This document shows, one piece after another, positions 1-64,000 of a stretch of DNA of 64,000 nt. The translations under genes were made by a program, and so were the position numbers. The DNA is from Sphingobacterium faecium (GTDB lineage Bacteria; Bacteroidota; Bacteroidia; Sphingobacteriales; Sphingobacteriaceae), in assembly GCF_003054045.1 (NCBI RefSeq), contig NZ_QBKH01000004.1, positions 248,001 through 312,000 on the forward strand. The letters run 5' to 3'. Numbering within the stretch: the first letter of the stretch is position 1; each line of letters begins with the position of its first letter. Below the pieces are notes generated by a model. That model had not been told where the DNA came from. It did not search any database and was given only the letters and a program-made list of their open reading frames with translations.

Positions 1-562
1 CACCAACATACAAGCGATTTCTATCAAATGTTTTTATATGGTCATCCTGAAAAAGATTGATAAAAACTTCATTATAAAAGGAAGCGTAAATCGTATTTTT
101 TTGCATTTTCAGCGTTGTTAAAGGTAAGTCTGCAAAAAAGACATATCTTCCTCTGCCACGAAAATCCTGGTCTTCAATAAATCTTTCCTCCAACCTGAGT
201 CGATGTCTCAAAATGAACCTTCCAGCAGTTTGTTTAGCCAAGGCCTCTTGATAGATTCTATTTTCTCGAAACGGATTATTGGGTTCGCCTCTTGATTCCG
301 AATGAATATAACCATAACCATTTGTGATGCTCAACCAAGGTAAGACCTCGTATTGAAGCCCCAGCCTTAATAAGGTTTGATTATGATCTCCAAAAACTTG
401 ATGGTCCCGTAACTGCAATTCATGATGAATTGAAAATTTTGATTTATTGATTTTAGTATTTCCAAAATAAATAAACCAACCTTGTGGGGCTTGTTGACTA
501 TAAGTCTTAGTACAGAAGAAGCTAATAAGAAATAATAAGATGGAAGTTAAGTAGATATTCAT
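1..562 (-). CDS. DUF2490 family protein, C-terminus cut by window edge
   Basis: About 187 residues are visible from an ATG at 562 and the reading frame runs open off the left edge. The start is a typical exported N-terminus (MNIYLTSILLFLISFFC, then TYSQQ, a likely signal peptidase I site). The mature part has the DUF2490 look: an early Gly-Trp-Phe, a His-Glu-Leu-Gln-Leu-Arg strand, a Leu-Leu-Arg-Leu-Gly-Leu-Gln-Tyr strand and a repeated Gly-Tyr turn, all suggesting a small outer-membrane beta-barrel. The biochemical role of the family is not known to me. A 9-bp inverted repeat abuts the start codon. Confidence 0.75.
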   Translation of the reverse strand, partial: MNIYLTSILLFLISFFCTKTYSQQAPQGWFIYFGNTKINKSKFSIHHELQLRDHQVFGDHNQTLLRLGLQYEVLPWLSITNGYGYIHSESRGEPNNPFRENRIYQEALAKQTAGRFILRHRLRLEERFIEDQDFRGRGRYVFFADLPLTTLKMQKNTIYASFYNEVFINLFQDDHIKTFDRNRLYVG

Positions 563-593
563 TATTCTAAAATAAAAATATGGATTAGAATAA
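562..593. repeat. 9-bp inverted repeat at the DUF2490 start codon
   Basis: TTATTCTAA (562-570) and TTAGAATAA (585-593) are perfect inverted copies separated by 14 A/T-rich bases. One arm touches the start codon of the minus-strand DUF2490 gene. It could be a 5'-UTR hairpin that masks the start or an operator. A/T-rich chance pairing is also possible. Confidence 0.35.
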
Positions 594-627
594 GGAATAT
601 TTTTATGTAACAATATCCTATTGTTTT

Positions 628-1062
628 TTAAAAATCCCTTTTCGCTAGATATTCATTCTCTTTGGAAGTCATGAGCGTTTTGTCCTCCGGTTTTTTATCA
701 TAGTATCCGCATAAATGTAACACGCCGTGCATAATCACCCGATGCAATTCATCCCTACTATCTACTTTGAATTTATCGGCATTTTCAGCAATCCGTTCTA
801 CACTGATAAATATATCCCCAGCGATGACATCTTCATCCTCTGAGGAATCGAAAGTAACGACATCAGTAAAAGTATCATGATTCAGATATTGCTTATTGAT
901 TTCTAAAAGGTAAGCATCGGAGCATAAAATAAAGCTTAATTCACCTACGCGTTTAAATCCCTCAGCTTTGATCGTATCCATTATCCATTGACGGATTTTA
1001 GCCTTTTCTTTTAATTTAAAATCAATATCTTCTGTAAAGAACAGAATGTCTTTTAATGCCAT
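628..1062 (-). CDS. ybeY: Endoribonuclease YbeY (rRNA maturation factor)
   Basis: This 144-residue protein matches YbeY, a single-strand endoribonuclease that acts in 16S rRNA 3' processing and ribosome quality control in the cytoplasm. The metal-site motif HGVLHLCGYYD is at residues 112-122. The first two histidines (112, 116) are present, but the third ligand of the classical H-G-x-L-H-x-x-G-Y-D-H motif is Asp here, a variation I associate with Bacteroidota YbeY proteins. It starts one base after the ruvX stop codon, so the two genes are almost certainly co-transcribed. Confidence 0.93.
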   Translation of the reverse strand: MALKDILFFTEDIDFKLKEKAKIRQWIMDTIKAEGFKRVGELSFILCSDAYLLEINKQYLNHDTFTDVVTFDSSEDEDVIAGDIFISVERIAENADKFKVDSRDELHRVIMHGVLHLCGYYDKKPEDKTLMTSKENEYLAKRDF

Positions 1063-1063
1063 A

Positions 1064-1477
1064 TTAAAATGCTTTAGTTTCCATATATGTTTGCAAGATG
1101 AGGGTTGCTGAAATCGTATCTACAATACCTTTTTCTTGTCTTTTATTTTTTTTCTTGCCACTTTGAGCAATGACTGCCGAAGCCATTTTTGAAGTAAATC
1201 GCTCATCCACCTCAGCGATCTCAATTGTAGGATAAGTTTTCTTTAATCGACGCACAAAACCTAAAACATGGATCGCAGATTCTGAATCCGTTCCATCCAT
1301 TTGAAGCGGCTTACCAACAACAAATTTTTCTACGACTTCGATACGAAGATAATCTTCTAAAAATTTCCAAACTTCGTCCGGATGCACCGTAGTCAACGCT
1401 GTTGCAATTATCTGCATGGGATCTGTCACCGCTATACCGATACGTTTTGTCCCATAATCAAAAGCCATTAATCTCAT
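1064..1477 (-). CDS. ruvX: RuvX/YqgF family Holliday junction resolvase-like nuclease
   Basis: The 137-residue protein has the RNase H-like fold signature of YqgF: DYGTKRIGIAVTD near the N-terminus, a GKPLQMDG turn in the middle and EVDERFTS toward the end, which supply the acidic catalytic residues. The family acts in pre-16S rRNA 5' processing and is also described as a putative Holliday junction resolvase. It sits directly upstream of ybeY, so two rRNA maturation genes form one operon. A minus-strand -7 box lies at 1504-1511. Confidence 0.93.
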   Translation of the reverse strand: MRLMAFDYGTKRIGIAVTDPMQIIATALTTVHPDEVWKFLEDYLRIEVVEKFVVGKPLQMDGTDSESAIHVLGFVRRLKKTYPTIEIAEVDERFTSKMASAVIAQSGKKKNKRQEKGIVDTISATLILQTYMETKAF

Positions 1478-1503
1478 ACTGACGTCCTTTTTGAATATTT
1501 TGA

Positions 1504-1511
1504 CAAAAATA
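1504..1511 (-). promoter_or_regulatory. Promoter -7 box for ruvX-ybeY
   Basis: On the minus strand this reads TATTTTTG, an exact TAnnTTTG Bacteroidota -7 element, with a predicted leader of about 23 nt before the ruvX ATG at 1477. No clear -33 TTG is seen at the ideal distance. Confidence 0.45.
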
Positions 1512-1558
1512 CAACTTCTCTTGCAGTAAATAGATTCCCGATTGATTAAAAAAACCTA

Positions 1559-1566
1559 TAACTTTG
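1559..1566 (+). promoter_or_regulatory. Promoter -7 box for the DUF1684-deformylase gene
   Basis: TAACTTTG fits TAnnTTTG exactly. It overlaps the TTG at 1564 that opens the longest reading frame, so that TTG cannot be the translation start. The ATG at 1588, about 18 nt after the predicted transcription start, is preferred. Confidence 0.5.
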
Positions 1567-1587
1567 CTAGACTTTAAATTAAAAGGA

Positions 1588-2814
1588 ATGAAATACACCA
1601 TATTAATTGGGCTTTTCTTAATTACTTCAAGTATCAAAGCAAATGCACAAGATTATCAAACACGTATTGTTCAAGATCGACAAGAGAAAGCACTGAGCTT
1701 ATCAAAATCAAAATTTGGCCCACTGCCAGCAGATCAAGTCCAGTTTTTAGATTATTTTCCAGTTGACAAAGCTTATCGCGTTACTGCAGATGTCACGTTA
1801 TTATTGGGCGAAGAAACCTTCAAGATGCCCACATATGATGGCACCAGCAATCCTTATAAACGATATGCTATCTTAAATTTCACCTTGAATAATAAGCCCT
1901 ATCAATTGACCGTTTATCAAAGTGCTGCACTATTTCAAAATCCTCAGTACAAAAACCATCTTTTCCTTCCATTTTTAGATTTAACAAATGGTCAAGAAAG
2001 CTATAGTGGTGGACGTTATATTGATTTAGCAACAACAGATATTATAGGAGGTAAAGCAACAATTGATTTTAATGCTGCATACAATCCCTATTGCGCATAT
2101 AGTAACGGTTATCGTTGCCCTGTACCACCACAAGAAAACATTTTAGAGACCAAGATCATGGCTGGAGAAAAAGCATTTCATAAACAAAAAAACGAGAGGC
2201 CTGTAGATATTCAAGCAGGACAAAATTTTAGTCAAGAAGATTTGGTGATCATCAATCAGGGTTCACAAACTGATAAATTCAGAATATTACAAATCACAGA
2301 TCAAAAAGATCTAAGCATATTAACAACAACATCTTCTGATCTTAAATACAACGATCCATCGATACCAACTTTAGAGAAAAGAATGTTGATTACCGTTCAG
2401 GATCCGGCACATGCAGGCGTTGGCATTGCTGCTCCTCAAATAGGAATCAATAAAAACTTGATCGTGGTACAAAGATTTGACAAGGAAGGAGAACCATTTG
2501 AAAGTTATATCAACCCTAAAATTATCTGGAGATCAAAATTTACTAGAAAAGGAGTAGAAGGTTGCCTATCCATACCTGATCGCAGAGAGGAAGTATTAAG
2601 AAGCTACACCATCCGATTACAGCACATCAATAAAGATGGGAAAATAATAGAAGAAAATATTGAAGGATTTACCGCCGTTATTTTTCAGCACGAAGTAGAT
2701 CACCTATATGGCATTTTATATCCTGATCGTATAGAACAAGCTGAAAAAGAAGAATTCGAACCTTTAAGTGATAAAATGGAGTTTTATATAAAGCCAAACA
2801 CGATACGTCCATAA
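1588..2814 (+). CDS. Exported DUF1684-peptide deformylase fusion protein
   Basis: From the ATG at 1588 the protein has 408 residues. Residues 1-21 form a signal peptide ending in KANAQ. Residues about 37-200 match DUF1684 (motifs GGRYIDL, then DFNAAYNPYCAYS, CPVPPQEN and MAGE). Residues about 235-385 are a complete peptide deformylase: motif I GVGIAAPQIG at 277-286, motif II EGCLSIP from 324 with the metal Cys, and motif III QHEVDH at 367-372 with the HExxDH metal site. Deformylases normally work on nascent chains in the cytoplasm, so an exported one fused to DUF1684 is unusual. All metal ligands are intact, so it should be active. Substrate unknown. Confidence 0.85.
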   Translation: MKYTILIGLFLITSSIKANAQDYQTRIVQDRQEKALSLSKSKFGPLPADQVQFLDYFPVDKAYRVTADVTLLLGEETFKMPTYDGTSNPYKRYAILNFTLNNKPYQLTVYQSAALFQNPQYKNHLFLPFLDLTNGQESYSGGRYIDLATTDIIGGKATIDFNAAYNPYCAYSNGYRCPVPPQENILETKIMAGEKAFHKQKNERPVDIQAGQNFSQEDLVIINQGSQTDKFRILQITDQKDLSILTTTSSDLKYNDPSIPTLEKRMLITVQDPAHAGVGIAAPQIGINKNLIVVQRFDKEGEPFESYINPKIIWRSKFTRKGVEGCLSIPDRREEVLRSYTIRLQHINKDGKIIEENIEGFTAVIFQHEVDHLYGILYPDRIEQAEKEEFEPLSDKMEFYIKPNTIRP

Positions 2815-2838
2815 TTATAAAAGAAAATATCTCGGTCT

Positions 2839-2870
2839 ATTCTCAAAACTTTCAACCATCTTTTGAGAAT
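2839..2870 (+). terminator. Inverted repeat after the deformylase fusion, likely terminator
   Basis: ATTCTCAAAA (2839-2848) pairs perfectly with TTTTGAGAAT (2861-2870) across a 12-nt loop, 25 nt after the stop codon. There is no T-tract, so it may stabilise the mRNA 3' end rather than terminate alone. Confidence 0.4.
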
Positions 2871-2936
2871 GCCACCTATATAAAATAAATTTATTCGTTC
2901 GAGTATTTTTTATTTTAATAATCATCATTGGTATAC

Positions 2937-2965
2937 AATTCTTGATCTCTCCTCCATCAAGAATT
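2937..2965. repeat. 10-bp perfect inverted repeat with a C/T-rich loop
   Basis: AATTCTTGAT (2937-2946) and ATCAAGAATT (2956-2965) flank the loop CTCTCCTCC. On the minus strand the loop reads GGAGGAGAG, a strong Shine-Dalgarno-like sequence presented in a hairpin loop. No gene follows it on either strand. Confidence 0.5.
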
Positions 2966-2993
2966 AATAAAAAAAGGAAATCTTATCTCAAAA

Positions 2994-3038
2994 AATCTAT
3001 CCATAGCTTAGGATTCGAACCTAAGCTATGAATAGATT
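2994..3038. repeat. Long hairpin with a tRNA T-loop-like apex
   Basis: CATAGCTTAGG (3002-3012) and CCTAAGCTATG (3020-3030) pair perfectly. After one mismatch, seven more pairs follow (2994-3000 with 3032-3038). On the minus strand the 7-nt apex reads TTCGAAT between GG and CC, as in a tRNA T-arm, and the helix is followed by T6. I could not fold a complete tRNA around it, so it may be a terminator, a tRNA-end mimic or an old attachment-site remnant. Confidence 0.5.
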
Positions 3039-3209
3039 CACGCTTCTAAAGGATGGCTAGAAAAAGTAGCTAATCTCTAAATCCACTCCTCTAAAAAAAC
3101 AGCTTAAAATGATGTAAAAAAAGCTTGGATGATGCCCTATTAACGTTGGAATTACAGTTAGAACAACGACGTAATTGGTTAACATCTGCTGATTATATTC
3201 TTGAGTTAT

Positions 3210-3272
3210 TATAGAGCGTTTATAGAGGGTTACTATAGGGTTGCTATAGGTAAAGCACTAGAAACCCTCTAT
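3210..3272. repeat. Degenerate tandem TATAGAGGG repeats with an inverted copy
   Basis: TATAGAGCG (3210), TATAGAGGG (3221), TATAGGG (3234) and TATAGG (3245) are spaced 11-13 bases apart, about one helical turn. CCCTCTAT at 3265-3272 is the inverse of ATAGAGGG. The phasing suggests a protein binding array or a small satellite. Function unknown. Confidence 0.4.
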
Positions 3273-3401
3273 GATAACTGTATGATTTCTGTCTTATATC
3301 TTTAGTAAAATACGAGTTGGTATAAACTAGTCTACCATCAAATACCCTATACTTATGGAAGTCTGGTTTAGTCGTCAAACAAGGACAAATATCAAGGCAT
3401 A

Positions 3402-3438
3402 AAAAAAGAGCATAAAATCTAATTTTATGCTCTTTTTT
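3402..3438 (-). terminator. Intrinsic terminator after the glutaminyl cyclotransferase gene
   Basis: A perfect 17-bp stem (3402-3418 with 3422-3438) with a 3-nt loop has A6 on one side and T6 on the other, so it can act in both directions. It lies 69 nt beyond the stop codon of the minus-strand gene. Confidence 0.8.
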
Positions 3439-3506
3439 ATAGTGATGGTACTTTTCAGCACCGGATTGAAACAGGTGACCTTTACTTTTTTAACATGATG
3501 GACTGC

Positions 3507-4544
3507 TTAACGAGCAATCATCTTGATTTCAAATAAGGTATTCCAAAGCTTTCCTGTCACAAATAATCGTTTTCCGACATGATCATAAGCAATACCATTC
3601 AGCTCATTATCATACTGCGCATGTTGATAGATCCCAACTAAGTTAATTCTGCCTTCTACAACACCAGTTTCTGGGTTTATAATCGCGATAATATCCTTTT
3701 CATATACATTCGCATATACTTTACCATCAATATACTCCAACTCATTTAAAGCATTTACTTGACCATTTTCATCATATACATCAATAGAACTTAATTCTTG
3801 TTGTGTATGTGCATCTAAAAAGTAAAGCTTATTGGTGCCATCTGATTTAATCAATCGTTTACCATCATAAGTGATTCCCCATCCTTCTTTACTATTGGTA
3901 TATGGAAAAGTTTTCTCCAATTCAAAAGTTGATTTATTAAGAACGAAACCTTCCATATTCTGCCAGGTCAACATCACGATTTTATCTCCAACAATGGTCA
4001 TCCCCTCTCCGAAATATTTTTCGGAATCAAAATCTTTTCGCTGTAATACTTTACCCGTTTTCAGATCAACGCGTCTAATCGAAGTTTTTGTACCACCTCC
4101 ACTACCAGTGGATTCATATAGAAATCCATTTTCATATTGTAAACCTTGGGTAAAGGCTGTGGTGTCATGTGGAAACTTATTCACAATCTCGAAACTATAT
4201 TCTTTAGGAGCTGGCGGCACAATGCTGATATAGGCACTAGCACTATCAATCTGTGTCCCTTGATAAACTTTTGCTGAAATACTGCGAGTACCTAAAGCCA
4301 GCTGCTTACTATCCACCTGCACCGCTGCTGTATCTTTTCCAGAAGCAACAACCTGATTGTCGATATAATAGACAACTGAATCTAGATCAGACGATGAAAA
4401 TTTAAGTTGAAATTGAATAGGATCTCCTTGTTGGATGGATTTACTTGCATCGGGCTGGGCAAATTCTAATTTACCTGACTTCTTCGTTTTACAGGAACTT
4501 AAACCTAGTATTAAACCTAAAAGTATATATGTTGTTTTTTTCAT
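3507..4544 (-). CDS. Glutaminyl-peptide cyclotransferase, lipoprotein
   Basis: I place the start at the ATG at 4544 because it opens a lipoprotein signal (MKKTTYILLGLILGLSSC, lipobox L-S-S-C). The longer frame would run into the upstream YraN-type gene. The mature protein has an Ig/Big-like N-terminal segment of about 100 residues, then a beta-propeller matching bacterial glutamine cyclotransferases: PHDTTAFTQGLQYENGFLYES, later WGITYDGKRLIKSDGT and LNELEYIDGKVYANVY. The family converts N-terminal Gln of peptides to pyroglutamate. In Bacteroidota many exported proteins expose N-terminal Gln after signal cleavage, so this periplasmic enzyme could cap them. Confidence 0.88.
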   Translation of the reverse strand: MKKTTYILLGLILGLSSCKTKKSGKLEFAQPDASKSIQQGDPIQFQLKFSSSDLDSVVYYIDNQVVASGKDTAAVQVDSKQLALGTRSISAKVYQGTQIDSASAYISIVPPAPKEYSFEIVNKFPHDTTAFTQGLQYENGFLYESTGSGGGTKTSIRRVDLKTGKVLQRKDFDSEKYFGEGMTIVGDKIVMLTWQNMEGFVLNKSTFELEKTFPYTNSKEGWGITYDGKRLIKSDGTNKLYFLDAHTQQELSSIDVYDENGQVNALNELEYIDGKVYANVYEKDIIAIINPETGVVEGRINLVGIYQHAQYDNELNGIAYDHVGKRLFVTGKLWNTLFEIKMIAR

Positions 4545-4557
4545 ATAAAATAACCTT

Positions 4558-4920
4558 TTATTCATTCCAGAACGCATCTTTGATATGTTCTAATTGTATA
4601 TTTTCTTTATCTGCGATAAGAATGGAAATAATATCAAACCGAATCTCTCCATGCACATCATATTTCTTTAAATAATAATCAGCGGCTCTCGTCAATTTTC
4701 GCTTCTTTTTCCAGTCAACAAACTCAAATGGTTCTCCATATTCGACTTTACTTCGGGTCTTCACTTCTACAAAAACTAGCGTATCCGAATCCTTGACAAT
4801 CAAATCTACTTCTAAATTCTTACATCGCCAATTTCTTAACAAAATTTCACACCCCAAATCCTGCAAGAATTTTTCTGCATATGATTCTCCTAATCTTCCA
4901 AAATCCAGGTGCTTTGCCAT
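4558..4920 (-). CDS. YraN family (UPF0102) nuclease-fold protein
   Basis: This 120-residue protein has the UPF0102 layout: a GESYAEKFLQ helix near the N-terminus, Asp in EVDLIVKD, then VFVEVKTRS, giving the D-(E-x-K) core of the PD-(D/E)xK nuclease fold, followed by a KKKRKLTRAADYYL helix. Function is not settled; a resolvase-type role has been proposed for the family. It lies three bases downstream of dnaG, so it is co-transcribed with the primase. Confidence 0.88.
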   Translation of the reverse strand: MAKHLDFGRLGESYAEKFLQDLGCEILLRNWRCKNLEVDLIVKDSDTLVFVEVKTRSKVEYGEPFEFVDWKKKRKLTRAADYYLKKYDVHGEIRFDIISILIADKENIQLEHIKDAFWNE

Positions 4921-4923
4921 AGG

Positions 4924-6918
4924 TTACTTGACAACAATATTCCCCAGTAAACCGCCTAACATCTTCTCTGCTTCCTTGAGTTTTTGATATTTAAATATCA
5001 GCACTTCCACATTGGCATCATCTTTCTCCAATTTGAGTTCTTCTCGAATCTTGACCATTTCTCGCGAGATTTTACGTTTTTTAATTCGATAAATTGCCGT
5101 TACAACAAGTGTTTTTAGATGTTCATATTCTTGTGTGACGTAGATTTTACGTTTATCATCGTTCCAGTTCTCGCTTAAATTGTATTTTGATGCCACACAA
5201 TTAATAGCCAGTTCAGCAACTGCTGCATCAGGATTGGAATAAAATTGCTTTGCTTCTGGTATTTCAAACTTTTCGACCGCTTCTCGGTAAACATTTAAGA
5301 TGTAAGCTGCCGCTTTATCTTCAAAATTGACATCATCAATATTACTCAATAATACACCTGCCACCGGAATATCACCATCGCCTTCCCACGTCGCTAGATA
5401 ATCCCCGTAATTGATGAGAATACGTATTATTTCACGCTCTTGAAGAATCTCCGAGGTAATCTGCTGTGTCGGCGTCTCAATCGCGAGAGCTGCCGCACCG
5501 CCTCTTTCTTCTTCTGTCATGAAAAAATCAGCCGGTGGACCGTCCATAGGAGGAGCACCTGCGCCCATAGATGGAGTAGTCTTCTTGCTGAAATCTTTAT
5601 CCGCTTTTTTAGATTTGGAAATTCGGATCTTATTCAATTCAGAAAGCAAGATGCGCTCTTCGATATCCAACAGGTTACTACACTCCCGTATAAAAACTGA
5701 AACCTTTATTTCGTCAGGAATCAGGGCAATACTTTCTACCACATCTCGGATGACCTCTGCCCTTTTAATGGGATCATTATTGCTATCACGAAGTAAAATT
5801 CTTGTTTTAAAAAAGATAAAATCCTGTTGATTTTCTTTTATGTATGCCTTGAATGCCGAAGATCCAAAATTCTTGACATACGAATCTGGATCATTTCCAT
5901 CGGGGAAGAGTAAAATCTTAACATTTAATCCTTCCTCTAGCAACATGTCCGTACCACGAAGCGATGCTTTTATTCCTGCTTCATCACCGTCATATAATAT
6001 GGTTACATTTTTAGTAAAACGCGCAATAAGTCGAATTTGGGCTGTTGTCAAAGATGTTCCTGAAGAAGAGACCACATTTTCAACTCCTGCTTGATGTGTG
6101 GAGATCACATCGGCATATCCTTCTACCAAATAGCAATTATCCTCCTCCATGATGGCTTTTTTGGCAAAGTTGAGCCCATATAGCACATCAGATTTATGGT
6201 AGATATCACTTTCTGGAGAATTGACATATTTAGGAACCTTTTTATCGGTCTTTAACGTCCGGCCGCCAAATCCGATTACTCTTCCTGTCAAATTATGAAT
6301 CGGGAACATCACTCGACCACGAAACCGATCATACAAGCTCTTATCATCTCGCTCGATAGCCAGCCCGATCTCTTTCAGATAATCGGGATGGAAGCCAGCC
6401 TTTGTGGCAGCATCAACCAATGCTGTCCAATTATCGGGAGAATATCCCAATTCGAATTTTTTGATGATATCTTCGCGATATCCACGTTCCTTGAAGTAAT
6501 GAAGTCCAATGACTTGTCCCATTTCGGTGGTCCACATTTCGTCCTTGAAAAACTTACTTGCCCAACCGCTCAATACATATAGACTCTCTCTTTTATCCTG
6601 AGCGGCCAATTGTGCAGGTGATCGCTCGACTTCTTCTACTTCAATGCTATACTTATTAGCGAGATATTTGATGCCTTCTGGATAGGAGAATTTTTCCAGT
6701 TCCATCACAAACTTTAACGCATCTCCCCCGACTCCACAGCCAAAGCATTTATAAATACCTTTAGATACAGATACATGGAAAGAAGGTGTTTTCTCATGAT
6801 GAAAGGGGCAATTACCAATAAGTGATGTACCTCGCTTCTTTAAGTCTACAAAATCTCCTACAACCTCCTCTATACGAGCAGCTTCCAGCACCTTATCTAT
6901 TATCTCTTGTTTGATCAA
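4924..6918 (-). CDS. dnaG: DNA primase DnaG
   Basis: The 664-residue primase makes RNA primers for replication. The N-terminal zinc finger is complete (C37, H40, C58, C61, within CPFHHEKTPSFH and KCFGCG). The catalytic core follows with FRGRVMFPIHN and GFGGRTL, then the TOPRIM motifs LVEGYADVISTH and YDGDEAGIKAS. The C-terminal third is divergent and Lys/Glu-rich, as expected for the DnaB-binding part, with a low-complexity Gly/Pro linker around residues 450-470. Length is normal for Bacteroidota. Confidence 0.96.
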   Translation of the reverse strand: MIKQEIIDKVLEAARIEEVVGDFVDLKKRGTSLIGNCPFHHEKTPSFHVSVSKGIYKCFGCGVGGDALKFVMELEKFSYPEGIKYLANKYSIEVEEVERSPAQLAAQDKRESLYVLSGWASKFFKDEMWTTEMGQVIGLHYFKERGYREDIIKKFELGYSPDNWTALVDAATKAGFHPDYLKEIGLAIERDDKSLYDRFRGRVMFPIHNLTGRVIGFGGRTLKTDKKVPKYVNSPESDIYHKSDVLYGLNFAKKAIMEEDNCYLVEGYADVISTHQAGVENVVSSSGTSLTTAQIRLIARFTKNVTILYDGDEAGIKASLRGTDMLLEEGLNVKILLFPDGNDPDSYVKNFGSSAFKAYIKENQQDFIFFKTRILLRDSNNDPIKRAEVIRDVVESIALIPDEIKVSVFIRECSNLLDIEERILLSELNKIRISKSKKADKDFSKKTTPSMGAGAPPMDGPPADFFMTEEERGGAAALAIETPTQQITSEILQEREIIRILINYGDYLATWEGDGDIPVAGVLLSNIDDVNFEDKAAAYILNVYREAVEKFEIPEAKQFYSNPDAAVAELAINCVASKYNLSENWNDDKRKIYVTQEYEHLKTLVVTAIYRIKKRKISREMVKIREELKLEKDDANVEVLIFKYQKLKEAEKMLGGLLGNIVVK

Positions 6919-7145
6919 TTTCGTATCCTTTTATAATCAGTAAATTTAATAAATATATAAGCAATTACAACATGAACTTCTGCTACGACCCAATTCAACT
7001 TATAACAACAATTTAAGGATATCAACTTCGTATACTCAACTTGTATGACAGATTTCAACAGTCGATAAGCAACATGTATTAAGAAATGTCCTGAGATATC
7101 CTGTCTTCAAGTTGGAATACTTTTACGGTAACGGTCATATAAATT

Positions 7146-7178
7146 AAAAAAGGGAGAATTTATCATTCCCCCTTTTTT
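7146..7178. terminator. Terminator-like hairpin, A6/T6 flanked
   Basis: A 14-pair stem with one A-C mismatch (7146-7159 with 7165-7178) and a 5-nt loop, flanked by A6 and T6, can act on either strand. It may end transcription from the gene at 7331-7651 before dnaG. Confidence 0.6.
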
Positions 7179-7268
7179 ATTCCTTCCAAGATGTTAACCA
7201 TTGGATGATTGAGAATCCCAATAATATGCTATACCATGCCGTTAGCAAATTATGGAACTTTATTGGTG

Positions 7269-7319
7269 CCTGTAACACCTTTTAAAGAATAGAAGAAGAA
7301 AATGGAAAAGGATTACAGG
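7269..7319 (-). terminator. Stem-loop just after the 106-residue gene
   Basis: CCTGTAACACCTTTT (7269-7283) pairs with AAAAGGATTACAGG (7306-7319) apart from one bulged position, around a 22-nt purine-rich loop. It begins 11 nt after the minus-strand stop at 7331. It could protect or end that mRNA. Confidence 0.4.
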
Positions 7320-7330
7320 ACTTTTTATCT

Positions 7331-7651
7331 TTATTGAGACATCATCTGATAAATTTCGCTCATATATGTGGATTCAGATAAGGCATCTGCAAAGTCATTC
7401 CATTCCGTTTCATTAAAAACAAAAACTATTTCTGGACATGGTGTATCAATCAAAACCCGCATATCACCATCAGGAAAACTAAAGTAATTACCTTTTACAT
7501 TGCTTCGCATGGTGGCTGCCACAAATGACTCAAATTGTAAATATCCTAAACTTAAAAGGAAAGAGTCTTGCCAAATATAAAATGTCTTACACTTTGTGCA
7601 ATAACTAATATGGGATTTGCCTTTATGGCTGAGAACAACTGATTGACACAT
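7331..7651 (-). CDS. Small cytosolic protein of unknown function with a CxxC
   Basis: This 106-residue protein has no signal peptide. Its N-terminus reads HKGKSHISYCTKCKTFYIWQ, with a single CxxC (Cys-Thr-Lys-Cys) and an aromatic cluster. A Phe-Ser-Phe-Pro-Asp-Gly-Asp-Met-Arg segment and an acidic C-terminus follow. I have seen similar short conserved proteins in Sphingobacteriaceae annotated only as a DUF (possibly DUF6686) but cannot assign a function. With only one CxxC it could bind metal as a dimer or be redox-active. It is flanked by stem-loops and stands alone as a transcription unit. Confidence 0.7.
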   Translation of the reverse strand: MCQSVVLSHKGKSHISYCTKCKTFYIWQDSFLLSLGYLQFESFVAATMRSNVKGNYFSFPDGDMRVLIDTPCPEIVFVFNETEWNDFADALSESTYMSEIYQMMSQ

Positions 7652-7746
7652 ATGATTCGCTTAATATTAAAACATGATAATCTCTATATATATTTAGACT
7701 AATTATAAATAACAATCAAATGTAAAAATAAATTCTGAATCTGACG

Positions 7747-7798
7747 AATAAAAACAAAAAAAGGAGCAAAATATTTTGCTCCTTTTTTTGTTTTTATT
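7747..7798. terminator. Perfect 52-base palindromic terminator
   Basis: Bases 7747-7772 are the exact inverse of 7773-7798, 26 pairs with no interruption. The centre carries GGAGC/GCTCC and the outer arms are A-rich and T-rich. It ends six bases before the M3 peptidase stop region at 7804 and can terminate both directions. Confidence 0.85.
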
Positions 7799-7803
7799 GA
7801 ATG

Positions 7804-9915
7804 TTAATTCAATCCTCTTTTTATTAATAAGTATTTTGGATCCGGGTCAGCACCTCTAAACGTTTTATACATTTGTGCTGGATCTCCTGTACCTCCTTTT
7901 TCTAAGATATTACGACGGAATGAATCTGCGGTTGGCTGATCATACAATGATTTTTCTTTAAAAGCTGCAAAAGCATCGGAATCTAATACCTCAGACCAGA
8001 TATAAGCATAGTAACCCGCTGAATAACCTCCGGCAAAAATATGCTGAAAATAAGTGCTTCTATATCGCGGTATAATGGCATCGATTAAACCAATCTTCAT
8101 CATGGCACCTTTTTCAAAATCATTGATATTACCCGTGATTGGCGAAGTAGCAGCATGGTAGTTCATGTCCAATAAGGAAGCTGCTAAATATTCCACTGTT
8201 GCAAAACCTTGATCAAAAGTTCCTGCTTTCTCCATTTTTGTAATGAGAGAATCTGGTATTGCTTCTTTTGTTTTATAATGCTTCGCATACTCTTTTAACA
8301 CTTGTGGATCTGCTGCCCAATTTTCCATCACCTGAGAAGGCAGCTCTACAAAATCTCTGGAAACAGATGTACCAGCTAAACTTCTATATTTTACGTTGGA
8401 TAATAATCCATGTAGGGCATGTCCAAACTCGTGGAATAAAGTAGTTGCTTCGTCAAAAGTTAATAATGCTGGTTGATCACCTACAGGTTTTGTAAAATTA
8501 CAAACGATCGAGATGACAGGAGCATTGCGTTTACCTTCAGTTTTACTTTGGTTACGATATGATGTCATCCAAGCACCGCTTCTTTTAGATTCGCGAGGGA
8601 AAAAATCAGCATATAATAGACCTAAATGAGACCCATCTTTGTCTTTTACTTCGTAGACTTCAACATCCTTTTGATAAACAGGAACATTATTAAGAGCAAC
8701 GAATGTCAAACCGTATAATTTGTTCGCTACTGCAAAAGCTCCTTCTCTTACTGTAGGTAAACTAAAATAAGGTTTGATCTCTTCTTCGTTTAATGCGAAT
8801 CTTTTCTTACGAATAATCTCGGTATAGTATCTCCAATCATATGGTGCTACTTCAAAATTTCCACCTTCAGCTAGGATTTCTTTATTGATATCTGCGGCTT
8901 CACCTTTTGCTTTATTGAGCGCCGGTGCCCACAATTTATTTAACAAGGCATATACATTTGTAGGATTTTCAGCCATGGATTCTTCCAACACGAATGCTGC
9001 ATGAGATGGATAACCTAATAATTTTGCTTTCGCTAATCTCAGGTTCGCCATCTTGCGCAAGATCTCCTTATTATCAGTGGCATCATCATGATTGCCTTGT
9101 GTTTGGTATGCTTCCCAAATCTGTTTTCTTAATTCTCTATTTTTAGCATATTGCAAGAATGGCATGATAGAAGGGTTTTGTAGTGTAAAAACCCATTTTC
9201 CTTCTTTACCTTTTACTTTAGCCTCGTCGGCAGCAGCAGACTTCAAAGCCTCTGGCAAACCTTCCAATTGTGAAGCACTGTCCACAACCAATTCGAATGC
9301 TTTTGATTCGGTCATCAAATTTTGTCCGAACTGTACTGTTAATGATGATAATTCTGAATTGATTTTTTTCAATTTTTCTTTATCCGTATCTTTCAAATTT
9401 GCACCTGAACGGACAAATGATTTATAGGTTTCATCCAACAATTTATTGTCTTCACCATCTAAGCCTAAAGTTGCTTTTTTAGACCAAACAGCCTTGACTC
9501 TATCAAATAACTTAGCATTTAAGGAGATTTCATCCTGATGCGCAGACAATACAGGAGCTAGTTCTTTAGCGATAGCCTTAAGGCTATCGTTACTATTGGC
9601 TGAGTTTAAATTAGAAAAAACCGTAGATACATTTGCCAACAGTTTACCAGCATTTTCTAACGCTAAAATGGTATTGTTAAAAGATGGATCTTCTGTATTA
9701 TTAATAATTGTATCGATTTCTAAATTATGAACCTTAAGTGCTTCTTCAAAAGCTGGTTTGAAATGTTCGTCTTTAATTTTATCAAATGGAGGAACATTGA
9801 ATGGAGTATCATAGGTCAATAATAGTGGATTGTCTGTCATTTGTTTCTTTTGTTCGCAACCAACAAAGGCTGTTGCCAAAATTAAAAAAAATGGCAAAAG
9901 TCGTTTTTTCTTCAT
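7804..9915 (-). CDS. M3 family oligopeptidase (Dcp-like), lipoprotein
   Basis: The 703-residue zinc peptidase has a signal sequence with a plausible lipobox (V-G-C before EQKK). The family core is intact: HEFGHALHGLLS near residue 494 with the HExxH zinc site, a downstream FVELPSQVMENW segment supplying the third ligand, and the C-terminal GYSAGYYAYIWSEVL motif that shapes the substrate channel. Relatives are oligopeptidase A and peptidyl-dipeptidase Dcp, which degrade short peptides. The lipid anchor points to the periplasm. It has its own promoter and terminator. Confidence 0.92.
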   Translation of the reverse strand: MKKKRLLPFFLILATAFVGCEQKKQMTDNPLLLTYDTPFNVPPFDKIKDEHFKPAFEEALKVHNLEIDTIINNTEDPSFNNTILALENAGKLLANVSTVFSNLNSANSNDSLKAIAKELAPVLSAHQDEISLNAKLFDRVKAVWSKKATLGLDGEDNKLLDETYKSFVRSGANLKDTDKEKLKKINSELSSLTVQFGQNLMTESKAFELVVDSASQLEGLPEALKSAAADEAKVKGKEGKWVFTLQNPSIMPFLQYAKNRELRKQIWEAYQTQGNHDDATDNKEILRKMANLRLAKAKLLGYPSHAAFVLEESMAENPTNVYALLNKLWAPALNKAKGEAADINKEILAEGGNFEVAPYDWRYYTEIIRKKRFALNEEEIKPYFSLPTVREGAFAVANKLYGLTFVALNNVPVYQKDVEVYEVKDKDGSHLGLLYADFFPRESKRSGAWMTSYRNQSKTEGKRNAPVISIVCNFTKPVGDQPALLTFDEATTLFHEFGHALHGLLSNVKYRSLAGTSVSRDFVELPSQVMENWAADPQVLKEYAKHYKTKEAIPDSLITKMEKAGTFDQGFATVEYLAASLLDMNYHAATSPITGNINDFEKGAMMKIGLIDAIIPRYRSTYFQHIFAGGYSAGYYAYIWSEVLDSDAFAAFKEKSLYDQPTADSFRRNILEKGGTGDPAQMYKTFRGADPDPKYLLIKRGLN

Positions 9916-9947
9916 TATTTAATTTTTTATTCTCGCAATAATTTGGG

Positions 9948-9955
9948 CAAAGTTA
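9948..9955 (-). promoter_or_regulatory. Promoter -7 box for the M3 peptidase
   Basis: Minus-strand TAACTTTG followed by C fits TAnnTTTG exactly. Predicted leader about 30 nt to the ATG at 9915. Confidence 0.5.
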
Positions 9956-10090
9956 CAAATATTTGATTAAGTAATACTTTTTAAAAAGATCAAAATAAGA
10001 ATTGTATATTTATCACAATATTGTAATAACCAGAAAAGTAATCAAACAATTATTTATTTTTATTGTCACTTTACCAATAAATCTTCTTTA

Positions 10091-11191
10091 ATGAATAGTA
10101 TCAATCATTTTTTCTTGTACTGTGCAGGTGTACATGAAGAAACGTTAAAAAAATATCCGCAAGAACATAACAAGTATGTTGCCATAGGCGCTACTATTTT
10201 CTTCACGGGTTTATTTGCTGCAATGTCGGGTGGATATGCCATGTATTTTGTTTTTAGCGGAACCTATCTGGATTGGTTGTTAGCCATTGTTTTTGGGATC
10301 ATTTGGGGGCTGATGATTTTCAATATGGACCGCTATATTGTTCTGAGCATCAATAAATCAAAGACTGGAGGTTTTCAATTCTTACAGGCTTTCCCTCGTA
10401 TTCTTTTAGCCATATTAATTGGTATCGTGATCTCAAGACCACTAGAGCTAAAGATCTTTGATAAGGAAATTAGAGAAAATCTAAAAACAACTTACATCGC
10501 CAATGAACGTGCGAAAACGGATAGTTTGAATATCATTTTTAATAAAAAATATGCATTTGAACTGAATCAATTGAAAGCATTGACGACTGAAAGGGATTCC
10601 TTAGACGCAAATATTAAAGCTGATCGTCAAAAACTCAACTATGAAATTTTTGGAAATAAAACCACCGAAACTTCCGGTGTGGTCGGATACGGTCCTTATG
10701 CTAAGCGTAAAGAACTGGAACTCGAAAGATCGAGCGTGTATCTAGATAGCTTAAGGAGTAAAGTTAGCGTCAAAGAAAGCGTCATCCGGGATAAACAAAA
10801 AGTAGAGGGAATTTTGAACCAAAAGGGACTTTCAAACGCCAGTTTAGATAGTGCTGTTAATTTAGCAGGTTTTGCTGACCGAAACTCGGCGCTAGGTAAT
10901 CTTAAAATAAAGGCAAATGGCAAGGTAGATCAGGCGACAGAAAACGCGGTGAACTTTATCGGTTTACTTTTTATTTTCTTAGAATGTTTACCCGTATTTG
11001 TGAAGCTTCTTTCAGGAAGAGATGCTTATGATCGAGCGATCCGCAATCAACGTATTATTGATGAATATGAAGCAGACGCTTACATCGATACAGAGAAAGC
11101 AGCAATTGATCATTTGAAAGAGGCTTCTATTGATATTTCCATCAATAGAAGGCTTAAAAAATTGAATGAAGAAATAGAAGAAGAGGTTTAA
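10091..11191 (+). CDS. DUF4407 integral membrane protein
   Basis: The 366-residue protein matches DUF4407. An N-terminal FFLYCAGVHEETLKKYP segment precedes two hydrophobic segments (about 30-52 and 62-78). FNMDRYIVLSI follows, then a third membrane segment (about 102-120), a long charged coiled-coil-prone loop (125-275) and a fourth segment (about 288-305) before a charged C-terminal tail. The role of the family is unknown. It converges on rmuC and their stop ends overlap by four bases. Confidence 0.85.
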   Translation: MNSINHFFLYCAGVHEETLKKYPQEHNKYVAIGATIFFTGLFAAMSGGYAMYFVFSGTYLDWLLAIVFGIIWGLMIFNMDRYIVLSINKSKTGGFQFLQAFPRILLAILIGIVISRPLELKIFDKEIRENLKTTYIANERAKTDSLNIIFNKKYAFELNQLKALTTERDSLDANIKADRQKLNYEIFGNKTTETSGVVGYGPYAKRKELELERSSVYLDSLRSKVSVKESVIRDKQKVEGILNQKGLSNASLDSAVNLAGFADRNSALGNLKIKANGKVDQATENAVNFIGLLFIFLECLPVFVKLLSGRDAYDRAIRNQRIIDEYEADAYIDTEKAAIDHLKEASIDISINRRLKKLNEEIEEEV

Positions 11192-12522
11192 TCCTCTTCT
11201 TCTATTTCTTCATCTAAATATTTAGAATCAATCTGTTTGTTTGCTTTTGCTCCTAACTTTTTCAAATTCTCCACTCTTCTAATCACATTTCCAGCACCAA
11301 AAGATAATTTTTTGGATGCATCTTCATGACTTTTCAAAGCGCGCTGTAGTTGAAGTTGTACCTGATCCATGTCGGTAAGAAACCCGTGAAATTTATCATA
11401 TAATGCTCCTGCTTCTTTAGCGATCTCAATTACATTACGAGTCTGACGCTCTTGTTTCCAAATACTTGCAATAGTCCGTAAAGTCGCCAACAGCGTTGAG
11501 GGACTGACGATCACGACTTTCCTGTCCCAAGCATCACTAAAAAGATCTGGTTTTTCAGATACCGACATACTCAATGCTGATTCTATAGGCATAAAAAGTA
11601 ATACGAAGTCTGGAGATTCAATACCATATAGTTCATGATAATTTTTTGCTGACAGATCTTTAACATGATTTTCTACCGATAAAATATGTTGTCTTGCAAA
11701 AGCTGCACGTTCGAGATCATCTTCGGCATTTACCCAACGCTCATAAGCTACTAGAGAAACTTTTGAATCGACAATCAAATGTTTATTTTCAGGTAAATCA
11801 ATGATGGCGTCGGGCTGCAGGCGCCTTCCCTCCAGATCGGTAATGGATGCCTGCAATCTAAATTCCCGATCTTTTACTAATCCTGAACGTTCTAACACAC
11901 GTTCCAATATAACCTCACCCCAATTACCCTGTTTCTTCGCATCTCCTTTCAGCGCTCGTGTCAAATTGGTTGCTTCATCTTTGATACGCAAACTTTGCTC
12001 CATCAATTGCTGCACAACACCTTTTAAAGAATTTCTTTCTGCGGCCTCCTGCGAATAGGTTTTATCAACTTTTTCTTCAAAAAGTTTGATTTTTTCCTTC
12101 AACGGATCCAATATTAATCCAATTGATTTGGAATTGGTTTCCGTGAAGCGAAGCGTTTTTTCTTCTAAAATCTTATTTGCTATGACCTGAAATTCGGCAT
12201 TAAACTGACTCTTAATAGCTGCGATTTCAACTTTCTGCTCTTGAAATTTATCTTGTTGCGCTTCATAGAATGAACGTGTGCTTTCCAAAGATCGTTCAGC
12301 AATTAAAACATGCTCACGCTCTTTTTCCAATTCATCACGCAACATCGCCCGCTCTTGCAATAAGCTCTGTTCGCGTTGCTGGGCTTTTGCCAGCTCTATT
12401 GACATCAACTCTCTTTCATGTCGCCATTGACTATCATCTTGTTGTGAATCTTTTTTCTTTAAAGAAATTACAATGAGAATGACGAGCAAAATGATGACGA
12501 TAATAATATACATGGTTTCCAT
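11188..12522 (-). CDS. rmuC: DNA recombination protein RmuC
   Basis: The 444-residue protein begins with one membrane segment (IIIVIILLVILIVISL), then a long coiled coil (about residues 30-150) and the RmuC nuclease-like domain: GNWGEVILERVLERSGL, LQPDAIIDLP, HLIVDSKVSL and FVLLFMPIESAL. RmuC limits recombination between short inverted repeats in E. coli. The acidic C-terminus overlaps the end of the convergent DUF4407 gene. Confidence 0.93.
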   Translation of the reverse strand: METMYIIIVIILLVILIVISLKKKDSQQDDSQWRHERELMSIELAKAQQREQSLLQERAMLRDELEKEREHVLIAERSLESTRSFYEAQQDKFQEQKVEIAAIKSQFNAEFQVIANKILEEKTLRFTETNSKSIGLILDPLKEKIKLFEEKVDKTYSQEAAERNSLKGVVQQLMEQSLRIKDEATNLTRALKGDAKKQGNWGEVILERVLERSGLVKDREFRLQASITDLEGRRLQPDAIIDLPENKHLIVDSKVSLVAYERWVNAEDDLERAAFARQHILSVENHVKDLSAKNYHELYGIESPDFVLLFMPIESALSMSVSEKPDLFSDAWDRKVVIVSPSTLLATLRTIASIWKQERQTRNVIEIAKEAGALYDKFHGFLTDMDQVQLQLQRALKSHEDASKKLSFGAGNVIRRVENLKKLGAKANKQIDSKYLDEEIEEED

Positions 12523-12569
12523 AAACTCTTTTTAAGAAATAAAAAATGGTCTTTTTCAGACCATTGACA

Positions 12570-13754
12570 CTACTGTAGTTTTTGATGGGTCCGCCACCAT
12601 AGATCTGGCATTTCACCAGTAACAGCCATTTGGTAATCTTCATAGCGACATGGCACTAGATGATAACGTTCGTTTACAGATCGAGATCCAAAATAAGGAA
12701 CTTGCATCCACCATCGATCTGATTTTTTACTTTTTACAAATACCAATTCATGGTCTTCATTTTCCAATGTTGTCCTATAAATGATATAAGATGACTTAGG
12801 CAATAACGGGGTATCTTGCTTACGATTATAAAAGCCATCGATAAAACACCAAATCATTTGTGAGACCAGCATCGCTGTTTGTTGCATCGGATCATATGTG
12901 GGATTAAATTCATAAAACCCGATTGACGAACACTTGTCTGACATGCCTGCATAACGAGCAATCTGGCAAGCCTCATCTCCAAATAAACCATTGGGCATCG
13001 CATTGGCATTACCACATGCTTCAGAAGCGCGAATGGCACCAATATCAAAACTAACCATATCGGCGGCGCGTATCAATGGTTCCGACTGATCCATCCGCCC
13101 CGCAATCGCACCCACACGTGTTGCATTGAAAAATAACTTATCATACATATTGAGCGACTCTTTGCTCACTAAATAGGTTTGAAAAGCGATATTACTTAAG
13201 TTGAACAAATAGTCGGGCTCATGAAGAATAATGTGGTTTAGATAGGACCTGGAATCTAACGCAACATGCTCACTACTTTCTTGGTTCAAATCAAATCGTG
13301 CATCCACCACTGCAACTTCCACCTTTTGCCCCAAATTTTGATATCCCAAATATTGTGCATAGGTGAGATCTTGACCACCTCCAATAATAATTGGTAAAAT
13401 ATGATCTGCTAACAACTCTTCTACCACCGCCCGCAATGCAGCGTAGGTATCGGTCAAAGTAGCTCCTGCTTTTATATTACCCAAATCTACTGCTTGAATC
13501 GCATAATCTCCCTGATAAAGTTGATACAGGTGCTTACGGACTGCATCTGGAGACTTTGCACTTCCTTGGTTATGGACAGCCGCACGGTCTTCTTCTACAC
13601 CAATTATAGCCAATTGCGGTTTATCATCTTTATCCCAAGTCGGAAATTGATTTTCATAGAAACGGAAAACATGACCAAGCTGCGAACGAAAGAAGCCTTC
13701 TTCAGGAAAGAGTGCTTGAGCAGCAATGGGAGTAAAAAAAACGGATAATGACAT
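12570..13754 (-). CDS. Arginase/formimidoylglutamase-fold protein with degenerate metal site
   Basis: This 394-residue protein aligns with the ureohydrolase family but lacks its manganese ligands. GGGHD is GGGQD (125-129), DAHxD is DARFD (151-155), and S-x-D-x-D is SFDIG (235-239), so both key histidines and one Asp are gone. Bacteroidota homologs are often labelled formimidoylglutamase, and I recall the same changes in them. I infer a binding, structural or altered catalytic role. No hut or arginine genes are nearby. It diverges from the epimerase gene. Confidence 0.82.
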   Translation of the reverse strand: MSLSVFFTPIAAQALFPEEGFFRSQLGHVFRFYENQFPTWDKDDKPQLAIIGVEEDRAAVHNQGSAKSPDAVRKHLYQLYQGDYAIQAVDLGNIKAGATLTDTYAALRAVVEELLADHILPIIIGGGQDLTYAQYLGYQNLGQKVEVAVVDARFDLNQESSEHVALDSRSYLNHIILHEPDYLFNLSNIAFQTYLVSKESLNMYDKLFFNATRVGAIAGRMDQSEPLIRAADMVSFDIGAIRASEACGNANAMPNGLFGDEACQIARYAGMSDKCSSIGFYEFNPTYDPMQQTAMLVSQMIWCFIDGFYNRKQDTPLLPKSSYIIYRTTLENEDHELVFVKSKKSDRWWMQVPYFGSRSVNERYHLVPCRYEDYQMAVTGEMPDLWWRTHQKLQ

Positions 13755-13827
13755 ATGATAAATTTGTATTGATGGTAATCAAAAGTTAAAACCTTGCCTT
13801 AGACAAATATCCATTTATTAACTTACT

Positions 13828-13858
13828 TTTGAAAACATTATTTTTAACGTTATCTTTA
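13828..13858 (+). promoter_or_regulatory. Promoter for the epimerase-phosphatase operon
   Basis: TTTG (13828-13831), 19 bp, then TATCTTTA (13851-13858) gives ideal spacing and a near-consensus -7. Only four bases separate the -7 box from the GTG start codon, so the transcript should start at or next to the GTG. Confidence 0.65.
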
Positions 13859-13862
13859 TCAA

Positions 13863-14834
13863 GTGATATTAATAACAGGAGGAACCGGATTCTTAGGGGC
13901 GACATTGATCAAGCAATTGATCGATTTGGGAATTGACGTAATAGCGACTAAACGCTCAAGCTCAATTATTCCACAACAGCTATTATCTTCGTCTTTAATC
14001 CAATGGATCGATGCTGATATGTGTAACTATTTTGATTTAGAAGAAGCTTTTCAAAACATTACAGAAGTGTACCATTGCGCAGCTGTTGTCTCGTATCAAA
14101 AGCAGGATGCTGCTCATATGAAAAAGGTAAATATGGAAGGTACTTCTCATATCGTCAATCTATGCTTAGAACATGGTGCTAGATTAGTGCACGTAAGTTC
14201 TGTAGCGGCATTAGGATCAAGCAAAAATCAAGCACCTGTCGATGAGAGAGATTATTGGGAATATGACCCGTCTATGTCAAATTATGCCATTTCTAAATAT
14301 GAAAGTGAGATGCAGGTATGGAGAGGGATCGCAGAAGGATTAGATGCCGTCATTGTTAACCCATCTGTCATATTAGGGGCTGCTGCAGGAAGCAAAGGTT
14401 CGGGCGCAATATTTTCACTGATCAATAAAGGTTTAAAATATTATCCAACCGGTACAGTAGGGGTCGTTGACGTCGAAGATGTGGCGACTATTATGCGTAG
14501 TTTAATGACGGATAAAACCATATCAGGAGAGCGATTTATCATCAATAATGTCAATTTAAGCAATAAGGAATTATTGGACAAAGCAAGTGCTCTCATGGGA
14601 AAGACACCCCCTAAAGTGGCTGTACCTCCAGTAGTGCTTACTATTGCGGCTACTCTAGCGACACTCGTAGCTACTATAAAGAACGAAAAATCTACATTGA
14701 CAATAGATAGCGCAAGAGCTTCAAGCGAAAAACTAGCCTATTCTTCAGCCAAACTTCAACAAGTATTACCCTTTACCTATAAGCCGTTAGAAACAACTTT
14801 AAAAGAAATCGCGACACGTTATAGTCAACAATAA
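13863..14834 (+). CDS. NAD-dependent epimerase/dehydratase (extended SDR)
   Basis: The 323-residue protein starts at a GTG that directly opens the Rossmann motif MILITGGTGFLGATL (GxxGxxG). The catalytic Tyr-x-x-x-Lys is YAISKYE near residue 140, with the upstream Ser in HVSSVAALGS. NPSVILG follows, and the C-terminal region fits the dihydroflavonol-reductase-like group. The substrate cannot be read from sequence. The gene precedes the SerB-like chimera by 28 bases and shares its promoter. The mRNA is predicted to be leaderless. Confidence 0.86.
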   Translation: MILITGGTGFLGATLIKQLIDLGIDVIATKRSSSIIPQQLLSSSLIQWIDADMCNYFDLEEAFQNITEVYHCAAVVSYQKQDAAHMKKVNMEGTSHIVNLCLEHGARLVHVSSVAALGSSKNQAPVDERDYWEYDPSMSNYAISKYESEMQVWRGIAEGLDAVIVNPSVILGAAAGSKGSGAIFSLINKGLKYYPTGTVGVVDVEDVATIMRSLMTDKTISGERFIINNVNLSNKELLDKASALMGKTPPKVAVPPVVLTIAATLATLVATIKNEKSTLTIDSARASSEKLAYSSAKLQQVLPFTYKPLETTLKEIATRYSQQ

Positions 14835-14862
14835 ACAATCTAAACCCTAAACAAACTAAACC

Positions 14863-16155
14863 GTGAAAAATTATTACATCATTGATTTTGACAGCACCTT
14901 TACGCAAGTAGAGGCTTTGGACGAATTAGCCAAGATTTCACTTGAACATCATCCAGATCGCGAGCAGATATATCTAGAAATTGAACGATATACGAATCTG
15001 GCGATGGAAGGAAAACTTTCTTTTCGTGAAGCTCTTTCTGGACGTGTTCAATTGCTTCAGGCAAACAGAAGTCATTTAGACAAACTGATCATACATCTTA
15101 AAAAGAAAGTCTCTACCTCTTTTTCAAGAAATAGAGAGTTCTTCAAAAAAAATGCCGATACCGCCTGGATTGTATCAGGTGGATTTAAAGAGTTCATTAC
15201 ACCAGTGGTTGTTCCTTACAACATCAAAATAGAAAATATTTATGCCAATACCTTCCGCTTTGATGAGCATGATAATATCATCGGTTTTGATGAGACTAAT
15301 CCATTATCGGATGAAGGTGGTAAAGTAAAATTGTTACAAGAACTCAAAATAGATGGAACCATCTACGGTATAGGTGATGGATACTCCGATTTTCAATTAA
15401 AAGAATCTGGTCTTATCCAGAAATTCTTTGCATTCACTGAAAATATATCCAGAAAAACAGTTACCGAAAAAGCTGATTTTATCACCCCTAGCTTTGACGA
15501 ATTTCTATATGTCAACGATCTGCCCCGTGCCATCTCCTATCCCAAAAATCGTATTTTATGTCTGATCGTTGGCGATGTTCCTGAGATCGCTGCCCATATT
15601 TTAAAAAGAGATGGTTTCTCTATTCGTACTAAAGATACATTTGAAGAAAAATACACGAAAGACGTGGGCATGCTCCTACTCGGAAAAGATGTCACCGTAT
15701 CGGAGGAGCAATTGTCTCGCGCAGATAAATTGAAGACCATTGGTGTCTTGGGAGACGCTAAAAATCATCTTAATAAAGAGGTTTGCAATGCAAAAGGTAT
15801 TGTTGTCTTTGATGATAAAAAAGATAAAAAGAGAAATGCCGAGTATATCCCGAGAAGGATGGCAGATTTTATTAATAATGGGGATACCTACATGAGTCGT
15901 AATTTTCCAAATTTACTACTCCCTAAAGTAAAAGATGTCACTCGATTACTTCATATTCATAAAAATGTTCCGGGTATCATGGCTCAGATCAATCAGGTAT
16001 ACGCGCAAAATGACATCAACATCATCTCTCAGTTTCTGATGACAAAATCGGACATTGGTTATGCTGTTACGGATATCAGAGGCGAGTACGACCGGGACTT
16101 AATCAAACAACTCAAAAAGGTTCAAAATACCATTAAATTTAGAATCTTATATTAA
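14863..16155 (+). CDS. SerB-like HAD phosphatase fused to a SerA-like and ACT domain
   Basis: The 430-residue protein (GTG start) combines three parts. Residues 1-215 are a phosphoserine-phosphatase-like HAD domain with DFDST (8-12), SGGF (105-108) and GDGYSD (171-176), all catalytic positions present. Residues about 230-345 resemble the substrate-binding half of 3-phosphoglycerate dehydrogenase (LSRADKLKTIGVLGDAKNHL against the SerA A-x-K-L-x-x-I-G region) but lack the NAD-binding Rossmann half. Residues 361-430 form an ACT domain (RLLHIHKNVPGIMAQI). I infer a serine-regulated phosphoserine phosphatase whose remnant SerA part is a regulatory scaffold. Confidence 0.82.
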   Translation: MKNYYIIDFDSTFTQVEALDELAKISLEHHPDREQIYLEIERYTNLAMEGKLSFREALSGRVQLLQANRSHLDKLIIHLKKKVSTSFSRNREFFKKNADTAWIVSGGFKEFITPVVVPYNIKIENIYANTFRFDEHDNIIGFDETNPLSDEGGKVKLLQELKIDGTIYGIGDGYSDFQLKESGLIQKFFAFTENISRKTVTEKADFITPSFDEFLYVNDLPRAISYPKNRILCLIVGDVPEIAAHILKRDGFSIRTKDTFEEKYTKDVGMLLLGKDVTVSEEQLSRADKLKTIGVLGDAKNHLNKEVCNAKGIVVFDDKKDKKRNAEYIPRRMADFINNGDTYMSRNFPNLLLPKVKDVTRLLHIHKNVPGIMAQINQVYAQNDINIISQFLMTKSDIGYAVTDIRGEYDRDLIKQLKKVQNTIKFRILY

Positions 16156-16225
16156 AGAAGCCTTGATGAGTATACAAATATTCACCTGAACAGCTCAATT
16201 TATCATCTTCTTTTCCATAATCTAC

Positions 16226-16263
16226 AAAAAAGGTCTTTCTTATAATTGGAAAGACCTTTTTTT
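16226..16263. terminator. Bidirectional terminator between convergent genes
   Basis: GGTCTTTC (16232-16239) pairs with GAAAGACC (16249-16256), flanked by A6 and T7. It separates the SerB-like gene from the cyclo-ligase gene. Confidence 0.8.
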
Positions 16264-16831
16264 AATAACGGTACACTGCTGTTGGTGTCACGCAAATATC
16301 CAATGGGATATCGTGGGGGTCCACATCTTCGATCACTGTTATTGGTTCAAAAAAAGATACACCAACCTTTTGGACATCAGGCTTACATAAAGCCAAAAAT
16401 CGATCATAATACCCCTTTCCATAGCCTACCCGATGACCAAATTGATCTGAAATTAGTAATGGAACTAAAACAAGATCAATGTTTTTTTCATCTATAGGCA
16501 CACCATCAATAGGCTCCATTATCCCCCACTTATTGGGTGCTAATAGGAGCTCATCGTTATAATGATAATGAGTCATGTTGTTTGATTGTATATCAGACTT
16601 CGAGATAACGATTTGAATATGAGGATAAGCTTCTTTCAAATAAGAAATCAACAAGAGAGTATTGGGTTCATGAAATTTCACTAGGGGTAAAAAAACATGA
16701 CAAAATTTCACCTTATGCCACTCCAAGCTTTTTAATTGTTGGAGTAAACCGAGATTCAGCTTTAACTCCTCCTCAGGCGCCAACTGTGCTCTTAGATGTT
16801 TATAATATGCTCTTAGTTCAGTCTTAGTCAT
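16262..16831 (-). CDS. 5-formyltetrahydrofolate cyclo-ligase
   Basis: The 189-residue protein matches the family that converts 5-formyl-THF to 5,10-methenyl-THF with ATP. It has the N-terminal KTELRAYYKHLRAQL nucleotide-contact helix, a DLVLVPLLISDQFGHRVGYG segment, and the signature GKGYYDRFL near residue 130. It follows efp on the same strand but an efp terminator lies between them, so it probably relies on read-through or its own promoter. Confidence 0.93.
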   Translation of the reverse strand: MTKTELRAYYKHLRAQLAPEEELKLNLGLLQQLKSLEWHKVKFCHVFLPLVKFHEPNTLLLISYLKEAYPHIQIVISKSDIQSNNMTHYHYNDELLLAPNKWGIMEPIDGVPIDEKNIDLVLVPLLISDQFGHRVGYGKGYYDRFLALCKPDVQKVGVSFFEPITVIEDVDPHDIPLDICVTPTAVYRY

Positions 16832-16837
16832 GCTTAT

Positions 16838-16876
16838 AAAAAAAAACGGCCTTGTAGCTGGGTGCTAACAAGACCG
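16838..16876 (-). terminator. Intrinsic terminator after efp
   Basis: On the minus strand CGGTCTTGT and ACAAGGCCG form a stem with one mismatch (16847-16876 overall), followed by T9 at 16846-16838. It starts 29 nt after the efp stop. Confidence 0.75.
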
Positions 16877-16905
16877 AATAATCAACCTAAACCTAAATCT
16901 TTATA

Positions 16906-17466
16906 TTATTTAACACGCTCGATGTAATCACCTGTTTGCGTATCAATTTTTACTTTATCTCCTTGATTGATAAAAAGAGGTACTTTCACTTCAACACCAG
17001 TTTCCACTGTTGCATTTTTCAATGCATTTGTCGAAGTATCTCCTTTTACTGCCGGCTCCGTATATGTAATTTCCAATTCCACACTTTTCGGGGCATGTGC
17101 CATAATCGCCTCATCACTTTCAAACGCGACAATTACATTCATACCTTCTTTCAAGAATCGTGCCGAATTTCCGAACAAAAACTTAGGAATATTGAATTGC
17201 TCATATGTGGAATTATCCATCACGACGAAAAACTCATCTTCCTCATACAAATATTGATAATCGTTTGTTTCAACACGAGCAATTTCAACACTTTCGTCAA
17301 CTCGAAAACGGTATTCTACTAATTTACCAGTTTTCACGTTACGCATTCTAGCTTGATAGAAAGCACGTAAATTACCTGGTGTACGATGTATATATTCCTC
17401 AACAGCTACTAATTCACCGTTGAATCTTAAAACATTTCCTGACTTAACGTCTGATGCTTTTGCCAT
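16906..17466 (-). CDS. efp: Elongation factor P
   Basis: The 186-residue, three-domain protein rescues ribosomes stalled at polyproline. It begins AKASDVKSGNVLRFNGELV, and the C-terminal domain carries the expected GDKVKIDTQTGDYIERVK ending. The loop that reaches the peptidyl-transferase centre reads HRTPGNLRAF, so the residue equivalent to the modified Lys34 of E. coli is Asn32. It therefore cannot be beta-lysylated (EpmA) or arginine-rhamnosylated (EarP) at that position. A -7 box precedes it and a terminator follows. Confidence 0.95.
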   Translation of the reverse strand: MAKASDVKSGNVLRFNGELVAVEEYIHRTPGNLRAFYQARMRNVKTGKLVEYRFRVDESVEIARVETNDYQYLYEEDEFFVVMDNSTYEQFNIPKFLFGNSARFLKEGMNVIVAFESDEAIMAHAPKSVELEITYTEPAVKGDTSTNALKNATVETGVEVKVPLFINQGDKVKIDTQTGDYIERVK

Positions 17467-17498
17467 GATTTAAACTTTTATAATTATTTTCTGAGTTA

Positions 17499-17506
17499 CA
17501 AAACTA
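17499..17506 (-). promoter_or_regulatory. Promoter -7 box for efp
   Basis: Minus-strand TAGTTTTG matches TAnnTTTG, about 33 nt upstream of the efp ATG. It gives efp its own promoter downstream of the lpx operon. The -33 element is not clear. Confidence 0.45.
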
Positions 17507-17541
17507 CAAAATCTAATCTTTTTATAAAAATCTAATAATTA

Positions 17542-18165
17542 TCAGCTTTTATAATCCGATATGGATAATGTTTGATCACAAAAAAGATATTCTTTCTCTT
17601 GGTTTGAACAGATGATAAACAACCTGTCTGCTTGCTTAGTTTTATCGACCAGCGCCAAATACCACTCTTCTCCTGCACGATCTAGATTACTGGTTGGTTC
17701 ATCCAACAAAACTAAAGTAGAGTCACTACAACAGGCTAAAGCCAATTTGACACGTTGCTTCATTCCTGATGAAAAGTATTTGATCTCTTTATCTATTGCG
17801 TTTTCAAGTCCTAATAAGTGGACGACCTCACGCTCACTATATCCCGATAGATATTTCTTAAATTTAAAATGGAATTGGATTTGCTCCCGCAGTGTAAATT
17901 CCTCTATTAATTCGACATAAGGAGTTGCAAGAGAAAGATATTCAAATATCTTTTCCACCTCTACCGTTTTATCATTCAATTCAAAGGAAATATTCCCTGC
18001 AGAAGGTGTTAAACTTCCAGAAAGCACCTTTAACAAAGTGGACTTACCCGAACCATTAGGTCCAAGTATGGCGTATGATCGGCCAGATTCAAATACATAA
18101 TTAATATGCTTAAAAATCCATTCTCGATTATAACGTCTCCCTACATCTGTTAAAATAATCTTCAA
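17542..18165 (-). CDS. Lone ABC-type ATPase in the lpx operon
   Basis: This 207-residue nucleotide-binding domain has Walker A GPNGSGKST (35-43), signature SSGMKQR (132-138) and Walker B LVLLDEPTSNLD (151-162). Two contact residues are unusual: the Q-loop region reads SLATPYVEL without the usual Gln, and the switch His is Asn (ICSNQ, about 188). There is no permease gene beside it. It starts 11 bases after lpxA, so it is the last gene of the lipid A operon. A partner membrane protein elsewhere is likely; a link to envelope lipid export is a guess. Confidence 0.85.
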   Translation of the reverse strand: MKIILTDVGRRYNREWIFKHINYVFESGRSYAILGPNGSGKSTLLKVLSGSLTPSAGNISFELNDKTVEVEKIFEYLSLATPYVELIEEFTLREQIQFHFKFKKYLSGYSEREVVHLLGLENAIDKEIKYFSSGMKQRVKLALACCSDSTLVLLDEPTSNLDRAGEEWYLALVDKTKQADRLFIICSNQEKEYLFCDQTLSISDYKS

Positions 18166-18176
18166 AATACCCGATA

Positions 18177-18965
18177 TTAAACAGCTCTTTGATTGAATCC
18201 CTTGATGACACCACGATTCGAATTACGGATAAAACCTAAGATTTCATCACGAATTTCGGTTGCCTGAAATTCTGCTTCAATGATCGCTGTTGCTTTCGTT
18301 AAATTTCTATTTTGAACAAATAAAACACGATATATATTTTGTATTTCAGCTATTTGCTCTTCTGTAAAACCTCTTCTTCTTAAACCTACTGAATTAATAC
18401 CAGCATAAGAGATCGGTTCACGTGCTGCTTTGATAAATGGAGGAACATCTTTTCTTACTAATGTACCACCTGTCACAAAAGCATGCGAACCAATGGTACA
18501 AAATTGATGAACAGCTACCATTCCTGCCAAGACCACATAATCACCGACAGTAATATGTCCAGCTAATGTGCTACTATTCGAAAATATACAATAATCACCT
18601 ATTATACAATCGTGTGCGATATGGCTATAGGCCTGAATTAAGCAATTTTTTCCGATTACGGTACGGAATCTATCTTTTGTACCTCTATTGATAGTAACGC
18701 ATTCACGAATTGTCGTATTATCTCCAATTTCAGCAGTGGTAATTTCTCCATCAAACTTCAAATCTTGAGGTTCACCTGAAATTACTGCTCCTGGATAAAT
18801 TTTACAATTTTTCCCAATACGTGCCCCATCCATAATTGTCACATTGGAACCGATCCAAGTTCCTTCTCCAATCACTACATCCTTATGGATAGTAGCAAAT
18901 GGTTCTACAACAACATTTCGAGCAATTTTTGCTTCTGGATGTATATAAGCTAACGGCTGTATCAT
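18177..18965 (-). CDS. lpxA: UDP-N-acetylglucosamine O-acyltransferase LpxA
   Basis: The 262-residue left-handed beta-helix protein catalyses the first step of lipid A synthesis. Hexapeptide repeats run from residue 1 (YIHPEAKIARNVVVEPFATI) to about 190. AYSHIAHDCIIGD carries the catalytic His, HQFCTIGSHAFVTGG follows, and the C-terminal helical part has INSVGLRRRGF. It lies eight bases after lpxC-fabZ. Confidence 0.96.
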   Translation of the reverse strand: MIQPLAYIHPEAKIARNVVVEPFATIHKDVVIGEGTWIGSNVTIMDGARIGKNCKIYPGAVISGEPQDLKFDGEITTAEIGDNTTIRECVTINRGTKDRFRTVIGKNCLIQAYSHIAHDCIIGDYCIFSNSSTLAGHITVGDYVVLAGMVAVHQFCTIGSHAFVTGGTLVRKDVPPFIKAAREPISYAGINSVGLRRRGFTEEQIAEIQNIYRVLFVQNRNLTKATAIIEAEFQATEIRDEILGFIRNSNRGVIKGFNQRAV

Positions 18966-18973
18966 CTCTACTA

Positions 18974-20368
18974 TTATTTTACTTTTACGATCTGAGCCAT
19001 TAACTCAGCCTCGCAAACAACTTTTTCACCTACCATAGCAACACCCTTCATTTTTGCAATGCCTCTACGGATAGGTTCCGTCAAATCACATCTAAAAATA
19101 ATCGTATCACCTGGACTTACTTGCACTTTAAAACGTGCATTTTCTATTTTCAAGAACAATGTCAACCAGTTTTCAGGATCTGGAACAGTTTTTAGCACCA
19201 AAATACCTCCCGTTTGTGCCATTGCTTCGATTAGCAATACACCGGGAAAAATAGGCGCGTCAGGAAAATGTCCCATGAACAAATCTTCATTGATGGTCAC
19301 ATTTTTCAAGCCCACCACATGGTTTTCTGTCAATTCCAAAATCTTATCAATCATCAACATAGGTTGACGATGCGGTAAAATCCTCATAATTTGAGCCGTG
19401 TCATACACCGGAGTCATATTGGGATCATATACCTTTATCTTTTTTGTATTTTTATCCTTACGGATTTGTTCTTTAATTTTCTTTGCAAAAGCAACATTTG
19501 CTGCATGACCCGGTCTTGCAGCCATGACATGTCCTTTCAACGGTCTACCTACTAACGCTAAATCACCTACCATATCCAATAACTTGTGACGTGCAGGTTC
19601 ATTTTGATGACGTAACTGAATATTGCTCAAGATACCTTCTTTTGCGACAGTAACATCATCACGGTTGAATAAATGTGATAATTTCTTTAACTCTTCAGGA
19701 GAGGTCTCTTTATCTACAATGACAATGGCATTACTCAAATCGCCGCCTTTAATCAAGCCATTGTCCACTAACATTTCTAATTCATGTAAAAAACAGAATG
19801 TTCTTGAAGAGGAGATTTCTTTAGAAAAGTCTTCAATTTTATTAATCGCAGCATGTTGACTTCCTAAGACAGGAGAATTAAAATCAATCATACAAGTTAA
19901 GCGATAACCATCAAGGGGCATAGCGATGATTTCAACTTTGCGATCTGCTTCTATATAATGAATACTATTTGTAATTTCATAATAATCACGATCAGCGTCC
20001 AACTCTTCGAAACCTGCTTCTTCAAATTTTTTGATAAAAATTGCTGAACTACCATCTAAAATAGGAACTTCAGGCCCATCTATTTCGATTAATACGTTGT
20101 CAATCTGTAAACCTACTAAAGCTGCCATTAAATGTTCAATGGTACTTACACTTGCACCATGCTGTGAAATGGTTGTACCTCTTGAAGTATCTGTCACGTT
20201 ATCTGCATCAACCAGTACTTCAGGCTGACCATCTAAATCTATTCTTTTAAACTTATACCAATGATTTTCAGGAGCTTGCTTTATCGTCATCGAAACAGTT
20301 TTACCTGTATGTAAACCCACTCCAGATATGACCACATCTTGCTTGATGGTTCTTTGTTTTACATTCAT
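18974..20368 (-). CDS. lpxC: Bifunctional LpxC deacetylase-FabZ dehydratase
   Basis: I use the ATG at 20368 (protein starts MNVKQRTIKQDV), the usual beginning of this fusion. Upstream in-frame ATGs at 20377 and 20389 are possible. Residues about 1-310 are LpxC, the zinc deacetylase of lipid A synthesis, with IEHLMAAL and HKLLDMVGDL giving zinc His, His and Asp. Residues about 325-464 are FabZ, with LPHRQPMLMID, GHFPDAPIFPG (catalytic His) and EAMAQTGG (catalytic Glu). This fusion is well known in Bacteroidota and couples lipid A and fatty acid synthesis. Confidence 0.95.
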   Translation of the reverse strand: MNVKQRTIKQDVVISGVGLHTGKTVSMTIKQAPENHWYKFKRIDLDGQPEVLVDADNVTDTSRGTTISQHGASVSTIEHLMAALVGLQIDNVLIEIDGPEVPILDGSSAIFIKKFEEAGFEELDADRDYYEITNSIHYIEADRKVEIIAMPLDGYRLTCMIDFNSPVLGSQHAAINKIEDFSKEISSSRTFCFLHELEMLVDNGLIKGGDLSNAIVIVDKETSPEELKKLSHLFNRDDVTVAKEGILSNIQLRHQNEPARHKLLDMVGDLALVGRPLKGHVMAARPGHAANVAFAKKIKEQIRKDKNTKKIKVYDPNMTPVYDTAQIMRILPHRQPMLMIDKILELTENHVVGLKNVTINEDLFMGHFPDAPIFPGVLLIEAMAQTGGILVLKTVPDPENWLTLFLKIENARFKVQVSPGDTIIFRCDLTEPIRRGIAKMKGVAMVGEKVVCEAELMAQIVKVK

Positions 20369-20407
20369 TTCTACCATATATTTAATCAAAATCGACCATA
20401 AGGTTCT

Positions 20408-21451
20408 TTAAGATTTCAAATTTTCCTTTAATAATCGTTCTAATTCTCTTACACGTTTTTCCAAATCAGGCAATTTCGCATAAATAACTTGCGATCTCAT
20501 ATTCGACTGATACCCCAAAACTGGACTTCCTGCCCATTTTTTATCCGCTTCAACAATTGATCTATTGATTCCGGACTGCGCCTGTACTTGGCTTCTATCA
20601 GCAACACTGATATGCCCAACAACACCAACCTGACCTCCTAAAATCACATTTTCACCAATTTTACTACTACCGGAAACACCCGTTTGAGCAGCAATAACAG
20701 TATTTCTACCTAATTCGACATTATGAGCAATTTGAATTAAATTATCCAATTTCACCCCTTTATGTAATATAGTAGAGCCCATAGTCGCACGATCAATAAC
20801 CGTATTAGCACCTATTTCGATATCATCTTCAATAATTACATTTCCAATTTGCGGAACTTTTGTATAAGTACCATCTTCCTGTGGAGCAAAGCCAAAACCA
20901 TCAGATCCAACAACTGTACCTGAATGTACCGTTACATTGCTCCCCAGAATACAATCTTGATAAATCTTAACTCCCGGAAATAAGGTGCTATTGTCTCCAA
21001 TCACGACATGATCTCCAATATAGACTTGAGGATAAATCTTGACATTCTTACCAATTTTACAAGCCTTACCGATATAGACGAAAGCTCCAATATAACCGTC
21101 TTCTCCTATCTCAGTCGTATCATGCACATATGATGGTTCTTCTCGACCTTTTCGATCCAAGCGCACCTCATTATAAATATTTAATAAGGTTGAAAATGCC
21201 GTGTACGCATTTTTAACACGAATCAAGGTCAATGTTGATTTTGGAGTCGATAATAATTGTTGATCTTCATTAACAATGACAATAGAGGCATTAGTTTCGT
21301 ATAAAAATTGCTCATATTTAGGATTTGATAGAAATGAAAGATCCCCTAGAGAAGCTTCTTCTATTTTCGCTAAATTTGAGACTTCTATATCAGGATTCCC
21401 CTCTATTGATCCATTTAATAAGGATGCTATTTGTTGAGCAGTAAATTGCAT
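20408..21451 (-). CDS. lpxD: UDP-3-O-acylglucosamine N-acyltransferase LpxD
   Basis: The 347-residue protein performs the third committed step of lipid A synthesis. The N-terminal uridine-binding domain has AKIEEASLGDLSFLSNPKY. Hexapeptide repeats run from about 105 to 290, with GSDGFGFAPQEDGTY and LIQIAHNVELG carrying the catalytic His. A short C-terminal coiled helix (LEKRVRELERLLKE) fits trimerisation. Second gene of the HD-protein-led operon. Confidence 0.95.
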   Translation of the reverse strand: MQFTAQQIASLLNGSIEGNPDIEVSNLAKIEEASLGDLSFLSNPKYEQFLYETNASIVIVNEDQQLLSTPKSTLTLIRVKNAYTAFSTLLNIYNEVRLDRKGREEPSYVHDTTEIGEDGYIGAFVYIGKACKIGKNVKIYPQVYIGDHVVIGDNSTLFPGVKIYQDCILGSNVTVHSGTVVGSDGFGFAPQEDGTYTKVPQIGNVIIEDDIEIGANTVIDRATMGSTILHKGVKLDNLIQIAHNVELGRNTVIAAQTGVSGSSKIGENVILGGQVGVVGHISVADRSQVQAQSGINRSIVEADKKWAGSPVLGYQSNMRSQVIYAKLPDLEKRVRELERLLKENLKS

Positions 21452-21484
21452 GCTACAAAGCTATGTTTTTTTATTATATTTTAA

Positions 21485-22735
21485 TTATTTTTTAGCTGGA
21501 ATTGATATATATCCGAGCTCTTTTGGATAACAGAGAGCAAACTTTTGCACTTTTTTTGCTAAAGCCTCTAAATTTGATAAATCTGATGCTTCTGCAATAT
21601 CAATTATCTCCCCAGTCTTCATTAATATCTTAATGGTATCATGATGGAGGTCATAAGCACTATTGTGAATGGCTTGTGTAAAGACATAATATTGCAACTC
21701 ATCGTCACTTACCTTAAAATGATCCTTTACACGTTTATAAACCAGATCCATAAGCTCATCCGGAAAGGGTTCGTTACTCATAATCGTACGATACAACTCA
21801 CGGCTCATCAACTTTTGGCACATTACCCGTAGGATATCATCTTCATGTTGAGCCCAAGTTTTTATAGCAGACATAATATCCGTATCATCTAAACGTGTGA
21901 ACCAGTCTAGGTGTAACTCATCTGTTAAAAAATTATTTCTATCTATTCTCTGGGTTAGAAACCACCTAAAAGCTGGTGTTGCAAACAGGCTAATTCCTTT
22001 ACTGGAAAGTTCTTTTGCTCGTTTCAATATCTGAATTAATAACTGTTCGGCACCAACTACCGTTTTATGCAAATAAACCTGCCAATACATTAATCGCCGA
22101 GCAATCAAGAATTTTTCTACAGAATAAATCCCCTTTTCCTCCACAACTAATTCATCATCAACCACTGCAAGCATGGCGATGATGCGGTCAAATGAAATAA
22201 CTCCCTCTGAGACTCCTGTAAAAAAGCTATCCCTGTTTAAGTAATCCATGCGATCCGTATCCAATTGTCCAGAAACCAATTGGTAGAAAAAGTTACGATG
22301 GTACTGATTATTAAATATGGTTATCGCTAAATCCAATTTTCCGCCAAATTCTTTATTAATACGGTCCATCAATAACGATGATAACATCTCATGAGAAACG
22401 CCATCAATAATGGTATGTTCCAAAGAATGAGAAAAAGGGCCATGACCGATATCATGCAGCAGAATCGCTGCAAGCACAGCTTCTTGTTCTTGTTCACTGA
22501 TCACGATACCTTTACTTTTTAAGGTTTCCAAAGCTAACGACATCAGATGCATAGCCCCTATGGCATGCTGAAACCGTGTATGTAACGCTCCCGGATAAAC
22601 CAAGTGCGTCATACTGACTTGCTTGATATAACGTAGACGCTGAAAGTAAGGATGCTGAATGAGCTCAAAAATTAAACCCGGAGGGATGGATACAAATCCA
22701 TACACAGGGTCATTTATTATTTTTTTCTTAATCAA
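21485..22735 (-). CDS. HD-domain phosphohydrolase (dNTPase-like)
   Basis: The 416-residue protein has a full HD metal site: FQHAIGAMHLMSLAL with the first His, LLHDIGHGPFSHSLEH with the HD pair and the extra His residues typical of SamHD1/YwfO-like phosphohydrolases, then QLDTDRMDYLNRDSFFTG with the final Asp. Such proteins usually hydrolyse dNTPs or related nucleotides; the substrate here is not known. It leads the lpxD, lpxC-fabZ, lpxA, ABC operon, a gene order common in Sphingobacteria, and has a clear promoter. Confidence 0.88.
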   Translation of the reverse strand: MIKKKIINDPVYGFVSIPPGLIFELIQHPYFQRLRYIKQVSMTHLVYPGALHTRFQHAIGAMHLMSLALETLKSKGIVISEQEQEAVLAAILLHDIGHGPFSHSLEHTIIDGVSHEMLSSLLMDRINKEFGGKLDLAITIFNNQYHRNFFYQLVSGQLDTDRMDYLNRDSFFTGVSEGVISFDRIIAMLAVVDDELVVEEKGIYSVEKFLIARRLMYWQVYLHKTVVGAEQLLIQILKRAKELSSKGISLFATPAFRWFLTQRIDRNNFLTDELHLDWFTRLDDTDIMSAIKTWAQHEDDILRVMCQKLMSRELYRTIMSNEPFPDELMDLVYKRVKDHFKVSDDELQYYVFTQAIHNSAYDLHHDTIKILMKTGEIIDIAEASDLSNLEALAKKVQKFALCYPKELGYISIPAKK

Positions 22736-23038
22736 ATTATAAATGAATTATATCTTCTTTAATACGACAAACAATCGTTCAACAAATTTGTTGCTCCTTT
22801 ATAATATATAATAAAGTTGAGCCAGTTTATTTCTCTCTTCTAGGAGTTAAATATTTAGCACAAATATAATTAGTTTAAGTCGTTAACAAGTGTTAAAAAT
22901 AATAGGTTACGCTCCTTTTTTATTTAAGTTCGTACTTATTAAAGTAAAAAATCAAAAAACAAGCGATTACTCCCACTGCTACCTAAATACAAAGACAAAG
23001 GAATTGAATCGTTTTTGATTTACAGTAAATATAACAAC
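22736..23038. other. Divergent control region between the HD/lpx operon and porX
   Basis: This A/T-rich region contains the HD/lpx promoter (22861-22889, minus). I see no open frame or RNA gene. The plus-strand porX promoter is not obvious. Confidence 0.5.
22861..22889 (-). promoter_or_regulatory. Promoter of the HD-lpxD-lpxC-lpxA-ABC operon
   Basis: On the minus strand TTG (22889-22887), 18 bp, then TATATTTG (22868-22861), a close match to the Bacteroidota consensus. Predicted leader about 120 nt. Confidence 0.65.
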
Positions 23039-24592
23039 ATGCAAAAAACACACATACTTTGGGCCGATGATGAAATTGATTTTTTAAAACCTCATATCCT
23101 TCTATTAGAAGAAAGGGGGTATAAAGTCAAGACAGTAAACAATGGAAATGATGCGGTAGATGCTTTTAAGGAAGGTGTTTTTGATCTGGTGTTCCTAGAT
23201 GAGAATATGCCGGGACTGACTGGCCTAGAAACATTGGTTATTTTAAAATCGATCAATCCGACTGTACCCACGGTTCTCGTGACAAAAAATGAAGAGGAAC
23301 ACGTCATGGAAGATGCCATAGGATCCAAAATCGACGATTATTTAATAAAGCCAGTAAATCCCAAACAAATTCTCCTAACCATCAAAAAACTGACGGAGAA
23401 TAAAAGACTTGTGAATGAGAAAACATCCATGGCTTATCAACAAGATTTTAGAAATCTAGGGATGGTGCTTAATGATGATTTGAATTTTAAACAATGGACG
23501 GAGGCTTATCGCAAACTTATTTACTGGGAACTATCCTTAGAAAAATTAGAAGATGCTGGCATGCATGAAATCTTGACGATGCAAAAATCGGAAGCAAATG
23601 TGCAATTCTCCAAGTTCATCGAACGAAACTACTTGAACTGGATGAAAAATCCAGAACAGTCTCCAATCTTATCCCATCAACTATTCAAGAAAAAGGTATT
23701 TCCACAACTGACAGAAGATAAGCCTACATTTTTCTTTTTGATCGATAATTTACGTTACGATCAATGGAAAGTGATCAATGAGGTGATTACTGATTACTTT
23801 AGATTGGAAGAAGAAGACACCTATTACAGTATTCTGCCTACAGCGACTCAATATGCCCGAAATGCCATTTTTAGCGGACTGACACCTTTAGAAATGGAGA
23901 AAAGATTTCCAAAAATGTGGCAGAATGATGAGGATGAAGGGGGTAAAAACTTATATGAAGATAAATTTTTAGAGGATCAGATTACTCGTGTATATCGCAA
24001 ACCGATTAAGCACTCTTATACAAAAGTATTGACCTTAGATCAGGGAAAAGATGTGGTAGACAGCCTAAGCAATTTAATGCAAAATAACCTCAACGTTCTG
24101 GTGTACAATTTCGTTGATATGCTTTCGCATGCAAGGACAGATATGGCTATGATTCGCGAACTGGCAAATAATGAAGCCGCATATCGTTCTTTGACACTGT
24201 CATGGTTTGAACACTCTCCACTATTTGAAGCTCTTAAATGGTTATCTCAGCGCAACGTAAAGGTAATCATAACGACCGATCATGGGACTATTAAAGTAAA
24301 AAAACCAAGTAAAATAGTGGGTGATCGTAATACCAATACCAATTTGAGGTATAAACAAGGTAAAAACTTAAACTTTATTGAGAAGGATGTATTTTTTATC
24401 AAAAATCCACATGATGCTCAGCTTCCAAAGCTACATATGAGCTCTTGTTTTGTATTTGCAAAAGAGGAGTCATATTTTGTCTATCCCAACAATTACAATC
24501 AATTTGTCAATTATTTTAATGAAACTTTTCAGCACGGAGGAATTTCATTGGAAGAAATGATTATTCCTTTTGCTACTTATACGTCCAAATAA
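23039..24592 (+). CDS. porX: PorX, type IX secretion response regulator with alkaline phosphatase-like domain
   Basis: I place the start at the ATG at 23039 (MQKTHILWADDEIDFLKPH), removing eight residues opened by a TTG. Residues 1-120 are a receiver domain with the acidic pair in ADDE, the phospho-Asp in VFLDENMPG (about 54) and the Lys in DDYLIKP. Residues about 205-515 are a PglZ/alkaline-phosphatase fold with FLIDNLRYDQW and TTDHGTIKVKKP. PorX controls type IX secretion with the kinase PorY, which is not in the window. The C-terminal domain is reported to hydrolyse phosphonucleotides. Confidence 0.94.
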   Translation: MQKTHILWADDEIDFLKPHILLLEERGYKVKTVNNGNDAVDAFKEGVFDLVFLDENMPGLTGLETLVILKSINPTVPTVLVTKNEEEHVMEDAIGSKIDDYLIKPVNPKQILLTIKKLTENKRLVNEKTSMAYQQDFRNLGMVLNDDLNFKQWTEAYRKLIYWELSLEKLEDAGMHEILTMQKSEANVQFSKFIERNYLNWMKNPEQSPILSHQLFKKKVFPQLTEDKPTFFFLIDNLRYDQWKVINEVITDYFRLEEEDTYYSILPTATQYARNAIFSGLTPLEMEKRFPKMWQNDEDEGGKNLYEDKFLEDQITRVYRKPIKHSYTKVLTLDQGKDVVDSLSNLMQNNLNVLVYNFVDMLSHARTDMAMIRELANNEAAYRSLTLSWFEHSPLFEALKWLSQRNVKVIITTDHGTIKVKKPSKIVGDRNTNTNLRYKQGKNLNFIEKDVFFIKNPHDAQLPKLHMSSCFVFAKEESYFVYPNNYNQFVNYFNETFQHGGISLEEMIIPFATYTSK

Positions 24593-24601
24593 GTAATTTT
24601 G
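24569..24601 (+). promoter_or_regulatory. Promoter for tsaE inside the end of porX
   Basis: TTTG (24569-24572), 21 bp, then TAATTTTG (24594-24601). The -7 box ends four bases before the tsaE ATG, which predicts a leaderless or nearly leaderless mRNA. Confidence 0.6.
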
Positions 24602-24605
24602 CAGC

Positions 24606-25016
24606 ATGATAATCGAAGTCAATCAACTATCGGAGTTAGATCATGCTGCAAAACTCCTTTTAAAATCTTTTCCTGATGATCGGGTCTTTCTTTTCTATGG
24701 AAATATGGGAGCAGGAAAAACCACGTTTATAAAAGCCCTTTGTGAGGTCTTAGAAGTACAAGACAATACCTCCAGCCCGACCTTTTCGATCGTCAATGAA
24801 TATAAATCTTCTAAAGGTCCGATCTTCCATTTCGACTTTTATAGAATAAAAGAAGAAGAAGAAGCCTACGACTTCGGTTACGAAGACTATTTTTACTCTG
24901 GAAATTATTGTTTTGTGGAGTGGCCGAATAAAATCCCAAACCTGCTTCCTGAAGATGCTAAAACAATCGAAATAGAGATCACCTCAACGACCAGCAGAAA
25001 AATAATTATAAAATAG
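24606..25016 (+). CDS. tsaE: tRNA threonylcarbamoyladenosine ATPase TsaE
   Basis: The 136-residue P-loop protein has Walker A GNMGAGKTTF (about 33-42), SSPTFSIVNEY with the switch Thr/Ser, FHFDFYRI, and FVEWPNKIPNLLP near the C-terminus, all typical of TsaE. It drives cycling of the TsaBD complex that makes t6A37 on ANN-decoding tRNAs. TsaC, which makes the substrate, is encoded at 37073. It follows porX closely but has its own promoter. Confidence 0.94.
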   Translation: MIIEVNQLSELDHAAKLLLKSFPDDRVFLFYGNMGAGKTTFIKALCEVLEVQDNTSSPTFSIVNEYKSSKGPIFHFDFYRIKEEEEAYDFGYEDYFYSGNYCFVEWPNKIPNLLPEDAKTIEIEITSTTSRKIIIK

Positions 25017-25077
25017 TTGCACCCCATGCAACCTTCCTTTTGTTTCTTACGTCTTCCTGATATAAACTGACTAAATT

Positions 25078-25623
25078 TTGGAAAACTTAAGTATAGATTC
25101 AATATGGAAAAAATGTCTTATTGGAGACAGAAAAGCTCAATACCATCTGTATCAATTGTTTTCTAAAAAAATGTATGTTGTCTGCTTACGCTATGCAAAT
25201 GATAGCTTGGAAGCAGAGGATATACTTCAAATTGGTTTTGTCAAAGTCTTTACTAAATCGCACTTATTTTCAGATCATGGATCTTTGGAAGGATGGATTA
25301 GAAAAATTATGGTCAATACTGCAATTGAAATACAAAGAAAAAATAAAATCAGCTACGTAGAAACACTAGAAAGTGATCATATTCAGGAGACACCAAGTCA
25401 TACACATAGTGATCATCTACATTACAAAGATCTCCTATCGCTGGTTCATCAATTGCCTTTGGGATACCGTACCGTATTTAATCTCTATGCGATCGAGGGT
25501 TATGCCCATAAAGAAATCGCAGAGATGCTCAACATCAGTGAAGGTAATTCAAAATCCCAATTATCAAGAGCAAGACAATGGTTACAAACAAGATTATTAA
25601 AAATCGAGGCATTAACGTTATGA
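25078..25623 (+). CDS. ECF-type RNA polymerase sigma factor
   Basis: The 181-residue protein has sigma region 2 (LRYANDSLEAEDILQIGFVKVF), then a linker with HTHSDHLHYKDL, then region 4 (LPLGYRTVFNLYAIEGYAHKEIAEML, NISEGNSKSQLSRARQWL). The start is a TTG at 25078: an in-frame stop lies two codons upstream and the next in-frame ATG, about 30 codons in, would cut into region 2. The stop overlaps the next start (ATGA), typical of sigma/anti-sigma translational coupling. Confidence 0.9.
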   Translation: MENLSIDSIWKKCLIGDRKAQYHLYQLFSKKMYVVCLRYANDSLEAEDILQIGFVKVFTKSHLFSDHGSLEGWIRKIMVNTAIEIQRKNKISYVETLESDHIQETPSHTHSDHLHYKDLLSLVHQLPLGYRTVFNLYAIEGYAHKEIAEMLNISEGNSKSQLSRARQWLQTRLLKIEALTL

Positions 25624-26354
25624 AAAATCAAGACATAGATAAACTACTTCGTGATCAGTTTGATAAACTGGATATAGAACCCAGTGCAGATATCTGGAAA
25701 AAGATTGAAATAGATCTTGATCAGCAAAAAGTAGTCTCCATAAAGAAAAAAACAAATTGGTTTAAAATAATAGGGGCGGCAGCGGCCATCTTGATTGGTA
25801 CCGGTATTACCAGCTTTTTAATACAAAGACAATCTGGTCATCATACCGAACGTATAAAATATGCTGACCGCAAGATGAATAATAACATGATCACTCCGCG
25901 AAAAGCTACGCCAAAAGTAGAACCCCTGCCGATAGAAAAGCATGCACAATTGTTATCAGCCAGACCAGTTAACAAAGTGAATCAGCTTGAAAACAACTCG
26001 GTGCAAGCTGTTGAATCCGACACAGAAGTTATTCCTGCTCAATCATCACAAGCATTTGAGCGATTAAAAATGGAGAAAGAACAACCAGTTATGATTGTTG
26101 TAGACACACAGACACAGGTTGCACGTGTCCTTGAATACATCCCCATAAAACCATTGATTGAAAACTCCGAGGAAGAGAATAGCATAATGGCTTCCACAAA
26201 CTCACAGACTGTTGTAACCAAAGTGCTCAATATTCTCAGTAAGACTATTAATCAAGGAAATAGTGCTGAAGTTAAATTCAGCAATGATGACGAAGGATCA
26301 TTACAGATTGATATCCTGAATAGCCTAGTTAGAAATAAAAAAAGAAAAAAATAA
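25620..26354 (+). CDS. Putative anti-sigma factor, single membrane segment
   Basis: From the ATG at 25620, which overlaps the sigma stop codon, the protein has 244 residues. The N-terminal 45 residues are charged and helical (DKLLRDQFDKLDIEPSADIW) and fit a sigma-binding segment. One membrane segment follows (residues 48-68), then a variable, low-complexity periplasmic part. There is no zinc-binding anti-sigma motif. The assignment rests mostly on position between an ECF sigma gene and an envelope protein. Confidence 0.72.
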   Translation: MKNQDIDKLLRDQFDKLDIEPSADIWKKIEIDLDQQKVVSIKKKTNWFKIIGAAAAILIGTGITSFLIQRQSGHHTERIKYADRKMNNNMITPRKATPKVEPLPIEKHAQLLSARPVNKVNQLENNSVQAVESDTEVIPAQSSQAFERLKMEKEQPVMIVVDTQTQVARVLEYIPIKPLIENSEEENSIMASTNSQTVVTKVLNILSKTINQGNSAEVKFSNDDEGSLQIDILNSLVRNKKRKK

Positions 26355-26375
26355 CACCTTATAAAACCTTACTAT

Positions 26376-27170
26376 ATGAAAAAATATATTTTACCGTTCG
26401 TGATCACCGGTATCCTAACTTGCTGTAGCGTAATAAAATCTCAGGCACAACAGGATAGTACCAAAAATATTAATATTTCAACAAGTATTTTTGGAAAACA
26501 AGATCGTGACAAAGGCGACGATAAAGATAAACCTGATGCATCCAAATACCCAAGATCATTTGGGGGAATTACATTTTCTCGTATTGATTGGGGATTCTCA
26601 AGACTGATCAATGATGGTAGTTTTACGTTAAATGAGAATAACGAATTTTTAGAGTACAAGAAAGCATCTAATTTTGGTTTCGATATTGCTCAATTTGGAT
26701 TTCGATTTAGCGATCAATTCAAAACATATATATCGACGGGTTTCGAATGGAATTATCTCAGATTAAAACACAATGTTTTATTAGATCAGGATGCCACACC
26801 TTTAGACTATTCCTATCCGGATGACATCAATTATAAAAAAAATGTGTTCACATCTACCTATCTACGTGTACCATTAACATTTGAATTCAGAAGTAAAAAA
26901 TTCAGAAATGGTGATCGCGCCAAACTTGCTGTTGGAGCAATGACTGGGATCTTAATAAAAGGAAGCCAGCGTTTAAAAAGTAATGAGCAAGGTAGTCAAA
27001 AATTTAAAGACAACTATAACTTAGCGAGTTTCCAATATGGAGCTTTTGCAAGGCTCGGTTATGATTCTATGGGAGTTTTTGTCAAATACTATTTCAACGA
27101 CATGTTTGAAAACAGTCCAAATCAAGACGGTTTAAATAATTTTACTTTTGGTCTAACATTAGGTTTTTAG
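26376..27170 (+). CDS. Outer-membrane beta-barrel protein of the sigma operon
   Basis: The 264-residue protein has a signal peptide (MKKYILPFVITGILTCCSVIKSQAQ), an acidic low-complexity stretch (DRDKGDDKDKPD), then amphipathic strands with aromatic ends, finishing NNFTFGLTLGF, a C-terminal Phe as expected for a barrel. It is 21 bases after the anti-sigma gene and followed by a terminator. I infer that it is the envelope target or sensor partner of this sigma system. Homologs are annotated only as PorT-like or beta-barrel proteins. Confidence 0.78.
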   Translation: MKKYILPFVITGILTCCSVIKSQAQQDSTKNINISTSIFGKQDRDKGDDKDKPDASKYPRSFGGITFSRIDWGFSRLINDGSFTLNENNEFLEYKKASNFGFDIAQFGFRFSDQFKTYISTGFEWNYLRLKHNVLLDQDATPLDYSYPDDINYKKNVFTSTYLRVPLTFEFRSKKFRNGDRAKLAVGAMTGILIKGSQRLKSNEQGSQKFKDNYNLASFQYGAFARLGYDSMGVFVKYYFNDMFENSPNQDGLNNFTFGLTLGF

Positions 27171-27200
27171 AGTAGAATAATATTAAAATGCTTAATTTTG

Positions 27201-27227
27201 AGCCGAATTAATACATTCGGCTTTTTT
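27201..27227 (+). terminator. Terminator of the sigma operon
   Basis: AGCCGAAT (27201-27208) pairs with ATTCGGCT (27215-27222), followed by a T-run. A TTG at 27198 that opens the downstream frame lies against this hairpin and is rejected as a start. Confidence 0.8.
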
Positions 27228-27239
27228 ATTTTGCAAAAT

Positions 27240-28280
27240 ATGTTACAATCTTCTTGTCAGTACGTTCCATTTGATAAAGAAGTCCAAGGACTTCCCTATA
27301 TCCACGTTGAAAACCTTAGTTTTTCATTTTCAGAGCGTGCCGAATATTTAGCCGTGTCACAAGCAAACCTAAGCATACAAGAAGGTAAAATCACCGCAAT
27401 TATTGGTGAATCAGGAAGTGGAAAAAGTACGCTTCTGCGATTAATTTATGGTTTGCTAGAACCCTTAAGTGGCGAGGTTCGATACAAAGGCTGGTTAGTA
27501 CCCACAAGAAAAGACAAACTCATACCTGGACACCAAGACATGAAACTGGTGTCTCAAGGTTTTGATGATTTAAACACATTTGCCAATGTTTGGGACAATG
27601 TAGCTTCCCAATTGCCAAATACCAATATAGAAGCCAAACAAAACAAAACTTCGGCCATCCTGAAACGATTACGAATTGACCACCTCGCAAAAAAAAGAAT
27701 CGCAGACATCAGTGGTGGTGAGAAACAACGTGTTGCCATCTGCAGAGCACTGGTCAATGACCCTCAGGTTTTATTAATGGACGAACCTTTCAATCAGGTC
27801 GATGCCTCTTTTAGAGACACATTGCAGCAGGATATTAAACAAATTGTCATGGATACAGGTCTTACCATCATATTGGTATCCCATGATCCAACTGAAGTTT
27901 TAGCATTGGCGGATGATCTGATCGTGATGAAAGATGGACAGATATTAGACCAAGGACATCCTCGTGAGCTGTACGACAGACCTACTAATCCTTATACAGC
28001 ACTCTTATTGGCCAAGAGCAATATATTGAGTAGCGAAGCGGGAAAGGCGGTTCATATCCATAGCGACTCGACGATCATTATCCATCAAGAATGGGTGTCT
28101 ATTCTACCAGCAGATACCGAAGGAGATTTTAAACTCATTGATATCCGTTTTAGAGGATTTTACTATGAATTAGTCGTTGCTAGCCCCGATCTTCAGCTAC
28201 ATGCCATTAGCACCACGCCGACTTCCATGCAAATTGGTGAAGATGTATCGGTAAAAATTGAAAAGTATATCAGTCTTTAA
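27240..28280 (+). CDS. ABC transporter ATP-binding protein with C-terminal extension
   Basis: From the ATG at 27240 the protein has 346 residues. It has Walker A GESGSGKST, Q-loop LVSQGFDDL, signature ISGGEKQRV, Walker B LLMDEPFNQVD and switch LVSHDPTEV, all canonical. About 110 residues after the domain resemble a TOBE-like regulatory region of PotA/MalK-type importers. There is no permease or binding protein beside it, so the substrate is unknown. The end overlaps the convergent thioredoxin gene by 11 bases. Confidence 0.85.
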   Translation: MLQSSCQYVPFDKEVQGLPYIHVENLSFSFSERAEYLAVSQANLSIQEGKITAIIGESGSGKSTLLRLIYGLLEPLSGEVRYKGWLVPTRKDKLIPGHQDMKLVSQGFDDLNTFANVWDNVASQLPNTNIEAKQNKTSAILKRLRIDHLAKKRIADISGGEKQRVAICRALVNDPQVLLMDEPFNQVDASFRDTLQQDIKQIVMDTGLTIILVSHDPTEVLALADDLIVMKDGQILDQGHPRELYDRPTNPYTALLLAKSNILSSEAGKAVHIHSDSTIIIHQEWVSILPADTEGDFKLIDIRFRGFYYELVVASPDLQLHAISTTPTSMQIGEDVSVKIEKYISL

Positions 28281-28785
28281 GTAAGAGCCTATCTAAAAGA
28301 ACAATGAGTTGATTAAACTCCTTTTCTTCATAGCCTACGGACTGATAAATGATATTACCCTGGGTATCAAGAATAACATTCCGAGGTATACCTTGCTCTG
28401 CAAATAAACCAAATACATTTCTTTTAAGATCGGGATAAATAGGCAAGGTAAACTGATGTTCAGAAACAAAGGGATCAATTTTATCCCAATTTTGCTCTCG
28501 TGCCAATACCAACAATTCAAACTTTGGATGATCCTTATATTTTTCCCATATTTCCTTTTGCAGTCTCGGCAATTCTTCTCTACAAGGTGGGCACCAAGTA
28601 GCAAAAAAATTGAGCAACACAATTTTACCCTTTAGATCTGCGCTAGATACCTGTTCACCATTTTTTTTCGGAACCACAAATTCTGGCGTAGGTTCATGAA
28701 GAGCGATTTTCCAGCCGCTTTCAGCTGTTTGTGCCTGTGATGCAAAAAATAAAAAACTACATACAATTACTAAAATATACTTCAT
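28270..28785 (-). CDS. TlpA-like thioredoxin-fold protein, exported
   Basis: The 171-residue protein has a signal peptide (MKYILVIVCSFLFFASQAQ) and a redoxin/TlpA domain with the active site NFFATWCPPCREELP and the cis-Pro loop GIPRNVILD. It should reduce or shuttle disulfides in the periplasm. It is 12 bases downstream of the esterase gene on the same strand, so the two are co-transcribed. Confidence 0.9.
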   Translation of the reverse strand: MKYILVIVCSFLFFASQAQTAESGWKIALHEPTPEFVVPKKNGEQVSSADLKGKIVLLNFFATWCPPCREELPRLQKEIWEKYKDHPKFELLVLAREQNWDKIDPFVSEHQFTLPIYPDLKRNVFGLFAEQGIPRNVILDTQGNIIYQSVGYEEKEFNQLIVLLDRLLLKD

Positions 28786-28797
28786 TACGTTCTGCTT

Positions 28798-29649
28798 TTA
28801 TAAATGATTGATCCAATCTGTAAAATGAGATAACCAGGCTACTGAACTTGTTTTATTAATCATTCCAAAACCGTGTCCCCCCTCTTCGTATGTTAAGAGC
28901 TCATTCTTAACGTGGGCTTGATCTAGTGCTGCTATCATCACATAACTATTTTCTATAGGCACTGCTTTATCGTCTTTTGCATGCACAAAAAATACGGGAC
29001 AAAGCTTAGCTGTCACATGTTTTTCAGCAGAAAATTCTGCTTTCTTTTCAAAAGAAGGATTTTCTCCAAGCAGATTTGTTCTAGAACCTTTATGGGTAAT
29101 GCTATCTGTCATTGAAATAACCGGATAGATTAGACCTGCAAAGTCAGGAGCAAAAGATAAATTTGTGGGATTAGCAATGAAAGCCTGATCTGATTTAGTC
29201 AGTAAGGTCGATGCAAGATGTCCTCCTGCAGAAAATCCGATTACCCCAACTTTTGTCAATGCTGGAAAATCGTTTCGAATAAACTGCATCGCACGTTGTG
29301 CATCTTGGATAGGTCCAATACTTTTATCGACCATAATATTGGGAGAAGGGAGTCTATATTTAAGTACAAATGCTGTAAACCCCGATTTTATCAATTCCTT
29401 AGCCACATCATGACCTTCATGATCCATCGCAATATGTGAATATCCTCCACCAGGTATAATCAAGATTCCCATGTGCTTATCTACAGCTTCGGAAGGTTTG
29501 TACACAAATATTTCAGGGATATTTCGGTTAAACTTTGCCGTATCGGTATGAATAGCATTTGGAATCGCATCCTTATACAAGGCAAACCTTTCTTGAGCAG
29601 ATGCTTGAAAAGCGATTGAAAAGAGTAAGATCATTAACGTAAATTTCAT
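28798..29649 (-). CDS. Exported alpha/beta hydrolase (acetylesterase type)
   Basis: The 283-residue protein has a signal peptide (MKFTLMILLFSIAFQASAQ). It has an oxyanion-type IIPGGGYSHIAMDHEG loop, nucleophile GFSAGGHLA (Ser), acid in VHAKDDKAVP and His in GGHGFGM. This fits BD-FAE/acetylxylan-esterase-like enzymes that deacetylate sugars. The natural substrate is not shown. It starts three bases after the ald stop, so ald, this gene and the thioredoxin gene form one operon. Confidence 0.87.
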   Translation of the reverse strand: MKFTLMILLFSIAFQASAQERFALYKDAIPNAIHTDTAKFNRNIPEIFVYKPSEAVDKHMGILIIPGGGYSHIAMDHEGHDVAKELIKSGFTAFVLKYRLPSPNIMVDKSIGPIQDAQRAMQFIRNDFPALTKVGVIGFSAGGHLASTLLTKSDQAFIANPTNLSFAPDFAGLIYPVISMTDSITHKGSRTNLLGENPSFEKKAEFSAEKHVTAKLCPVFFVHAKDDKAVPIENSYVMIAALDQAHVKNELLTYEEGGHGFGMINKTSSVAWLSHFTDWINHL

Positions 29650-29652
29650 GTA

Positions 29653-30864
29653 TTACAAATTGGTAACGATTATTAAATCCAGATCTTTTGCTGTCATTTC
29701 AAATTTAGAAGCAATGTCCTTATTGGTTAATATTCCTTGATAGAGGTATGTCGCACTCCTAATACCGGCGCTTTTCCAGATGACATTTTTCAATCCACCT
29801 TGCTCTGCAATATCGAGTAATATTGGTGTAAATATATTAGTCAGGGCATAGGTTGCAGATCGAGCTACCCTAGAAGCGATATTGGGTACACAATAGTGAA
29901 TGACATCATATTTTCTGAATGTTGGTTCATCATGGGAAGTAATATTTGACGTTTCAAAACAGCCACCTTGATCAATACTAACATCGATGACAACGGCATT
30001 TGGTTTCATTTCAGATACTGTTTCTTCCGATATGACACAAGGAGTACGCCCCGTCTTAGAACGTAATGCACCGATAACAACATCACAAGTTCTGACAGCC
30101 TTATTTAAAATAGCTGGTTGTATTATAGAGGTGTATACGGGACTTCCTAAATTATTCTGTAATCGCCTTAGCTTATAAATAGAATTGTCAAAAACTTTTA
30201 CCTGAGCTCCCAAAGCGATCGCAGTACGGGCTGCATATTCGCCTACAGTACCAGCACCTATGATGACCATTTCTGTGGGCGGTACTCCAGTGATACCTCC
30301 TAACATCAATCCTTTTCCACCAAAACTGTTACTTAAGTACTCAGATGCAATTAAGGTTGAAGTAGCTCCTACGATTTCACCCATAGCTCTAACCACAGCT
30401 AGACAACCACCTTCATCACGCAAATATTCGAATGATAAGGCTGTAATCTTTTTTTGAATAAGGGCTCGAAGGACAGGTAACTCCAATAGGGAGGGCTGTA
30501 ATGAGGACATCAAAATTTGATTAGGTTTCATCATACCGACTTCTTTTAGGGTCGGAGCAGATATTTTCACAATGCAATCTGCTTGATATACCTCCTCCGC
30601 AGACGATACGATTCGAGCTCCCTGTTCACTATAGTGATGATCTAAAAAATTAGATCCTAATCCTGCACCAGTTTCCATGATCACTTCATGACCATTTTCT
30701 ACCAATAGACCGACAGATAATGGTGTTAAGCAAATCCTTCTTTCTTGAAATGCAATTTCCTTGGGCACACCAATAAACAATCTTTTTTCCCGCGAAGCCG
30801 TCGCTGATAAAGTCTCTTGAGGCTGTATCATTGCCTGACTGGCCAATTTACTTAACTCACTCAT
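29653..30864 (-). CDS. ald: Alanine dehydrogenase family protein
   Basis: The 403-residue protein matches the alanine dehydrogenase/transhydrogenase family: IGVPKEIAFQERRICLTP near the N-terminus after an extra 28-residue leader, SFEYLRDEGG, the NAD-binding VIIGAGTVGEYAARTA with its acidic end VKVFD, and VIDVSIDQGGCFE. It interconverts alanine and pyruvate plus ammonia with NAD. It diverges from the CapD-like gene. Confidence 0.86.
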   Translation of the reverse strand: MSELSKLASQAMIQPQETLSATASREKRLFIGVPKEIAFQERRICLTPLSVGLLVENGHEVIMETGAGLGSNFLDHHYSEQGARIVSSAEEVYQADCIVKISAPTLKEVGMMKPNQILMSSLQPSLLELPVLRALIQKKITALSFEYLRDEGGCLAVVRAMGEIVGATSTLIASEYLSNSFGGKGLMLGGITGVPPTEMVIIGAGTVGEYAARTAIALGAQVKVFDNSIYKLRRLQNNLGSPVYTSIIQPAILNKAVRTCDVVIGALRSKTGRTPCVISEETVSEMKPNAVVIDVSIDQGGCFETSNITSHDEPTFRKYDVIHYCVPNIASRVARSATYALTNIFTPILLDIAEQGGLKNVIWKSAGIRSATYLYQGILTNKDIASKFEMTAKDLDLIIVTNL

Positions 30865-30957
30865 TTATTTTATGCATTACTTTTTAAATTTACTATTTTT
30901 ATTTAAGCTAAGCAAAAGAATTAAGTCGTTATATAGTTAGCACATTAGAAAAAAAAC

Positions 30958-30965
30958 TACATTTG
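30958..30965 (+). promoter_or_regulatory. Promoter -7 box for the CapD-like gene
   Basis: TACATTTG matches TAnnTTTG; predicted leader about 22 nt. No strong -33. Confidence 0.45.
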
Positions 30966-30991
30966 TGAAACAAAAACACTAAAACAAACCT

Positions 30992-32917
30992 ATGTTTAAC
31001 AAACTTAATATTGTTCCTCGATGGATCATTTTTGTATTAGATATTTTCACGGCCATATTTGCTTTTACACTAGCTAATATTATCTATTACAGTTTTGAAT
31101 TTGGGCTTATACATACATCTGAATTTGCGATTAGGCTTATATATGTAATAAGTATTACTGCTGCTTCATTTTATTTGTTCAAGATGCACACGGGTATTAT
31201 TCGTTACACGAGTGCAGTGGATTCGATTCGAATTTTAACGGCGATTGTTTTTGCAGTGATCGTGTTTTTAGTCATCAAGACCGTGCTATTGGCAACTGGA
31301 GATCATCATACGTTGCCAGCCTCACTGATTATTTTATATGCCTTATTCTGTTTCTTGCTTCTCACGACCTACCGAACATTTATCAAAATATTTTTTGTCT
31401 ACACCAAAAATATCAGAAGTGATAGACGCAACACGTTGATATATGGAGCAGGCGATCTGGGAATTGCGGTCAAAAGAACTTTAGATCATGACATCCGTTC
31501 GAAGAATGCAATTGTGGGTTATTTGGATGACAATGAACAGAAAATTGGAAAAGTCATTGATGGTATCAAAATTTTTGATCCCAAGAAATTGGGGCAGGTC
31601 ATCATCAATATGAATATTGAAGAAGTCATCATCGCTTCTCACAACATACCACTGGAGTCAAAAACTGATGTGATCGATATTTGTTTAGAAAAGAAGGTCG
31701 CCATATTGACCTTACCTTCTGTCAAAAAAATAATGAATGGAGAATTAAATCCAAACCAAATTCAGAAAATAAAAATTGAAGATCTATTGGAGCGCGCTCC
31801 TATCAAAATAAGCAATAGCAATATTTTAAGTCAATTAAAAGGAAAGCGTGTATTGGTAACTGGAGCTGCTGGATCTATCGGGAGTGAGATTGCAAGACAA
31901 TTAGGTAAATTTGAACCACAAATGATCATCCTTTGTGATCAAGCCGAATCTCCACTTCACAATTTACAGCTAGATTTACAGGATGAATTTCCGCTCCAAG
32001 TGTATCATTCCTTTATTGGAGATGTCCGTAGTCTAGACCGTATGAAACTCATGTTTGAAACGTTCAAACCACACTATGTCTATCATGCTGCGGCATACAA
32101 GCATGTTCCTATGATGGAAAATCATCCATTGGAAGCAGTACATACCAATGTGGTCGGAACTAAAAATATAGCTAATCTTGCAGTAGAGTACCATGCAGAA
32201 AAGTTTGTTTTCGTTTCGACAGATAAAGCGGTCAACCCAACCAATATCATGGGCGCGACAAAAAGAATTGCCGAAATCTATGTACAGTCTTTCAATCATT
32301 TCTTGCAAAACAACGGGCTGCTAAATGCAAAGACAAAATTCATCACTACACGATTTGGTAATGTCCTGGGTTCCAACGGGTCTGTTATTCCACGTTTTAG
32401 AGATCAAATCGAAAAGGGAGGTCCTGTAACGGTCACGCACCCCGAGATCACACGTTATTTTATGACGATACCTGAGGCTTGTCAATTGGTCCTTGAGGCT
32501 GGTTCCATGGGTGAAGGCGGAGAAATATTTGTTTTTGATATGGGAAAATCAGTTAAGATCATTGAATTGGCAAATAAAATGATCAAACTTTCTGGATTTA
32601 TTCCCAACGAGGATATTGAAATTAAGTTTACTGGACTACGACCAGGTGAAAAACTCTATGAGGAACTGCTCAACGATCTAGAAAATACAATGCCAACACA
32701 CCATAAAAAAATCATGATCGCAAAAGTTCGAGAAAACGATTTCCAACAGATAAACGATCATATTGAAGTGTTGGTCGCTGGTATTAAACATCAGAATAGG
32801 CATGATGTGGTGCTAGCGATGAAAAGAATTGTCCCCGAGTTTAAAAGCCAAAACTCAATCTACGAACAAATAGATAAAGAAATTGAGGCAGAGAAACATC
32901 CGATAAATCGAGATTAA
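30992..32917 (+). CDS. CapD/WbpM-like nucleotide-sugar 4,6-dehydratase, membrane-bound
   Basis: The 641-residue protein has four N-terminal membrane segments (within residues 1-125). A first nucleotide-binding domain follows (RNTLIYGAGDLGIAVKR), then the extended SDR catalytic domain (GKRVLVTGAAGSIGSEIARQ, STDKAVNPTNIMGATKR). The active site matches the large dehydratases PglF/WbpM/CapD, where the SDR Tyr is replaced by Met (N-I-M-G-A-T-K). These act on UDP-GlcNAc to begin deoxy- or diacetamido-sugar synthesis for capsule, O-antigen or glycans. No glycosyltransferases are next to it. Confidence 0.9.
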   Translation: MFNKLNIVPRWIIFVLDIFTAIFAFTLANIIYYSFEFGLIHTSEFAIRLIYVISITAASFYLFKMHTGIIRYTSAVDSIRILTAIVFAVIVFLVIKTVLLATGDHHTLPASLIILYALFCFLLLTTYRTFIKIFFVYTKNIRSDRRNTLIYGAGDLGIAVKRTLDHDIRSKNAIVGYLDDNEQKIGKVIDGIKIFDPKKLGQVIINMNIEEVIIASHNIPLESKTDVIDICLEKKVAILTLPSVKKIMNGELNPNQIQKIKIEDLLERAPIKISNSNILSQLKGKRVLVTGAAGSIGSEIARQLGKFEPQMIILCDQAESPLHNLQLDLQDEFPLQVYHSFIGDVRSLDRMKLMFETFKPHYVYHAAAYKHVPMMENHPLEAVHTNVVGTKNIANLAVEYHAEKFVFVSTDKAVNPTNIMGATKRIAEIYVQSFNHFLQNNGLLNAKTKFITTRFGNVLGSNGSVIPRFRDQIEKGGPVTVTHPEITRYFMTIPEACQLVLEAGSMGEGGEIFVFDMGKSVKIIELANKMIKLSGFIPNEDIEIKFTGLRPGEKLYEELLNDLENTMPTHHKKIMIAKVRENDFQQINDHIEVLVAGIKHQNRHDVVLAMKRIVPEFKSQNSIYEQIDKEIEAEKHPINRD

Positions 32918-32939
32918 CGTTTATTATCATTACAAAAGC

Positions 32940-32969
32940 TTGGATATTTACAGTAAAATTGTATTTTTG
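32940..32969 (+). promoter_or_regulatory. Promoter for the TPR gene
   Basis: TTG (32940-32942), 19 bp, then TATTTTTG (32962-32969): consensus spacing and sequence. Leader about 24 nt. Confidence 0.65.
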
Positions 32970-32996
32970 CAATCTATATTTTTTCATTGAATCATA

Positions 32997-33674
32997 ATGT
33001 CTAAAAATCAAAACCAAAATAACGCTGGACAAGCGAATAAACCTTCACAAGGTTCAACTTTTCAGGACAATCAAAAAAGCATCACTTTTATCGTAGGTGG
33101 TATTTTTGTGTTAATTATATTGTATTTTGGATATCAAAAACTTTATTTACAACCAAGAGCTGAAAAAGCAGCGAATGAAATATTTAAAGCGGAAGAATAT
33201 GCTACAATAGATTCATTACAAAATCGTGCTATTGAAGGTGATGGTTCTTTCTTAGGATTTAAAGAAATTGCTGATGAGTATTCTAATACAAAATCAGCTA
33301 ATATCGCTAATGCCTATTTAGGTGGATTATACTTACGTCAAGGAAAGTACAATGAAGCTATTGATGCATTAGAAAATTATTCTTCAACAGGTAGTACAAT
33401 TCTTGATCCATTGGTTATCGGATTAAAAGGAGACGTCTATTCCGAATTAAAAGATTATAAAAAAGCAGCTGGTTTTTACAAAGAAGCAGCCAACAAATCA
33501 GCCAACTCTTACACGACTCCATTATTTTTGAAAAAATTAGGATTAGTATACGAGGCTCAAAATGAATACAAACAAGCTGAAGAAACTTATAAGAAAATTA
33601 AATCTGACTTTCCTGAAAGTCAAGAAGCTGCTATGATAGACGGACCTATCGGTCGTATACAAGCACATCTATAG
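32997..33674 (+). CDS. Tetratricopeptide-repeat protein with one membrane segment
   Basis: The 225-residue protein starts with a Gln/Asn-rich hydrophilic tail, then one membrane segment (about residues 29-46, ITFIVGGIFVLIILYFGY). Three or more TPR units follow (for example IANAYLGGLYLRQGKYNEAI and LKKLGLVYEAQNEYKQAEE). The layout resembles YfgM-type ancillary translocon proteins and many Bacteroidota assembly scaffolds. It should face the periplasm and bind proteins. Its own promoter and terminator make it a single-gene unit. Confidence 0.85.
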   Translation: MSKNQNQNNAGQANKPSQGSTFQDNQKSITFIVGGIFVLIILYFGYQKLYLQPRAEKAANEIFKAEEYATIDSLQNRAIEGDGSFLGFKEIADEYSNTKSANIANAYLGGLYLRQGKYNEAIDALENYSSTGSTILDPLVIGLKGDVYSELKDYKKAAGFYKEAANKSANSYTTPLFLKKLGLVYEAQNEYKQAEETYKKIKSDFPESQEAAMIDGPIGRIQAHL

Positions 33675-33702
33675 TATTTAATACTTTTTTAATCATATAG
33701 AA

Positions 33703-33727
33703 GGTCGCTTTTAAGCGACCTTTTTTT
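33703..33727 (+). terminator. Terminator after the TPR gene
   Basis: GGTCGCTT and AAGCGACC form a perfect stem (33703-33720) with a T7 tract. Confidence 0.8.
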
Positions 33728-33873
33728 GTGAAATAGATATTCTGATAGATCCATATCTAACGAAAGCTCGATGATCATCTATCTTAAATAGATATGAACC
33801 AATATGCTCCTGAGTATGGATGATAAATATAGGGGCTGAAAGAATAAATTACTTTTAGATGAAAGCTATTATA

Positions 33874-33904
33874 TTGTGTATCTAAGCAAATTTATCTAAG
33901 TTTG
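33874..33904 (+). promoter_or_regulatory. Promoter for ribH
   Basis: TTG (33874-33876), 20 bp, then TAAGTTTG (33897-33904). It ends seven bases before the ribH ATG, leaving no room for an FMN riboswitch or an RBS of normal spacing. Confidence 0.6.
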
Positions 33905-33911
33905 TTTCAAT

Positions 33912-34400
33912 ATGGCAAGTAGCATTAAAAATTTATCAGACTTCTCACACATAAAAGTGGCAAATGCAAATCCTTTTAAATTTGGAATTGTAGTAGCACA
34001 ATGGAATGCTGAGATCACTGGAGCTCTTTTAAATGGTGCAATTTCTGGATTAGAAAAGCATGGAGCACAAGAAGAAAATATAAAAATCATTGAAGTTCCC
34101 GGTAGCTTCGAATTAATAACTGGCGCTGATATTTTACTACGCGATGATTCGCTTGATGCCGTCATCTGTTTAGGCTGTGTGATCCAAGGAGAAACCCGTC
34201 ATTTTGACTTCATCTGTGACGCAGTAGCCAATGGCATCAGTAATGTATCGTTGAAATACAACAAACCCGTTATTTTCGGCGTACTGACAACTGACAATCA
34301 ACAACAAGCATTAGATAGAGCTGGTGGCCAACACGGAAACAAAGGTGAAGAGGCCGCTATTACAGCAATTCAAATGGCACAAATTAGTGCTCAAAACTAA
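33912..34400 (+). CDS. ribH: 6,7-dimethyl-8-ribityllumazine synthase
   Basis: The 162-residue enzyme makes the penultimate riboflavin intermediate. It shows FGIVVAQWNAEITGALL (substrate-binding Trp region), EVPGSFELI and the catalytic GCVIQGETRHFDFIC with the conserved His. The length suits the icosahedral or pentameric form. Other riboflavin genes are not adjacent. It directly follows a short-leader promoter. Confidence 0.95.
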   Translation: MASSIKNLSDFSHIKVANANPFKFGIVVAQWNAEITGALLNGAISGLEKHGAQEENIKIIEVPGSFELITGADILLRDDSLDAVICLGCVIQGETRHFDFICDAVANGISNVSLKYNKPVIFGVLTTDNQQQALDRAGGQHGNKGEEAAITAIQMAQISAQN

Positions 34401-34527
34401 TTTTGCTTTTTTGTTTACAACAAGTAGCAATCATCAACTTTGCAAGATGATCAGGCTAAAATATAGTAAGGCTTATTCATCACAAGCAAACAAGAATAAG
34501 ATAATATTGTTATCTCTATAGTATTTG

Positions 34528-34565
34528 ATCGACTTAGGTATCCTGTATAAGATGTCTAAGTCGAT
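34528..34565 (+). terminator. 10-bp inverted repeat between ribH and the next gene
   Basis: ATCGACTTAG (34528-34537) pairs with CTAAGTCGAT (34556-34565) over an 18-nt loop and is followed by TTTAT. It may end the ribH message or be a leader structure of the next gene, whose ATG lies 26 nt on. Confidence 0.4.
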
Positions 34566-34590
34566 TTTATCTTTTATAAAGATTCATATC

Positions 34591-35334
34591 ATGAAAACTA
34601 CAGTAAAAATTATTTTCTTTTACCTCATTGTGCAAATTAATTTTGCCATAGCGGTAGCACAAGAGACGAGTATCCCTGCGAAGCTTTGGTCTTCAATAGG
34701 CGGAAACGACATCTGGCAGGAAACAAAATTTTTATTATTTTCTTGTAACGGAAATGACAACTCCAACCTATTAAATAATGAGACCGAACGATCCTTATTG
34801 TGGAATCGGGAAACTGGTGAATGTCGATTTGAAGGGCAATCCAAAAAAAATGAAAAACTAGTCTACTTATTCAATTTCAAAACCAAGAAATCGCTTAAAT
34901 TTTTTGTTAATGCGGTTGATGTGAGCACACAAGAATCTGCATTGCAAGAGGATATCAGGCAACAGATCAATGGAGACTTACAACTACTCTTGCTGCCCAC
35001 AATAGCAGAACTAAAAGGAATAAACTTTTCGAATACAACTGTCAAGCTTTTAAATAGTGAAAAGCTCTTGAATACGTCTGTCACCTACAACGGAAATTTT
35101 TACAATAGCCCGATCAGAGGAAATCTCATGATTCATGAAAATAATGGCGAAATAAAAGTATTCGAAAATAGTATCAATTCGATTAGCTATCAAATTGATC
35201 AGTATAAAGATACTGGTTCAGGTTTGAGACTACCGACTTCATTTGTTGCGATCAACAATAAAAAGAAAAGCTGTACATTTACAACCGTTTCTACATTTGA
35301 ACAGGTAGAAGCTTCAAAATTTACTGATTTATAA
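34591..35334 (+). CDS. Exported protein of unknown function
   Basis: From the ATG at 34591 the protein has 247 residues with a clear signal peptide (MKTTVKIIFFYLIVQINFAIAVAQ). The longer frame starts inside the preceding inverted repeat and is unlikely. The mature part is rich in short beta-strands (SLLWNRETGECRFEG, LVYLFNFKTKKSLKFFV) and ends with LRLPTSFVAINNKKKSCTF. The pattern of amphipathic strands around Trp-Asn and Phe-Val recalls LolA-like folds, but I do not recognise the family. It starts a two-gene unit with the YtxJ-like gene, two bases downstream. Confidence 0.72.
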   Translation: MKTTVKIIFFYLIVQINFAIAVAQETSIPAKLWSSIGGNDIWQETKFLLFSCNGNDNSNLLNNETERSLLWNRETGECRFEGQSKKNEKLVYLFNFKTKKSLKFFVNAVDVSTQESALQEDIRQQINGDLQLLLLPTIAELKGINFSNTTVKLLNSEKLLNTSVTYNGNFYNSPIRGNLMIHENNGEIKVFENSINSISYQIDQYKDTGSGLRLPTSFVAINNKKKSCTFTTVSTFEQVEASKFTDL

Positions 35335-35335
35335 T

Positions 35336-35668
35336 ATGATTAACTGGATTCCTCTTAATAGTTTAGACCAACTACAAGAAATATTGAATAGCGATCAGGT
35401 ATGTGCCATTTTCAAACACAGCACAACATGTGGTATTAGTGGCATGGCAAAGAGAAACTTGGAACGTTTTGCTAACCTGACAGACAAGTCTTACGATGTT
35501 TATTACTTAGATCTGCTGGCTTTCCGCGAAATTTCTAATCAGATCGCTTCCATCTGGCACGTGGAGCATCAATCACCACAACTCTTGATCATAAAAGGCA
35601 AGACTTGTATTTTCAATGCTTCACATGGCGATATTGACTTTGACGATGTCGTAAATCATATAAAATAG
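35336..35668 (+). CDS. ytxJ: YtxJ-like bacillithiol-system monothiol protein
   Basis: The 110-residue thioredoxin-fold protein has a single active-site Cys in FKHSTTCGISGMAKR, where the family usually shows F-K-H-S-T-x-C-P-I-S. The cis-Pro loop is HQSPQLLIIK. YtxJ proteins are proposed monothiol bacilliredoxins that remove bacillithiol from proteins. It implies that this organism makes bacillithiol, but bsh genes are not in the window. Confidence 0.86.
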   Translation: MINWIPLNSLDQLQEILNSDQVCAIFKHSTTCGISGMAKRNLERFANLTDKSYDVYYLDLLAFREISNQIASIWHVEHQSPQLLIIKGKTCIFNASHGDIDFDDVVNHIK

Positions 35669-35671
35669 AAA

Positions 35672-35694
35672 AAGCTACCTCGGTAGCTTCTTTT
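35672..35694. terminator. Bidirectional terminator between ytxJ and the S4 gene
   Basis: AAGCTACC and GGTAGCTT form an 8-bp stem (35672-35689) with a 2-base spacer, flanked by A-run and T-run. Confidence 0.65.
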
Positions 35695-35708
35695 ATTTTA
35701 TATATAGA

Positions 35709-36119
35709 TTAGTTTTTACCTTCATCTTCCCACCAGTCCTCTTTTAAGTCATCGATCTCACGACGATCTCTTTTAGTCGGTCTACCTGTACCGCGATCTC
35801 TTTTAAGAATTGGAGCATGGAAAGCTGATTTGTAAGCTGAGGTTTCCTCCTCAGGAGTTAGATCTTCATAAAACTGTACCGCTGTCTTAGCATCTACTCT
35901 TCTTTCCAGAAGCCCTAAAACTTTGACTACCTTCCGTTCAATACCTTTCTGCACCTGATAGATTTCTCCAACTTTCACCACATACGAAGCCTTTATATTC
36001 TGTCCGTTCAATTTTACCCGACCAGCTTTACAAGCCTCAGTTGCCAAACTACGTGTTTTGAAAAGACGTATTGACCACAAATATTTATCGATTCGAAGTT
36101 TTTCAGTTTCTGTTGCCAT
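35709..36119 (-). CDS. RNA-binding S4 domain protein (HslR-like)
   Basis: I use the ATG at 36119 (MATETEKLRIDKYLW): a -7 box at 36125-36132 sits between it and an upstream ATG. The protein has 136 residues. The S4 domain comes first (RIDKYLWSIRLFKTRSLATEACKAGRVKLNG). A basic middle and an acidic Trp-rich tail (DWWEDEGKN) follow. HslR/Hsp15 homologs bind stalled 50S subunits carrying peptidyl-tRNA. Confidence 0.9.
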   Translation of the reverse strand: MATETEKLRIDKYLWSIRLFKTRSLATEACKAGRVKLNGQNIKASYVVKVGEIYQVQKGIERKVVKVLGLLERRVDAKTAVQFYEDLTPEEETSAYKSAFHAPILKRDRGTGRPTKRDRREIDDLKEDWWEDEGKN

Positions 36120-36124
36120 TTGTA

Positions 36125-36132
36125 CAAAAATA
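36125..36132 (-). promoter_or_regulatory. Promoter -7 box for the S4 gene
   Basis: Minus-strand TATTTTTG, five bases before the ATG at 36119. Predicts an almost leaderless transcript. -33 not clear. Confidence 0.45.
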
Positions 36133-36190
36133 GTCATAAAGACTTAAAATCTGCTTATTATGCATTATAAATTGAACAAATTTTAACATA

Positions 36191-36222
36191 TTTGTCTTCA
36201 ATAAATAGAACTAATAATTTTG
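36191..36222 (+). promoter_or_regulatory. Promoter for dapD
   Basis: TTTG (36191-36194), 20 bp, then TAATTTTG (36215-36222). Eleven bases precede the ATG. Confidence 0.65.
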
Positions 36223-36233
36223 AATTATAAAAG

Positions 36234-37052
36234 ATGGTTGATCAATTAAAAAAACTTATTGAAGATGCCTGGGAGGATAGACTACTTCTAGAATATAAAG
36301 AATATGCAGAGGCTATTCGTACAGTAATCTTAAAACTTGACGCTGGTGAATTGAGGGTTGCTGAACCTATCGGCACGAGATGGCATGTCAATGATTGGAT
36401 TAAAAAAGCTGTTATTTTATATTTCCCTATTCGTGAAATGAGTGAATCAACTGCTGGTCCTTTTGTTTACTACGATAAAATGAAATTAAAAACGAACTAC
36501 AAAGAAATTGGTGTTCGTGTTGTTCCCGGTGCTTCTGCTCGCTTAGGAGCGTATTTAGCAAAAGGTGTTATCTTAATGCCTTCGTATGTCAATATTGGTG
36601 CTTATGTAGGAGAAGGTACCATGGTGGACACATGGGCTACTGTTGGTTCTTGTGCACAAATTGGTAAAAACGTTCACTTAAGTGGTGGTGTTGGTATTGG
36701 TGGTGTATTGGAACCTGTACAAGCTGCTCCAGTAATCATCGAAGACAATGTATTTGTTGGTTCTAGAGCTATCGTTGTGGAAGGTATCCGCGTTGAAACT
36801 GAAGCTGTATTAGGTGCGAATGTTGTCTTAACAGCATCAACTAAAATCATTGATGTATCTGGTCCTGAACCGGTCGAATACAAAGGTTATGTTCCTGCTC
36901 GTTCTGTTGTGATCCCCGGTTCATACACGAAAAAATTTCCTGCTGGAGAGTATCAAGTTCCTTGCGCACTAATCATCGGTAAACGTAAAGAGTCTACAGA
37001 TAAGAAAACATCGTTAAACGATGCACTACGTGATCATAATGTAGCGGTATAG
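36234..37052 (+). CDS. dapD: Tetrahydrodipicolinate N-succinyltransferase
   Basis: The 272-residue left-handed beta-helix acyltransferase works in the succinyl branch of the lysine/diaminopimelate pathway. An N-terminal helical domain (LKKLIEDAWEDR, GTRWHVNDWIKKAVILYFPI) precedes hexapeptide repeats with NIGAYVGEGTMVDTWATVGS and GGVGIGGVLEP, and the C-terminal VPARSVVIPGSY. It is 20 bases upstream of tsaC. Confidence 0.96.
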   Translation: MVDQLKKLIEDAWEDRLLLEYKEYAEAIRTVILKLDAGELRVAEPIGTRWHVNDWIKKAVILYFPIREMSESTAGPFVYYDKMKLKTNYKEIGVRVVPGASARLGAYLAKGVILMPSYVNIGAYVGEGTMVDTWATVGSCAQIGKNVHLSGGVGIGGVLEPVQAAPVIIEDNVFVGSRAIVVEGIRVETEAVLGANVVLTASTKIIDVSGPEPVEYKGYVPARSVVIPGSYTKKFPAGEYQVPCALIIGKRKESTDKKTSLNDALRDHNVAV

Positions 37053-37072
37053 TATTTTATATAATTAAAAAA

Positions 37073-37651
37073 ATGAGTGAATTTGTAGATAGAAATGATA
37101 TTAACCAGGCTTTAGAAGTACTCAAGAGTGGCGGTTTGATTCTTTACCCAACAGATACGATCTGGGGTATAGGTTGTGACGCAACAAATCCTGAGGCTGT
37201 AGAAAAAGTTTTTCAGTTAAAAGGTAGGGGAAAAGAAAAGAGCCTTATTGTTTTACTACATAATGAAAATCAATTGGCAAGTTACGTGACTGAAATTCCA
37301 GAAGTAGCTTACCAATTGATTGAATATACCGAGAAGCCGCTTACGATCGTTTATTCCGCAGCTAAAAACTTAGCGCCTAATGTGATTGCAGAAGATGGTT
37401 CAATCGGAATTCGCATTGTAAACCATGATTTTTGTCAACAGCTCTTACAGCGCTTTAGAAAACCATTGGTATCTACATCTGCTAATATCAGCGGACAATC
37501 TTCGCCGACATGCTTTGACGACATCGCTGAAGAAATAAAAGAGCAGGTAGACTATGTGGTCAAATATGGTCAACATGTCAAAAGTGATGGTAAGTCTTCA
37601 AGCGTAATGAAGTTGGATCCTAGCGGAAAGTTTGAATTTATCCGAAAATAA
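37073..37651 (+). CDS. tsaC: L-threonylcarbamoyladenylate synthase (TsaC/Sua5 family)
   Basis: The 192-residue YrdC-fold enzyme makes threonylcarbamoyl-AMP for t6A modification. Seen are GGLILYPTDTIWGIGCDA, FQLKGRGKEKSLIVLL with the Lys/Arg pocket, and PLVSTSANISGQSSP. It lacks the C-terminal Sua5 domain, so it is the short TsaC form. Its substrate-using partner TsaE is at 24606. Confidence 0.93.
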   Translation: MSEFVDRNDINQALEVLKSGGLILYPTDTIWGIGCDATNPEAVEKVFQLKGRGKEKSLIVLLHNENQLASYVTEIPEVAYQLIEYTEKPLTIVYSAAKNLAPNVIAEDGSIGIRIVNHDFCQQLLQRFRKPLVSTSANISGQSSPTCFDDIAEEIKEQVDYVVKYGQHVKSDGKSSSVMKLDPSGKFEFIRK

Positions 37652-37658
37652 GGTGAAC

Positions 37659-38066
37659 ATGAAAAAATTAATATTATTCGCAACGTTAGCATTTGGCTTT
37701 TCATGGAATAGTCAAGCGCAACAAAAAGAAATTACACCTGCTAAAGTTGGTGTACAATATGGCAAAAAGGTTGATAACTCTAATGCGGTTACAGTTGACA
37801 AATTGGAAAAATCGTTGGAGACATCAGCTAAATTTACAGGTAAAGTAACTGGCAAAGTTGTTGAAGTTTGCAAAAAAAAGGGCTGTTATTTGACACTTGA
37901 GAGAACAGGAGACAAAGAACCTGTGATGGTTCGCTTTACCGACTATAGCTATTTTGTACCCACTGACCTCATCGGAAAAAATGTAGTTCTAGATGGCTAC
38001 GCAAAAGTCAAAGAAGCGACAAACGAAATCACTTTTGTTGCAGACGGCGTATTGGTGGTAAAATAA
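37659..38066 (+). CDS. DUF4920 exported protein
   Basis: From the ATG at 37659 the protein has 135 residues with a signal peptide (KLILFATLAFGFSWNSQAQ). The domain body (FTGKVTGKVVEVCKKKGCYLTL, then RFTDYSYFVPTDLIGKNVVLDG) matches DUF4920, an OB-fold-like small domain with a conserved C-x-x-x-G-C pair. Function unknown; the two Cys could bind metal or redox-cycle. It follows tsaC by seven bases. Confidence 0.85.
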   Translation: MKKLILFATLAFGFSWNSQAQQKEITPAKVGVQYGKKVDNSNAVTVDKLEKSLETSAKFTGKVTGKVVEVCKKKGCYLTLERTGDKEPVMVRFTDYSYFVPTDLIGKNVVLDGYAKVKEATNEITFVADGVLVVK

Positions 38067-38085
38067 ACGTACTATAAAAAGACTG

Positions 38086-38120
38086 AACAGGCTAATTCCA
38101 ATCGAATTAGCCTGTTTTTA
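38086..38120 (+). terminator. Terminator of the dapD-tsaC-DUF4920 unit
   Basis: A perfect 13-bp stem (38086-38098 with 38104-38116) with a 5-nt loop and T5 end. Confidence 0.85.
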
Positions 38121-38155
38121 TTTGTAGCATTTATTAAATAAGCTTGATACCTTTG
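38121..38155 (+). promoter_or_regulatory. Promoter for folP
   Basis: TTTG (38121-38124), 23 bp, then TACCTTTG (38148-38155). The spacing is a little long. The -7 box overlaps the region after a TTG at 38144, which excludes that TTG as start and favours the ATG at 38162. Confidence 0.5.
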
Positions 38156-38161
38156 TGTACG

Positions 38162-39004
38162 ATGAAAATGATCCATACCACAGCCGCTCAATCGATCAAC
38201 TTAAAAGGTCAAATAATGACATTTGATCGCCCCATCATCATGGGAATATTAAATGTGACGCCAGACTCTTTTTTTGATGGGGGACAAAATAATACGATAG
38301 AACAAATACTTATCCAGACCAGAAAGTTACTTGAAGAAGGCGCTGACATCATCGACATTGGGGCTTATTCTTCACGACCTGGAGCAGCATTGATCAGTTC
38401 TCAAGAAGAGCTGGATCGAGCACTACCCGCTATCGCTGCCCTAGTCAGTACCTTTCCAGATGCCATACTATCTATAGATACTTTCCGAGCAGATGTGGCC
38501 GAGGCCTGTATACATGCTGGTGTACATCTCATAAACGATGTATCTGGAGGCACTATAGATCCTCTTATGTTCGAAACCGTAGCGAAATTGCAGGTCCCGT
38601 ATATTTTGATGCATATGCGCGGCATCCCTGAAAATATGCAACAATTAACCGCATATCAGGATATCGTCACTGATGTCGCTACCTATTTTGGACAAAAAAT
38701 TGCAGCTTTACGAAAACTCGGGGTGAAAGACATCATCCTTGACCCTGGCTATGGTTTCGCAAAAACAATAGAACAAAATTATGAACTGCTACATCGCGTC
38801 GATGAGCTCCATTATTTTGGCCTTCCATTACTAGGGGGAATCTCCCGAAAATCTATGATCTATAAAAAATTGGGAATAACTCCACAAGAAGCCCTAAATG
38901 GAACAACAGCCCTCCATACTTTACTCCTCAGCAAAGGCGTACAGTTGTTGCGTGTGCATGATGTTAAAGAGGCTAAACAGATCGTAGATCTATTGTTTAG
39001 TTAA
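38162..39004 (+). CDS. folP: Dihydropteroate synthase
   Basis: The TIM-barrel enzyme condenses p-aminobenzoate with the pterin pyrophosphate in folate synthesis. It shows IMGILNVTPDSFFDGG, DIGAYSSRPGA, LINDVSGG, ILMHMRG, DPGYGFAKT and LLGGISRKSMI, all in family order. I take the ATG at 38162 (280 residues); ATG 38168 or one 24 codons in are alternatives. The gene stands alone between two terminators. Confidence 0.95.
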   Translation: MKMIHTTAAQSINLKGQIMTFDRPIIMGILNVTPDSFFDGGQNNTIEQILIQTRKLLEEGADIIDIGAYSSRPGAALISSQEELDRALPAIAALVSTFPDAILSIDTFRADVAEACIHAGVHLINDVSGGTIDPLMFETVAKLQVPYILMHMRGIPENMQQLTAYQDIVTDVATYFGQKIAALRKLGVKDIILDPGYGFAKTIEQNYELLHRVDELHYFGLPLLGGISRKSMIYKKLGITPQEALNGTTALHTLLLSKGVQLLRVHDVKEAKQIVDLLFS

Positions 39005-39016
39005 CCTTTTTTATAC

Positions 39017-39046
39017 ATAAAAGGCTTGAATAATCAAGCCTTTTAT
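39017..39046. terminator. Bidirectional terminator between folP and murF
   Basis: A 13-bp perfect stem (39017-39029 with 39034-39046), 4-nt loop, A- and T-rich ends. Confidence 0.85.
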
Positions 39047-39072
39047 TATTTATACAATTTAATATCAATATA

Positions 39073-40374
39073 TTACAACACTTCCATCAGCTTTTCAAAA
39101 GCCATTCCTCGGGATGCTTTCAACAGGATAGTTGCACCCGAGATGGGATGGATGGATAGGCTCGATTTCACATCATCGGTCGTTTCAAAAAACTCCGCAT
39201 CGCCATCTTTGTGTTCATAAAATGCTTTGCCGACGAAAATCAAGCGTGCTCCTACAATTGTTTTGGCAAGATCTACCACTTTTTGATGTTCAAAAGAAGA
39301 TTCATCTCCAAGCTCAAACATATCACCCAAGATAATGACTTTCTGCTCAGCTTCGATGATGCCCATATTAGCCAATGCGGCCTCCATACTCGTTGCATTT
39401 GCATTATAATAATCACAGATCACGGTATTGCGGTCTGTCTTTGTTATCTGAGAACGATTATTAGTAGGTGTATATTCCGAAATGGCTGCGTTGATAAGCC
39501 CAAGAGGAACATCAAAATAATGTCCCAGTGCTATCGCTGCTAAGAAATTTTCTGTATTGTAAGAACCCGTTAATTGGGTATCTGCTTGAAAGACTTCTTC
39601 CGATTGTTGAAGATGCCATTCAATTTGCAATAATGGATTTGCCTTGATCAAATGGCCAATGATCGCATTAGACTCGGAAAAACCATATGTTACCACTTCA
39701 TTGATATGTCGTTGTGCGGCCATTTCTTTCAAAAAAGAATTATCCCCCTGCAGAAACAATGTTCCCTGATGATCTTGTAGCCAATCATACAGTTCTCCTT
39801 TTGTTTTCTTCACCCCCTCGAAAGAACCAAATCCTTCCAAGTGCGCTTTACCTACATTAGAGATCAGCCCATGAGTAGGTGCTGCAATCTGGCATAAAAA
39901 ATCAATTTCACCAAGATGATTTGCCCCCATTTCGATGATAGCGATTTCGATTGTCTGATCAATCGCCAACAAGGTCAAAGGAACGCCTATATGGTTATTC
40001 AAATTTCCTTTAGTCGCATAGGTGTTATAGGTTTTGGACAGGACAGCATTCAACAACTCTTTCGTAGTGGTCTTACCATTGGTACCTGTGACACCAATAA
40101 AAGGAATCTTAAATTGTTGGCGATGATAATGTGCCAAAGCCTGTAAGGTTTCTAAAACATCATCAACGAGTATAAATCGATCATCTTTTTTGTATTGGGC
40201 CTCATCAATAATCACATAGCGAGCACCAGAAACCAGCGCATGTTCTGCAAATTCATTTCCATTAAAATTGGCTCCTTTTAAAGCAAAAAAGAGTGAATCG
40301 GGTAAGATATGACGTGTATCCGTTGATACAGTAGGATATTGTTTGAATATGTTGTACAGTGCTTGCAGTTCCAT
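39073..40374 (-). CDS. murF: UDP-MurNAc-tripeptide-D-alanyl-D-alanine ligase
   Basis: From the ATG at 40374 (MELQALYNIFKQYP) the ligase has 433 residues. It adds D-Ala-D-Ala to the peptidoglycan precursor. Motifs are the P-loop GVTGTNGKTTTKELL, IEMGANHLGEIDFLCQIAAPTHGLISNVGKAH (in part), and the C-terminal ILGDMFELGDES. The frame extends 16 codons further up, but without homology. It is away from any mur cluster. Confidence 0.94.
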   Translation of the reverse strand: MELQALYNIFKQYPTVSTDTRHILPDSLFFALKGANFNGNEFAEHALVSGARYVIIDEAQYKKDDRFILVDDVLETLQALAHYHRQQFKIPFIGVTGTNGKTTTKELLNAVLSKTYNTYATKGNLNNHIGVPLTLLAIDQTIEIAIIEMGANHLGEIDFLCQIAAPTHGLISNVGKAHLEGFGSFEGVKKTKGELYDWLQDHQGTLFLQGDNSFLKEMAAQRHINEVVTYGFSESNAIIGHLIKANPLLQIEWHLQQSEEVFQADTQLTGSYNTENFLAAIALGHYFDVPLGLINAAISEYTPTNNRSQITKTDRNTVICDYYNANATSMEAALANMGIIEAEQKVIILGDMFELGDESSFEHQKVVDLAKTIVGARLIFVGKAFYEHKDGDAEFFETTDDVKSSLSIHPISGATILLKASRGMAFEKLMEVL

Positions 40375-40510
40375 TGTAAAAACTTTTATGTGATTGCATT
40401 TATAAGAGCAATCATAAAACAAACTTAGATAAATTTGCTTTTATACCCAATTATAATCTTACTAAAGATAACAAGTACTTAGGTCCCCTTCCGAGGAGCT
40501 ACATAACAGA

Positions 40511-41413
40511 TTATAGATTTTTAGTTAGAAATGAAATGATTTTATCGATCATGGGTTCAAACCATGGATTAAAAAACCAAAAGGTATGCGGAGAGTCTTT
40601 AAATGTAAAAACCTCTGTATAGATCCCTAAATCATGCATCTTGCGTATCATATCATCTCTCCCTGCGTGAAAACGGGGTATGGAGCTATTCAAAAATAAT
40701 GTCTTTGCCGTGAAGGCATTGACTTGATACAAAGGTGAGGCTTTTTCCCATTGTGTAGGCTCCTGATCATATGTTCCTCCTAGCCAAAATGAAGCCATCT
40801 CCCCTTCTTCAGATTCTGGATGATTAAAAGCGACAATCCCGTCAATGTTGACAACTGCCTGAACAGATGCTCCTTTATTTGCAGCTGTATTTGTCCCCAA
40901 CAAACTGGCTAGCTGTCCACCAGACGAAGTACCGATCACCGCAATTCGAGCCGTATCGATCGGCAATTGCTTCTGGCTTTTAGCCCATAAGACGGCATCC
41001 ATTAAATCTGTATATGCAGCTGGAAATTTAGCTTCTAACGAAAGCCTATATTCCACAGTCAATACCAAAAATTGATGCGCTAAGGCATTTGCCATCGTTG
41101 CCATCATTTCTTTATTGCCAGAACGCCATCCCCCTCCATGTATTAAAATGAGACAAGGATAACGGATGTCAAAATTTTTCGGAAGGTAGGCATCCAAGGA
41201 TAATATCCTATCATCTGTTTTTTTATATGGGATTTGACGAATAGTCAAAACTGTAGTGTCTACTTTTTCTGCCAAAGTAATATGAGGTCTTCTCTTACTT
41301 TCCTTAGCAAAAGTACCGTGTACTGTAAAAGAAGTATCAACCTTCCTGATCTCCTGCGCATGGACCAGAAAACACAAACTATTAAAAATAAGGAGTAAAA
41401 AACTACCTTTCAT
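40511..41413 (-). CDS. Exported alpha/beta hydrolase of the pectin locus
   Basis: From the ATG at 41413 the protein has 300 residues and a signal peptide (MKGSFLLLIFNSLCFLVHAQ). LILIHGGGWRSGN gives the oxyanion loop, VIGTSSGGQLASLLG the nucleophile Ser, RFHAGRDD the acid and SPHTFWFF the His. This fits the BD-FAE/acetylesterase group. It lies 74 bases downstream of the first pectin methylesterase on the same strand, so it probably removes acetyl or other esters from pectin. Confidence 0.85.
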   Translation of the reverse strand: MKGSFLLLIFNSLCFLVHAQEIRKVDTSFTVHGTFAKESKRRPHITLAEKVDTTVLTIRQIPYKKTDDRILSLDAYLPKNFDIRYPCLILIHGGGWRSGNKEMMATMANALAHQFLVLTVEYRLSLEAKFPAAYTDLMDAVLWAKSQKQLPIDTARIAVIGTSSGGQLASLLGTNTAANKGASVQAVVNIDGIVAFNHPESEEGEMASFWLGGTYDQEPTQWEKASPLYQVNAFTAKTLFLNSSIPRFHAGRDDMIRKMHDLGIYTEVFTFKDSPHTFWFFNPWFEPMIDKIISFLTKNL

Positions 41414-41487
41414 GATTTTGAAATTTTTATTGCTTATCCGTTTCAACGGTAAAAAAGCTGATTAAAGACATCATTCTATGGATCAAT

Positions 41488-42474
41488 TCAATTGCTATTT
41501 TCTGTTGGTTTCCAATCTGTAAATATCGATGAAAGACTGGGTTGCTTATAGTTATTATTTAGGATCTGCTTAGACCAAGGAACACGTTTGGACAACTGTT
41601 TAAACCCCTCTCCTCTGCAGTTAATTTCTAAAAAAACCGCTGTTTTATATTTATCCGGAAACATGGTATCTCCATTCCATGGATCCCAACCTTCAGCGAC
41701 TATATGTGAGCCCAAGTTGCAGGCATAGAACAGCACTTTAGCATTAGAGCGCCATGGTCTCCCCAAATAAACCTGATTTACTTGTTCATTTTTTGCACGC
41801 AGATCACAATTTAAAAATACAAATCCATAAGGGTGATCCTGTGAGTTTGAAGGTGCGGTGATATAAGAGTTCTTTAAACTTTCAATCGTACATTTAGAAA
41901 AGACAGCTGTGGCTGCTCCAAATATAAAATCTGTGCTTCCGGAAATAAAACATTGGTCGATAAAATTTCTTGATCCTGCTCGCGCCAAATAAAAAGTATC
42001 TTGCCAACCTAGGATATTACAATTACGAATGTGCGTACGATCAGCATCAATATGCAGTGCCACAGCTTGCCCCTTTTCTCCAGCAGTATTCTGTATCGTC
42101 AGATTTTCAATGACACAGTCATTGCCTGCTACAAGAACCGTGTAGGAGGTATAAGTATTAAAAGGAGTTAGAAACTCATTTTGTACATTTCTTTTACCTG
42201 AATAATCGTCATTTGTAATGATGGTCGAATCTCTATCTTCCCCTACTATATGTATAAAATGTTTCCATGAGGGTATATTCAGCTTTTCATGATAAATCCC
42301 TTTGTGTACGAATATCGTAACTGGAGACTCGTAAAAATCCCGCACCGCATGGACCGCTTCTTGAATTGTTGGATATCCCTCTCCGTGCTGCCCTACGATG
42401 AGCATTTTCTTCTGTTGGGCACAACAAAAGATTACTAAAAAAAAGCAAAAGATACTGATAAGAAGTCTTTTCAT
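41488..42474 (-). CDS. Pectin methylesterase (CE8), first copy
   Basis: The 328-residue right-handed beta-helix enzyme has a signal peptide (KRLLISIFCFFLVIFCCAQ). CE8 motifs are GQAVALHIDADR, WQDTFYLARAGSR (Asp), STDFIFGAA (second Asp) and LGRPWR (Arg). It demethylates homogalacturonan so that polygalacturonase and pectate lyase can act. It is transcribed away from the second copy and shares the operator region 42580-42605. Confidence 0.93.
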   Translation of the reverse strand: MKRLLISIFCFFLVIFCCAQQKKMLIVGQHGEGYPTIQEAVHAVRDFYESPVTIFVHKGIYHEKLNIPSWKHFIHIVGEDRDSTIITNDDYSGKRNVQNEFLTPFNTYTSYTVLVAGNDCVIENLTIQNTAGEKGQAVALHIDADRTHIRNCNILGWQDTFYLARAGSRNFIDQCFISGSTDFIFGAATAVFSKCTIESLKNSYITAPSNSQDHPYGFVFLNCDLRAKNEQVNQVYLGRPWRSNAKVLFYACNLGSHIVAEGWDPWNGDTMFPDKYKTAVFLEINCRGEGFKQLSKRVPWSKQILNNNYKQPSLSSIFTDWKPTENSN

Positions 42475-42579
42475 ATTTATCCAACATCACATAAAAAAAG
42501 TAAGCCTATACCTATGGCAAAGGAAGCACTGGTTACAACAAGTTTACTGCTAATCGGACGCAATCACAAATCCTGATTA

Positions 42580-42605
42580 TGCAATCGTTCCCGAAAACGT
42601 TTGCA
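42580..42605. promoter_or_regulatory. Paired LacI-type operator between the two methylesterases
   Basis: TGCAATCGTT (42580-42589), six bases, then AACGTTTGCA (42596-42605): the halves match at 9 of 10 positions when inverted. On the minus strand the right half reads TGCAAACGTTTTCG, 13 of 14 matches to the LacI-family pattern TGNAANCGNTTNCA. It lies in the 212-base divergent region and can serve both genes. Confidence 0.68.
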
Positions 42606-42686
42606 TATTTTATGATAGGTGAAATCTCTTGATTCGTCTTTTTATTCCTTATTTTAGAGATATACCAATACCAGTAACCCGATCTC

Positions 42687-43661
42687 ATGATGTCAAAACG
42701 TATCATTTTTATTTTACTGATTACATTGCAATTGATACCTGTGTCCTATGCTCAAGAATATGATTACATCGTATCCAAAGAAGGGAATGGCGATTTTAGT
42801 ACAGTGCAAGAAGCAATAAATGCCACACCTGACTTTAGAAAAAAAGCTACCCGCATATTAATAAAAAAGGGCATCTATAAAGAAAAGATCATTATTGCGG
42901 GCTCCAAGCAACTTATTCAACTGATTGGCGAACCAAACCAACAAGTTGTCCTTACCTATGATGATTTCGCTCAGAAGAAAAACAGCTTTGGCGAAGAAAT
43001 GGGCACTTCAGGTTCATCAAGCATATCGATCTGCGGTGATGGTTTCTATGCTCAAAATATCACCTTTGAAAACTCTTCTGGACCCGTAGGACAAGCGGTA
43101 GCCGCATGGATAGCTGCCGATAAAGCTATTTTTCAAAATTGCATTTTCTTGGGTTTCCAAGATACGCTGTATACTTATGGCAAGGGTGCTCGACAGTTGT
43201 ATGTAAACTGTCATATCGAAGGCACAGTCGACTTTATCTTTGGCTCGTCTACGGTATGGTTTGAAAAATGCATTCTGCTTTGCAAGAATAGCGGTTATAT
43301 CACCGCAGCATCAACGCCTATAGACGTTAAAAACGGATATCTATTCCATAAGTGTCAGATCATCGGAGACCGATCTACAGGAAAATTTTATTTAGGACGG
43401 CCGTGGCGTCCCCATGCTAAAGTTATTTTTCAACACACGACATTGCCAAACTTTATTGATGAAGGCGGGTGGGACAACTGGCGCAATATTGAAAATGAAA
43501 AAACAGCATACTTTGCCGAATATGGAAATAAGGGACCTGGTAGCCAAGTGGAGAAACGCGTGCACTGGAGTCACCAGTTAACAGATTCCGAAGCGGCAAA
43601 ATATCAGATCAATACTTATTTTGATGACTGGGATCCCAGCGATATCATCAAAAACCCATGA
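42687..43661 (+). CDS. Pectin methylesterase (CE8), second copy
   Basis: The 324-residue protein has a signal peptide (SKRIIFILLITLQLIPVSYAQ) and the CE8 core: GPVGQAVAAWIAAD, FQDTLYTYGKGAR, GTVDFIFGSSTVWF and LGRPWRPHAK. All catalytic residues are present. It differs enough from the first copy to suggest distinct substrate patterns rather than recent duplication. It is a single-gene unit between two operator sites. Confidence 0.93.
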   Translation: MMSKRIIFILLITLQLIPVSYAQEYDYIVSKEGNGDFSTVQEAINATPDFRKKATRILIKKGIYKEKIIIAGSKQLIQLIGEPNQQVVLTYDDFAQKKNSFGEEMGTSGSSSISICGDGFYAQNITFENSSGPVGQAVAAWIAADKAIFQNCIFLGFQDTLYTYGKGARQLYVNCHIEGTVDFIFGSSTVWFEKCILLCKNSGYITAASTPIDVKNGYLFHKCQIIGDRSTGKFYLGRPWRPHAKVIFQHTTLPNFIDEGGWDNWRNIENEKTAYFAEYGNKGPGSQVEKRVHWSHQLTDSEAAKYQINTYFDDWDPSDIIKNP

Positions 43662-43665
43662 TTTA

Positions 43666-43682
43666 CCGGTAACGATTGCATA
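43666..43682 (+). promoter_or_regulatory. LacI-type operator upstream of the GH28-uxa operon
   Basis: CCGGTAACGATTGCATA contains the core AACGATTGCA (43671-43680). The 20-plus base block starting at 43665 is the same, except one base, as the minus strand upstream of susC. It lies about 84 bases before the GH28 start. Confidence 0.62.
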
Positions 43683-43763
43683 GATTTCACTTCGATTTCA
43701 TCGACAAAGATCGTACACTTGTGTTACATACAACCCAATTATAAACTTTAAGACTTCCTAATT

Positions 43764-45434
43764 ATGAGGACTTCCCGTAATTATTTCAGTAGCATCAAAA
43801 AAGGTATCCTAGCAGTTATAGTACTGTCTGGTTCTTCTGTCTTTGCTCAAGCACCTCAACCTCCGGTTGTTCAAACAGTATCATTCCGCTCCGACACGAT
43901 CAATATCGTCAATCACGGGGCAAAAGGAGATGGCCATTTTTTAAATACAACTGCTATTAATAAGGCGATTGAACAGAGTAGTCTTCAAGGTGGTGGTGTT
44001 GTGCTAATTCCATCAGGACTTTGGCTGACAGGTCCTATTATCTTAAAAAGTAATGTCAATCTTCATTTAAAAAGAGATGCAATCCTATTCTTTACGGATG
44101 ATTTTGATCAATATAAATTGATAGCAGCAAATTGGGAAGGACAACCTGCTTGGCGCAATCAGAGTCCAATCTCCGGAACTGATCTAACTAATATTGCGAT
44201 TACGGGTTCGGGCGTTATCGATGGCAATGGTGATGCATGGAGAATGGTCAAGAAAAGTAAACTCACAGATTCGCAATGGAAAAATCTTGTTAATTCGGGC
44301 GGCGTTGTAGACAAATCAAGTCAGATCTGGTATCCTTCTGAAAAATCATTGGCCGGATCTAAAGATAAAAAAGCGGGTGTCATGACTGCTGGGACATCTT
44401 CCTCCGATTATGAACATATAAAAGATTTTCTACGTCCCAATCTATTGGTGTTGACTAATTGCAAAAAAGTGCTCCTAGAGGGTGTCACCATACAAAATTC
44501 TCCAGCATGGAATCTGCACCCCTTGTTGTGCGAAGACTTGACATTGCGCCGTCTATTGGTCCGCAATCCATGGTATGGACAGAATGGAGATGGTGTTGAT
44601 ATTGAGTCATGTAAAAATGTACTGATCGAAGATTGCACTTTTGATGTAGGCGATGATGGTATCTGTATCAAATCGGGACGTGACAAATCGGGAAGGGAGC
44701 GAGGAAAACCTACGGAAAATGTATTAATCCGCAATAATGTGGTTTACCATGCCCACGGTGGATTTGTGATCGGCAGTGAGATGAGTGGCGGTGCCAAAAA
44801 CATCTGGGTTCAAGACTGCAGCTTTATTGGTACGGATATCGGCTTAAGATTTAAAACAAAAAGAGGAAGAGGGGGTACCGTTGAAAATATTTTTATCGAG
44901 AATATCAATATGATCGATATACCTGGAGAGGCTATTCTATTTGACATGTACTATGAAGCGGTTGATCCTGTTCCTATGGCTGGAGAAAAACGAGAAAAAG
45001 TTAAAGCTGAAAAAATACCTGTCACCGAGGAAACGCCTCAATTCAAAAATTTTCATATTAAAAATGTATTTGTCAATGGGGCTGAAAAAGGAATATTTTT
45101 CAGAGGTCTCCCTGAAATGAATATCCAAGATATAACGATCGAAAATGTAACGATACAGGCAAAAAAAGGTATTGATATCATCGAAGCTTCTAACATAAAA
45201 CTTAAGGATATCATTATTTTTTCAAAAGAAACTGCACCGGTAGTTCATATTGAAAATGCACAAAATATTGTTTTTGAAAACTTAAAATATCAGGAAGAAG
45301 CTAGCCTACTGTTTGATCTGTATGGAGAAAATTCAAAAAATATCCAAGTCATCAAAACGGATGTAAACAAGGTCAAAACAATTAGCAAGATGGAGTCTGG
45401 ATTATCAAAATCTGTATTGAAAATCAAAAAATAA
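43764..45434 (+). CDS. Polygalacturonase (GH28)
   Basis: The 556-residue beta-helix enzyme hydrolyses alpha-1,4-galacturonan. A signal peptide (GILAVIVLSGSSVFAQ) is followed by HGAKGDGHFLNTTAINKAIE. The GH28 catalytic signatures are NGDGVDIES, VGDDGICIKSGRD (Asp pair), HAHGGFVIGSE (in place of G-H-G) and LRFKTKRGRGG (the R-x-K). It heads a six-gene operon with gaps of 3 to 21 bases that ends with uxaC. Confidence 0.93.
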   Translation: MRTSRNYFSSIKKGILAVIVLSGSSVFAQAPQPPVVQTVSFRSDTINIVNHGAKGDGHFLNTTAINKAIEQSSLQGGGVVLIPSGLWLTGPIILKSNVNLHLKRDAILFFTDDFDQYKLIAANWEGQPAWRNQSPISGTDLTNIAITGSGVIDGNGDAWRMVKKSKLTDSQWKNLVNSGGVVDKSSQIWYPSEKSLAGSKDKKAGVMTAGTSSSDYEHIKDFLRPNLLVLTNCKKVLLEGVTIQNSPAWNLHPLLCEDLTLRRLLVRNPWYGQNGDGVDIESCKNVLIEDCTFDVGDDGICIKSGRDKSGRERGKPTENVLIRNNVVYHAHGGFVIGSEMSGGAKNIWVQDCSFIGTDIGLRFKTKRGRGGTVENIFIENINMIDIPGEAILFDMYYEAVDPVPMAGEKREKVKAEKIPVTEETPQFKNFHIKNVFVNGAEKGIFFRGLPEMNIQDITIENVTIQAKKGIDIIEASNIKLKDIIIFSKETAPVVHIENAQNIVFENLKYQEEASLLFDLYGENSKNIQVIKTDVNKVKTISKMESGLSKSVLKIKK

Positions 45435-45440
45435 CCTGTG

Positions 45441-47354
45441 ATGAAACAAATAGTTGCTTTTATATTACTTGTCTGTAGTCTATATACACATGGCTTTGGT
45501 CAAATACCTTTATCTGAAAAAATGACGCAAACTGCCATTGAAAAACTATTTAAGGATAGTGTTTTTGTGAATAATTCCAAAGGACCAAAATGGACTTACG
45601 ATATGGGTGTGGTGCTTGAAGGGGTTGCTGAAACATGGAAAAATACGGGAAATAGCTCTTACTTTAGTTATATCGAATCTTGGATGGATAAGTTTGTCGG
45701 ACAAGATGGGACCATTAAAAATTATTCGGCGAAAGACTTTAATATTGATCATATCAAAAATGGACGTACACTGCTCTTATTTTACAAAGTCACAAAAAAA
45801 GAAAAATACTTAAAAGCTTGCCATACACTTTACAAACAGCTATTAAATCACCCTAGAACTAAAGAAGGTGGCTATTGGCATAAAAAAATCTATCCAAATC
45901 AAATGTGGTTGGATGGACTGTACATGGCTCAACCTTTCCGAGCAGAATATGCTGCGCTCATGAATCTGACAGATGAGTACAACGATATTGCCAATCAGTT
46001 CTTTTGGATGGAAAAGAATGCCAAAGATCAGAAGACTGGACTACTCTATCATGGCTGGGATGAGTCTAGAGAAGAAAAATGGGCAGATGCCAAGACGGGA
46101 CAATCACCCAATTTTTGGGCAAGAGGGATGGGTTGGTATGTGATGGGATTAGTAGATGTACTTGATAATTTCCCTCTTGAAAATGTCAATCGTCAACCTT
46201 TGGTTGATCTCCTGAATAGGACGTTAAAGACCATCGTAAAATATCAAGACCAAAAAACAGGTGTCTGGTTTGATGTGATGGATCGCGGAGATATCAAGGA
46301 AAATTATGTTGAAGCATCTGCTTCAAGCATGTTTGTATATGCTTTAGCAAAAAGTATCCGCTTGGGATATTTGTCTAAAGGATATGCTAAAAATACTCAA
46401 AAAGCATATGAAGGACTTCTCAAAGAATTTATATCAACTTCACCAAATGGACAGATCAATCTCAATCATGTGGTTGAAGTATCAGGATTAGGAGGAAAGA
46501 AAAAATATAGAGATGGAAGTTTTGAGTATTATATGAGTGAACCTGTTGTAAGCAACGACCCGAAGGGCGTAGGTCCATTTATACTCGCTGCTTCGGAAAT
46601 GGAAATCTTTCAAGAACAGCCTAAAGGAAAGCAATTGACCGTCACATTGGATAATTATTTCAATAACGAATACAAAGCTGATCCAACAGGTAAATTAAAA
46701 CCTTATCATTATTTATGGGATGGCGAAGACAACAATGGTTTTTCGTTTTGGGGGAGAATTTTCAACAGAAAGCATATCCAGACCAACACACTCAAAACAG
46801 CTCCTAACTTGAGCAATCTGCGCCAATCAAATATCTATATTATCGTTGATCCTGATACCGAAAAGGAAACCGAACAACCCCACATGATGACTGAGCAATC
46901 TGCTTCTGAGATCGCTAATTGGGTGAAAAAAGGAGGCGTACTTGTATTACTACTCAACGACGTTGGCAATTGCGAAATAAAAGAATTCAATACGTTAGCC
47001 ACAAAATTTGGAATTACTTTTAACGAGGACAGTAAGAATCAGGTGAAAAATAATAATTATGAAGAGGGTGCTGTATATATTCCAAAAGGAACGGGTATTT
47101 TTCATGATGTAAACAAAATATATGTCAAGGAAATTTCTACTTTATCTCTAAAATCTCCTGCAAAAGAACTTGTCAGGCATCATGATGACATTATTATTGC
47201 CACAGCTTCATTTGGAAAAGGAACTGTTTTCGCTATCGGCGATCCGTGGTTATATAACGAATATGTGGATGGTCGAAAATTGCCTAAAGATTTTCAAAAC
47301 TTCCAAGCGGCAGAAGAATTAACAACGTGGTTGATCTCAAAAATTAAAAACTAA
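45441..47354 (+). CDS. Unsaturated rhamnogalacturonyl hydrolase (GH88/105) with extra C-terminal domain
   Basis: From the ATG at 45441 the protein has 637 residues and a signal peptide. Residues about 25-385 are the alpha6/alpha6 barrel: YDMGVVLEGVAETWKNTG, MWLDGLYMAQPF with the catalytic Asp region, WARGMGWYVMGLVDVL and DPKGVGPFILAASEM. Residues about 430-637 form a separate domain with NIYIIVDPDTEKE, WVKKGGVLVLLLND and FGKGTVFAIGDPWLYNEY, a glutamine-amidotransferase-like or DUF4350-like fold. The enzyme removes unsaturated uronic acid from lyase products. The extra domain may bind sugar or control activity. Confidence 0.88.
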   Translation: MKQIVAFILLVCSLYTHGFGQIPLSEKMTQTAIEKLFKDSVFVNNSKGPKWTYDMGVVLEGVAETWKNTGNSSYFSYIESWMDKFVGQDGTIKNYSAKDFNIDHIKNGRTLLLFYKVTKKEKYLKACHTLYKQLLNHPRTKEGGYWHKKIYPNQMWLDGLYMAQPFRAEYAALMNLTDEYNDIANQFFWMEKNAKDQKTGLLYHGWDESREEKWADAKTGQSPNFWARGMGWYVMGLVDVLDNFPLENVNRQPLVDLLNRTLKTIVKYQDQKTGVWFDVMDRGDIKENYVEASASSMFVYALAKSIRLGYLSKGYAKNTQKAYEGLLKEFISTSPNGQINLNHVVEVSGLGGKKKYRDGSFEYYMSEPVVSNDPKGVGPFILAASEMEIFQEQPKGKQLTVTLDNYFNNEYKADPTGKLKPYHYLWDGEDNNGFSFWGRIFNRKHIQTNTLKTAPNLSNLRQSNIYIIVDPDTEKETEQPHMMTEQSASEIANWVKKGGVLVLLLNDVGNCEIKEFNTLATKFGITFNEDSKNQVKNNNYEEGAVYIPKGTGIFHDVNKIYVKEISTLSLKSPAKELVRHHDDIIIATASFGKGTVFAIGDPWLYNEYVDGRKLPKDFQNFQAAEELTTWLISKIKN

Positions 47355-48409
47355 TGGCTATGCGATATTTATTTTTAATACCACTGATATCATGGCTATT
47401 TTTCAACCTGATCTGTTTTGCTCAGCCTAATGGGATCAAAGATCCTATGGCGGAAAAGATGCTGATTTATCAATTAAAAAATGGGGGGTGGCCTAAGCAA
47501 CTAAAAGATAAAAGTGTGGTTAATTATGACTTGGAGATCAGCAAATCACTTTTAACGAAGATAAAAAGTACGACTATCGAATCGGCCACATTAGACAATA
47601 AATCGACCTCACGGGAGATAACGACTTTAATCAAAGCCTACAAAAAAACAAAAAACATAACGTATTTACAGGCGGCAGAAAGAGGTATTGATTACTTATT
47701 GGAGGCACAGTATAGCAATGGAGGCTTTCCTCAATACTATCCAAACACTTCTCTCTATAGAAGCCAAATCACCTTCAATGATGATGCGATGATCAATGCA
47801 TTACAAATACTACATGATATCGCAACGTCCAACAATGACTTTGAACTGGTTGATAGAGCCTATATCCCAAAGGCACAGTCTGCAGTAGAAAGAGGCATTG
47901 CTATCATCCTACAACTACAAGTAAAACAAGACAGCCTGCTCACGATTTGGTCTGCACAATATGACCCCGAATCACTTTTACCTGCTCAGGCTAGAAGTTT
48001 TGAACCCGCAGCATTGAGTACCAGTGAATCTGTTGGTATAGTTCGATTTTTAATGGCACAAAAAAATCCATCTCCAGCTATTGTAACGGCAATCAATGCT
48101 GCCGTTAAATGGTTTGAACAACATCAGATCTCAGGTTATCGATTTGACCATGACATTGACCCTACAACAAAAAAATCCACACGTCATTTGATCGCAGATA
48201 CATCTGCAACTGTTTGGGCAAGATTTTATGATCTTGAGTCAAATAAACCCATTTACGGTGATCGAGGAAATTTGATCACATCCAATTTTGAAGATTTATC
48301 AGAAGAAAGAAAAAATGGCTATGCCTGGTTTGGAAACTGGCCGGAGAAACTTCTCCAAAAAGAATATGCCAAATGGCTCAAAAAAAATAATGTAGTGCAT
48401 CCAAATTAA
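47354..48409 (+). CDS. Pectate lyase (PL10)
   Basis: The 351-residue protein has a signal peptide (LIPLISWLFFNLICFAQ) and the PL10 features: MLIYQLKNGGWPKQ, YLLEAQYSNGGFPQYYP, ITFNDDAMINAL, WSAQYDPESLLPAQARSFEPAAL with the catalytic Arg region, and YAWFGNWPEKLL. It cleaves polygalacturonate by calcium-dependent beta-elimination. Its start codon overlaps the GH105 stop (TAATG), so translation is coupled; an ATG at 47360 is an alternative. Confidence 0.9.
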   Translation: MAMRYLFLIPLISWLFFNLICFAQPNGIKDPMAEKMLIYQLKNGGWPKQLKDKSVVNYDLEISKSLLTKIKSTTIESATLDNKSTSREITTLIKAYKKTKNITYLQAAERGIDYLLEAQYSNGGFPQYYPNTSLYRSQITFNDDAMINALQILHDIATSNNDFELVDRAYIPKAQSAVERGIAIILQLQVKQDSLLTIWSAQYDPESLLPAQARSFEPAALSTSESVGIVRFLMAQKNPSPAIVTAINAAVKWFEQHQISGYRFDHDIDPTTKKSTRHLIADTSATVWARFYDLESNKPIYGDRGNLITSNFEDLSEERKNGYAWFGNWPEKLLQKEYAKWLKKNNVVHPN

Positions 48410-48430
48410 TTATTAAACACGGAATAAAAA

Positions 48431-49930
48431 ATGATTTTAAATCGCCAAAATCTACAGGAAATTACCAATACCGAAGTCCTGAAACCAATGGATTCAGTTT
48501 TTGATCTTCCAGAGAAAATTATACAATTTGGTACTGGTGTATTACTGAGAGGCCTTCCTGACTTCTATATCGACAAGGCAAATCGAGAAGGGGTTTTTAA
48601 TGGCCGCATTGTTATTGTAAAATCGACAGATCAAGGAGATACTGTTGCTTTTGAACAGCAGGACAACCTCTATACCACCTGCGTAAGGGGTATTGAAAAT
48701 GAAGAAACTGTCAATCAGCAGATTGTCAACGCTTCTATCAGTCGTGTTTTAACTGCGACAAATGATTGGGATCAAATCCTAGAAGCAGCGATCAGCCCTG
48801 CTATTAAAATTATCATATCCAATACCACGGAAGCCGGTATCACATCGAGCAGTGAAGATATTTCTGTTGGAGTGCCGACTTCATTTCCAGGGAAATTATT
48901 GGCGATATTATTTGCAAGATTTCAAGAGTGCAAAGGTGATCAGGATGGCGGATTTATTATTCTACCTACGGAATTAATCAGTAATAATGCAGATCAGCTA
49001 AAGGAATATGTGCTTCAATTAGCCGCTATCAATCATATGAATCAACTTTTTATTCAGTGGATAAAAACGGCAAATTCGTTCTGCAACACACTTGTTGACC
49101 GCATTGTTCCTGGAAAGCTGGCATCTGAAGATTATAAAGAAACAACCTCAAAATTAGGATACGAGGACGAGCTCATGATCATGGTCGAGCCCTTTAACTT
49201 GTGGGCTATTGAATCTTCTGATCCTCAAGTTATTCAAGAGCTTTCCTTCGCTCAAGTCAATAAAGGAGTAGCGATTGCTCCTGCTATTCAAAAATTTAAA
49301 GAACTTAAACTGCGCTTATTAAATGGAACACATACCCTGTCCTGTGCAATCGCGCTGTTAATGGGCTTTGATACCGTTAAAAAAGCAATGGAGAATGATG
49401 ATTTTCTGGCGTATGTATCCAATTTAATGGAAACAGAGATCGGTCCTACAATTTTGGACAATACCATTACAAATGAAGATGTACAGATTTTTTCAAAATC
49501 CGTGATTGACAGATTCCGAAATCCATTTTTGGACCATCAATGGAAAGCCATTTCATTGAATTATACCTCCAAAATTAAACTAAGGGTACTGGGTCTATTG
49601 AACAGGTGGTATCAATTGCATCAGCATGCACCTGAACATATCGCCTTAGGTATTGCGGCATATATAATCCTCATGGATACCAAAGAAATCAATGGCGCTT
49701 TTCAAACGCAACATACCGCCTCCAATTTCAATATTCAGGATGAATATGCGTCTTCATTGTACCAACACTGGATGAAGGGATATCCTCACATCAGCGATGT
49801 ATTAAAGTCGACTGCAATATGGGAACAAGACCTATCTGATTTTCCAGGATTTGCTACTGCTGTAGTAAACTATATTCAAGAAATCAGCAATATAGGAATA
49901 CAGGCGGTCTTAAAAAATAGGAGCAAGTAA
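48431..49930 (+). CDS. uxaB: Tagaturonate reductase (altronate oxidoreductase)
   Basis: The 499-residue NAD-dependent mannitol-dehydrogenase-type enzyme reduces D-tagaturonate to D-altronate. It shows IQFGTGVLLRGLPDFYID (nucleotide-binding start), IISNTTEAGI, LPTELISNNADQLK, VDRIVPG and RLLNGTHTLSCAIALLMG (catalytic Lys/Asn region context). It is the middle step of the galacturonate route together with uxaC and uxaA just downstream. Confidence 0.95.
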   Translation: MILNRQNLQEITNTEVLKPMDSVFDLPEKIIQFGTGVLLRGLPDFYIDKANREGVFNGRIVIVKSTDQGDTVAFEQQDNLYTTCVRGIENEETVNQQIVNASISRVLTATNDWDQILEAAISPAIKIIISNTTEAGITSSSEDISVGVPTSFPGKLLAILFARFQECKGDQDGGFIILPTELISNNADQLKEYVLQLAAINHMNQLFIQWIKTANSFCNTLVDRIVPGKLASEDYKETTSKLGYEDELMIMVEPFNLWAIESSDPQVIQELSFAQVNKGVAIAPAIQKFKELKLRLLNGTHTLSCAIALLMGFDTVKKAMENDDFLAYVSNLMETEIGPTILDNTITNEDVQIFSKSVIDRFRNPFLDHQWKAISLNYTSKIKLRVLGLLNRWYQLHQHAPEHIALGIAAYIILMDTKEINGAFQTQHTASNFNIQDEYASSLYQHWMKGYPHISDVLKSTAIWEQDLSDFPGFATAVVNYIQEISNIGIQAVLKNRSK

Positions 49931-49933
49931 GAT

Positions 49934-51580
49934 ATGAAAACTAAGTTTTTACAGATCCACCCGTTAGATAATGTGCTGGTCGCACTGCAAGATCTGAAGA
50001 AGGGAGAAAGGATCTCATTTAATGGGTCGGATATTACCTTAACTGCTGATATTCCCGCAAAACATAAATTCTTCATGGATGATATGCATGCCGGTGATGA
50101 TATCTTGATGTATGGAGTATTGGTCGGTAAATCTCAATATGCGATCGCCAAAGGAAGTCGTATGGATACCGACAATACAAAACACGCAGTAGATAACTAT
50201 TGTTTTCGTCCCTATGATTATCAGTGGACAGCTCCTCATATCGATTCTTTTAAAGGCAAAACATTTAATGGTTATGTACGATCAGATGGACGTGTGGGTA
50301 CGGCAAATCATTGGTTATTCATTCCTCTCGTGTTTTGTGAGAATAGAAATCTTGATATTATTAAGGAAGCCTTGTACAATGAACTGGGTTATAATGTTTC
50401 TGAAAAATATAAATCATTTACAAGGGCATTGGTGCATGCGCACAAAAATGGACGACCATTAAAGCAGGACGATATGGATGAATTCGTCCATTTTTCTCCA
50501 GCCTCAGAACGCGTTTTTAAAAATATTGATGGCATTAAATTTTTAAATCACCAAGGAGGATGCGGTGGCACACGTCAAGATGCGGCCATATTAAGTAAGC
50601 TATTGGGCGCTTATGCCGATCATCCGAATGTATGCGGTATCACCATTCTCAGTTTAGGATGTCAAAATCTTCAAATAAATGATTTTTTAATCGATCTAAA
50701 GGATCGAAATCCAGACTTCGATAAGCCTATTTTTATTTTCGAGCAGCAACAGTCCAAGAGTGAAGAATCTCTGATCAAAGAAGCTATCACCGCTACATTT
50801 GAAGGTTTAGTTCAAGCAAATGAAATCGAAAGGCAGCCCGCTCCATTAAGTAAATTGGTTTTAGGTGTAAAATGTGGCGGAAGCGATGGGTTCAGTGGTA
50901 TTTCAGCCAATCCTGCTGTGGGATACACTTCCGATTTACTAGTGGCTTTGGGTGGAACTGTTCTTTTAGCGGAGTTTCCAGAATTGTGCGGAGCCGAACA
51001 AAGCTTAATTGATCGTACTAAAGACGAGCATGCCGCTAAAAAATTCATCTCCCTGATGCAAGCTTATAGCGCTTCTGCAGAACAGGCTGGATCGGGCTTC
51101 CATATGAATCCATCACCAGGCAATATTAAAGATGGCCTGATCACCGATGCCATAAAAAGTAATGGAGCGGCAAAGAAAGGTGGCAACTCCCCTATTGTAG
51201 ATGTGCTGGACTATACCGAATCTTATTCAAAACCTGGACTTAATTTGGTCTGTACACCGGGCAATGATGTCGAAGCCACGACAGGAAAAACAGCATCAGG
51301 CGCAACATTGATTTTATTTACAACAGGTCTAGGTACTCCAACAGGGAATCCCATCTGCCCTGTCATCAAAGTAGCAACCAATACAAAACTTGCAACGCAA
51401 ATGGCAGACATCATCGATATTAATACAGGACCGATTATCGATGGTGAAAAGACCATTGAAGAAATGGGTGAAGATATACTACATTATTGTATCCAAGCGG
51501 CAAGTGGTGCGATTATACCCAAAGCTGTCTTACTCAATCAAGATGATTTTATTCCTTGGAAACGAGGAGTGAGTTTATAA
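49934..51580 (+). CDS. uxaA: Altronate dehydratase
   Basis: The 548-residue protein has the short N-terminal SAF-type domain (residues 1-100, IHPLDNVLVALQDLKKGERI) and the large dehydratase part with GYVRSDGRVGTANHWLFIPL, NHQGGCGGTRQDAAIL, LGVKCGGSDGFSGISANPA and GNPICPVIKVATN. It makes 2-keto-3-deoxygluconate from altronate. It starts three bases after uxaB. Confidence 0.95.
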   Translation: MKTKFLQIHPLDNVLVALQDLKKGERISFNGSDITLTADIPAKHKFFMDDMHAGDDILMYGVLVGKSQYAIAKGSRMDTDNTKHAVDNYCFRPYDYQWTAPHIDSFKGKTFNGYVRSDGRVGTANHWLFIPLVFCENRNLDIIKEALYNELGYNVSEKYKSFTRALVHAHKNGRPLKQDDMDEFVHFSPASERVFKNIDGIKFLNHQGGCGGTRQDAAILSKLLGAYADHPNVCGITILSLGCQNLQINDFLIDLKDRNPDFDKPIFIFEQQQSKSEESLIKEAITATFEGLVQANEIERQPAPLSKLVLGVKCGGSDGFSGISANPAVGYTSDLLVALGGTVLLAEFPELCGAEQSLIDRTKDEHAAKKFISLMQAYSASAEQAGSGFHMNPSPGNIKDGLITDAIKSNGAAKKGGNSPIVDVLDYTESYSKPGLNLVCTPGNDVEATTGKTASGATLILFTTGLGTPTGNPICPVIKVATNTKLATQMADIIDINTGPIIDGEKTIEEMGEDILHYCIQAASGAIIPKAVLLNQDDFIPWKRGVSL

Positions 51581-51601
51581 ATCCATATAATTCCATTTGA
51601 T

Positions 51602-53002
51602 ATGAAATCTTTTTTAGACGAAAACTTTTTATTAACAACAAAAACAGCGCAAGATCTATATCATCGCTTTGCGAAACATAAACCCATTATTGATTACCAT
51701 AATCACCTTATACCGCAGCAAATCGTGGAAAATAAATCTTTTGATAATATCACGCAGCTCTGGTTATATGGCGATCATTATAAATGGAGAGCTATGCGTA
51801 CCAATGGTGTAGATGAAAAGTATATCACAGGAGATGCGACGGATGAGGAAAAATTTATCAAATGGGCAGAGACTGTACCTTATACCTTGAGAAATCCACT
51901 TTATCATTGGACACATCTCGAATTGAAAAGATATTTTGGTATTGAAGAAATACTGTCTGGTAAAAATGCAAAAGCTGTCTATCACCGTATTTCCGAACAA
52001 CTGCAATCACCAGAATTTAATGTCCGTGGTCTGCTCAAAAAGATGAACGTGGAAGTGGTATGTACAACAGATGATCCGACCGATAGCTTAAATTATCATC
52101 AACAATTTGCTTCTGAAAAAGAAACATTTAAGATGCTACCTGCATTTAGACCTGATAAGGCGATGAATTGCGACCGTGTGGATGAGCTTAATCAATATAT
52201 AGATCAATTGCAAGAGCGTACAGATATTGATATCAGTTCATTCCAAGATTATTGTAAGGCAATTCAATCGCGTCATGATTTTTTTGCAGCCAATGGCTGT
52301 TCCATATCAGATCATGGCATCAACCAGATCTATGCCGAAGACTATACGGAACAAGAGATCATCCAAATATTTGCCAAAATCAGAAATAAACAGGATCTCA
52401 GTCTGCAAGAAAATTTAAAATTCAAATCTGCCATGCTCATCTACTTTGCCGAGCTGGATCATGAAAAAAATTGGGTTCAGCAATACCATCTTGGGGCATT
52501 ACGTAACAACAATAGTCGTATGTTAGCTGTACTCGGACCAGACACAGGATGGGACTCTATTGGAGATTTCAATCAGGCAAATGCTCTTTCAAAGTTTATG
52601 AATAAGTTAGATCGTACAGATCAACTTGCCAAAACGATTATTTATAATCTCAACCCTGCAGATAATGAATTGATAGCCTCCATGATCGGAAATTTTAATG
52701 ATGGATCGATTGCAGGAAAAATACAATTTGGTTCTGCCTGGTGGTTTTTAGATCAAAAAGATGGTATGACCAAACAATTGAATGCTTTGTCCAATATGGG
52801 ACTTCTTAGCAGGTTGGTCGGCATGCTGACAGATTCAAGAAGCTTTCTTTCATTCCCTAGGCATGAATATTTTAGACGCATACTTTGCAATCTATTTGGA
52901 GAAGATGTAGAAAATGGAGAATTGCCCAATGATCAGGAATGGATAGGCAAAATCATTGAAGACATCTGCTATAACAATGCCAAAGCATACTTCAGATTTT
53001 AG
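51602..53002 (+). CDS. uxaC: Uronate isomerase (glucuronate/galacturonate isomerase)
   Basis: The 466-residue amidohydrolase-fold enzyme converts D-galacturonate to D-tagaturonate, the first intracellular step. Motifs are IIDYHNHLIPQQI (metal His pair), DHYKWRAMRTNGV, VVCTTDDPTDSL and FGSAWWFLDQKDGMTKQL. It is the last gene of the GH28-led operon; no strong terminator follows before the transporter promoter. Confidence 0.96.
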   Translation: MKSFLDENFLLTTKTAQDLYHRFAKHKPIIDYHNHLIPQQIVENKSFDNITQLWLYGDHYKWRAMRTNGVDEKYITGDATDEEKFIKWAETVPYTLRNPLYHWTHLELKRYFGIEEILSGKNAKAVYHRISEQLQSPEFNVRGLLKKMNVEVVCTTDDPTDSLNYHQQFASEKETFKMLPAFRPDKAMNCDRVDELNQYIDQLQERTDIDISSFQDYCKAIQSRHDFFAANGCSISDHGINQIYAEDYTEQEIIQIFAKIRNKQDLSLQENLKFKSAMLIYFAELDHEKNWVQQYHLGALRNNNSRMLAVLGPDTGWDSIGDFNQANALSKFMNKLDRTDQLAKTIIYNLNPADNELIASMIGNFNDGSIAGKIQFGSAWWFLDQKDGMTKQLNALSNMGLLSRLVGMLTDSRSFLSFPRHEYFRRILCNLFGEDVENGELPNDQEWIGKIIEDICYNNAKAYFRF

Positions 53003-53044
53003 ATACGATGGACAAAAAGAGCCGCTCCACATTCAGATCATCAC

Positions 53045-53060
53045 TGAAAACGTTTGCGTA
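53045..53060 (+). promoter_or_regulatory. LacI-type operator upstream of the transporter
   Basis: TGAAAACGTTTGCGTA; its reverse complement matches TGNAANCGNTTNCA at 13 of 14 positions. It lies 16 bases upstream of the promoter -33 element at 53077. Confidence 0.62.
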
Positions 53061-53076
53061 AATATAAGCAGTTCTT

Positions 53077-53108
53077 TTTGTTCAATTTTATTATAAGCCT
53101 TAACTTTA
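53077..53108 (+). promoter_or_regulatory. Promoter for the transporter-gapN operon
   Basis: TTTG (53077-53080), 20 bp, then TAACTTTA (53101-53108). Leader about 134 nt. Confidence 0.6.
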
Positions 53109-53245
53109 GAATATCGAATCATTTATCAACCTAAGGGACAAGGATTAACTTGTCCATAGCTATTGATATATTCTTTTTGAAAGGAATGCTAACAAACTTA
53201 CATTTCTTTATATCAACCATATAAAGAAAAAAGTACCCTAAAAAT

Positions 53246-54682
53246 ATGAACAATAATAAACCAACAAAGTATCGCTGGAGCGTCTGTGCCCTCCTATTTT
53301 TTGCCACTACTATCAATTATTTAGATCGACAGGTCCTCTCTTTAACTTGGAAAGATTTCATCAGTCCAGAGTTTCACTGGACAAATAGTGATTACGGGAC
53401 AATCACAGCTCTATTCTCTATTTTTTATGCGGTGAGCATGCTTTTTGCGGGTCGCTTTGTCGATTGGATGGACACCAAAAAAGGATTTCTGTGGGCAATA
53501 GGTATTTGGTCTATCGGTGCTATCCTACATGCTTTTTGTGGTATCGCAACAGCGGGGCAACTGACAGGTAATTGGTTCTTAAATTTTGAGGAGTCCAAAG
53601 AAGTGATAGGGACGATCAATGATGTGGGCTTGGTGATCAGTACAAGTGTCACCTTATTTATTTTTGCTCGTTTTGTATTGGCCATTGGCGAAGCTGGTAA
53701 TTTTCCTGCAGCCATTAAGGCAACCGCAGAATATTTTCCAAAAAAAGACCGTGCATTAGCAACCAGTATTTTCAATGCCGGTGCCACCATAGGAGCATTA
53801 GTAGCTCCAATCACTATTCCTACAATTGCGAAATACTACGGTTGGGAAATGTCGTTTATTATTATCGGTGCTCTAGGCTTTGTCTGGATGGGATTTTGGA
53901 TATTTATGTACAAAAAACCTGAAGAACATCCTCAGGTTAATGAAAGTGAATTGATCTATATCCTTCAAGATTCGGCACATCATACAGAAGAGCAAAAGTT
54001 AAATGAAAAAACAAAAGTCTCTTTCATAGATTGTTTTAAGCATAAACAAACGTGGGCATTTGCCTTTGGAAAATTTATGACTGATGGTGTTTGGTGGTTT
54101 TTCCTATTCTGGATGCCCGCTTATCTCAGTGCTGTATATGATATCAAATCTTCCGATACTCAAGGACAGTTGGCCATTTTTGTCCTATATATGATTACCT
54201 TATTCTCCATTTACGGTGGATATCTACCCACTCTTTTTGTTGAAAAGAAAGGTATGAATCCCTACGAAGGCAGAATGCGAGCTATGCTGATCTTTGCATT
54301 TATTCCTTTAATTGTTTTATTTGCTCAACCCCTAGGCTACGTATCTTATTGGATTCCTGTTATTTTTATCGGTATTGCTGGTGCAGCCCATCAATCTTGG
54401 TCTGCCAATATCTTCTCGACCGTGGGCGATATGTTTCCAAAGAAAGCAATTGCAACAGTGACGGGCATCGGTGGTCTAGCAGGTGGACTTGGTGCATTTA
54501 TTATCAACAAAATATCCGGTGTTCTATTTGATTATGCCAAAGAAACTCAAATGAAATTTATGGGATTCAATGGCGAGGCAGCAGGGTATTTTATCATTTT
54601 TTCATTTTGTGCTGTTGCTTATTTAATTGCATGGGTAGTGATGAAAGCTTTGGTTCCTAAAATGAAAATCGTAGATTTATAA
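53246..54682 (+). CDS. MFS transporter, hexuronate (ExuT-like) type
   Basis: The 478-residue membrane protein has about 12 hydrophobic segments and the anion:cation symporter family signature near the start (FFATTINYLDRQVLSL), RFVDWMDTKKGF in the loop after helix 2, and RFVLAIGEAGNFPAAIKATAEYFPKKDRALATS. An extra loop of about 40 residues follows helix 3. Position beside uxa genes points to galacturonate or glucuronate uptake across the inner membrane. Confidence 0.9.
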   Translation: MNNNKPTKYRWSVCALLFFATTINYLDRQVLSLTWKDFISPEFHWTNSDYGTITALFSIFYAVSMLFAGRFVDWMDTKKGFLWAIGIWSIGAILHAFCGIATAGQLTGNWFLNFEESKEVIGTINDVGLVISTSVTLFIFARFVLAIGEAGNFPAAIKATAEYFPKKDRALATSIFNAGATIGALVAPITIPTIAKYYGWEMSFIIIGALGFVWMGFWIFMYKKPEEHPQVNESELIYILQDSAHHTEEQKLNEKTKVSFIDCFKHKQTWAFAFGKFMTDGVWWFFLFWMPAYLSAVYDIKSSDTQGQLAIFVLYMITLFSIYGGYLPTLFVEKKGMNPYEGRMRAMLIFAFIPLIVLFAQPLGYVSYWIPVIFIGIAGAAHQSWSANIFSTVGDMFPKKAIATVTGIGGLAGGLGAFIINKISGVLFDYAKETQMKFMGFNGEAAGYFIIFSFCAVAYLIAWVVMKALVPKMKIVDL

Positions 54683-54730
54683 TTATAATATATTTCAACA
54701 ACCTAATCCATAATTAAACTAAACTCTAAA

Positions 54731-56350
54731 ATGAACTTAGAATTAGAAAGTATTTTCTATGAGGAGAGTAACATCCCTCCCGAATTTACGCTCGAACAAC
54801 AAGTCGATCAACGCGAGTTCCTTTCTGATGGGAAGATGATTCCTTGGGAAGGACAAATCAATGAAGTTTTTTCACCCATATGTGTCAAGACCAAGGACGG
54901 TCTTCAACGAAAGCGTATCGGCAGTTTCCCGGTATGTACCGAGAAAGAATCCATGGCGGCATTAGATGCTGCTGTCCATGCTTTTGATAATGGCCGCGGA
55001 GAATGGCCTACAATGAGTGTGGCTGATCGCATTATCTGTGTTGAGAATTTCACAAAAAAAATGATCGAGAAAAAAGACATTGTTGTCAAATTGATCATGT
55101 GGGAAATCGGAAAATCATATACGGATTCCATTAAGGAATTTGATCGTACCGTAGAATATATCTATGCCACGATAGATGCTTTAAAAGATATTGACAGACA
55201 GTCTTCACGATTTGAAATCGAACAAGGTATTATTGCTCAGATCAGACGCTCACCGCTCGGTGTAGTACTTTGTATGGGGCCCTTTAACTATCCTTTGAAC
55301 GAGACCTTTACCACGCTTATACCGGCATTGATCATGGGGAATACCCTATTATTTAAACCACCTAAGCATGGTACATTATTACACTACCCTTTGTTAGAAG
55401 CATTCAGAACTAGTTTTCCAAAAGGCGTGGTCAATACGATCTATGGTAGAGGGAATAATATAGTGCCGAGCTTGATGCAGTCTGGAAAAATTAACGTGTT
55501 AACATTAATTGGTTCTAGCAAAGTCGCAGATGAATTAAAAAAACTGCATCCTAAAGTAAATCGCCTTCGCGCCATTTTAGGTTTAGATGCCAAGAATGCT
55601 GCGATTATCACAAAAGATGCTGATCTTAACTTAGCTGTATCGGAGACGGTATTGGGATCACTTTCTTTCAATGGTCAACGCTGTACAGCCATAAAAATAG
55701 TATATGTGCACCGTAGTATTGCACAAGAATTCTTGAAACGCTTAACAGCAGAAGTGGAGAAATTGAAGTTTGGTATGCCTTGGGAAAAAGGAGTTTCGCT
55801 AACACCATTACCTGAATTAAACAAACCAGCATACTTAACGGAATGTATCGAAGATGCAATTGCACATGGAGCAAAGGTCATTAATCCAAATGGTGGACAA
55901 GTTGCAGAGTCATTTGTATATCCTGCGATCATGTATCCGGTAAATGCCAATATGAAGCTTTATAGAGAAGAGCAGTTTGGTCCAGTGATTCCTGTTGTAC
56001 CATTTGATGACTTAGAAGAACCGATTGAATATTTAATTGAATCTTCCCATGGTCAGCAAGTCAGTATTTTCAGTAATAATGCTGCGGTGATCTCTTCCTT
56101 AATCGATCCATTGGTCAACCAGGTAAGTCGTGTAAATATCAATTGTCAATGCCAAAGAGGTCCTGATAATTTTCCATTTACAGGTCGTAAGGACAGTGCC
56201 GAAGGTACTTTATCGGTCGTGGATGCATTACGTGCATTCTCCATCCGCTCCCTTGTAGCAGCCAAATTTACGGACGACAACAAAAAGATGCTTAATGAAA
56301 TTGTAAGCTCCAACAGTTCCAATTTCTTAAGTACCAAATACATTTTCTAA
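54731..56350 (+). CDS. gapN: GapN-type NADP-dependent aldehyde dehydrogenase
   Basis: The 539-residue ALDH-family protein resembles the group annotated as non-phosphorylating glyceraldehyde-3-phosphate dehydrogenase. Seen are GPFNYPLN (with Asn186), FKPPKHG (cofactor Lys), LIGSSKVADEL, and the catalytic Cys318 in SFNGQRCTAIK. The usual general-base motif E-L-G-G reads GLDAK at 284-288, so the Glu is missing. It is co-operonic with the transporter and could oxidise glyceraldehyde 3-phosphate from KDPG cleavage to give NADPH. A different semialdehyde substrate is possible. Confidence 0.8.
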   Translation: MNLELESIFYEESNIPPEFTLEQQVDQREFLSDGKMIPWEGQINEVFSPICVKTKDGLQRKRIGSFPVCTEKESMAALDAAVHAFDNGRGEWPTMSVADRIICVENFTKKMIEKKDIVVKLIMWEIGKSYTDSIKEFDRTVEYIYATIDALKDIDRQSSRFEIEQGIIAQIRRSPLGVVLCMGPFNYPLNETFTTLIPALIMGNTLLFKPPKHGTLLHYPLLEAFRTSFPKGVVNTIYGRGNNIVPSLMQSGKINVLTLIGSSKVADELKKLHPKVNRLRAILGLDAKNAAIITKDADLNLAVSETVLGSLSFNGQRCTAIKIVYVHRSIAQEFLKRLTAEVEKLKFGMPWEKGVSLTPLPELNKPAYLTECIEDAIAHGAKVINPNGGQVAESFVYPAIMYPVNANMKLYREEQFGPVIPVVPFDDLEEPIEYLIESSHGQQVSIFSNNAAVISSLIDPLVNQVSRVNINCQCQRGPDNFPFTGRKDSAEGTLSVVDALRAFSIRSLVAAKFTDDNKKMLNEIVSSNSSNFLSTKYIF

Positions 56351-56352
56351 AT

Positions 56353-56377
56353 AAAAAAGGGGCTATGCCCCTTTTTT
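56353..56377. terminator. Bidirectional terminator between gapN and the CE12 gene
   Basis: An 11-bp perfect stem (56353-56363 with 56367-56377) with a 3-nt loop. Its right arm includes part of the CE12 stop codon. Confidence 0.88.
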
Positions 56378-57119
56378 ATTTCATCTTTTGCGCTAATGTT
56401 AGCGATTGCTCTTTGATCCCTTCTACGACCAATTGGGCAATTACAAGCGCTCCGCGCTCATTCAAGTGCGTATCATCAATGTTTCCGTTAGGATAATTGG
56501 GATGATGGTGAGGCACATGTAAAAACAAGTTTTTAGAAGACTCTTCTCCATACTCCATCAATAATTTACGCGTCTTTTTTTCCATATCAATCATAGGAAC
56601 TCCTAATGTACGCGCAACACTCCTTACTCTATCTGGATATTGACCATGCGTATCGACTAATTGATCATCCTCAAATTGCCTTCTGACTATAGATGTCAAT
56701 AAAATGGGATTCGCTTTCTTTGCCCTTACCTCCTTCACATATTGAATAAGATTCTGTTCATATTCCTGCAAGCTTGTACCCACTGTGGGCCGGTCCACTT
56801 TTTGATCATTATGACCAAATTGGATCAAAACATAATCTCCTGCTCGCAAATCATTCAGGACCTGCGGCCAGCTCGTATGTCCTAATGAATCATTGGGCTT
56901 ACGGAATGATTTTGTGCTCCTACCATTAATGGCTAAATTAATGACTTCCACATCTGCATTAAAAAACTGTTTAAAAGGTGTTCCCCATCCCGTTTCAGGA
57001 AAGACATTTGCTTTTTTATCCGCAGCGGTAGAATCACCTATGATATACACCCTCGTTTTGTCGAGAGAAAAAGAAGATGCGAGCGCTGTTAAAATCAATA
57101 ACAAAAATATCTTGTTCAT
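56376..57119 (-). CDS. Rhamnogalacturonan acetylesterase (CE12, SGNH hydrolase)
   Basis: The 247-residue protein has a signal peptide (NKIFLLLILTALASSFS) and the four SGNH blocks: IIGDSTAADK (Ser), INGRSTKSF, IQFGHNDQK and the C-terminal DDTHLNERGA (Asp/His). The spacing suits CE12 rhamnogalacturonan acetylesterases such as RhgT. It removes acetyl groups from the pectin backbone. It is the last gene of the susC-led operon. Confidence 0.92.
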   Translation of the reverse strand: MNKIFLLLILTALASSFSLDKTRVYIIGDSTAADKKANVFPETGWGTPFKQFFNADVEVINLAINGRSTKSFRKPNDSLGHTSWPQVLNDLRAGDYVLIQFGHNDQKVDRPTVGTSLQEYEQNLIQYVKEVRAKKANPILLTSIVRRQFEDDQLVDTHGQYPDRVRSVARTLGVPMIDMEKKTRKLLMEYGEESSKNLFLHVPHHHPNYPNGNIDDTHLNERGALVIAQLVVEGIKEQSLTLAQKMK

Positions 57120-57194
57120 ATCATATTTTATGATGGTGACTAAAAATAGCCTGCCTATTTATACTAGACAGGCTATAAACCAACCAAAACTCAA

Positions 57195-58748
57195 CTATTT
57201 AATCCACCTCATATCTCCAATACCATTCTCTTTTAGTGTGCTATTCGAAATCGTAAAGTCTCCATTTGAAACATCCTTAAATTCGGGGTTTAGGTTAGTC
57301 CCCGAATTATCAACCTTCACGTTACTAGATGCAGTCGATGTAAAGTTCGCCGCATTATGGTAATTGTTATTAGCTACTGTTTTTAAATTGGTAACAGATT
57401 GGTTGGTCAATATCCCCTCTGTACCAGCGATCATGTTTTTTGTAAAAGTGATTTCATTTTTGGTTGCTCGCACATAGAATAACCTTTTCGTATTTAAATT
57501 AACCACATTATAAAATGTATTGTTTGAAACTTTCAGGATAACATTTTCACTTGGAAAATTGGTAGAGCCATCCGCATCCATACGAAAGAAATCTCTTGCA
57601 GCAACACAGTTGTAAACGGTATTGTTAACGAATGTCAAACCTTTGACCAAGCCTTTTCTAATATCAATAAAATCACCGCCAGCTCCTTCGATATTGTGAT
57701 AAATGCCATTCTCAAACAGTACCCCATTAATCAGTGATTTTTCAGCAACATTAAGTAAGCTATTTTTATAATTTCGAATCACAACATCTTGTACATGAAG
57801 ATCTCCATATGTTCCATGGTCAAACTGTTTATAAATAAATGTAGAAGCCACTTCTTTTTTACCATCCAGAACCAGATCTTTTATGGAAAGTGCTGCCCCA
57901 TCGCTAAGCATAAATCCTGCATTAATCAAAACGGGCTTATTGACCGATTCAATTCCTTTGATACTGATCACTTTACTAATGAGTAAATCTGTACTTAACA
58001 GATATTCTCCAGATTTTAAGGCAAATGTTTCACCACCCACGGCATTCTTAATTGCTGATTCCAATTCAGCGGCTGTCGTGATTAAAATCGCACCGCCCAA
58101 ATCAATTGCCGTAGTAAAGCTTACTGTCCCACGTACTTTTGATTCATTCATCAGGGTGGCAACATAATTGGTTTCACCAATTAGACCACTTACTGTTGCC
58201 TGGCCTTTGGCGATTTCGTCAGCTGTCACTTGATGAATGATATTCCCTGGTGAAAGTACTATTGTTGTAGCCTTCTCGCCTGCAGTCCATTCCAAAACGG
58301 CAGCATTTGATTCGATTTTGGATAAGTCTATCGTCTTAAAGATTTGTTCTGTACTCGTTTTAAACGTAGCTGAACTCCACTTTGAATCCTTGATATCTGC
58401 TCCTACTGCCTTCACCCGTACAGCATAATCGGTATCCCCAGAAAGTCCTGTAATGGTATAGGGTACTTGATCAAAAAGGATATCAGAAACCACACGCTCT
58501 GGCTCTCCAGAAAAACTTTCATCTTTGGAAGCATATACTTCTACGGTATAGGAGGTTGCTTTTGATACCGCTTTCCAAGTCAATCTCACTCCTGTTTGGT
58601 TGACAACACGTGTTTCTAATGATGTTGGAGAAAATACACGTTCTACCTCTAAAGTCGTTATTTCTTCAAACCGGTCATCCTTACAACCACTCACTCCCAA
58701 TGAAATAATAAGGATACAAGGATATATGAAGTTGTTAAACTTGATCAT
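57195..58748 (-). CDS. FN3/DUF4957-like surface lipoprotein of the Sus operon
   Basis: The 517-residue lipoprotein has the lipobox L-G-V-S-G-C. Two fibronectin type III-like modules follow (about 45-130 and 135-215), with TGVRLTWKAVSKATSYTVEVYAS as the clearest strand pair. The remaining 300 residues form a right-handed beta-helix as in DUF4957/DUF5123 (AALSIKDLVLDGKKE, NNTFYNVV). No pectate lyase catalytic set is visible. Position after susD suggests a surface glycan-binding protein for pectic chains, though hidden lyase activity cannot be excluded. Confidence 0.82.
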   Translation of the reverse strand: MIKFNNFIYPCILIISLGVSGCKDDRFEEITTLEVERVFSPTSLETRVVNQTGVRLTWKAVSKATSYTVEVYASKDESFSGEPERVVSDILFDQVPYTITGLSGDTDYAVRVKAVGADIKDSKWSSATFKTSTEQIFKTIDLSKIESNAAVLEWTAGEKATTIVLSPGNIIHQVTADEIAKGQATVSGLIGETNYVATLMNESKVRGTVSFTTAIDLGGAILITTAAELESAIKNAVGGETFALKSGEYLLSTDLLISKVISIKGIESVNKPVLINAGFMLSDGAALSIKDLVLDGKKEVASTFIYKQFDHGTYGDLHVQDVVIRNYKNSLLNVAEKSLINGVLFENGIYHNIEGAGGDFIDIRKGLVKGLTFVNNTVYNCVAARDFFRMDADGSTNFPSENVILKVSNNTFYNVVNLNTKRLFYVRATKNEITFTKNMIAGTEGILTNQSVTNLKTVANNNYHNAANFTSTASSNVKVDNSGTNLNPEFKDVSNGDFTISNSTLKENGIGDMRWIK

Positions 58749-58772
58749 AATTTATTGTTTTCATTTAAATAA

Positions 58773-60551
58773 TTATTGAAAATTAAACCCATTATTATTC
58801 AGCTTGCCATTACTTCCGTCCAAAAACACTTGCCAAATAGGCCAAAACTGCTGTTGATTAGGATCTCTTAAAAACAAGCCATCCCAATATTTGACCGCAT
58901 CAGATGCGGCATTCAATGTCCAAGCTTTACTGGATTCATATGTGCTTCCGATTTCATCCGTATCACCTTTCTTCAGTCCATAGATTTCTACCGTCTCTTG
59001 ATCTGCTGCAGTTCTAAAGTAAATTTTGGACAATAAGCCTTCATATTTTCCTGTTCGCGCTTCCAGCTGCTGTAATTTAATTTTGGATGCATTCAGCTTC
59101 TCACTCAATAAATTCCATCGAATGAGATCCGATTTACGTAACATTTCACCAACAAACTCCAATGCTCGTTCGTCGACTATAGCATTAAAAAATAAGGTTT
59201 TGCTTTGTGTAATTTGGTTCATGTATTGATCCACTTTTGCGGTGTTATTGGCAAAAGCACGAGCCCTTACTTGTTTAAAATAAGGAGCTGCTGCTTGTGG
59301 ACCATCCAATTCATTAATCGCCTCAGCCGCCATTAATAAAACATCGGCATAACGCATATACATCCAGTTCAAACCGTCATCATTGGTCGAAGTAACCACG
59401 CGACTCATCCATTCATAGCGATATTTACCAAAGTACCATTTGTTTAGACTGGTCGGTACTTGCTTGCCTCCAGTCCATTCATACGGAACACAAGAAACAT
59501 CTCTGCGCAAATCACCCTCCTCATAATCATAATACATCGTTGGATTAGGTCCATTAGTACCACCTTTGTTTTGTCCGGTGTACTTATCCACTGTCGTATG
59601 CTTGACTCCCAGATCAAAGATCACACGACCTCTACCTTCACTAAATGGAATCTCCCACATGGACTCCAGCCCGGCAGCTCCAGACTCACGACATAAGGTT
59701 TTGAATACCTCTTCAAAACCCAGCAAACGTTGTGTACCACTATTGATAATATCTAGACACTCTTGTTTAGCAATTGCATAGGTTTTCGCTACAGCTAAAT
59801 CTGGATCATTGCTTCTTCTAATTGTTCCATCAGAACGTTGAGAAAATCCGCCAGCTGCCAAAGCTAGACGAGCACGAAGCCCTTTTGCAAAAGCTTTATT
59901 TACGCGTTCCACAGAAGAAGTCGTAGAGGTTGCATTTGCCCAAGGCAATAACTCAGCTGCCTCCTCCAAATCTTGTAACAACTGTTTATAAATCACATCG
60001 CGATCACTTTTCTCGATATAGGTGGTTTCACTTGTTAAAGGTTCGAAGCGAGCAGGGACATCTCCCCATCCTTTTAATAAATCGTTGTAAAGAACTGCTC
60101 TCAAAGTCAATACCTCTCCTAAGATTTGCGCCAATTCAGGATTATTGGCTACATTTCCATACGTACGTAGACCACGAATCGCCATATTTGCACGCTCTAT
60201 CCCTTCATAAAATTTTGCCCAAGCGTTATTATCCGTGTTCATCTGCCCATTATTCACATTGGTATTATAATTGGATAGTCGCGATTTATCATCAGCAATT
60301 GTTCTTAACGCATTGTTTACTTCTGTATCTGTATTGACACCATAGAACACCAGATACCGACCCCTGTAGGAGTTTGTCTCACCAAAAGACTGTATAATCC
60401 CAGCTATAGCACCAGAGGCTAAACTTGGAGTAGAAAAAATAATCGATTCATCTAATGAAGATTTGGTAGGGGCATCCAACACCTTACTGCACGAAGCGGA
60501 TAAACTAGCAGCCACAAGTAAGATTGAAATTTTACTATATATTCTTTTCAT
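58773..60551 (-). CDS. SusD/RagB family glycan-binding lipoprotein
   Basis: The 592-residue lipoprotein (lipobox S-A-S-C) has the SusD TPR-like helices: FYEGIERANMAIRGL, LGEVLTLRAVLYNDLLKGWGDVPA, NKAFAKGLRARLALAAGGFSQ, YMRYADVLLMAAEAINEL, and a C-terminal WPIWQVFLDGSNGKLNNNGF. It caps the SusC channel and captures oligosaccharides. It starts four bases after susC. Confidence 0.95.
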   Translation of the reverse strand: MKRIYSKISILLVAASLSASCSKVLDAPTKSSLDESIIFSTPSLASGAIAGIIQSFGETNSYRGRYLVFYGVNTDTEVNNALRTIADDKSRLSNYNTNVNNGQMNTDNNAWAKFYEGIERANMAIRGLRTYGNVANNPELAQILGEVLTLRAVLYNDLLKGWGDVPARFEPLTSETTYIEKSDRDVIYKQLLQDLEEAAELLPWANATSTTSSVERVNKAFAKGLRARLALAAGGFSQRSDGTIRRSNDPDLAVAKTYAIAKQECLDIINSGTQRLLGFEEVFKTLCRESGAAGLESMWEIPFSEGRGRVIFDLGVKHTTVDKYTGQNKGGTNGPNPTMYYDYEEGDLRRDVSCVPYEWTGGKQVPTSLNKWYFGKYRYEWMSRVVTSTNDDGLNWMYMRYADVLLMAAEAINELDGPQAAAPYFKQVRARAFANNTAKVDQYMNQITQSKTLFFNAIVDERALEFVGEMLRKSDLIRWNLLSEKLNASKIKLQQLEARTGKYEGLLSKIYFRTAADQETVEIYGLKKGDTDEIGSTYESSKAWTLNAASDAVKYWDGLFLRDPNQQQFWPIWQVFLDGSNGKLNNNGFNFQ

Positions 60552-60555
60552 CTTC

Positions 60556-63500
60556 TTAAAAATTTAAATTAATACCAGCAACAAATAGTCGACTCTTAGG
60601 GTAAGCTGAATAATCAACTCCAGGCGTAAGATTCGTTTTTCTACGCGTAGACACTTCTGGATCAAAACCACTATAATTGGTCCACGTAAATAAATTATAT
60701 CCCGTTACATAGAGACGTAGATTTTTGACGCTCACTTTTTTCAACCACTGATTAGGCAATGTATATCCTACTGATAGCGTACTAAAGCGCAAGAAGGAAC
60801 CATCTTCAACTGCCCAATCACTGAATACAAAGCTTTTCATATGTGGAGACCACATTGTAGTATTGCGGTTCATCTCTTCCAATTGATTTGGATCGTTTGA
60901 TAGGGTTCCATCTGGCAATAAATTGGTCCAACGCTGTCCCTCAGCCATGGTCGAGATCATATTACGCGACGAATATTTACTTGTTGAGGTGTATTCGATC
61001 TTATTGGCATTGTAAATATCATTGCCGTAACTCCAGTTGAATAAGGCTGAGATATCAAAGTTATAGATTCGACTATAGATCGAAAAACCTCCTGTATGAC
61101 TCGGATTGGCATCTCCTATAATCGTTCGATCTGTCGCATCAACAGTATTTCCTTCTCCTGCAATATTTTTCAATTTCATCATACCTGGTCTCAGTGCTCC
61201 TACCACCGCCGTTGCATCTGCAACACCATCTTTTAATATCCATTTCTTTGTGGTTGCATCGTATCCAGAAAAATCTGAAACTTCGTAGCGACCATCATTT
61301 AAGTAACCGTACATCTTACCCACCGATAGTCCTTGCTGAACAATATACTCGGGACCGATCTCACTGGATGCCCATTGACTTTCCGCATAGAAACTCTCCA
61401 TCAGACCTAAAGAATTAACTTTGTTTCTATTGAAACTGATATTTGCAGAGAGATTTAAATCTATATTCTTTTTCTGTATGGCTTTCCATGCCACAGAAAA
61501 TTCCAGTCCTTTATTTTGGGTTTCTCCCATATTGCGATATTGCCCATCATAGCCTGTACCTGGAATTGGAAAGAGGATCAGTAAATCTTTCGTATGATTT
61601 AAATAGGCATCTATTGTACCGGTGACCGCTCCACCAAATAAGGAGTAGTCTAGCCCCAGATTGCGCGTTACTGTGGTTTCCCATTTTAAGTCCGAATTAG
61701 CCATGATCTTTGATGCAGCCCAATAGCTTTCAAAACCATTGACCCAAGTGGTCGGCTTTACATCAAATGTTTGTGTCATCTGACCAGAAGGAATATTATT
61801 GTTTCCTGCAGTACCGTAACTAGCTCTTAGCTTCAAATCGTCTAGCCAACGCTTGGAATTATCCATAAAGGGCTCTGCAGAAATGCGCCAAGCTCCAGAG
61901 GCTGACGGAAAATAACCCCATCTGTTGTTTTTAGAAAATTTGGATGAACCATCCGCTCTAAATGTTGCACTTAACAAATATTTACCCTTAAAATCATAAT
62001 TTGATCGACCGAAAAATGACAGGAGCTTATCATCAGGGAATAGGTAGTTTTCAATGGCATTTGCATCACCTTGTGCGGATAATTTTCGAGCATCGTCAAA
62101 ACCGAATGTCTTGGGGAAACCATGTACCGTTGTCGTATGTGACTCCGATATACTTTTGATATATTCCTGTCCTATTAAAAGATTTAAATTATGATGGGTA
62201 CCCATCATATCTTTAAAATCATAGGTCAATGTATTGGTATTTCGAAGCGATTGTTTATTTAATTTAGTAAAAGCGATCGCGGGCAAACCTTGATTTTCCG
62301 CAGCGGGAATATTGGCGACATAATAAGTTGTTTTTCCATAGAAGCGATCGTCGGCATTACGAAAATCATCATAACCAATTTCTGATTTTATTCTCAAGTT
62401 ATCAACCAATTCCCAAGCAACACTTCCATTGAGGTTATAGGTCCTCCTCTTTTGTAATTGATCATTATCGGAAAGGGCTTCCAATGGGTTATATAGGTTA
62501 AATTCATCATCAGTCTCATCCGTATTGGTTAGCCCCTGAATGGCAAAAGGAGGATAGAGCATCGCATATTTCAAGCGTGAATCTGCTGAAGATATTTCTT
62601 TCTGTTCATTAGTCCCTCCACCTTCAATCTTGGTATCTGAAAAGCGCATGCCCAAATCAACAGTAACCCTTTTATGCGGTTTATGGTTTAATTTAAAATT
62701 TAAATTTTGGCGCTGATAACCGGACATCTCCATGATGGCTTTATCCTTGATAAAAGTATGACTCAGTGTATATTTGGTATTATCACTGCCACCACTTAGA
62801 CTCACATTTTGATTGAAGATATTTCCTGTTCTTCCAAATACCAGATCCTGCCAATCATTTGCTTTGACTTGATCATATAGATCAATATCTTGGTAATTGC
62901 CAAAGTACTTGGTATACCCCCCTAGGTCGTTATTCAGTAATGCATTTTCATATTGCCATTTGACATAATCTGCAGGAGTAAGTACATCCAGTGTATTGGC
63001 TATATTTCTAAAACCACCGTAAGCGGCATAGCTAATGGCTGTTTTACCGGACTTGGCTCCTTTGGTGGTGACGAGGATCACCCCATTCGCTCCTCTGGAA
63101 CCATAGATTGCTGCGGAAGAAGCATCTTTTAAAACATCGATTGTTTCAATATCTGAAGGAGCAATATCAGCAATAGAAGCAACCGGAAATCCATCGACAA
63201 TGTAAAGCGGAGCATTGTCTCCTGTTATGGATCCTCCCCCACGAATCCGCACCTTCATCTCCGCATCTGGAGAGCCTTCTGTAGAAGATATCTGGATCCC
63301 AGCCATCCTTCCAGCAATGGCTTCTAATGCGGAGGCAACAGGAGCTTTTTGAATTACATCAGCGGATATTGACGATATAGCACCCGTCAAGTCTTTCCTT
63401 TTAACAGAACCATATCCAATATTCACGGACACTTCTTCTAATGCATTGGATAGGCTCTCCATATCCAAATTGATGATGGAGCTACCTGTAGGGACAACGA

Positions 63501-63750
63501 CCGTAATGCTCTTGTATCCTACATAGGTTAACACAAGCTCTGTATCCTTGGTGGGAACTGACAGGATGAATTTTCCAGATTTATCTGTAATGGCTCCATT
63601 CACTGACCCTTTTACACTAACGCTAACGCCAATCAAAGGACTTGCATCTTGGGCATCTTTAACTACACCGGATACTTGTCTACTTTGTGCAAATGCATCA
63701 TTTGCAAAAAAGGCTGTACACAAAAGGGTAGAAAACAACACTCTACTCAT
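60556..63750 (-). CDS. SusC/RagA family TonB-dependent transporter
   Basis: The 1064-residue outer-membrane receptor starts with a signal peptide (RVLFSTLLCTAFFANDAFAQ), then a carboxypeptidase-regulatory-like domain (about 23-100, GVSVSVKGSVNGAITDKSG), the plug (about 110-235, with the SusC signature YIVDGFPV and DASSAAIYGSRGANGVILVTTKG), and a 22-strand barrel ending FVAGINLNF. It imports pectic oligosaccharides with TonB-ExbBD energy. The neighbouring enzymes define the likely substrate. Confidence 0.96.
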   Translation of the reverse strand: MSRVLFSTLLCTAFFANDAFAQSRQVSGVVKDAQDASPLIGVSVSVKGSVNGAITDKSGKFILSVPTKDTELVLTYVGYKSITVVVPTGSSIINLDMESLSNALEEVSVNIGYGSVKRKDLTGAISSISADVIQKAPVASALEAIAGRMAGIQISSTEGSPDAEMKVRIRGGGSITGDNAPLYIVDGFPVASIADIAPSDIETIDVLKDASSAAIYGSRGANGVILVTTKGAKSGKTAISYAAYGGFRNIANTLDVLTPADYVKWQYENALLNNDLGGYTKYFGNYQDIDLYDQVKANDWQDLVFGRTGNIFNQNVSLSGGSDNTKYTLSHTFIKDKAIMEMSGYQRQNLNFKLNHKPHKRVTVDLGMRFSDTKIEGGGTNEQKEISSADSRLKYAMLYPPFAIQGLTNTDETDDEFNLYNPLEALSDNDQLQKRRTYNLNGSVAWELVDNLRIKSEIGYDDFRNADDRFYGKTTYYVANIPAAENQGLPAIAFTKLNKQSLRNTNTLTYDFKDMMGTHHNLNLLIGQEYIKSISESHTTTVHGFPKTFGFDDARKLSAQGDANAIENYLFPDDKLLSFFGRSNYDFKGKYLLSATFRADGSSKFSKNNRWGYFPSASGAWRISAEPFMDNSKRWLDDLKLRASYGTAGNNNIPSGQMTQTFDVKPTTWVNGFESYWAASKIMANSDLKWETTVTRNLGLDYSLFGGAVTGTIDAYLNHTKDLLILFPIPGTGYDGQYRNMGETQNKGLEFSVAWKAIQKKNIDLNLSANISFNRNKVNSLGLMESFYAESQWASSEIGPEYIVQQGLSVGKMYGYLNDGRYEVSDFSGYDATTKKWILKDGVADATAVVGALRPGMMKLKNIAGEGNTVDATDRTIIGDANPSHTGGFSIYSRIYNFDISALFNWSYGNDIYNANKIEYTSTSKYSSRNMISTMAEGQRWTNLLPDGTLSNDPNQLEEMNRNTTMWSPHMKSFVFSDWAVEDGSFLRFSTLSVGYTLPNQWLKKVSVKNLRLYVTGYNLFTWTNYSGFDPEVSTRRKTNLTPGVDYSAYPKSRLFVAGINLNF

Positions 63751-64000
63751 AATGTTTATATTAAGTTTAAAAATTGCTTATCAAAAAGTAATCAAGAAGA
63801 AATTGCTCTTAAAAGGCTAAAGAAATCTCTTACAATTGGTTTAATTTATGTAACAAGTTTACTAACTAAATACCATTTCAAGGACTATTTTTCATCAAAA
63901 TCTATGCAATCGTTGCCGGTATCGTTTGCAATTTTGAATGCAGTAAAATTTGATATTATCAAAAAAAAACCATAACATTATATTTAGCCCAAAAATTATG
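63751..64000. other. Control region upstream of susC
   Basis: It contains the operator 63905-63930 and, adjacent on the minus strand, TAGATTTTG (63904-63896), which resembles a -7 box. No gene begins before the window ends. Confidence 0.5.
63905..63930. promoter_or_regulatory. Paired LacI-type operator upstream of susC
   Basis: TGCAATCGTT (63905-63914), GCCGGT, then ATCGTTTGCA (63921-63930). Spacing is the same as at 42580. It abuts the putative susC -7 box, so bound repressor would block the promoter. Confidence 0.68.

Follow-up and report, generated by a model that had tools for sequence, protein, structure and literature searches.

A peptide deformylase fused to DUF1684 in Sphingobacterium faecium belongs to a Bacteroidota clade of apparently exported deformylases

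The window analyzed here is a stretch of 64,000 nucleotides from Sphingobacterium faecium (contig NZ_QBKH01000004.1, positions 248,001 to 312,000), and its features are listed in Table 1. An earlier note, made from the sequence of the window, had described one continuous frame carrying a signal peptide, a DUF1684 domain, and a peptide deformylase (PDF) with its three metal motifs, a description that the ORF, the Pfam matches, and the motifs bear out. The protein scored well above the curated cutoffs for PF01327 (127.9 bits against 22.8) and PF07920, the DUF1684 family (147.8 against 25), and also passed that for TIGR00079 (114.6 against 103.95), but it failed that for PRK00150.1-3 (117.5 against 125) and those of four narrower models. 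All three PDF motifs (GxGxAAxQ, EGCLS, and QHExDH) are intact. From the PDF family, we take His368 and His372 of motif 3 to be metal ligands and Glu369 to be the catalytic residue. Twenty-one bases upstream of the ATG, window positions 1559 to 1566 read TAACTTTG, which resembles the Bacteroidota -7 promoter element. The N terminus, MKYTILIGLFLITSSIKANA|QDY, is consistent under a home-made heuristic with cleavage by signal peptidase I directly before Gln, and its hydrophobic start and the small residue preceding Gln would be those of a Sec/SPI protein of the Q-rule type. The Bacteroidetes Q-rule, by which Gln stands directly after the signal peptidase I site, is described in a portion of PMC5837995.

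Table 1. Features of the fusion gene and its convergent neighbor in the window.
Feature	Position in window	Strand	Basis
Whole gene: signal peptide (predicted), DUF1684, and peptide deformylase, 408 aa	1588..2814	+	single ORF 1588-2811 plus stop
Predicted signal peptide, residues 1-20, then Gln21, site ANA|Q	1588..1647	+	sequence; pattern repeated in relatives; Q-rule as given in part of PMC5837995
DUF1684, residues 54-195	1747..2172	+	Pfam E 3.1e-43; model aligns to 4dlh/4fj4
CX7C pair of DUF1684, Cys169 and Cys177	2092..2118	+	sequence; CX7C in relatives
Linker, residues 206-227	2203..2268	+	bounds set by eye from Pfam and model domain limits
Peptide deformylase (PDF) domain, residues 235-387	2290..2748	+	Pep_deformylase Pfam E 3.4e-37; fold match 1lme_B
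PDF motif 1, GVGIAAPQ, residues 277-284	2416..2439	+	sequence
Clade-specific stretch QRFDKEGEPFE (R296, D298, P303, E305)	2470..2502	+	conserved in exported rows, not in canonical rows
PDF motif 2, EGCLS, residues 324-328, metal ligand Cys326	2557..2571	+	sequence
PDF motif 3, QHEVDH, residues 367-372	2686..2703	+	sequence
C-terminal tail, which lacks the basic extension seen in canonical PDFs	2749..2811	+	tail length and charge comparison
Glutaminyl cyclase (Glu_cyclase_2), convergent neighbor, context only	3507..4577	-	Pfam E 5.4e-83

An AlphaFold2 model built from a 37-row alignment contained two well-folded domains (mean pLDDT, 89.3; pTM, 0.75). The PDF part matched 1lme_B with a Z score of 22.1 (rmsd 1.4 over 147 aligned residues), and across 1lme_B, 6jf3_B, and 6jf5_A the rmsd was 1.2 to 1.4 over 142 to 147 residues. 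The DUF1684 part matched the haloarchaeal structures 4dlh and 4fj4 with Z scores of 22.6 and 22.5, respectively, the domain alone reaching 22.6 against 4fj4_B (rmsd 2.2, 173 aligned). Only the four PDB entries of the DUF1684 family itself scored against the domain alone, a result that does not show a new fold. Comparison of the window gene with that of genome G237 gave dN/dS values of 0.059 for DUF1684 and 0.046 for the PDF, and three further computable domain comparisons gave 0.023 and 0.061 for DUF1684 and 0.020 for the PDF; in three others dS was saturated and yielded no value. Both domains are thus under purifying selection.

The source genome contains two PDF matches, the window gene and a canonical def (G000:C4:560938-561420) whose frame has no export signal by our heuristic, confirming the separate cytoplasmic def that the earlier note had looked to. 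Because this separate canonical def exists, the window gene, which is conserved, is not the housekeeping deformylase. Canonical def was found in all 36 checked genomes with an exported PDF and also in 8 Sphingobacterium genomes without one. The single DUF1684 copy of the source genome is the one within the fusion. Additional PDF copies with canonical-like scores were seen in other genomes (G223:C3:113433-113933; G057, contigs C11 and C23; G028, C15; G045, C35; and G601, C303).

We scanned named genomes with the PDF part, using two patterns around motif 3, and worked with the best 80 of at least 583 confirmed relatives. Judged from titles, all 80 come from Bacteroidota, including Sphingobacterium, Parapedobacter, Flavobacterium, Empedobacter, Chryseobacterium, Elizabethkingia, Lewinella, Reichenbachiella, and others, as well as Alistipes and Prevotellaceae; the scan patterns are clade specific, and the scan therefore says nothing on phyla beyond Bacteroidota. 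For a PDF tree, frames with motifs 1 and 3 (163 frames, 151 distinct crops) were thinned at 82% identity to 81 rows, to which 28 canonical rows were added and from which 5 Sphingobacterium rows were removed. The resulting 104 rows take in 53 of the 80 named loci, with L160 excluded by the motif filter; among them, 35 are canonical, 7 labeled by N-terminal pattern and 28 being the best PF01327 matches. A branch with an SH-aLRT value of 100, from a quick method with no bootstrap, split 69 exported from 35 canonical rows, and a profile made from the exported rows gave scores of at least 187.4 bits for those rows and of at most 121.2 bits for the canonical ones. The window PDF domain therefore belongs to one Bacteroidota clade of deformylases that are apparently exported. 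In an even sample of 395 Bacteroidota genomes (E 1e-45), 10 contained an exported PDF, and this patchiness, together with absence from 8 of 70 Sphingobacterium genomes, indicates that the exported PDF is not essential.

Export signals were called with the home-made heuristic, in which start codons are picked by hydrophobicity alone and individual calls can err. By this heuristic, 63 of the 69 exported rows have a signal-peptide-like N terminus (37 lipobox-like, 19 with a small residue before Gln, and 7 hydrophobic only) and 6 have none, whereas 34 of the 35 canonical rows have no signal and 1 is hydrophobic only. Two rows called as signal-less, L126 and L138, are subthreshold cases with a lipobox visible by eye, and L018, called as having a lipobox, is probably not a lipoprotein. 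Four members of the exported clade (L026, L083, L095, and L117) seem to be truly without an export signal and may be truncated, misstarted, or cytoplasmic. All 37 fusions that we compared have a hydrophobic start and then Gln after A, G, or S, a feature by which the start was partly picked.

Among the same best 80 of at least 583 loci, motif 1 occurred in its strict form in 79, the exception being L160 with GVGISAPQ; HExDH, for which the scan partly searched, occurred in 80; and motif 2 occurred in 80, with Cys in 60 and Asp in 20. Because the tree rows were selected by motifs 1 and 3, the conservation of these two motifs there is partly built in. Residues outside this selection were also retained: E324 and R338 are present in all 69 exported rows and G325 in 68, and position 326 is Cys in 65 and Asp in 4. 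Four further residues set the clade apart, as R296, D298, and P303 (69 of 69 exported rows) and E305 (68 of 69) are not conserved across the 35 canonical rows, and a loose R-x-D...P-x-E pattern was found in 78 of the best 80 of at least 583 loci. By E. coli numbering, this stretch would belong to a loop close to where the peptide binds, through which the exported PDFs may possibly have an altered specificity. Val or Ile takes the place of the canonical Arg at position 364 in 67 of 69 exported rows, a replacement that the scan patterns favor. At a site that we equate with E. coli R97, Arg occurs in 35 of 69 exported rows compared to 23 of 35 canonical rows.

The exported and canonical rows also differ after HExDH, in a comparison that ignores the relatedness of rows. 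The tail of exported PDFs has a median of 19.5 residues and a net charge of -1 (n = 66, after exclusion of two fusions and of one chain that runs off the end of its locus), and that of canonical PDFs has a median of 42 residues and a charge of +5 (n = 35), the charge being +3 or more in 26 and less than +3 in 9. The window PDF has a tail of 36 residues with a net charge of -3 and is without a basic C-terminal tail. Such a tail is not a requirement of the PDF family but marks the housekeeping type. Sections of PMC12690207 link the PDF C-terminal tail to ribosome association.

Replacement of the metal-ligand Cys by Asp, giving EGDLS as motif 2, defines a subclade. Its 20 loci among the best 80 of at least 583 (L097-L103, L106-L108, L112, L113, L115, L118, L120, L123, L128, L130, L142, and L144) are from Chryseobacterium, Epilithonimonas, Elizabethkingia, and one Weeksellaceae MAG. 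The replacement maps to one change on the tree, where 4 such rows remained after thinning, and the canonical def of Weeksellaceae keeps EGCLS in the three cases inspected (L190, L191, and L193). A thiolate-bound iron site would be open to oxidation outside the cytoplasm, and a carboxylate ligand would withstand oxidation better than a thiolate. The subclade can be regarded as an experiment of nature on a metal site sensitive to oxidation.

The fusion itself is widespread in two genera. In an order sample of 300 genomes, 70 of them Sphingobacterium, 51 of these 70 contained the full-length fusion, 1 (G239) had a match cut by the contig start, 10 had the PDF part alone, and 8 had neither at E 1e-20. 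Among nine Parapedobacter genomes in a family sample of 151, the domains were fused in 6, the PDF stood alone in 2, and 1 was without it. Because full-length fusions recur in Sphingobacterium and Parapedobacter (L087 and L091, respectively, in the named-genome set), chance fusion and assembly error, the latter a concern of the earlier note, are ruled out, and the domain pair does occur elsewhere in Bacteroidota. None of the 10 PDF-only Sphingobacterium genomes contained DUF1684 at E 1e-20. The PDF-only genes of L082 and L024 carry apparent DUF1684 stubs (SSGYRCPVLPGEQ... and KKYIGPTNESPVNK, respectively). The fused DUF1684s formed one clade among the standalone DUF1684s of the family (SH-aLRT 96; 11 of 39 rows, in a tree with long branches elsewhere). 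The free PDF tree separated the two fusion genera weakly, and grouping all 12 PDFs that are or once were fused into a single clade was not rejected (p-AU 0.451). Two origins of the fusion are not favored by these results. Since the fused DUF1684s form one clade and the stubs of L024 and L082 fit, the fusion probably arose once, and one fusion followed by loss of DUF1684 in some relatives is the simplest reading.

DUF1684 was found in 196 of the 395 sampled Bacteroidota, in 9 of the 10 genomes with an exported PDF and in 187 of the 385 without one, a co-occurrence that is not independent evidence because 7 of the 10 genomes belong to one family and 2 have fusions. The 10 PDF-only Sphingobacterium genomes rule out DUF1684 as an obligate PDF partner. 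Furthermore, in the loci examined, exported PDFs that keep Cys almost never carry an attached DUF1684 in genera other than Sphingobacterium and Parapedobacter, indicating that the exported PDF does not generally need this domain. The idea that the fusion gives a first clue to DUF1684 does not hold up against these data, as each of the two, exported PDF and DUF1684, is commonly found without the other. That idea was also preempted by work on a haloarchaeal DUF1684 gene: in the part of PMC9426492 that treats it, the CX7C pair is pointed out for HVO_1043, and on this basis the gene is assigned to a group of thiol-relay genes that the oxidative-stress regulator OxsR binds.

In a 39-row DUF1684 alignment, which leaves out L052 and L059, residues D131, T133, Y139, G142, D160, F161, N162, and Y165 (window numbering) were invariant, as were N166, P167, C169, C177, A192, and G193, the latter wholly or partly due to the row-picking pattern. 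When Cys was left out of the search criteria, 65 distinct DUF1684 frames were obtained, of which 64 have CX7C and one, L059, has CX8C. These conserved residues look like a functional site. A redox or protective role for DUF1684 next to an oxidation-prone metal site is attractive, and the domain is likeliest an accessory one, for positioning, substrate capture, or redox protection, rather than an obligate partner. Longer DUF1684 proteins with an additional N-terminal part were seen at L075, L077, and L085 (frames of 314 to 320 residues).

The recurrent neighbors of the exported PDF are lineage specific, and no operon common to lineages was found among the 22 largest neighbor clusters (80 loci; 16 loci in detail). 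A heme-use cluster lies upstream in 16 Chryseobacterium-type loci, including L097-L103; at L103, HemS and ChaN were confirmed by Pfam, and roughly 240 bp separate ChaN from the PDF gene. In eight loci (L132, L136, L137, L146, L149, L155, L156, and L164), an exported PDF lipoprotein follows genes like mreD, PBP2, and rodA, named by eye. The glutaminyl cyclase of the window, an enzyme of the Q-rule type, is convergent with the fusion gene at a distance of 692 bases, and one apparently lies near the PDF in L024 and L025 too (by eye), but none was recognized among the 22 largest neighbor clusters of the best 80 of at least 583 loci. We do not claim glutaminyl cyclase as part of an exported-PDF system, and note as a side observation that both window proteins would act on the N termini of exported proteins. 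By eye, window positions 7804-9915 (minus strand) appear to encode an exported M3-type peptidyl-dipeptidase lipoprotein. Exported PDFs also occur in other fusions: in L116 (3911-6226, 772 residues), Pfam identified a lipoprotein-like PDF joined to Peptidase_M14, a zinc carboxypeptidase, and L127:3911-6226 has the same length (Pfam was run on L116 only). At L119:3827-5155, an exported PDF shares its reading frame with a flavin-reductase-like domain, through either a real fusion or a lost stop codon.

Export signals across the clade, active-site motifs, fold, purifying selection, a separate def, and the missing basic tail form the computed basis of a proposal to which we give an even chance, that the window protein would be an exported, catalytically competent PDF deformylating fMet N termini and peptides at the envelope. 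Export itself, activity, formyl-peptide substrates, and their physiological source are what we infer beyond that basis. Acting in the periplasm or at the envelope, such an enzyme would remove formyl from fMet-starting N termini and peptides that slipped past the cytoplasmic enzyme, candidates being signal-peptide fragments, N-out membrane proteins, and peptides from outside. The products would be formate and a free alpha-amino group, from which envelope aminopeptidases could continue. As covered in parts of PMC5454389, SRP binding blocks deformylation in vitro, and retention of the formyl group has been reported or proposed for signal peptides as well as for SRP-dependent and N-out proteins. 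The fusion of a lipoprotein-like homologue to Peptidase_M14 supports peptide substrates. The earlier note had suggested another formylated substrate, either peptides in the envelope or groups on sugars or lipids; this one PDF-carboxypeptidase fusion lends slight support to peptides, and sugars and lipids found no support, leaving the interpretation of that note partly supported. Counting against our proposal are the 6 of 69 signal-less rows, Arg in only 35 of 69 rows at the putative R97 site, the lack of a gene context shared by lineages among the 22 largest neighbor clusters, the patchy clade, the partly built-in conservation of motifs 1 and 3, and the oxidation that a thiolate-bound iron site would face in the envelope.

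Some of this evidence could be read in other ways. The lipoprotein-like and secreted-type N termini, the M14 fusion, and the patchy distribution would also suit an exported PDF that mainly deblocks environmental formyl-peptides rather than the cell's own N termini, with peptides from other bacteria or from lysis being eaten or being silenced towards animals. We consider such scavenging or hiding from a host unlikely, as the 22 largest neighbor clusters revealed no cross-lineage nutrient-uptake locus, although one lineage has the heme-use cluster, and many members are free-living, judged from their names. It is quite unlikely, in our estimate, that deformylase activity has been lost or nearly so and that the domain persists as a binding or structural module like some type 3 accessory PDFs; inactive type 3 PDFs are recounted in sections of PMC12690207, and the metal-ligand Cys has become Asp in 20 of the best 80 of at least 583 loci, but Cys is kept in 60 of these 80, the window protein retains all three motifs, and purifying selection is strong.

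The clade-specific R296, D298, P303, and E305 hint at an altered specificity and could point to a nonpeptide substrate, such as a formylated amino sugar of a surface polysaccharide or a formylated metabolite. We regard this as distinctly improbable given that the peptide deformylase motifs are retained and that no sugar-formylation or polysaccharide genes were spotted by eye in the 22 largest neighbor clusters. Lastly, variability in the exported clade at the Arg site equated with R97 invites the thought that the exported PDF protects against PDF inhibitors as an envelope decoy. Parts of PMC12690207 describe accessory PDFs that can lower actinonin susceptibility via an Arg substitution, but an exported enzyme cannot stand in for cytoplasmic activity, making a decoy extremely improbable.

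Building on deformylation of fMet N termini and peptides at the envelope, we put forward a broader joint claim tentatively and with more doubt than confidence: Bacteroidota may have an extracytoplasmic N-terminal processing in which an exported or lipid-anchored PDF works beside the Q-rule glutaminyl cyclase and has oxidation-adapted metal sites. The PDF would complete the removal of formyl groups from signal peptides, envelope peptides, and membrane proteins of the N-out type, and in parts of the clade its metal site would have been refitted, by the Cys-to-Asp change in a Weeksellaceae subclade and possibly by the DUF1684 fusion in Sphingobacterium and Parapedobacter.

The usual view places deformylation in the cytoplasm, close to where the nascent chain leaves the ribosome. 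The window gene is predicted to encode an active, exported peptide deformylase, for which both the compartment and the domain arrangement would be new. Given an apparently exported PDF clade, the fate of envelope formyl groups becomes directly testable by a one-gene deletion, and the clade bears on formyl-peptide signaling to animals by Bacteroidota. The role, if any, of keeping formyl groups is described as not known in the sections of PMC5454389 that address it. Among the matches listed for the open-access literature, we found no earlier description of an exported PDF or of a DUF1684-PDF fusion.

For the PDF part, the closest solved folds by titles and scores are Thermotoga 1lme and two Acinetobacter entries, 6jf3 and 6jf5, whose titles give class I type b. 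The window DUF1684 shares its fold and CX7C pair with the PF07920 family (haloarchaeal 4dlh, 4fj4, 2lok, and 2lnu), but the solved chains of 176 to 197 residues have the size of one domain, whereas the window protein adds a predicted export signal and the PDF fusion. The accessory PDFs surveyed across 5,042 reference genomes in PMC12690207 (2025), including Vibrio Def2, integron PDFs, and an Exiguobacterium def-fmt fusion, resemble the window PDF in standing beside a canonical one, and Vibrio Def2 has an altered C-terminal tail, as in the exported clade. In contrast, the abstract, some sections, and the main-text terms of that paper mention neither DUF1684, fused or otherwise, nor any PDF that is exported or a lipoprotein, and contain no word starting with Bacteroid-. 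Relative to Def (PF01327/TIGR00079), the window PDF is without the basic C-terminal tail, has a predicted export signal, an N-terminal DUF1684, and the R-x-D...P-x-E motif, and falls in a separate clade, and yet the two have in common the fold, the three motifs, and the metal ligands.
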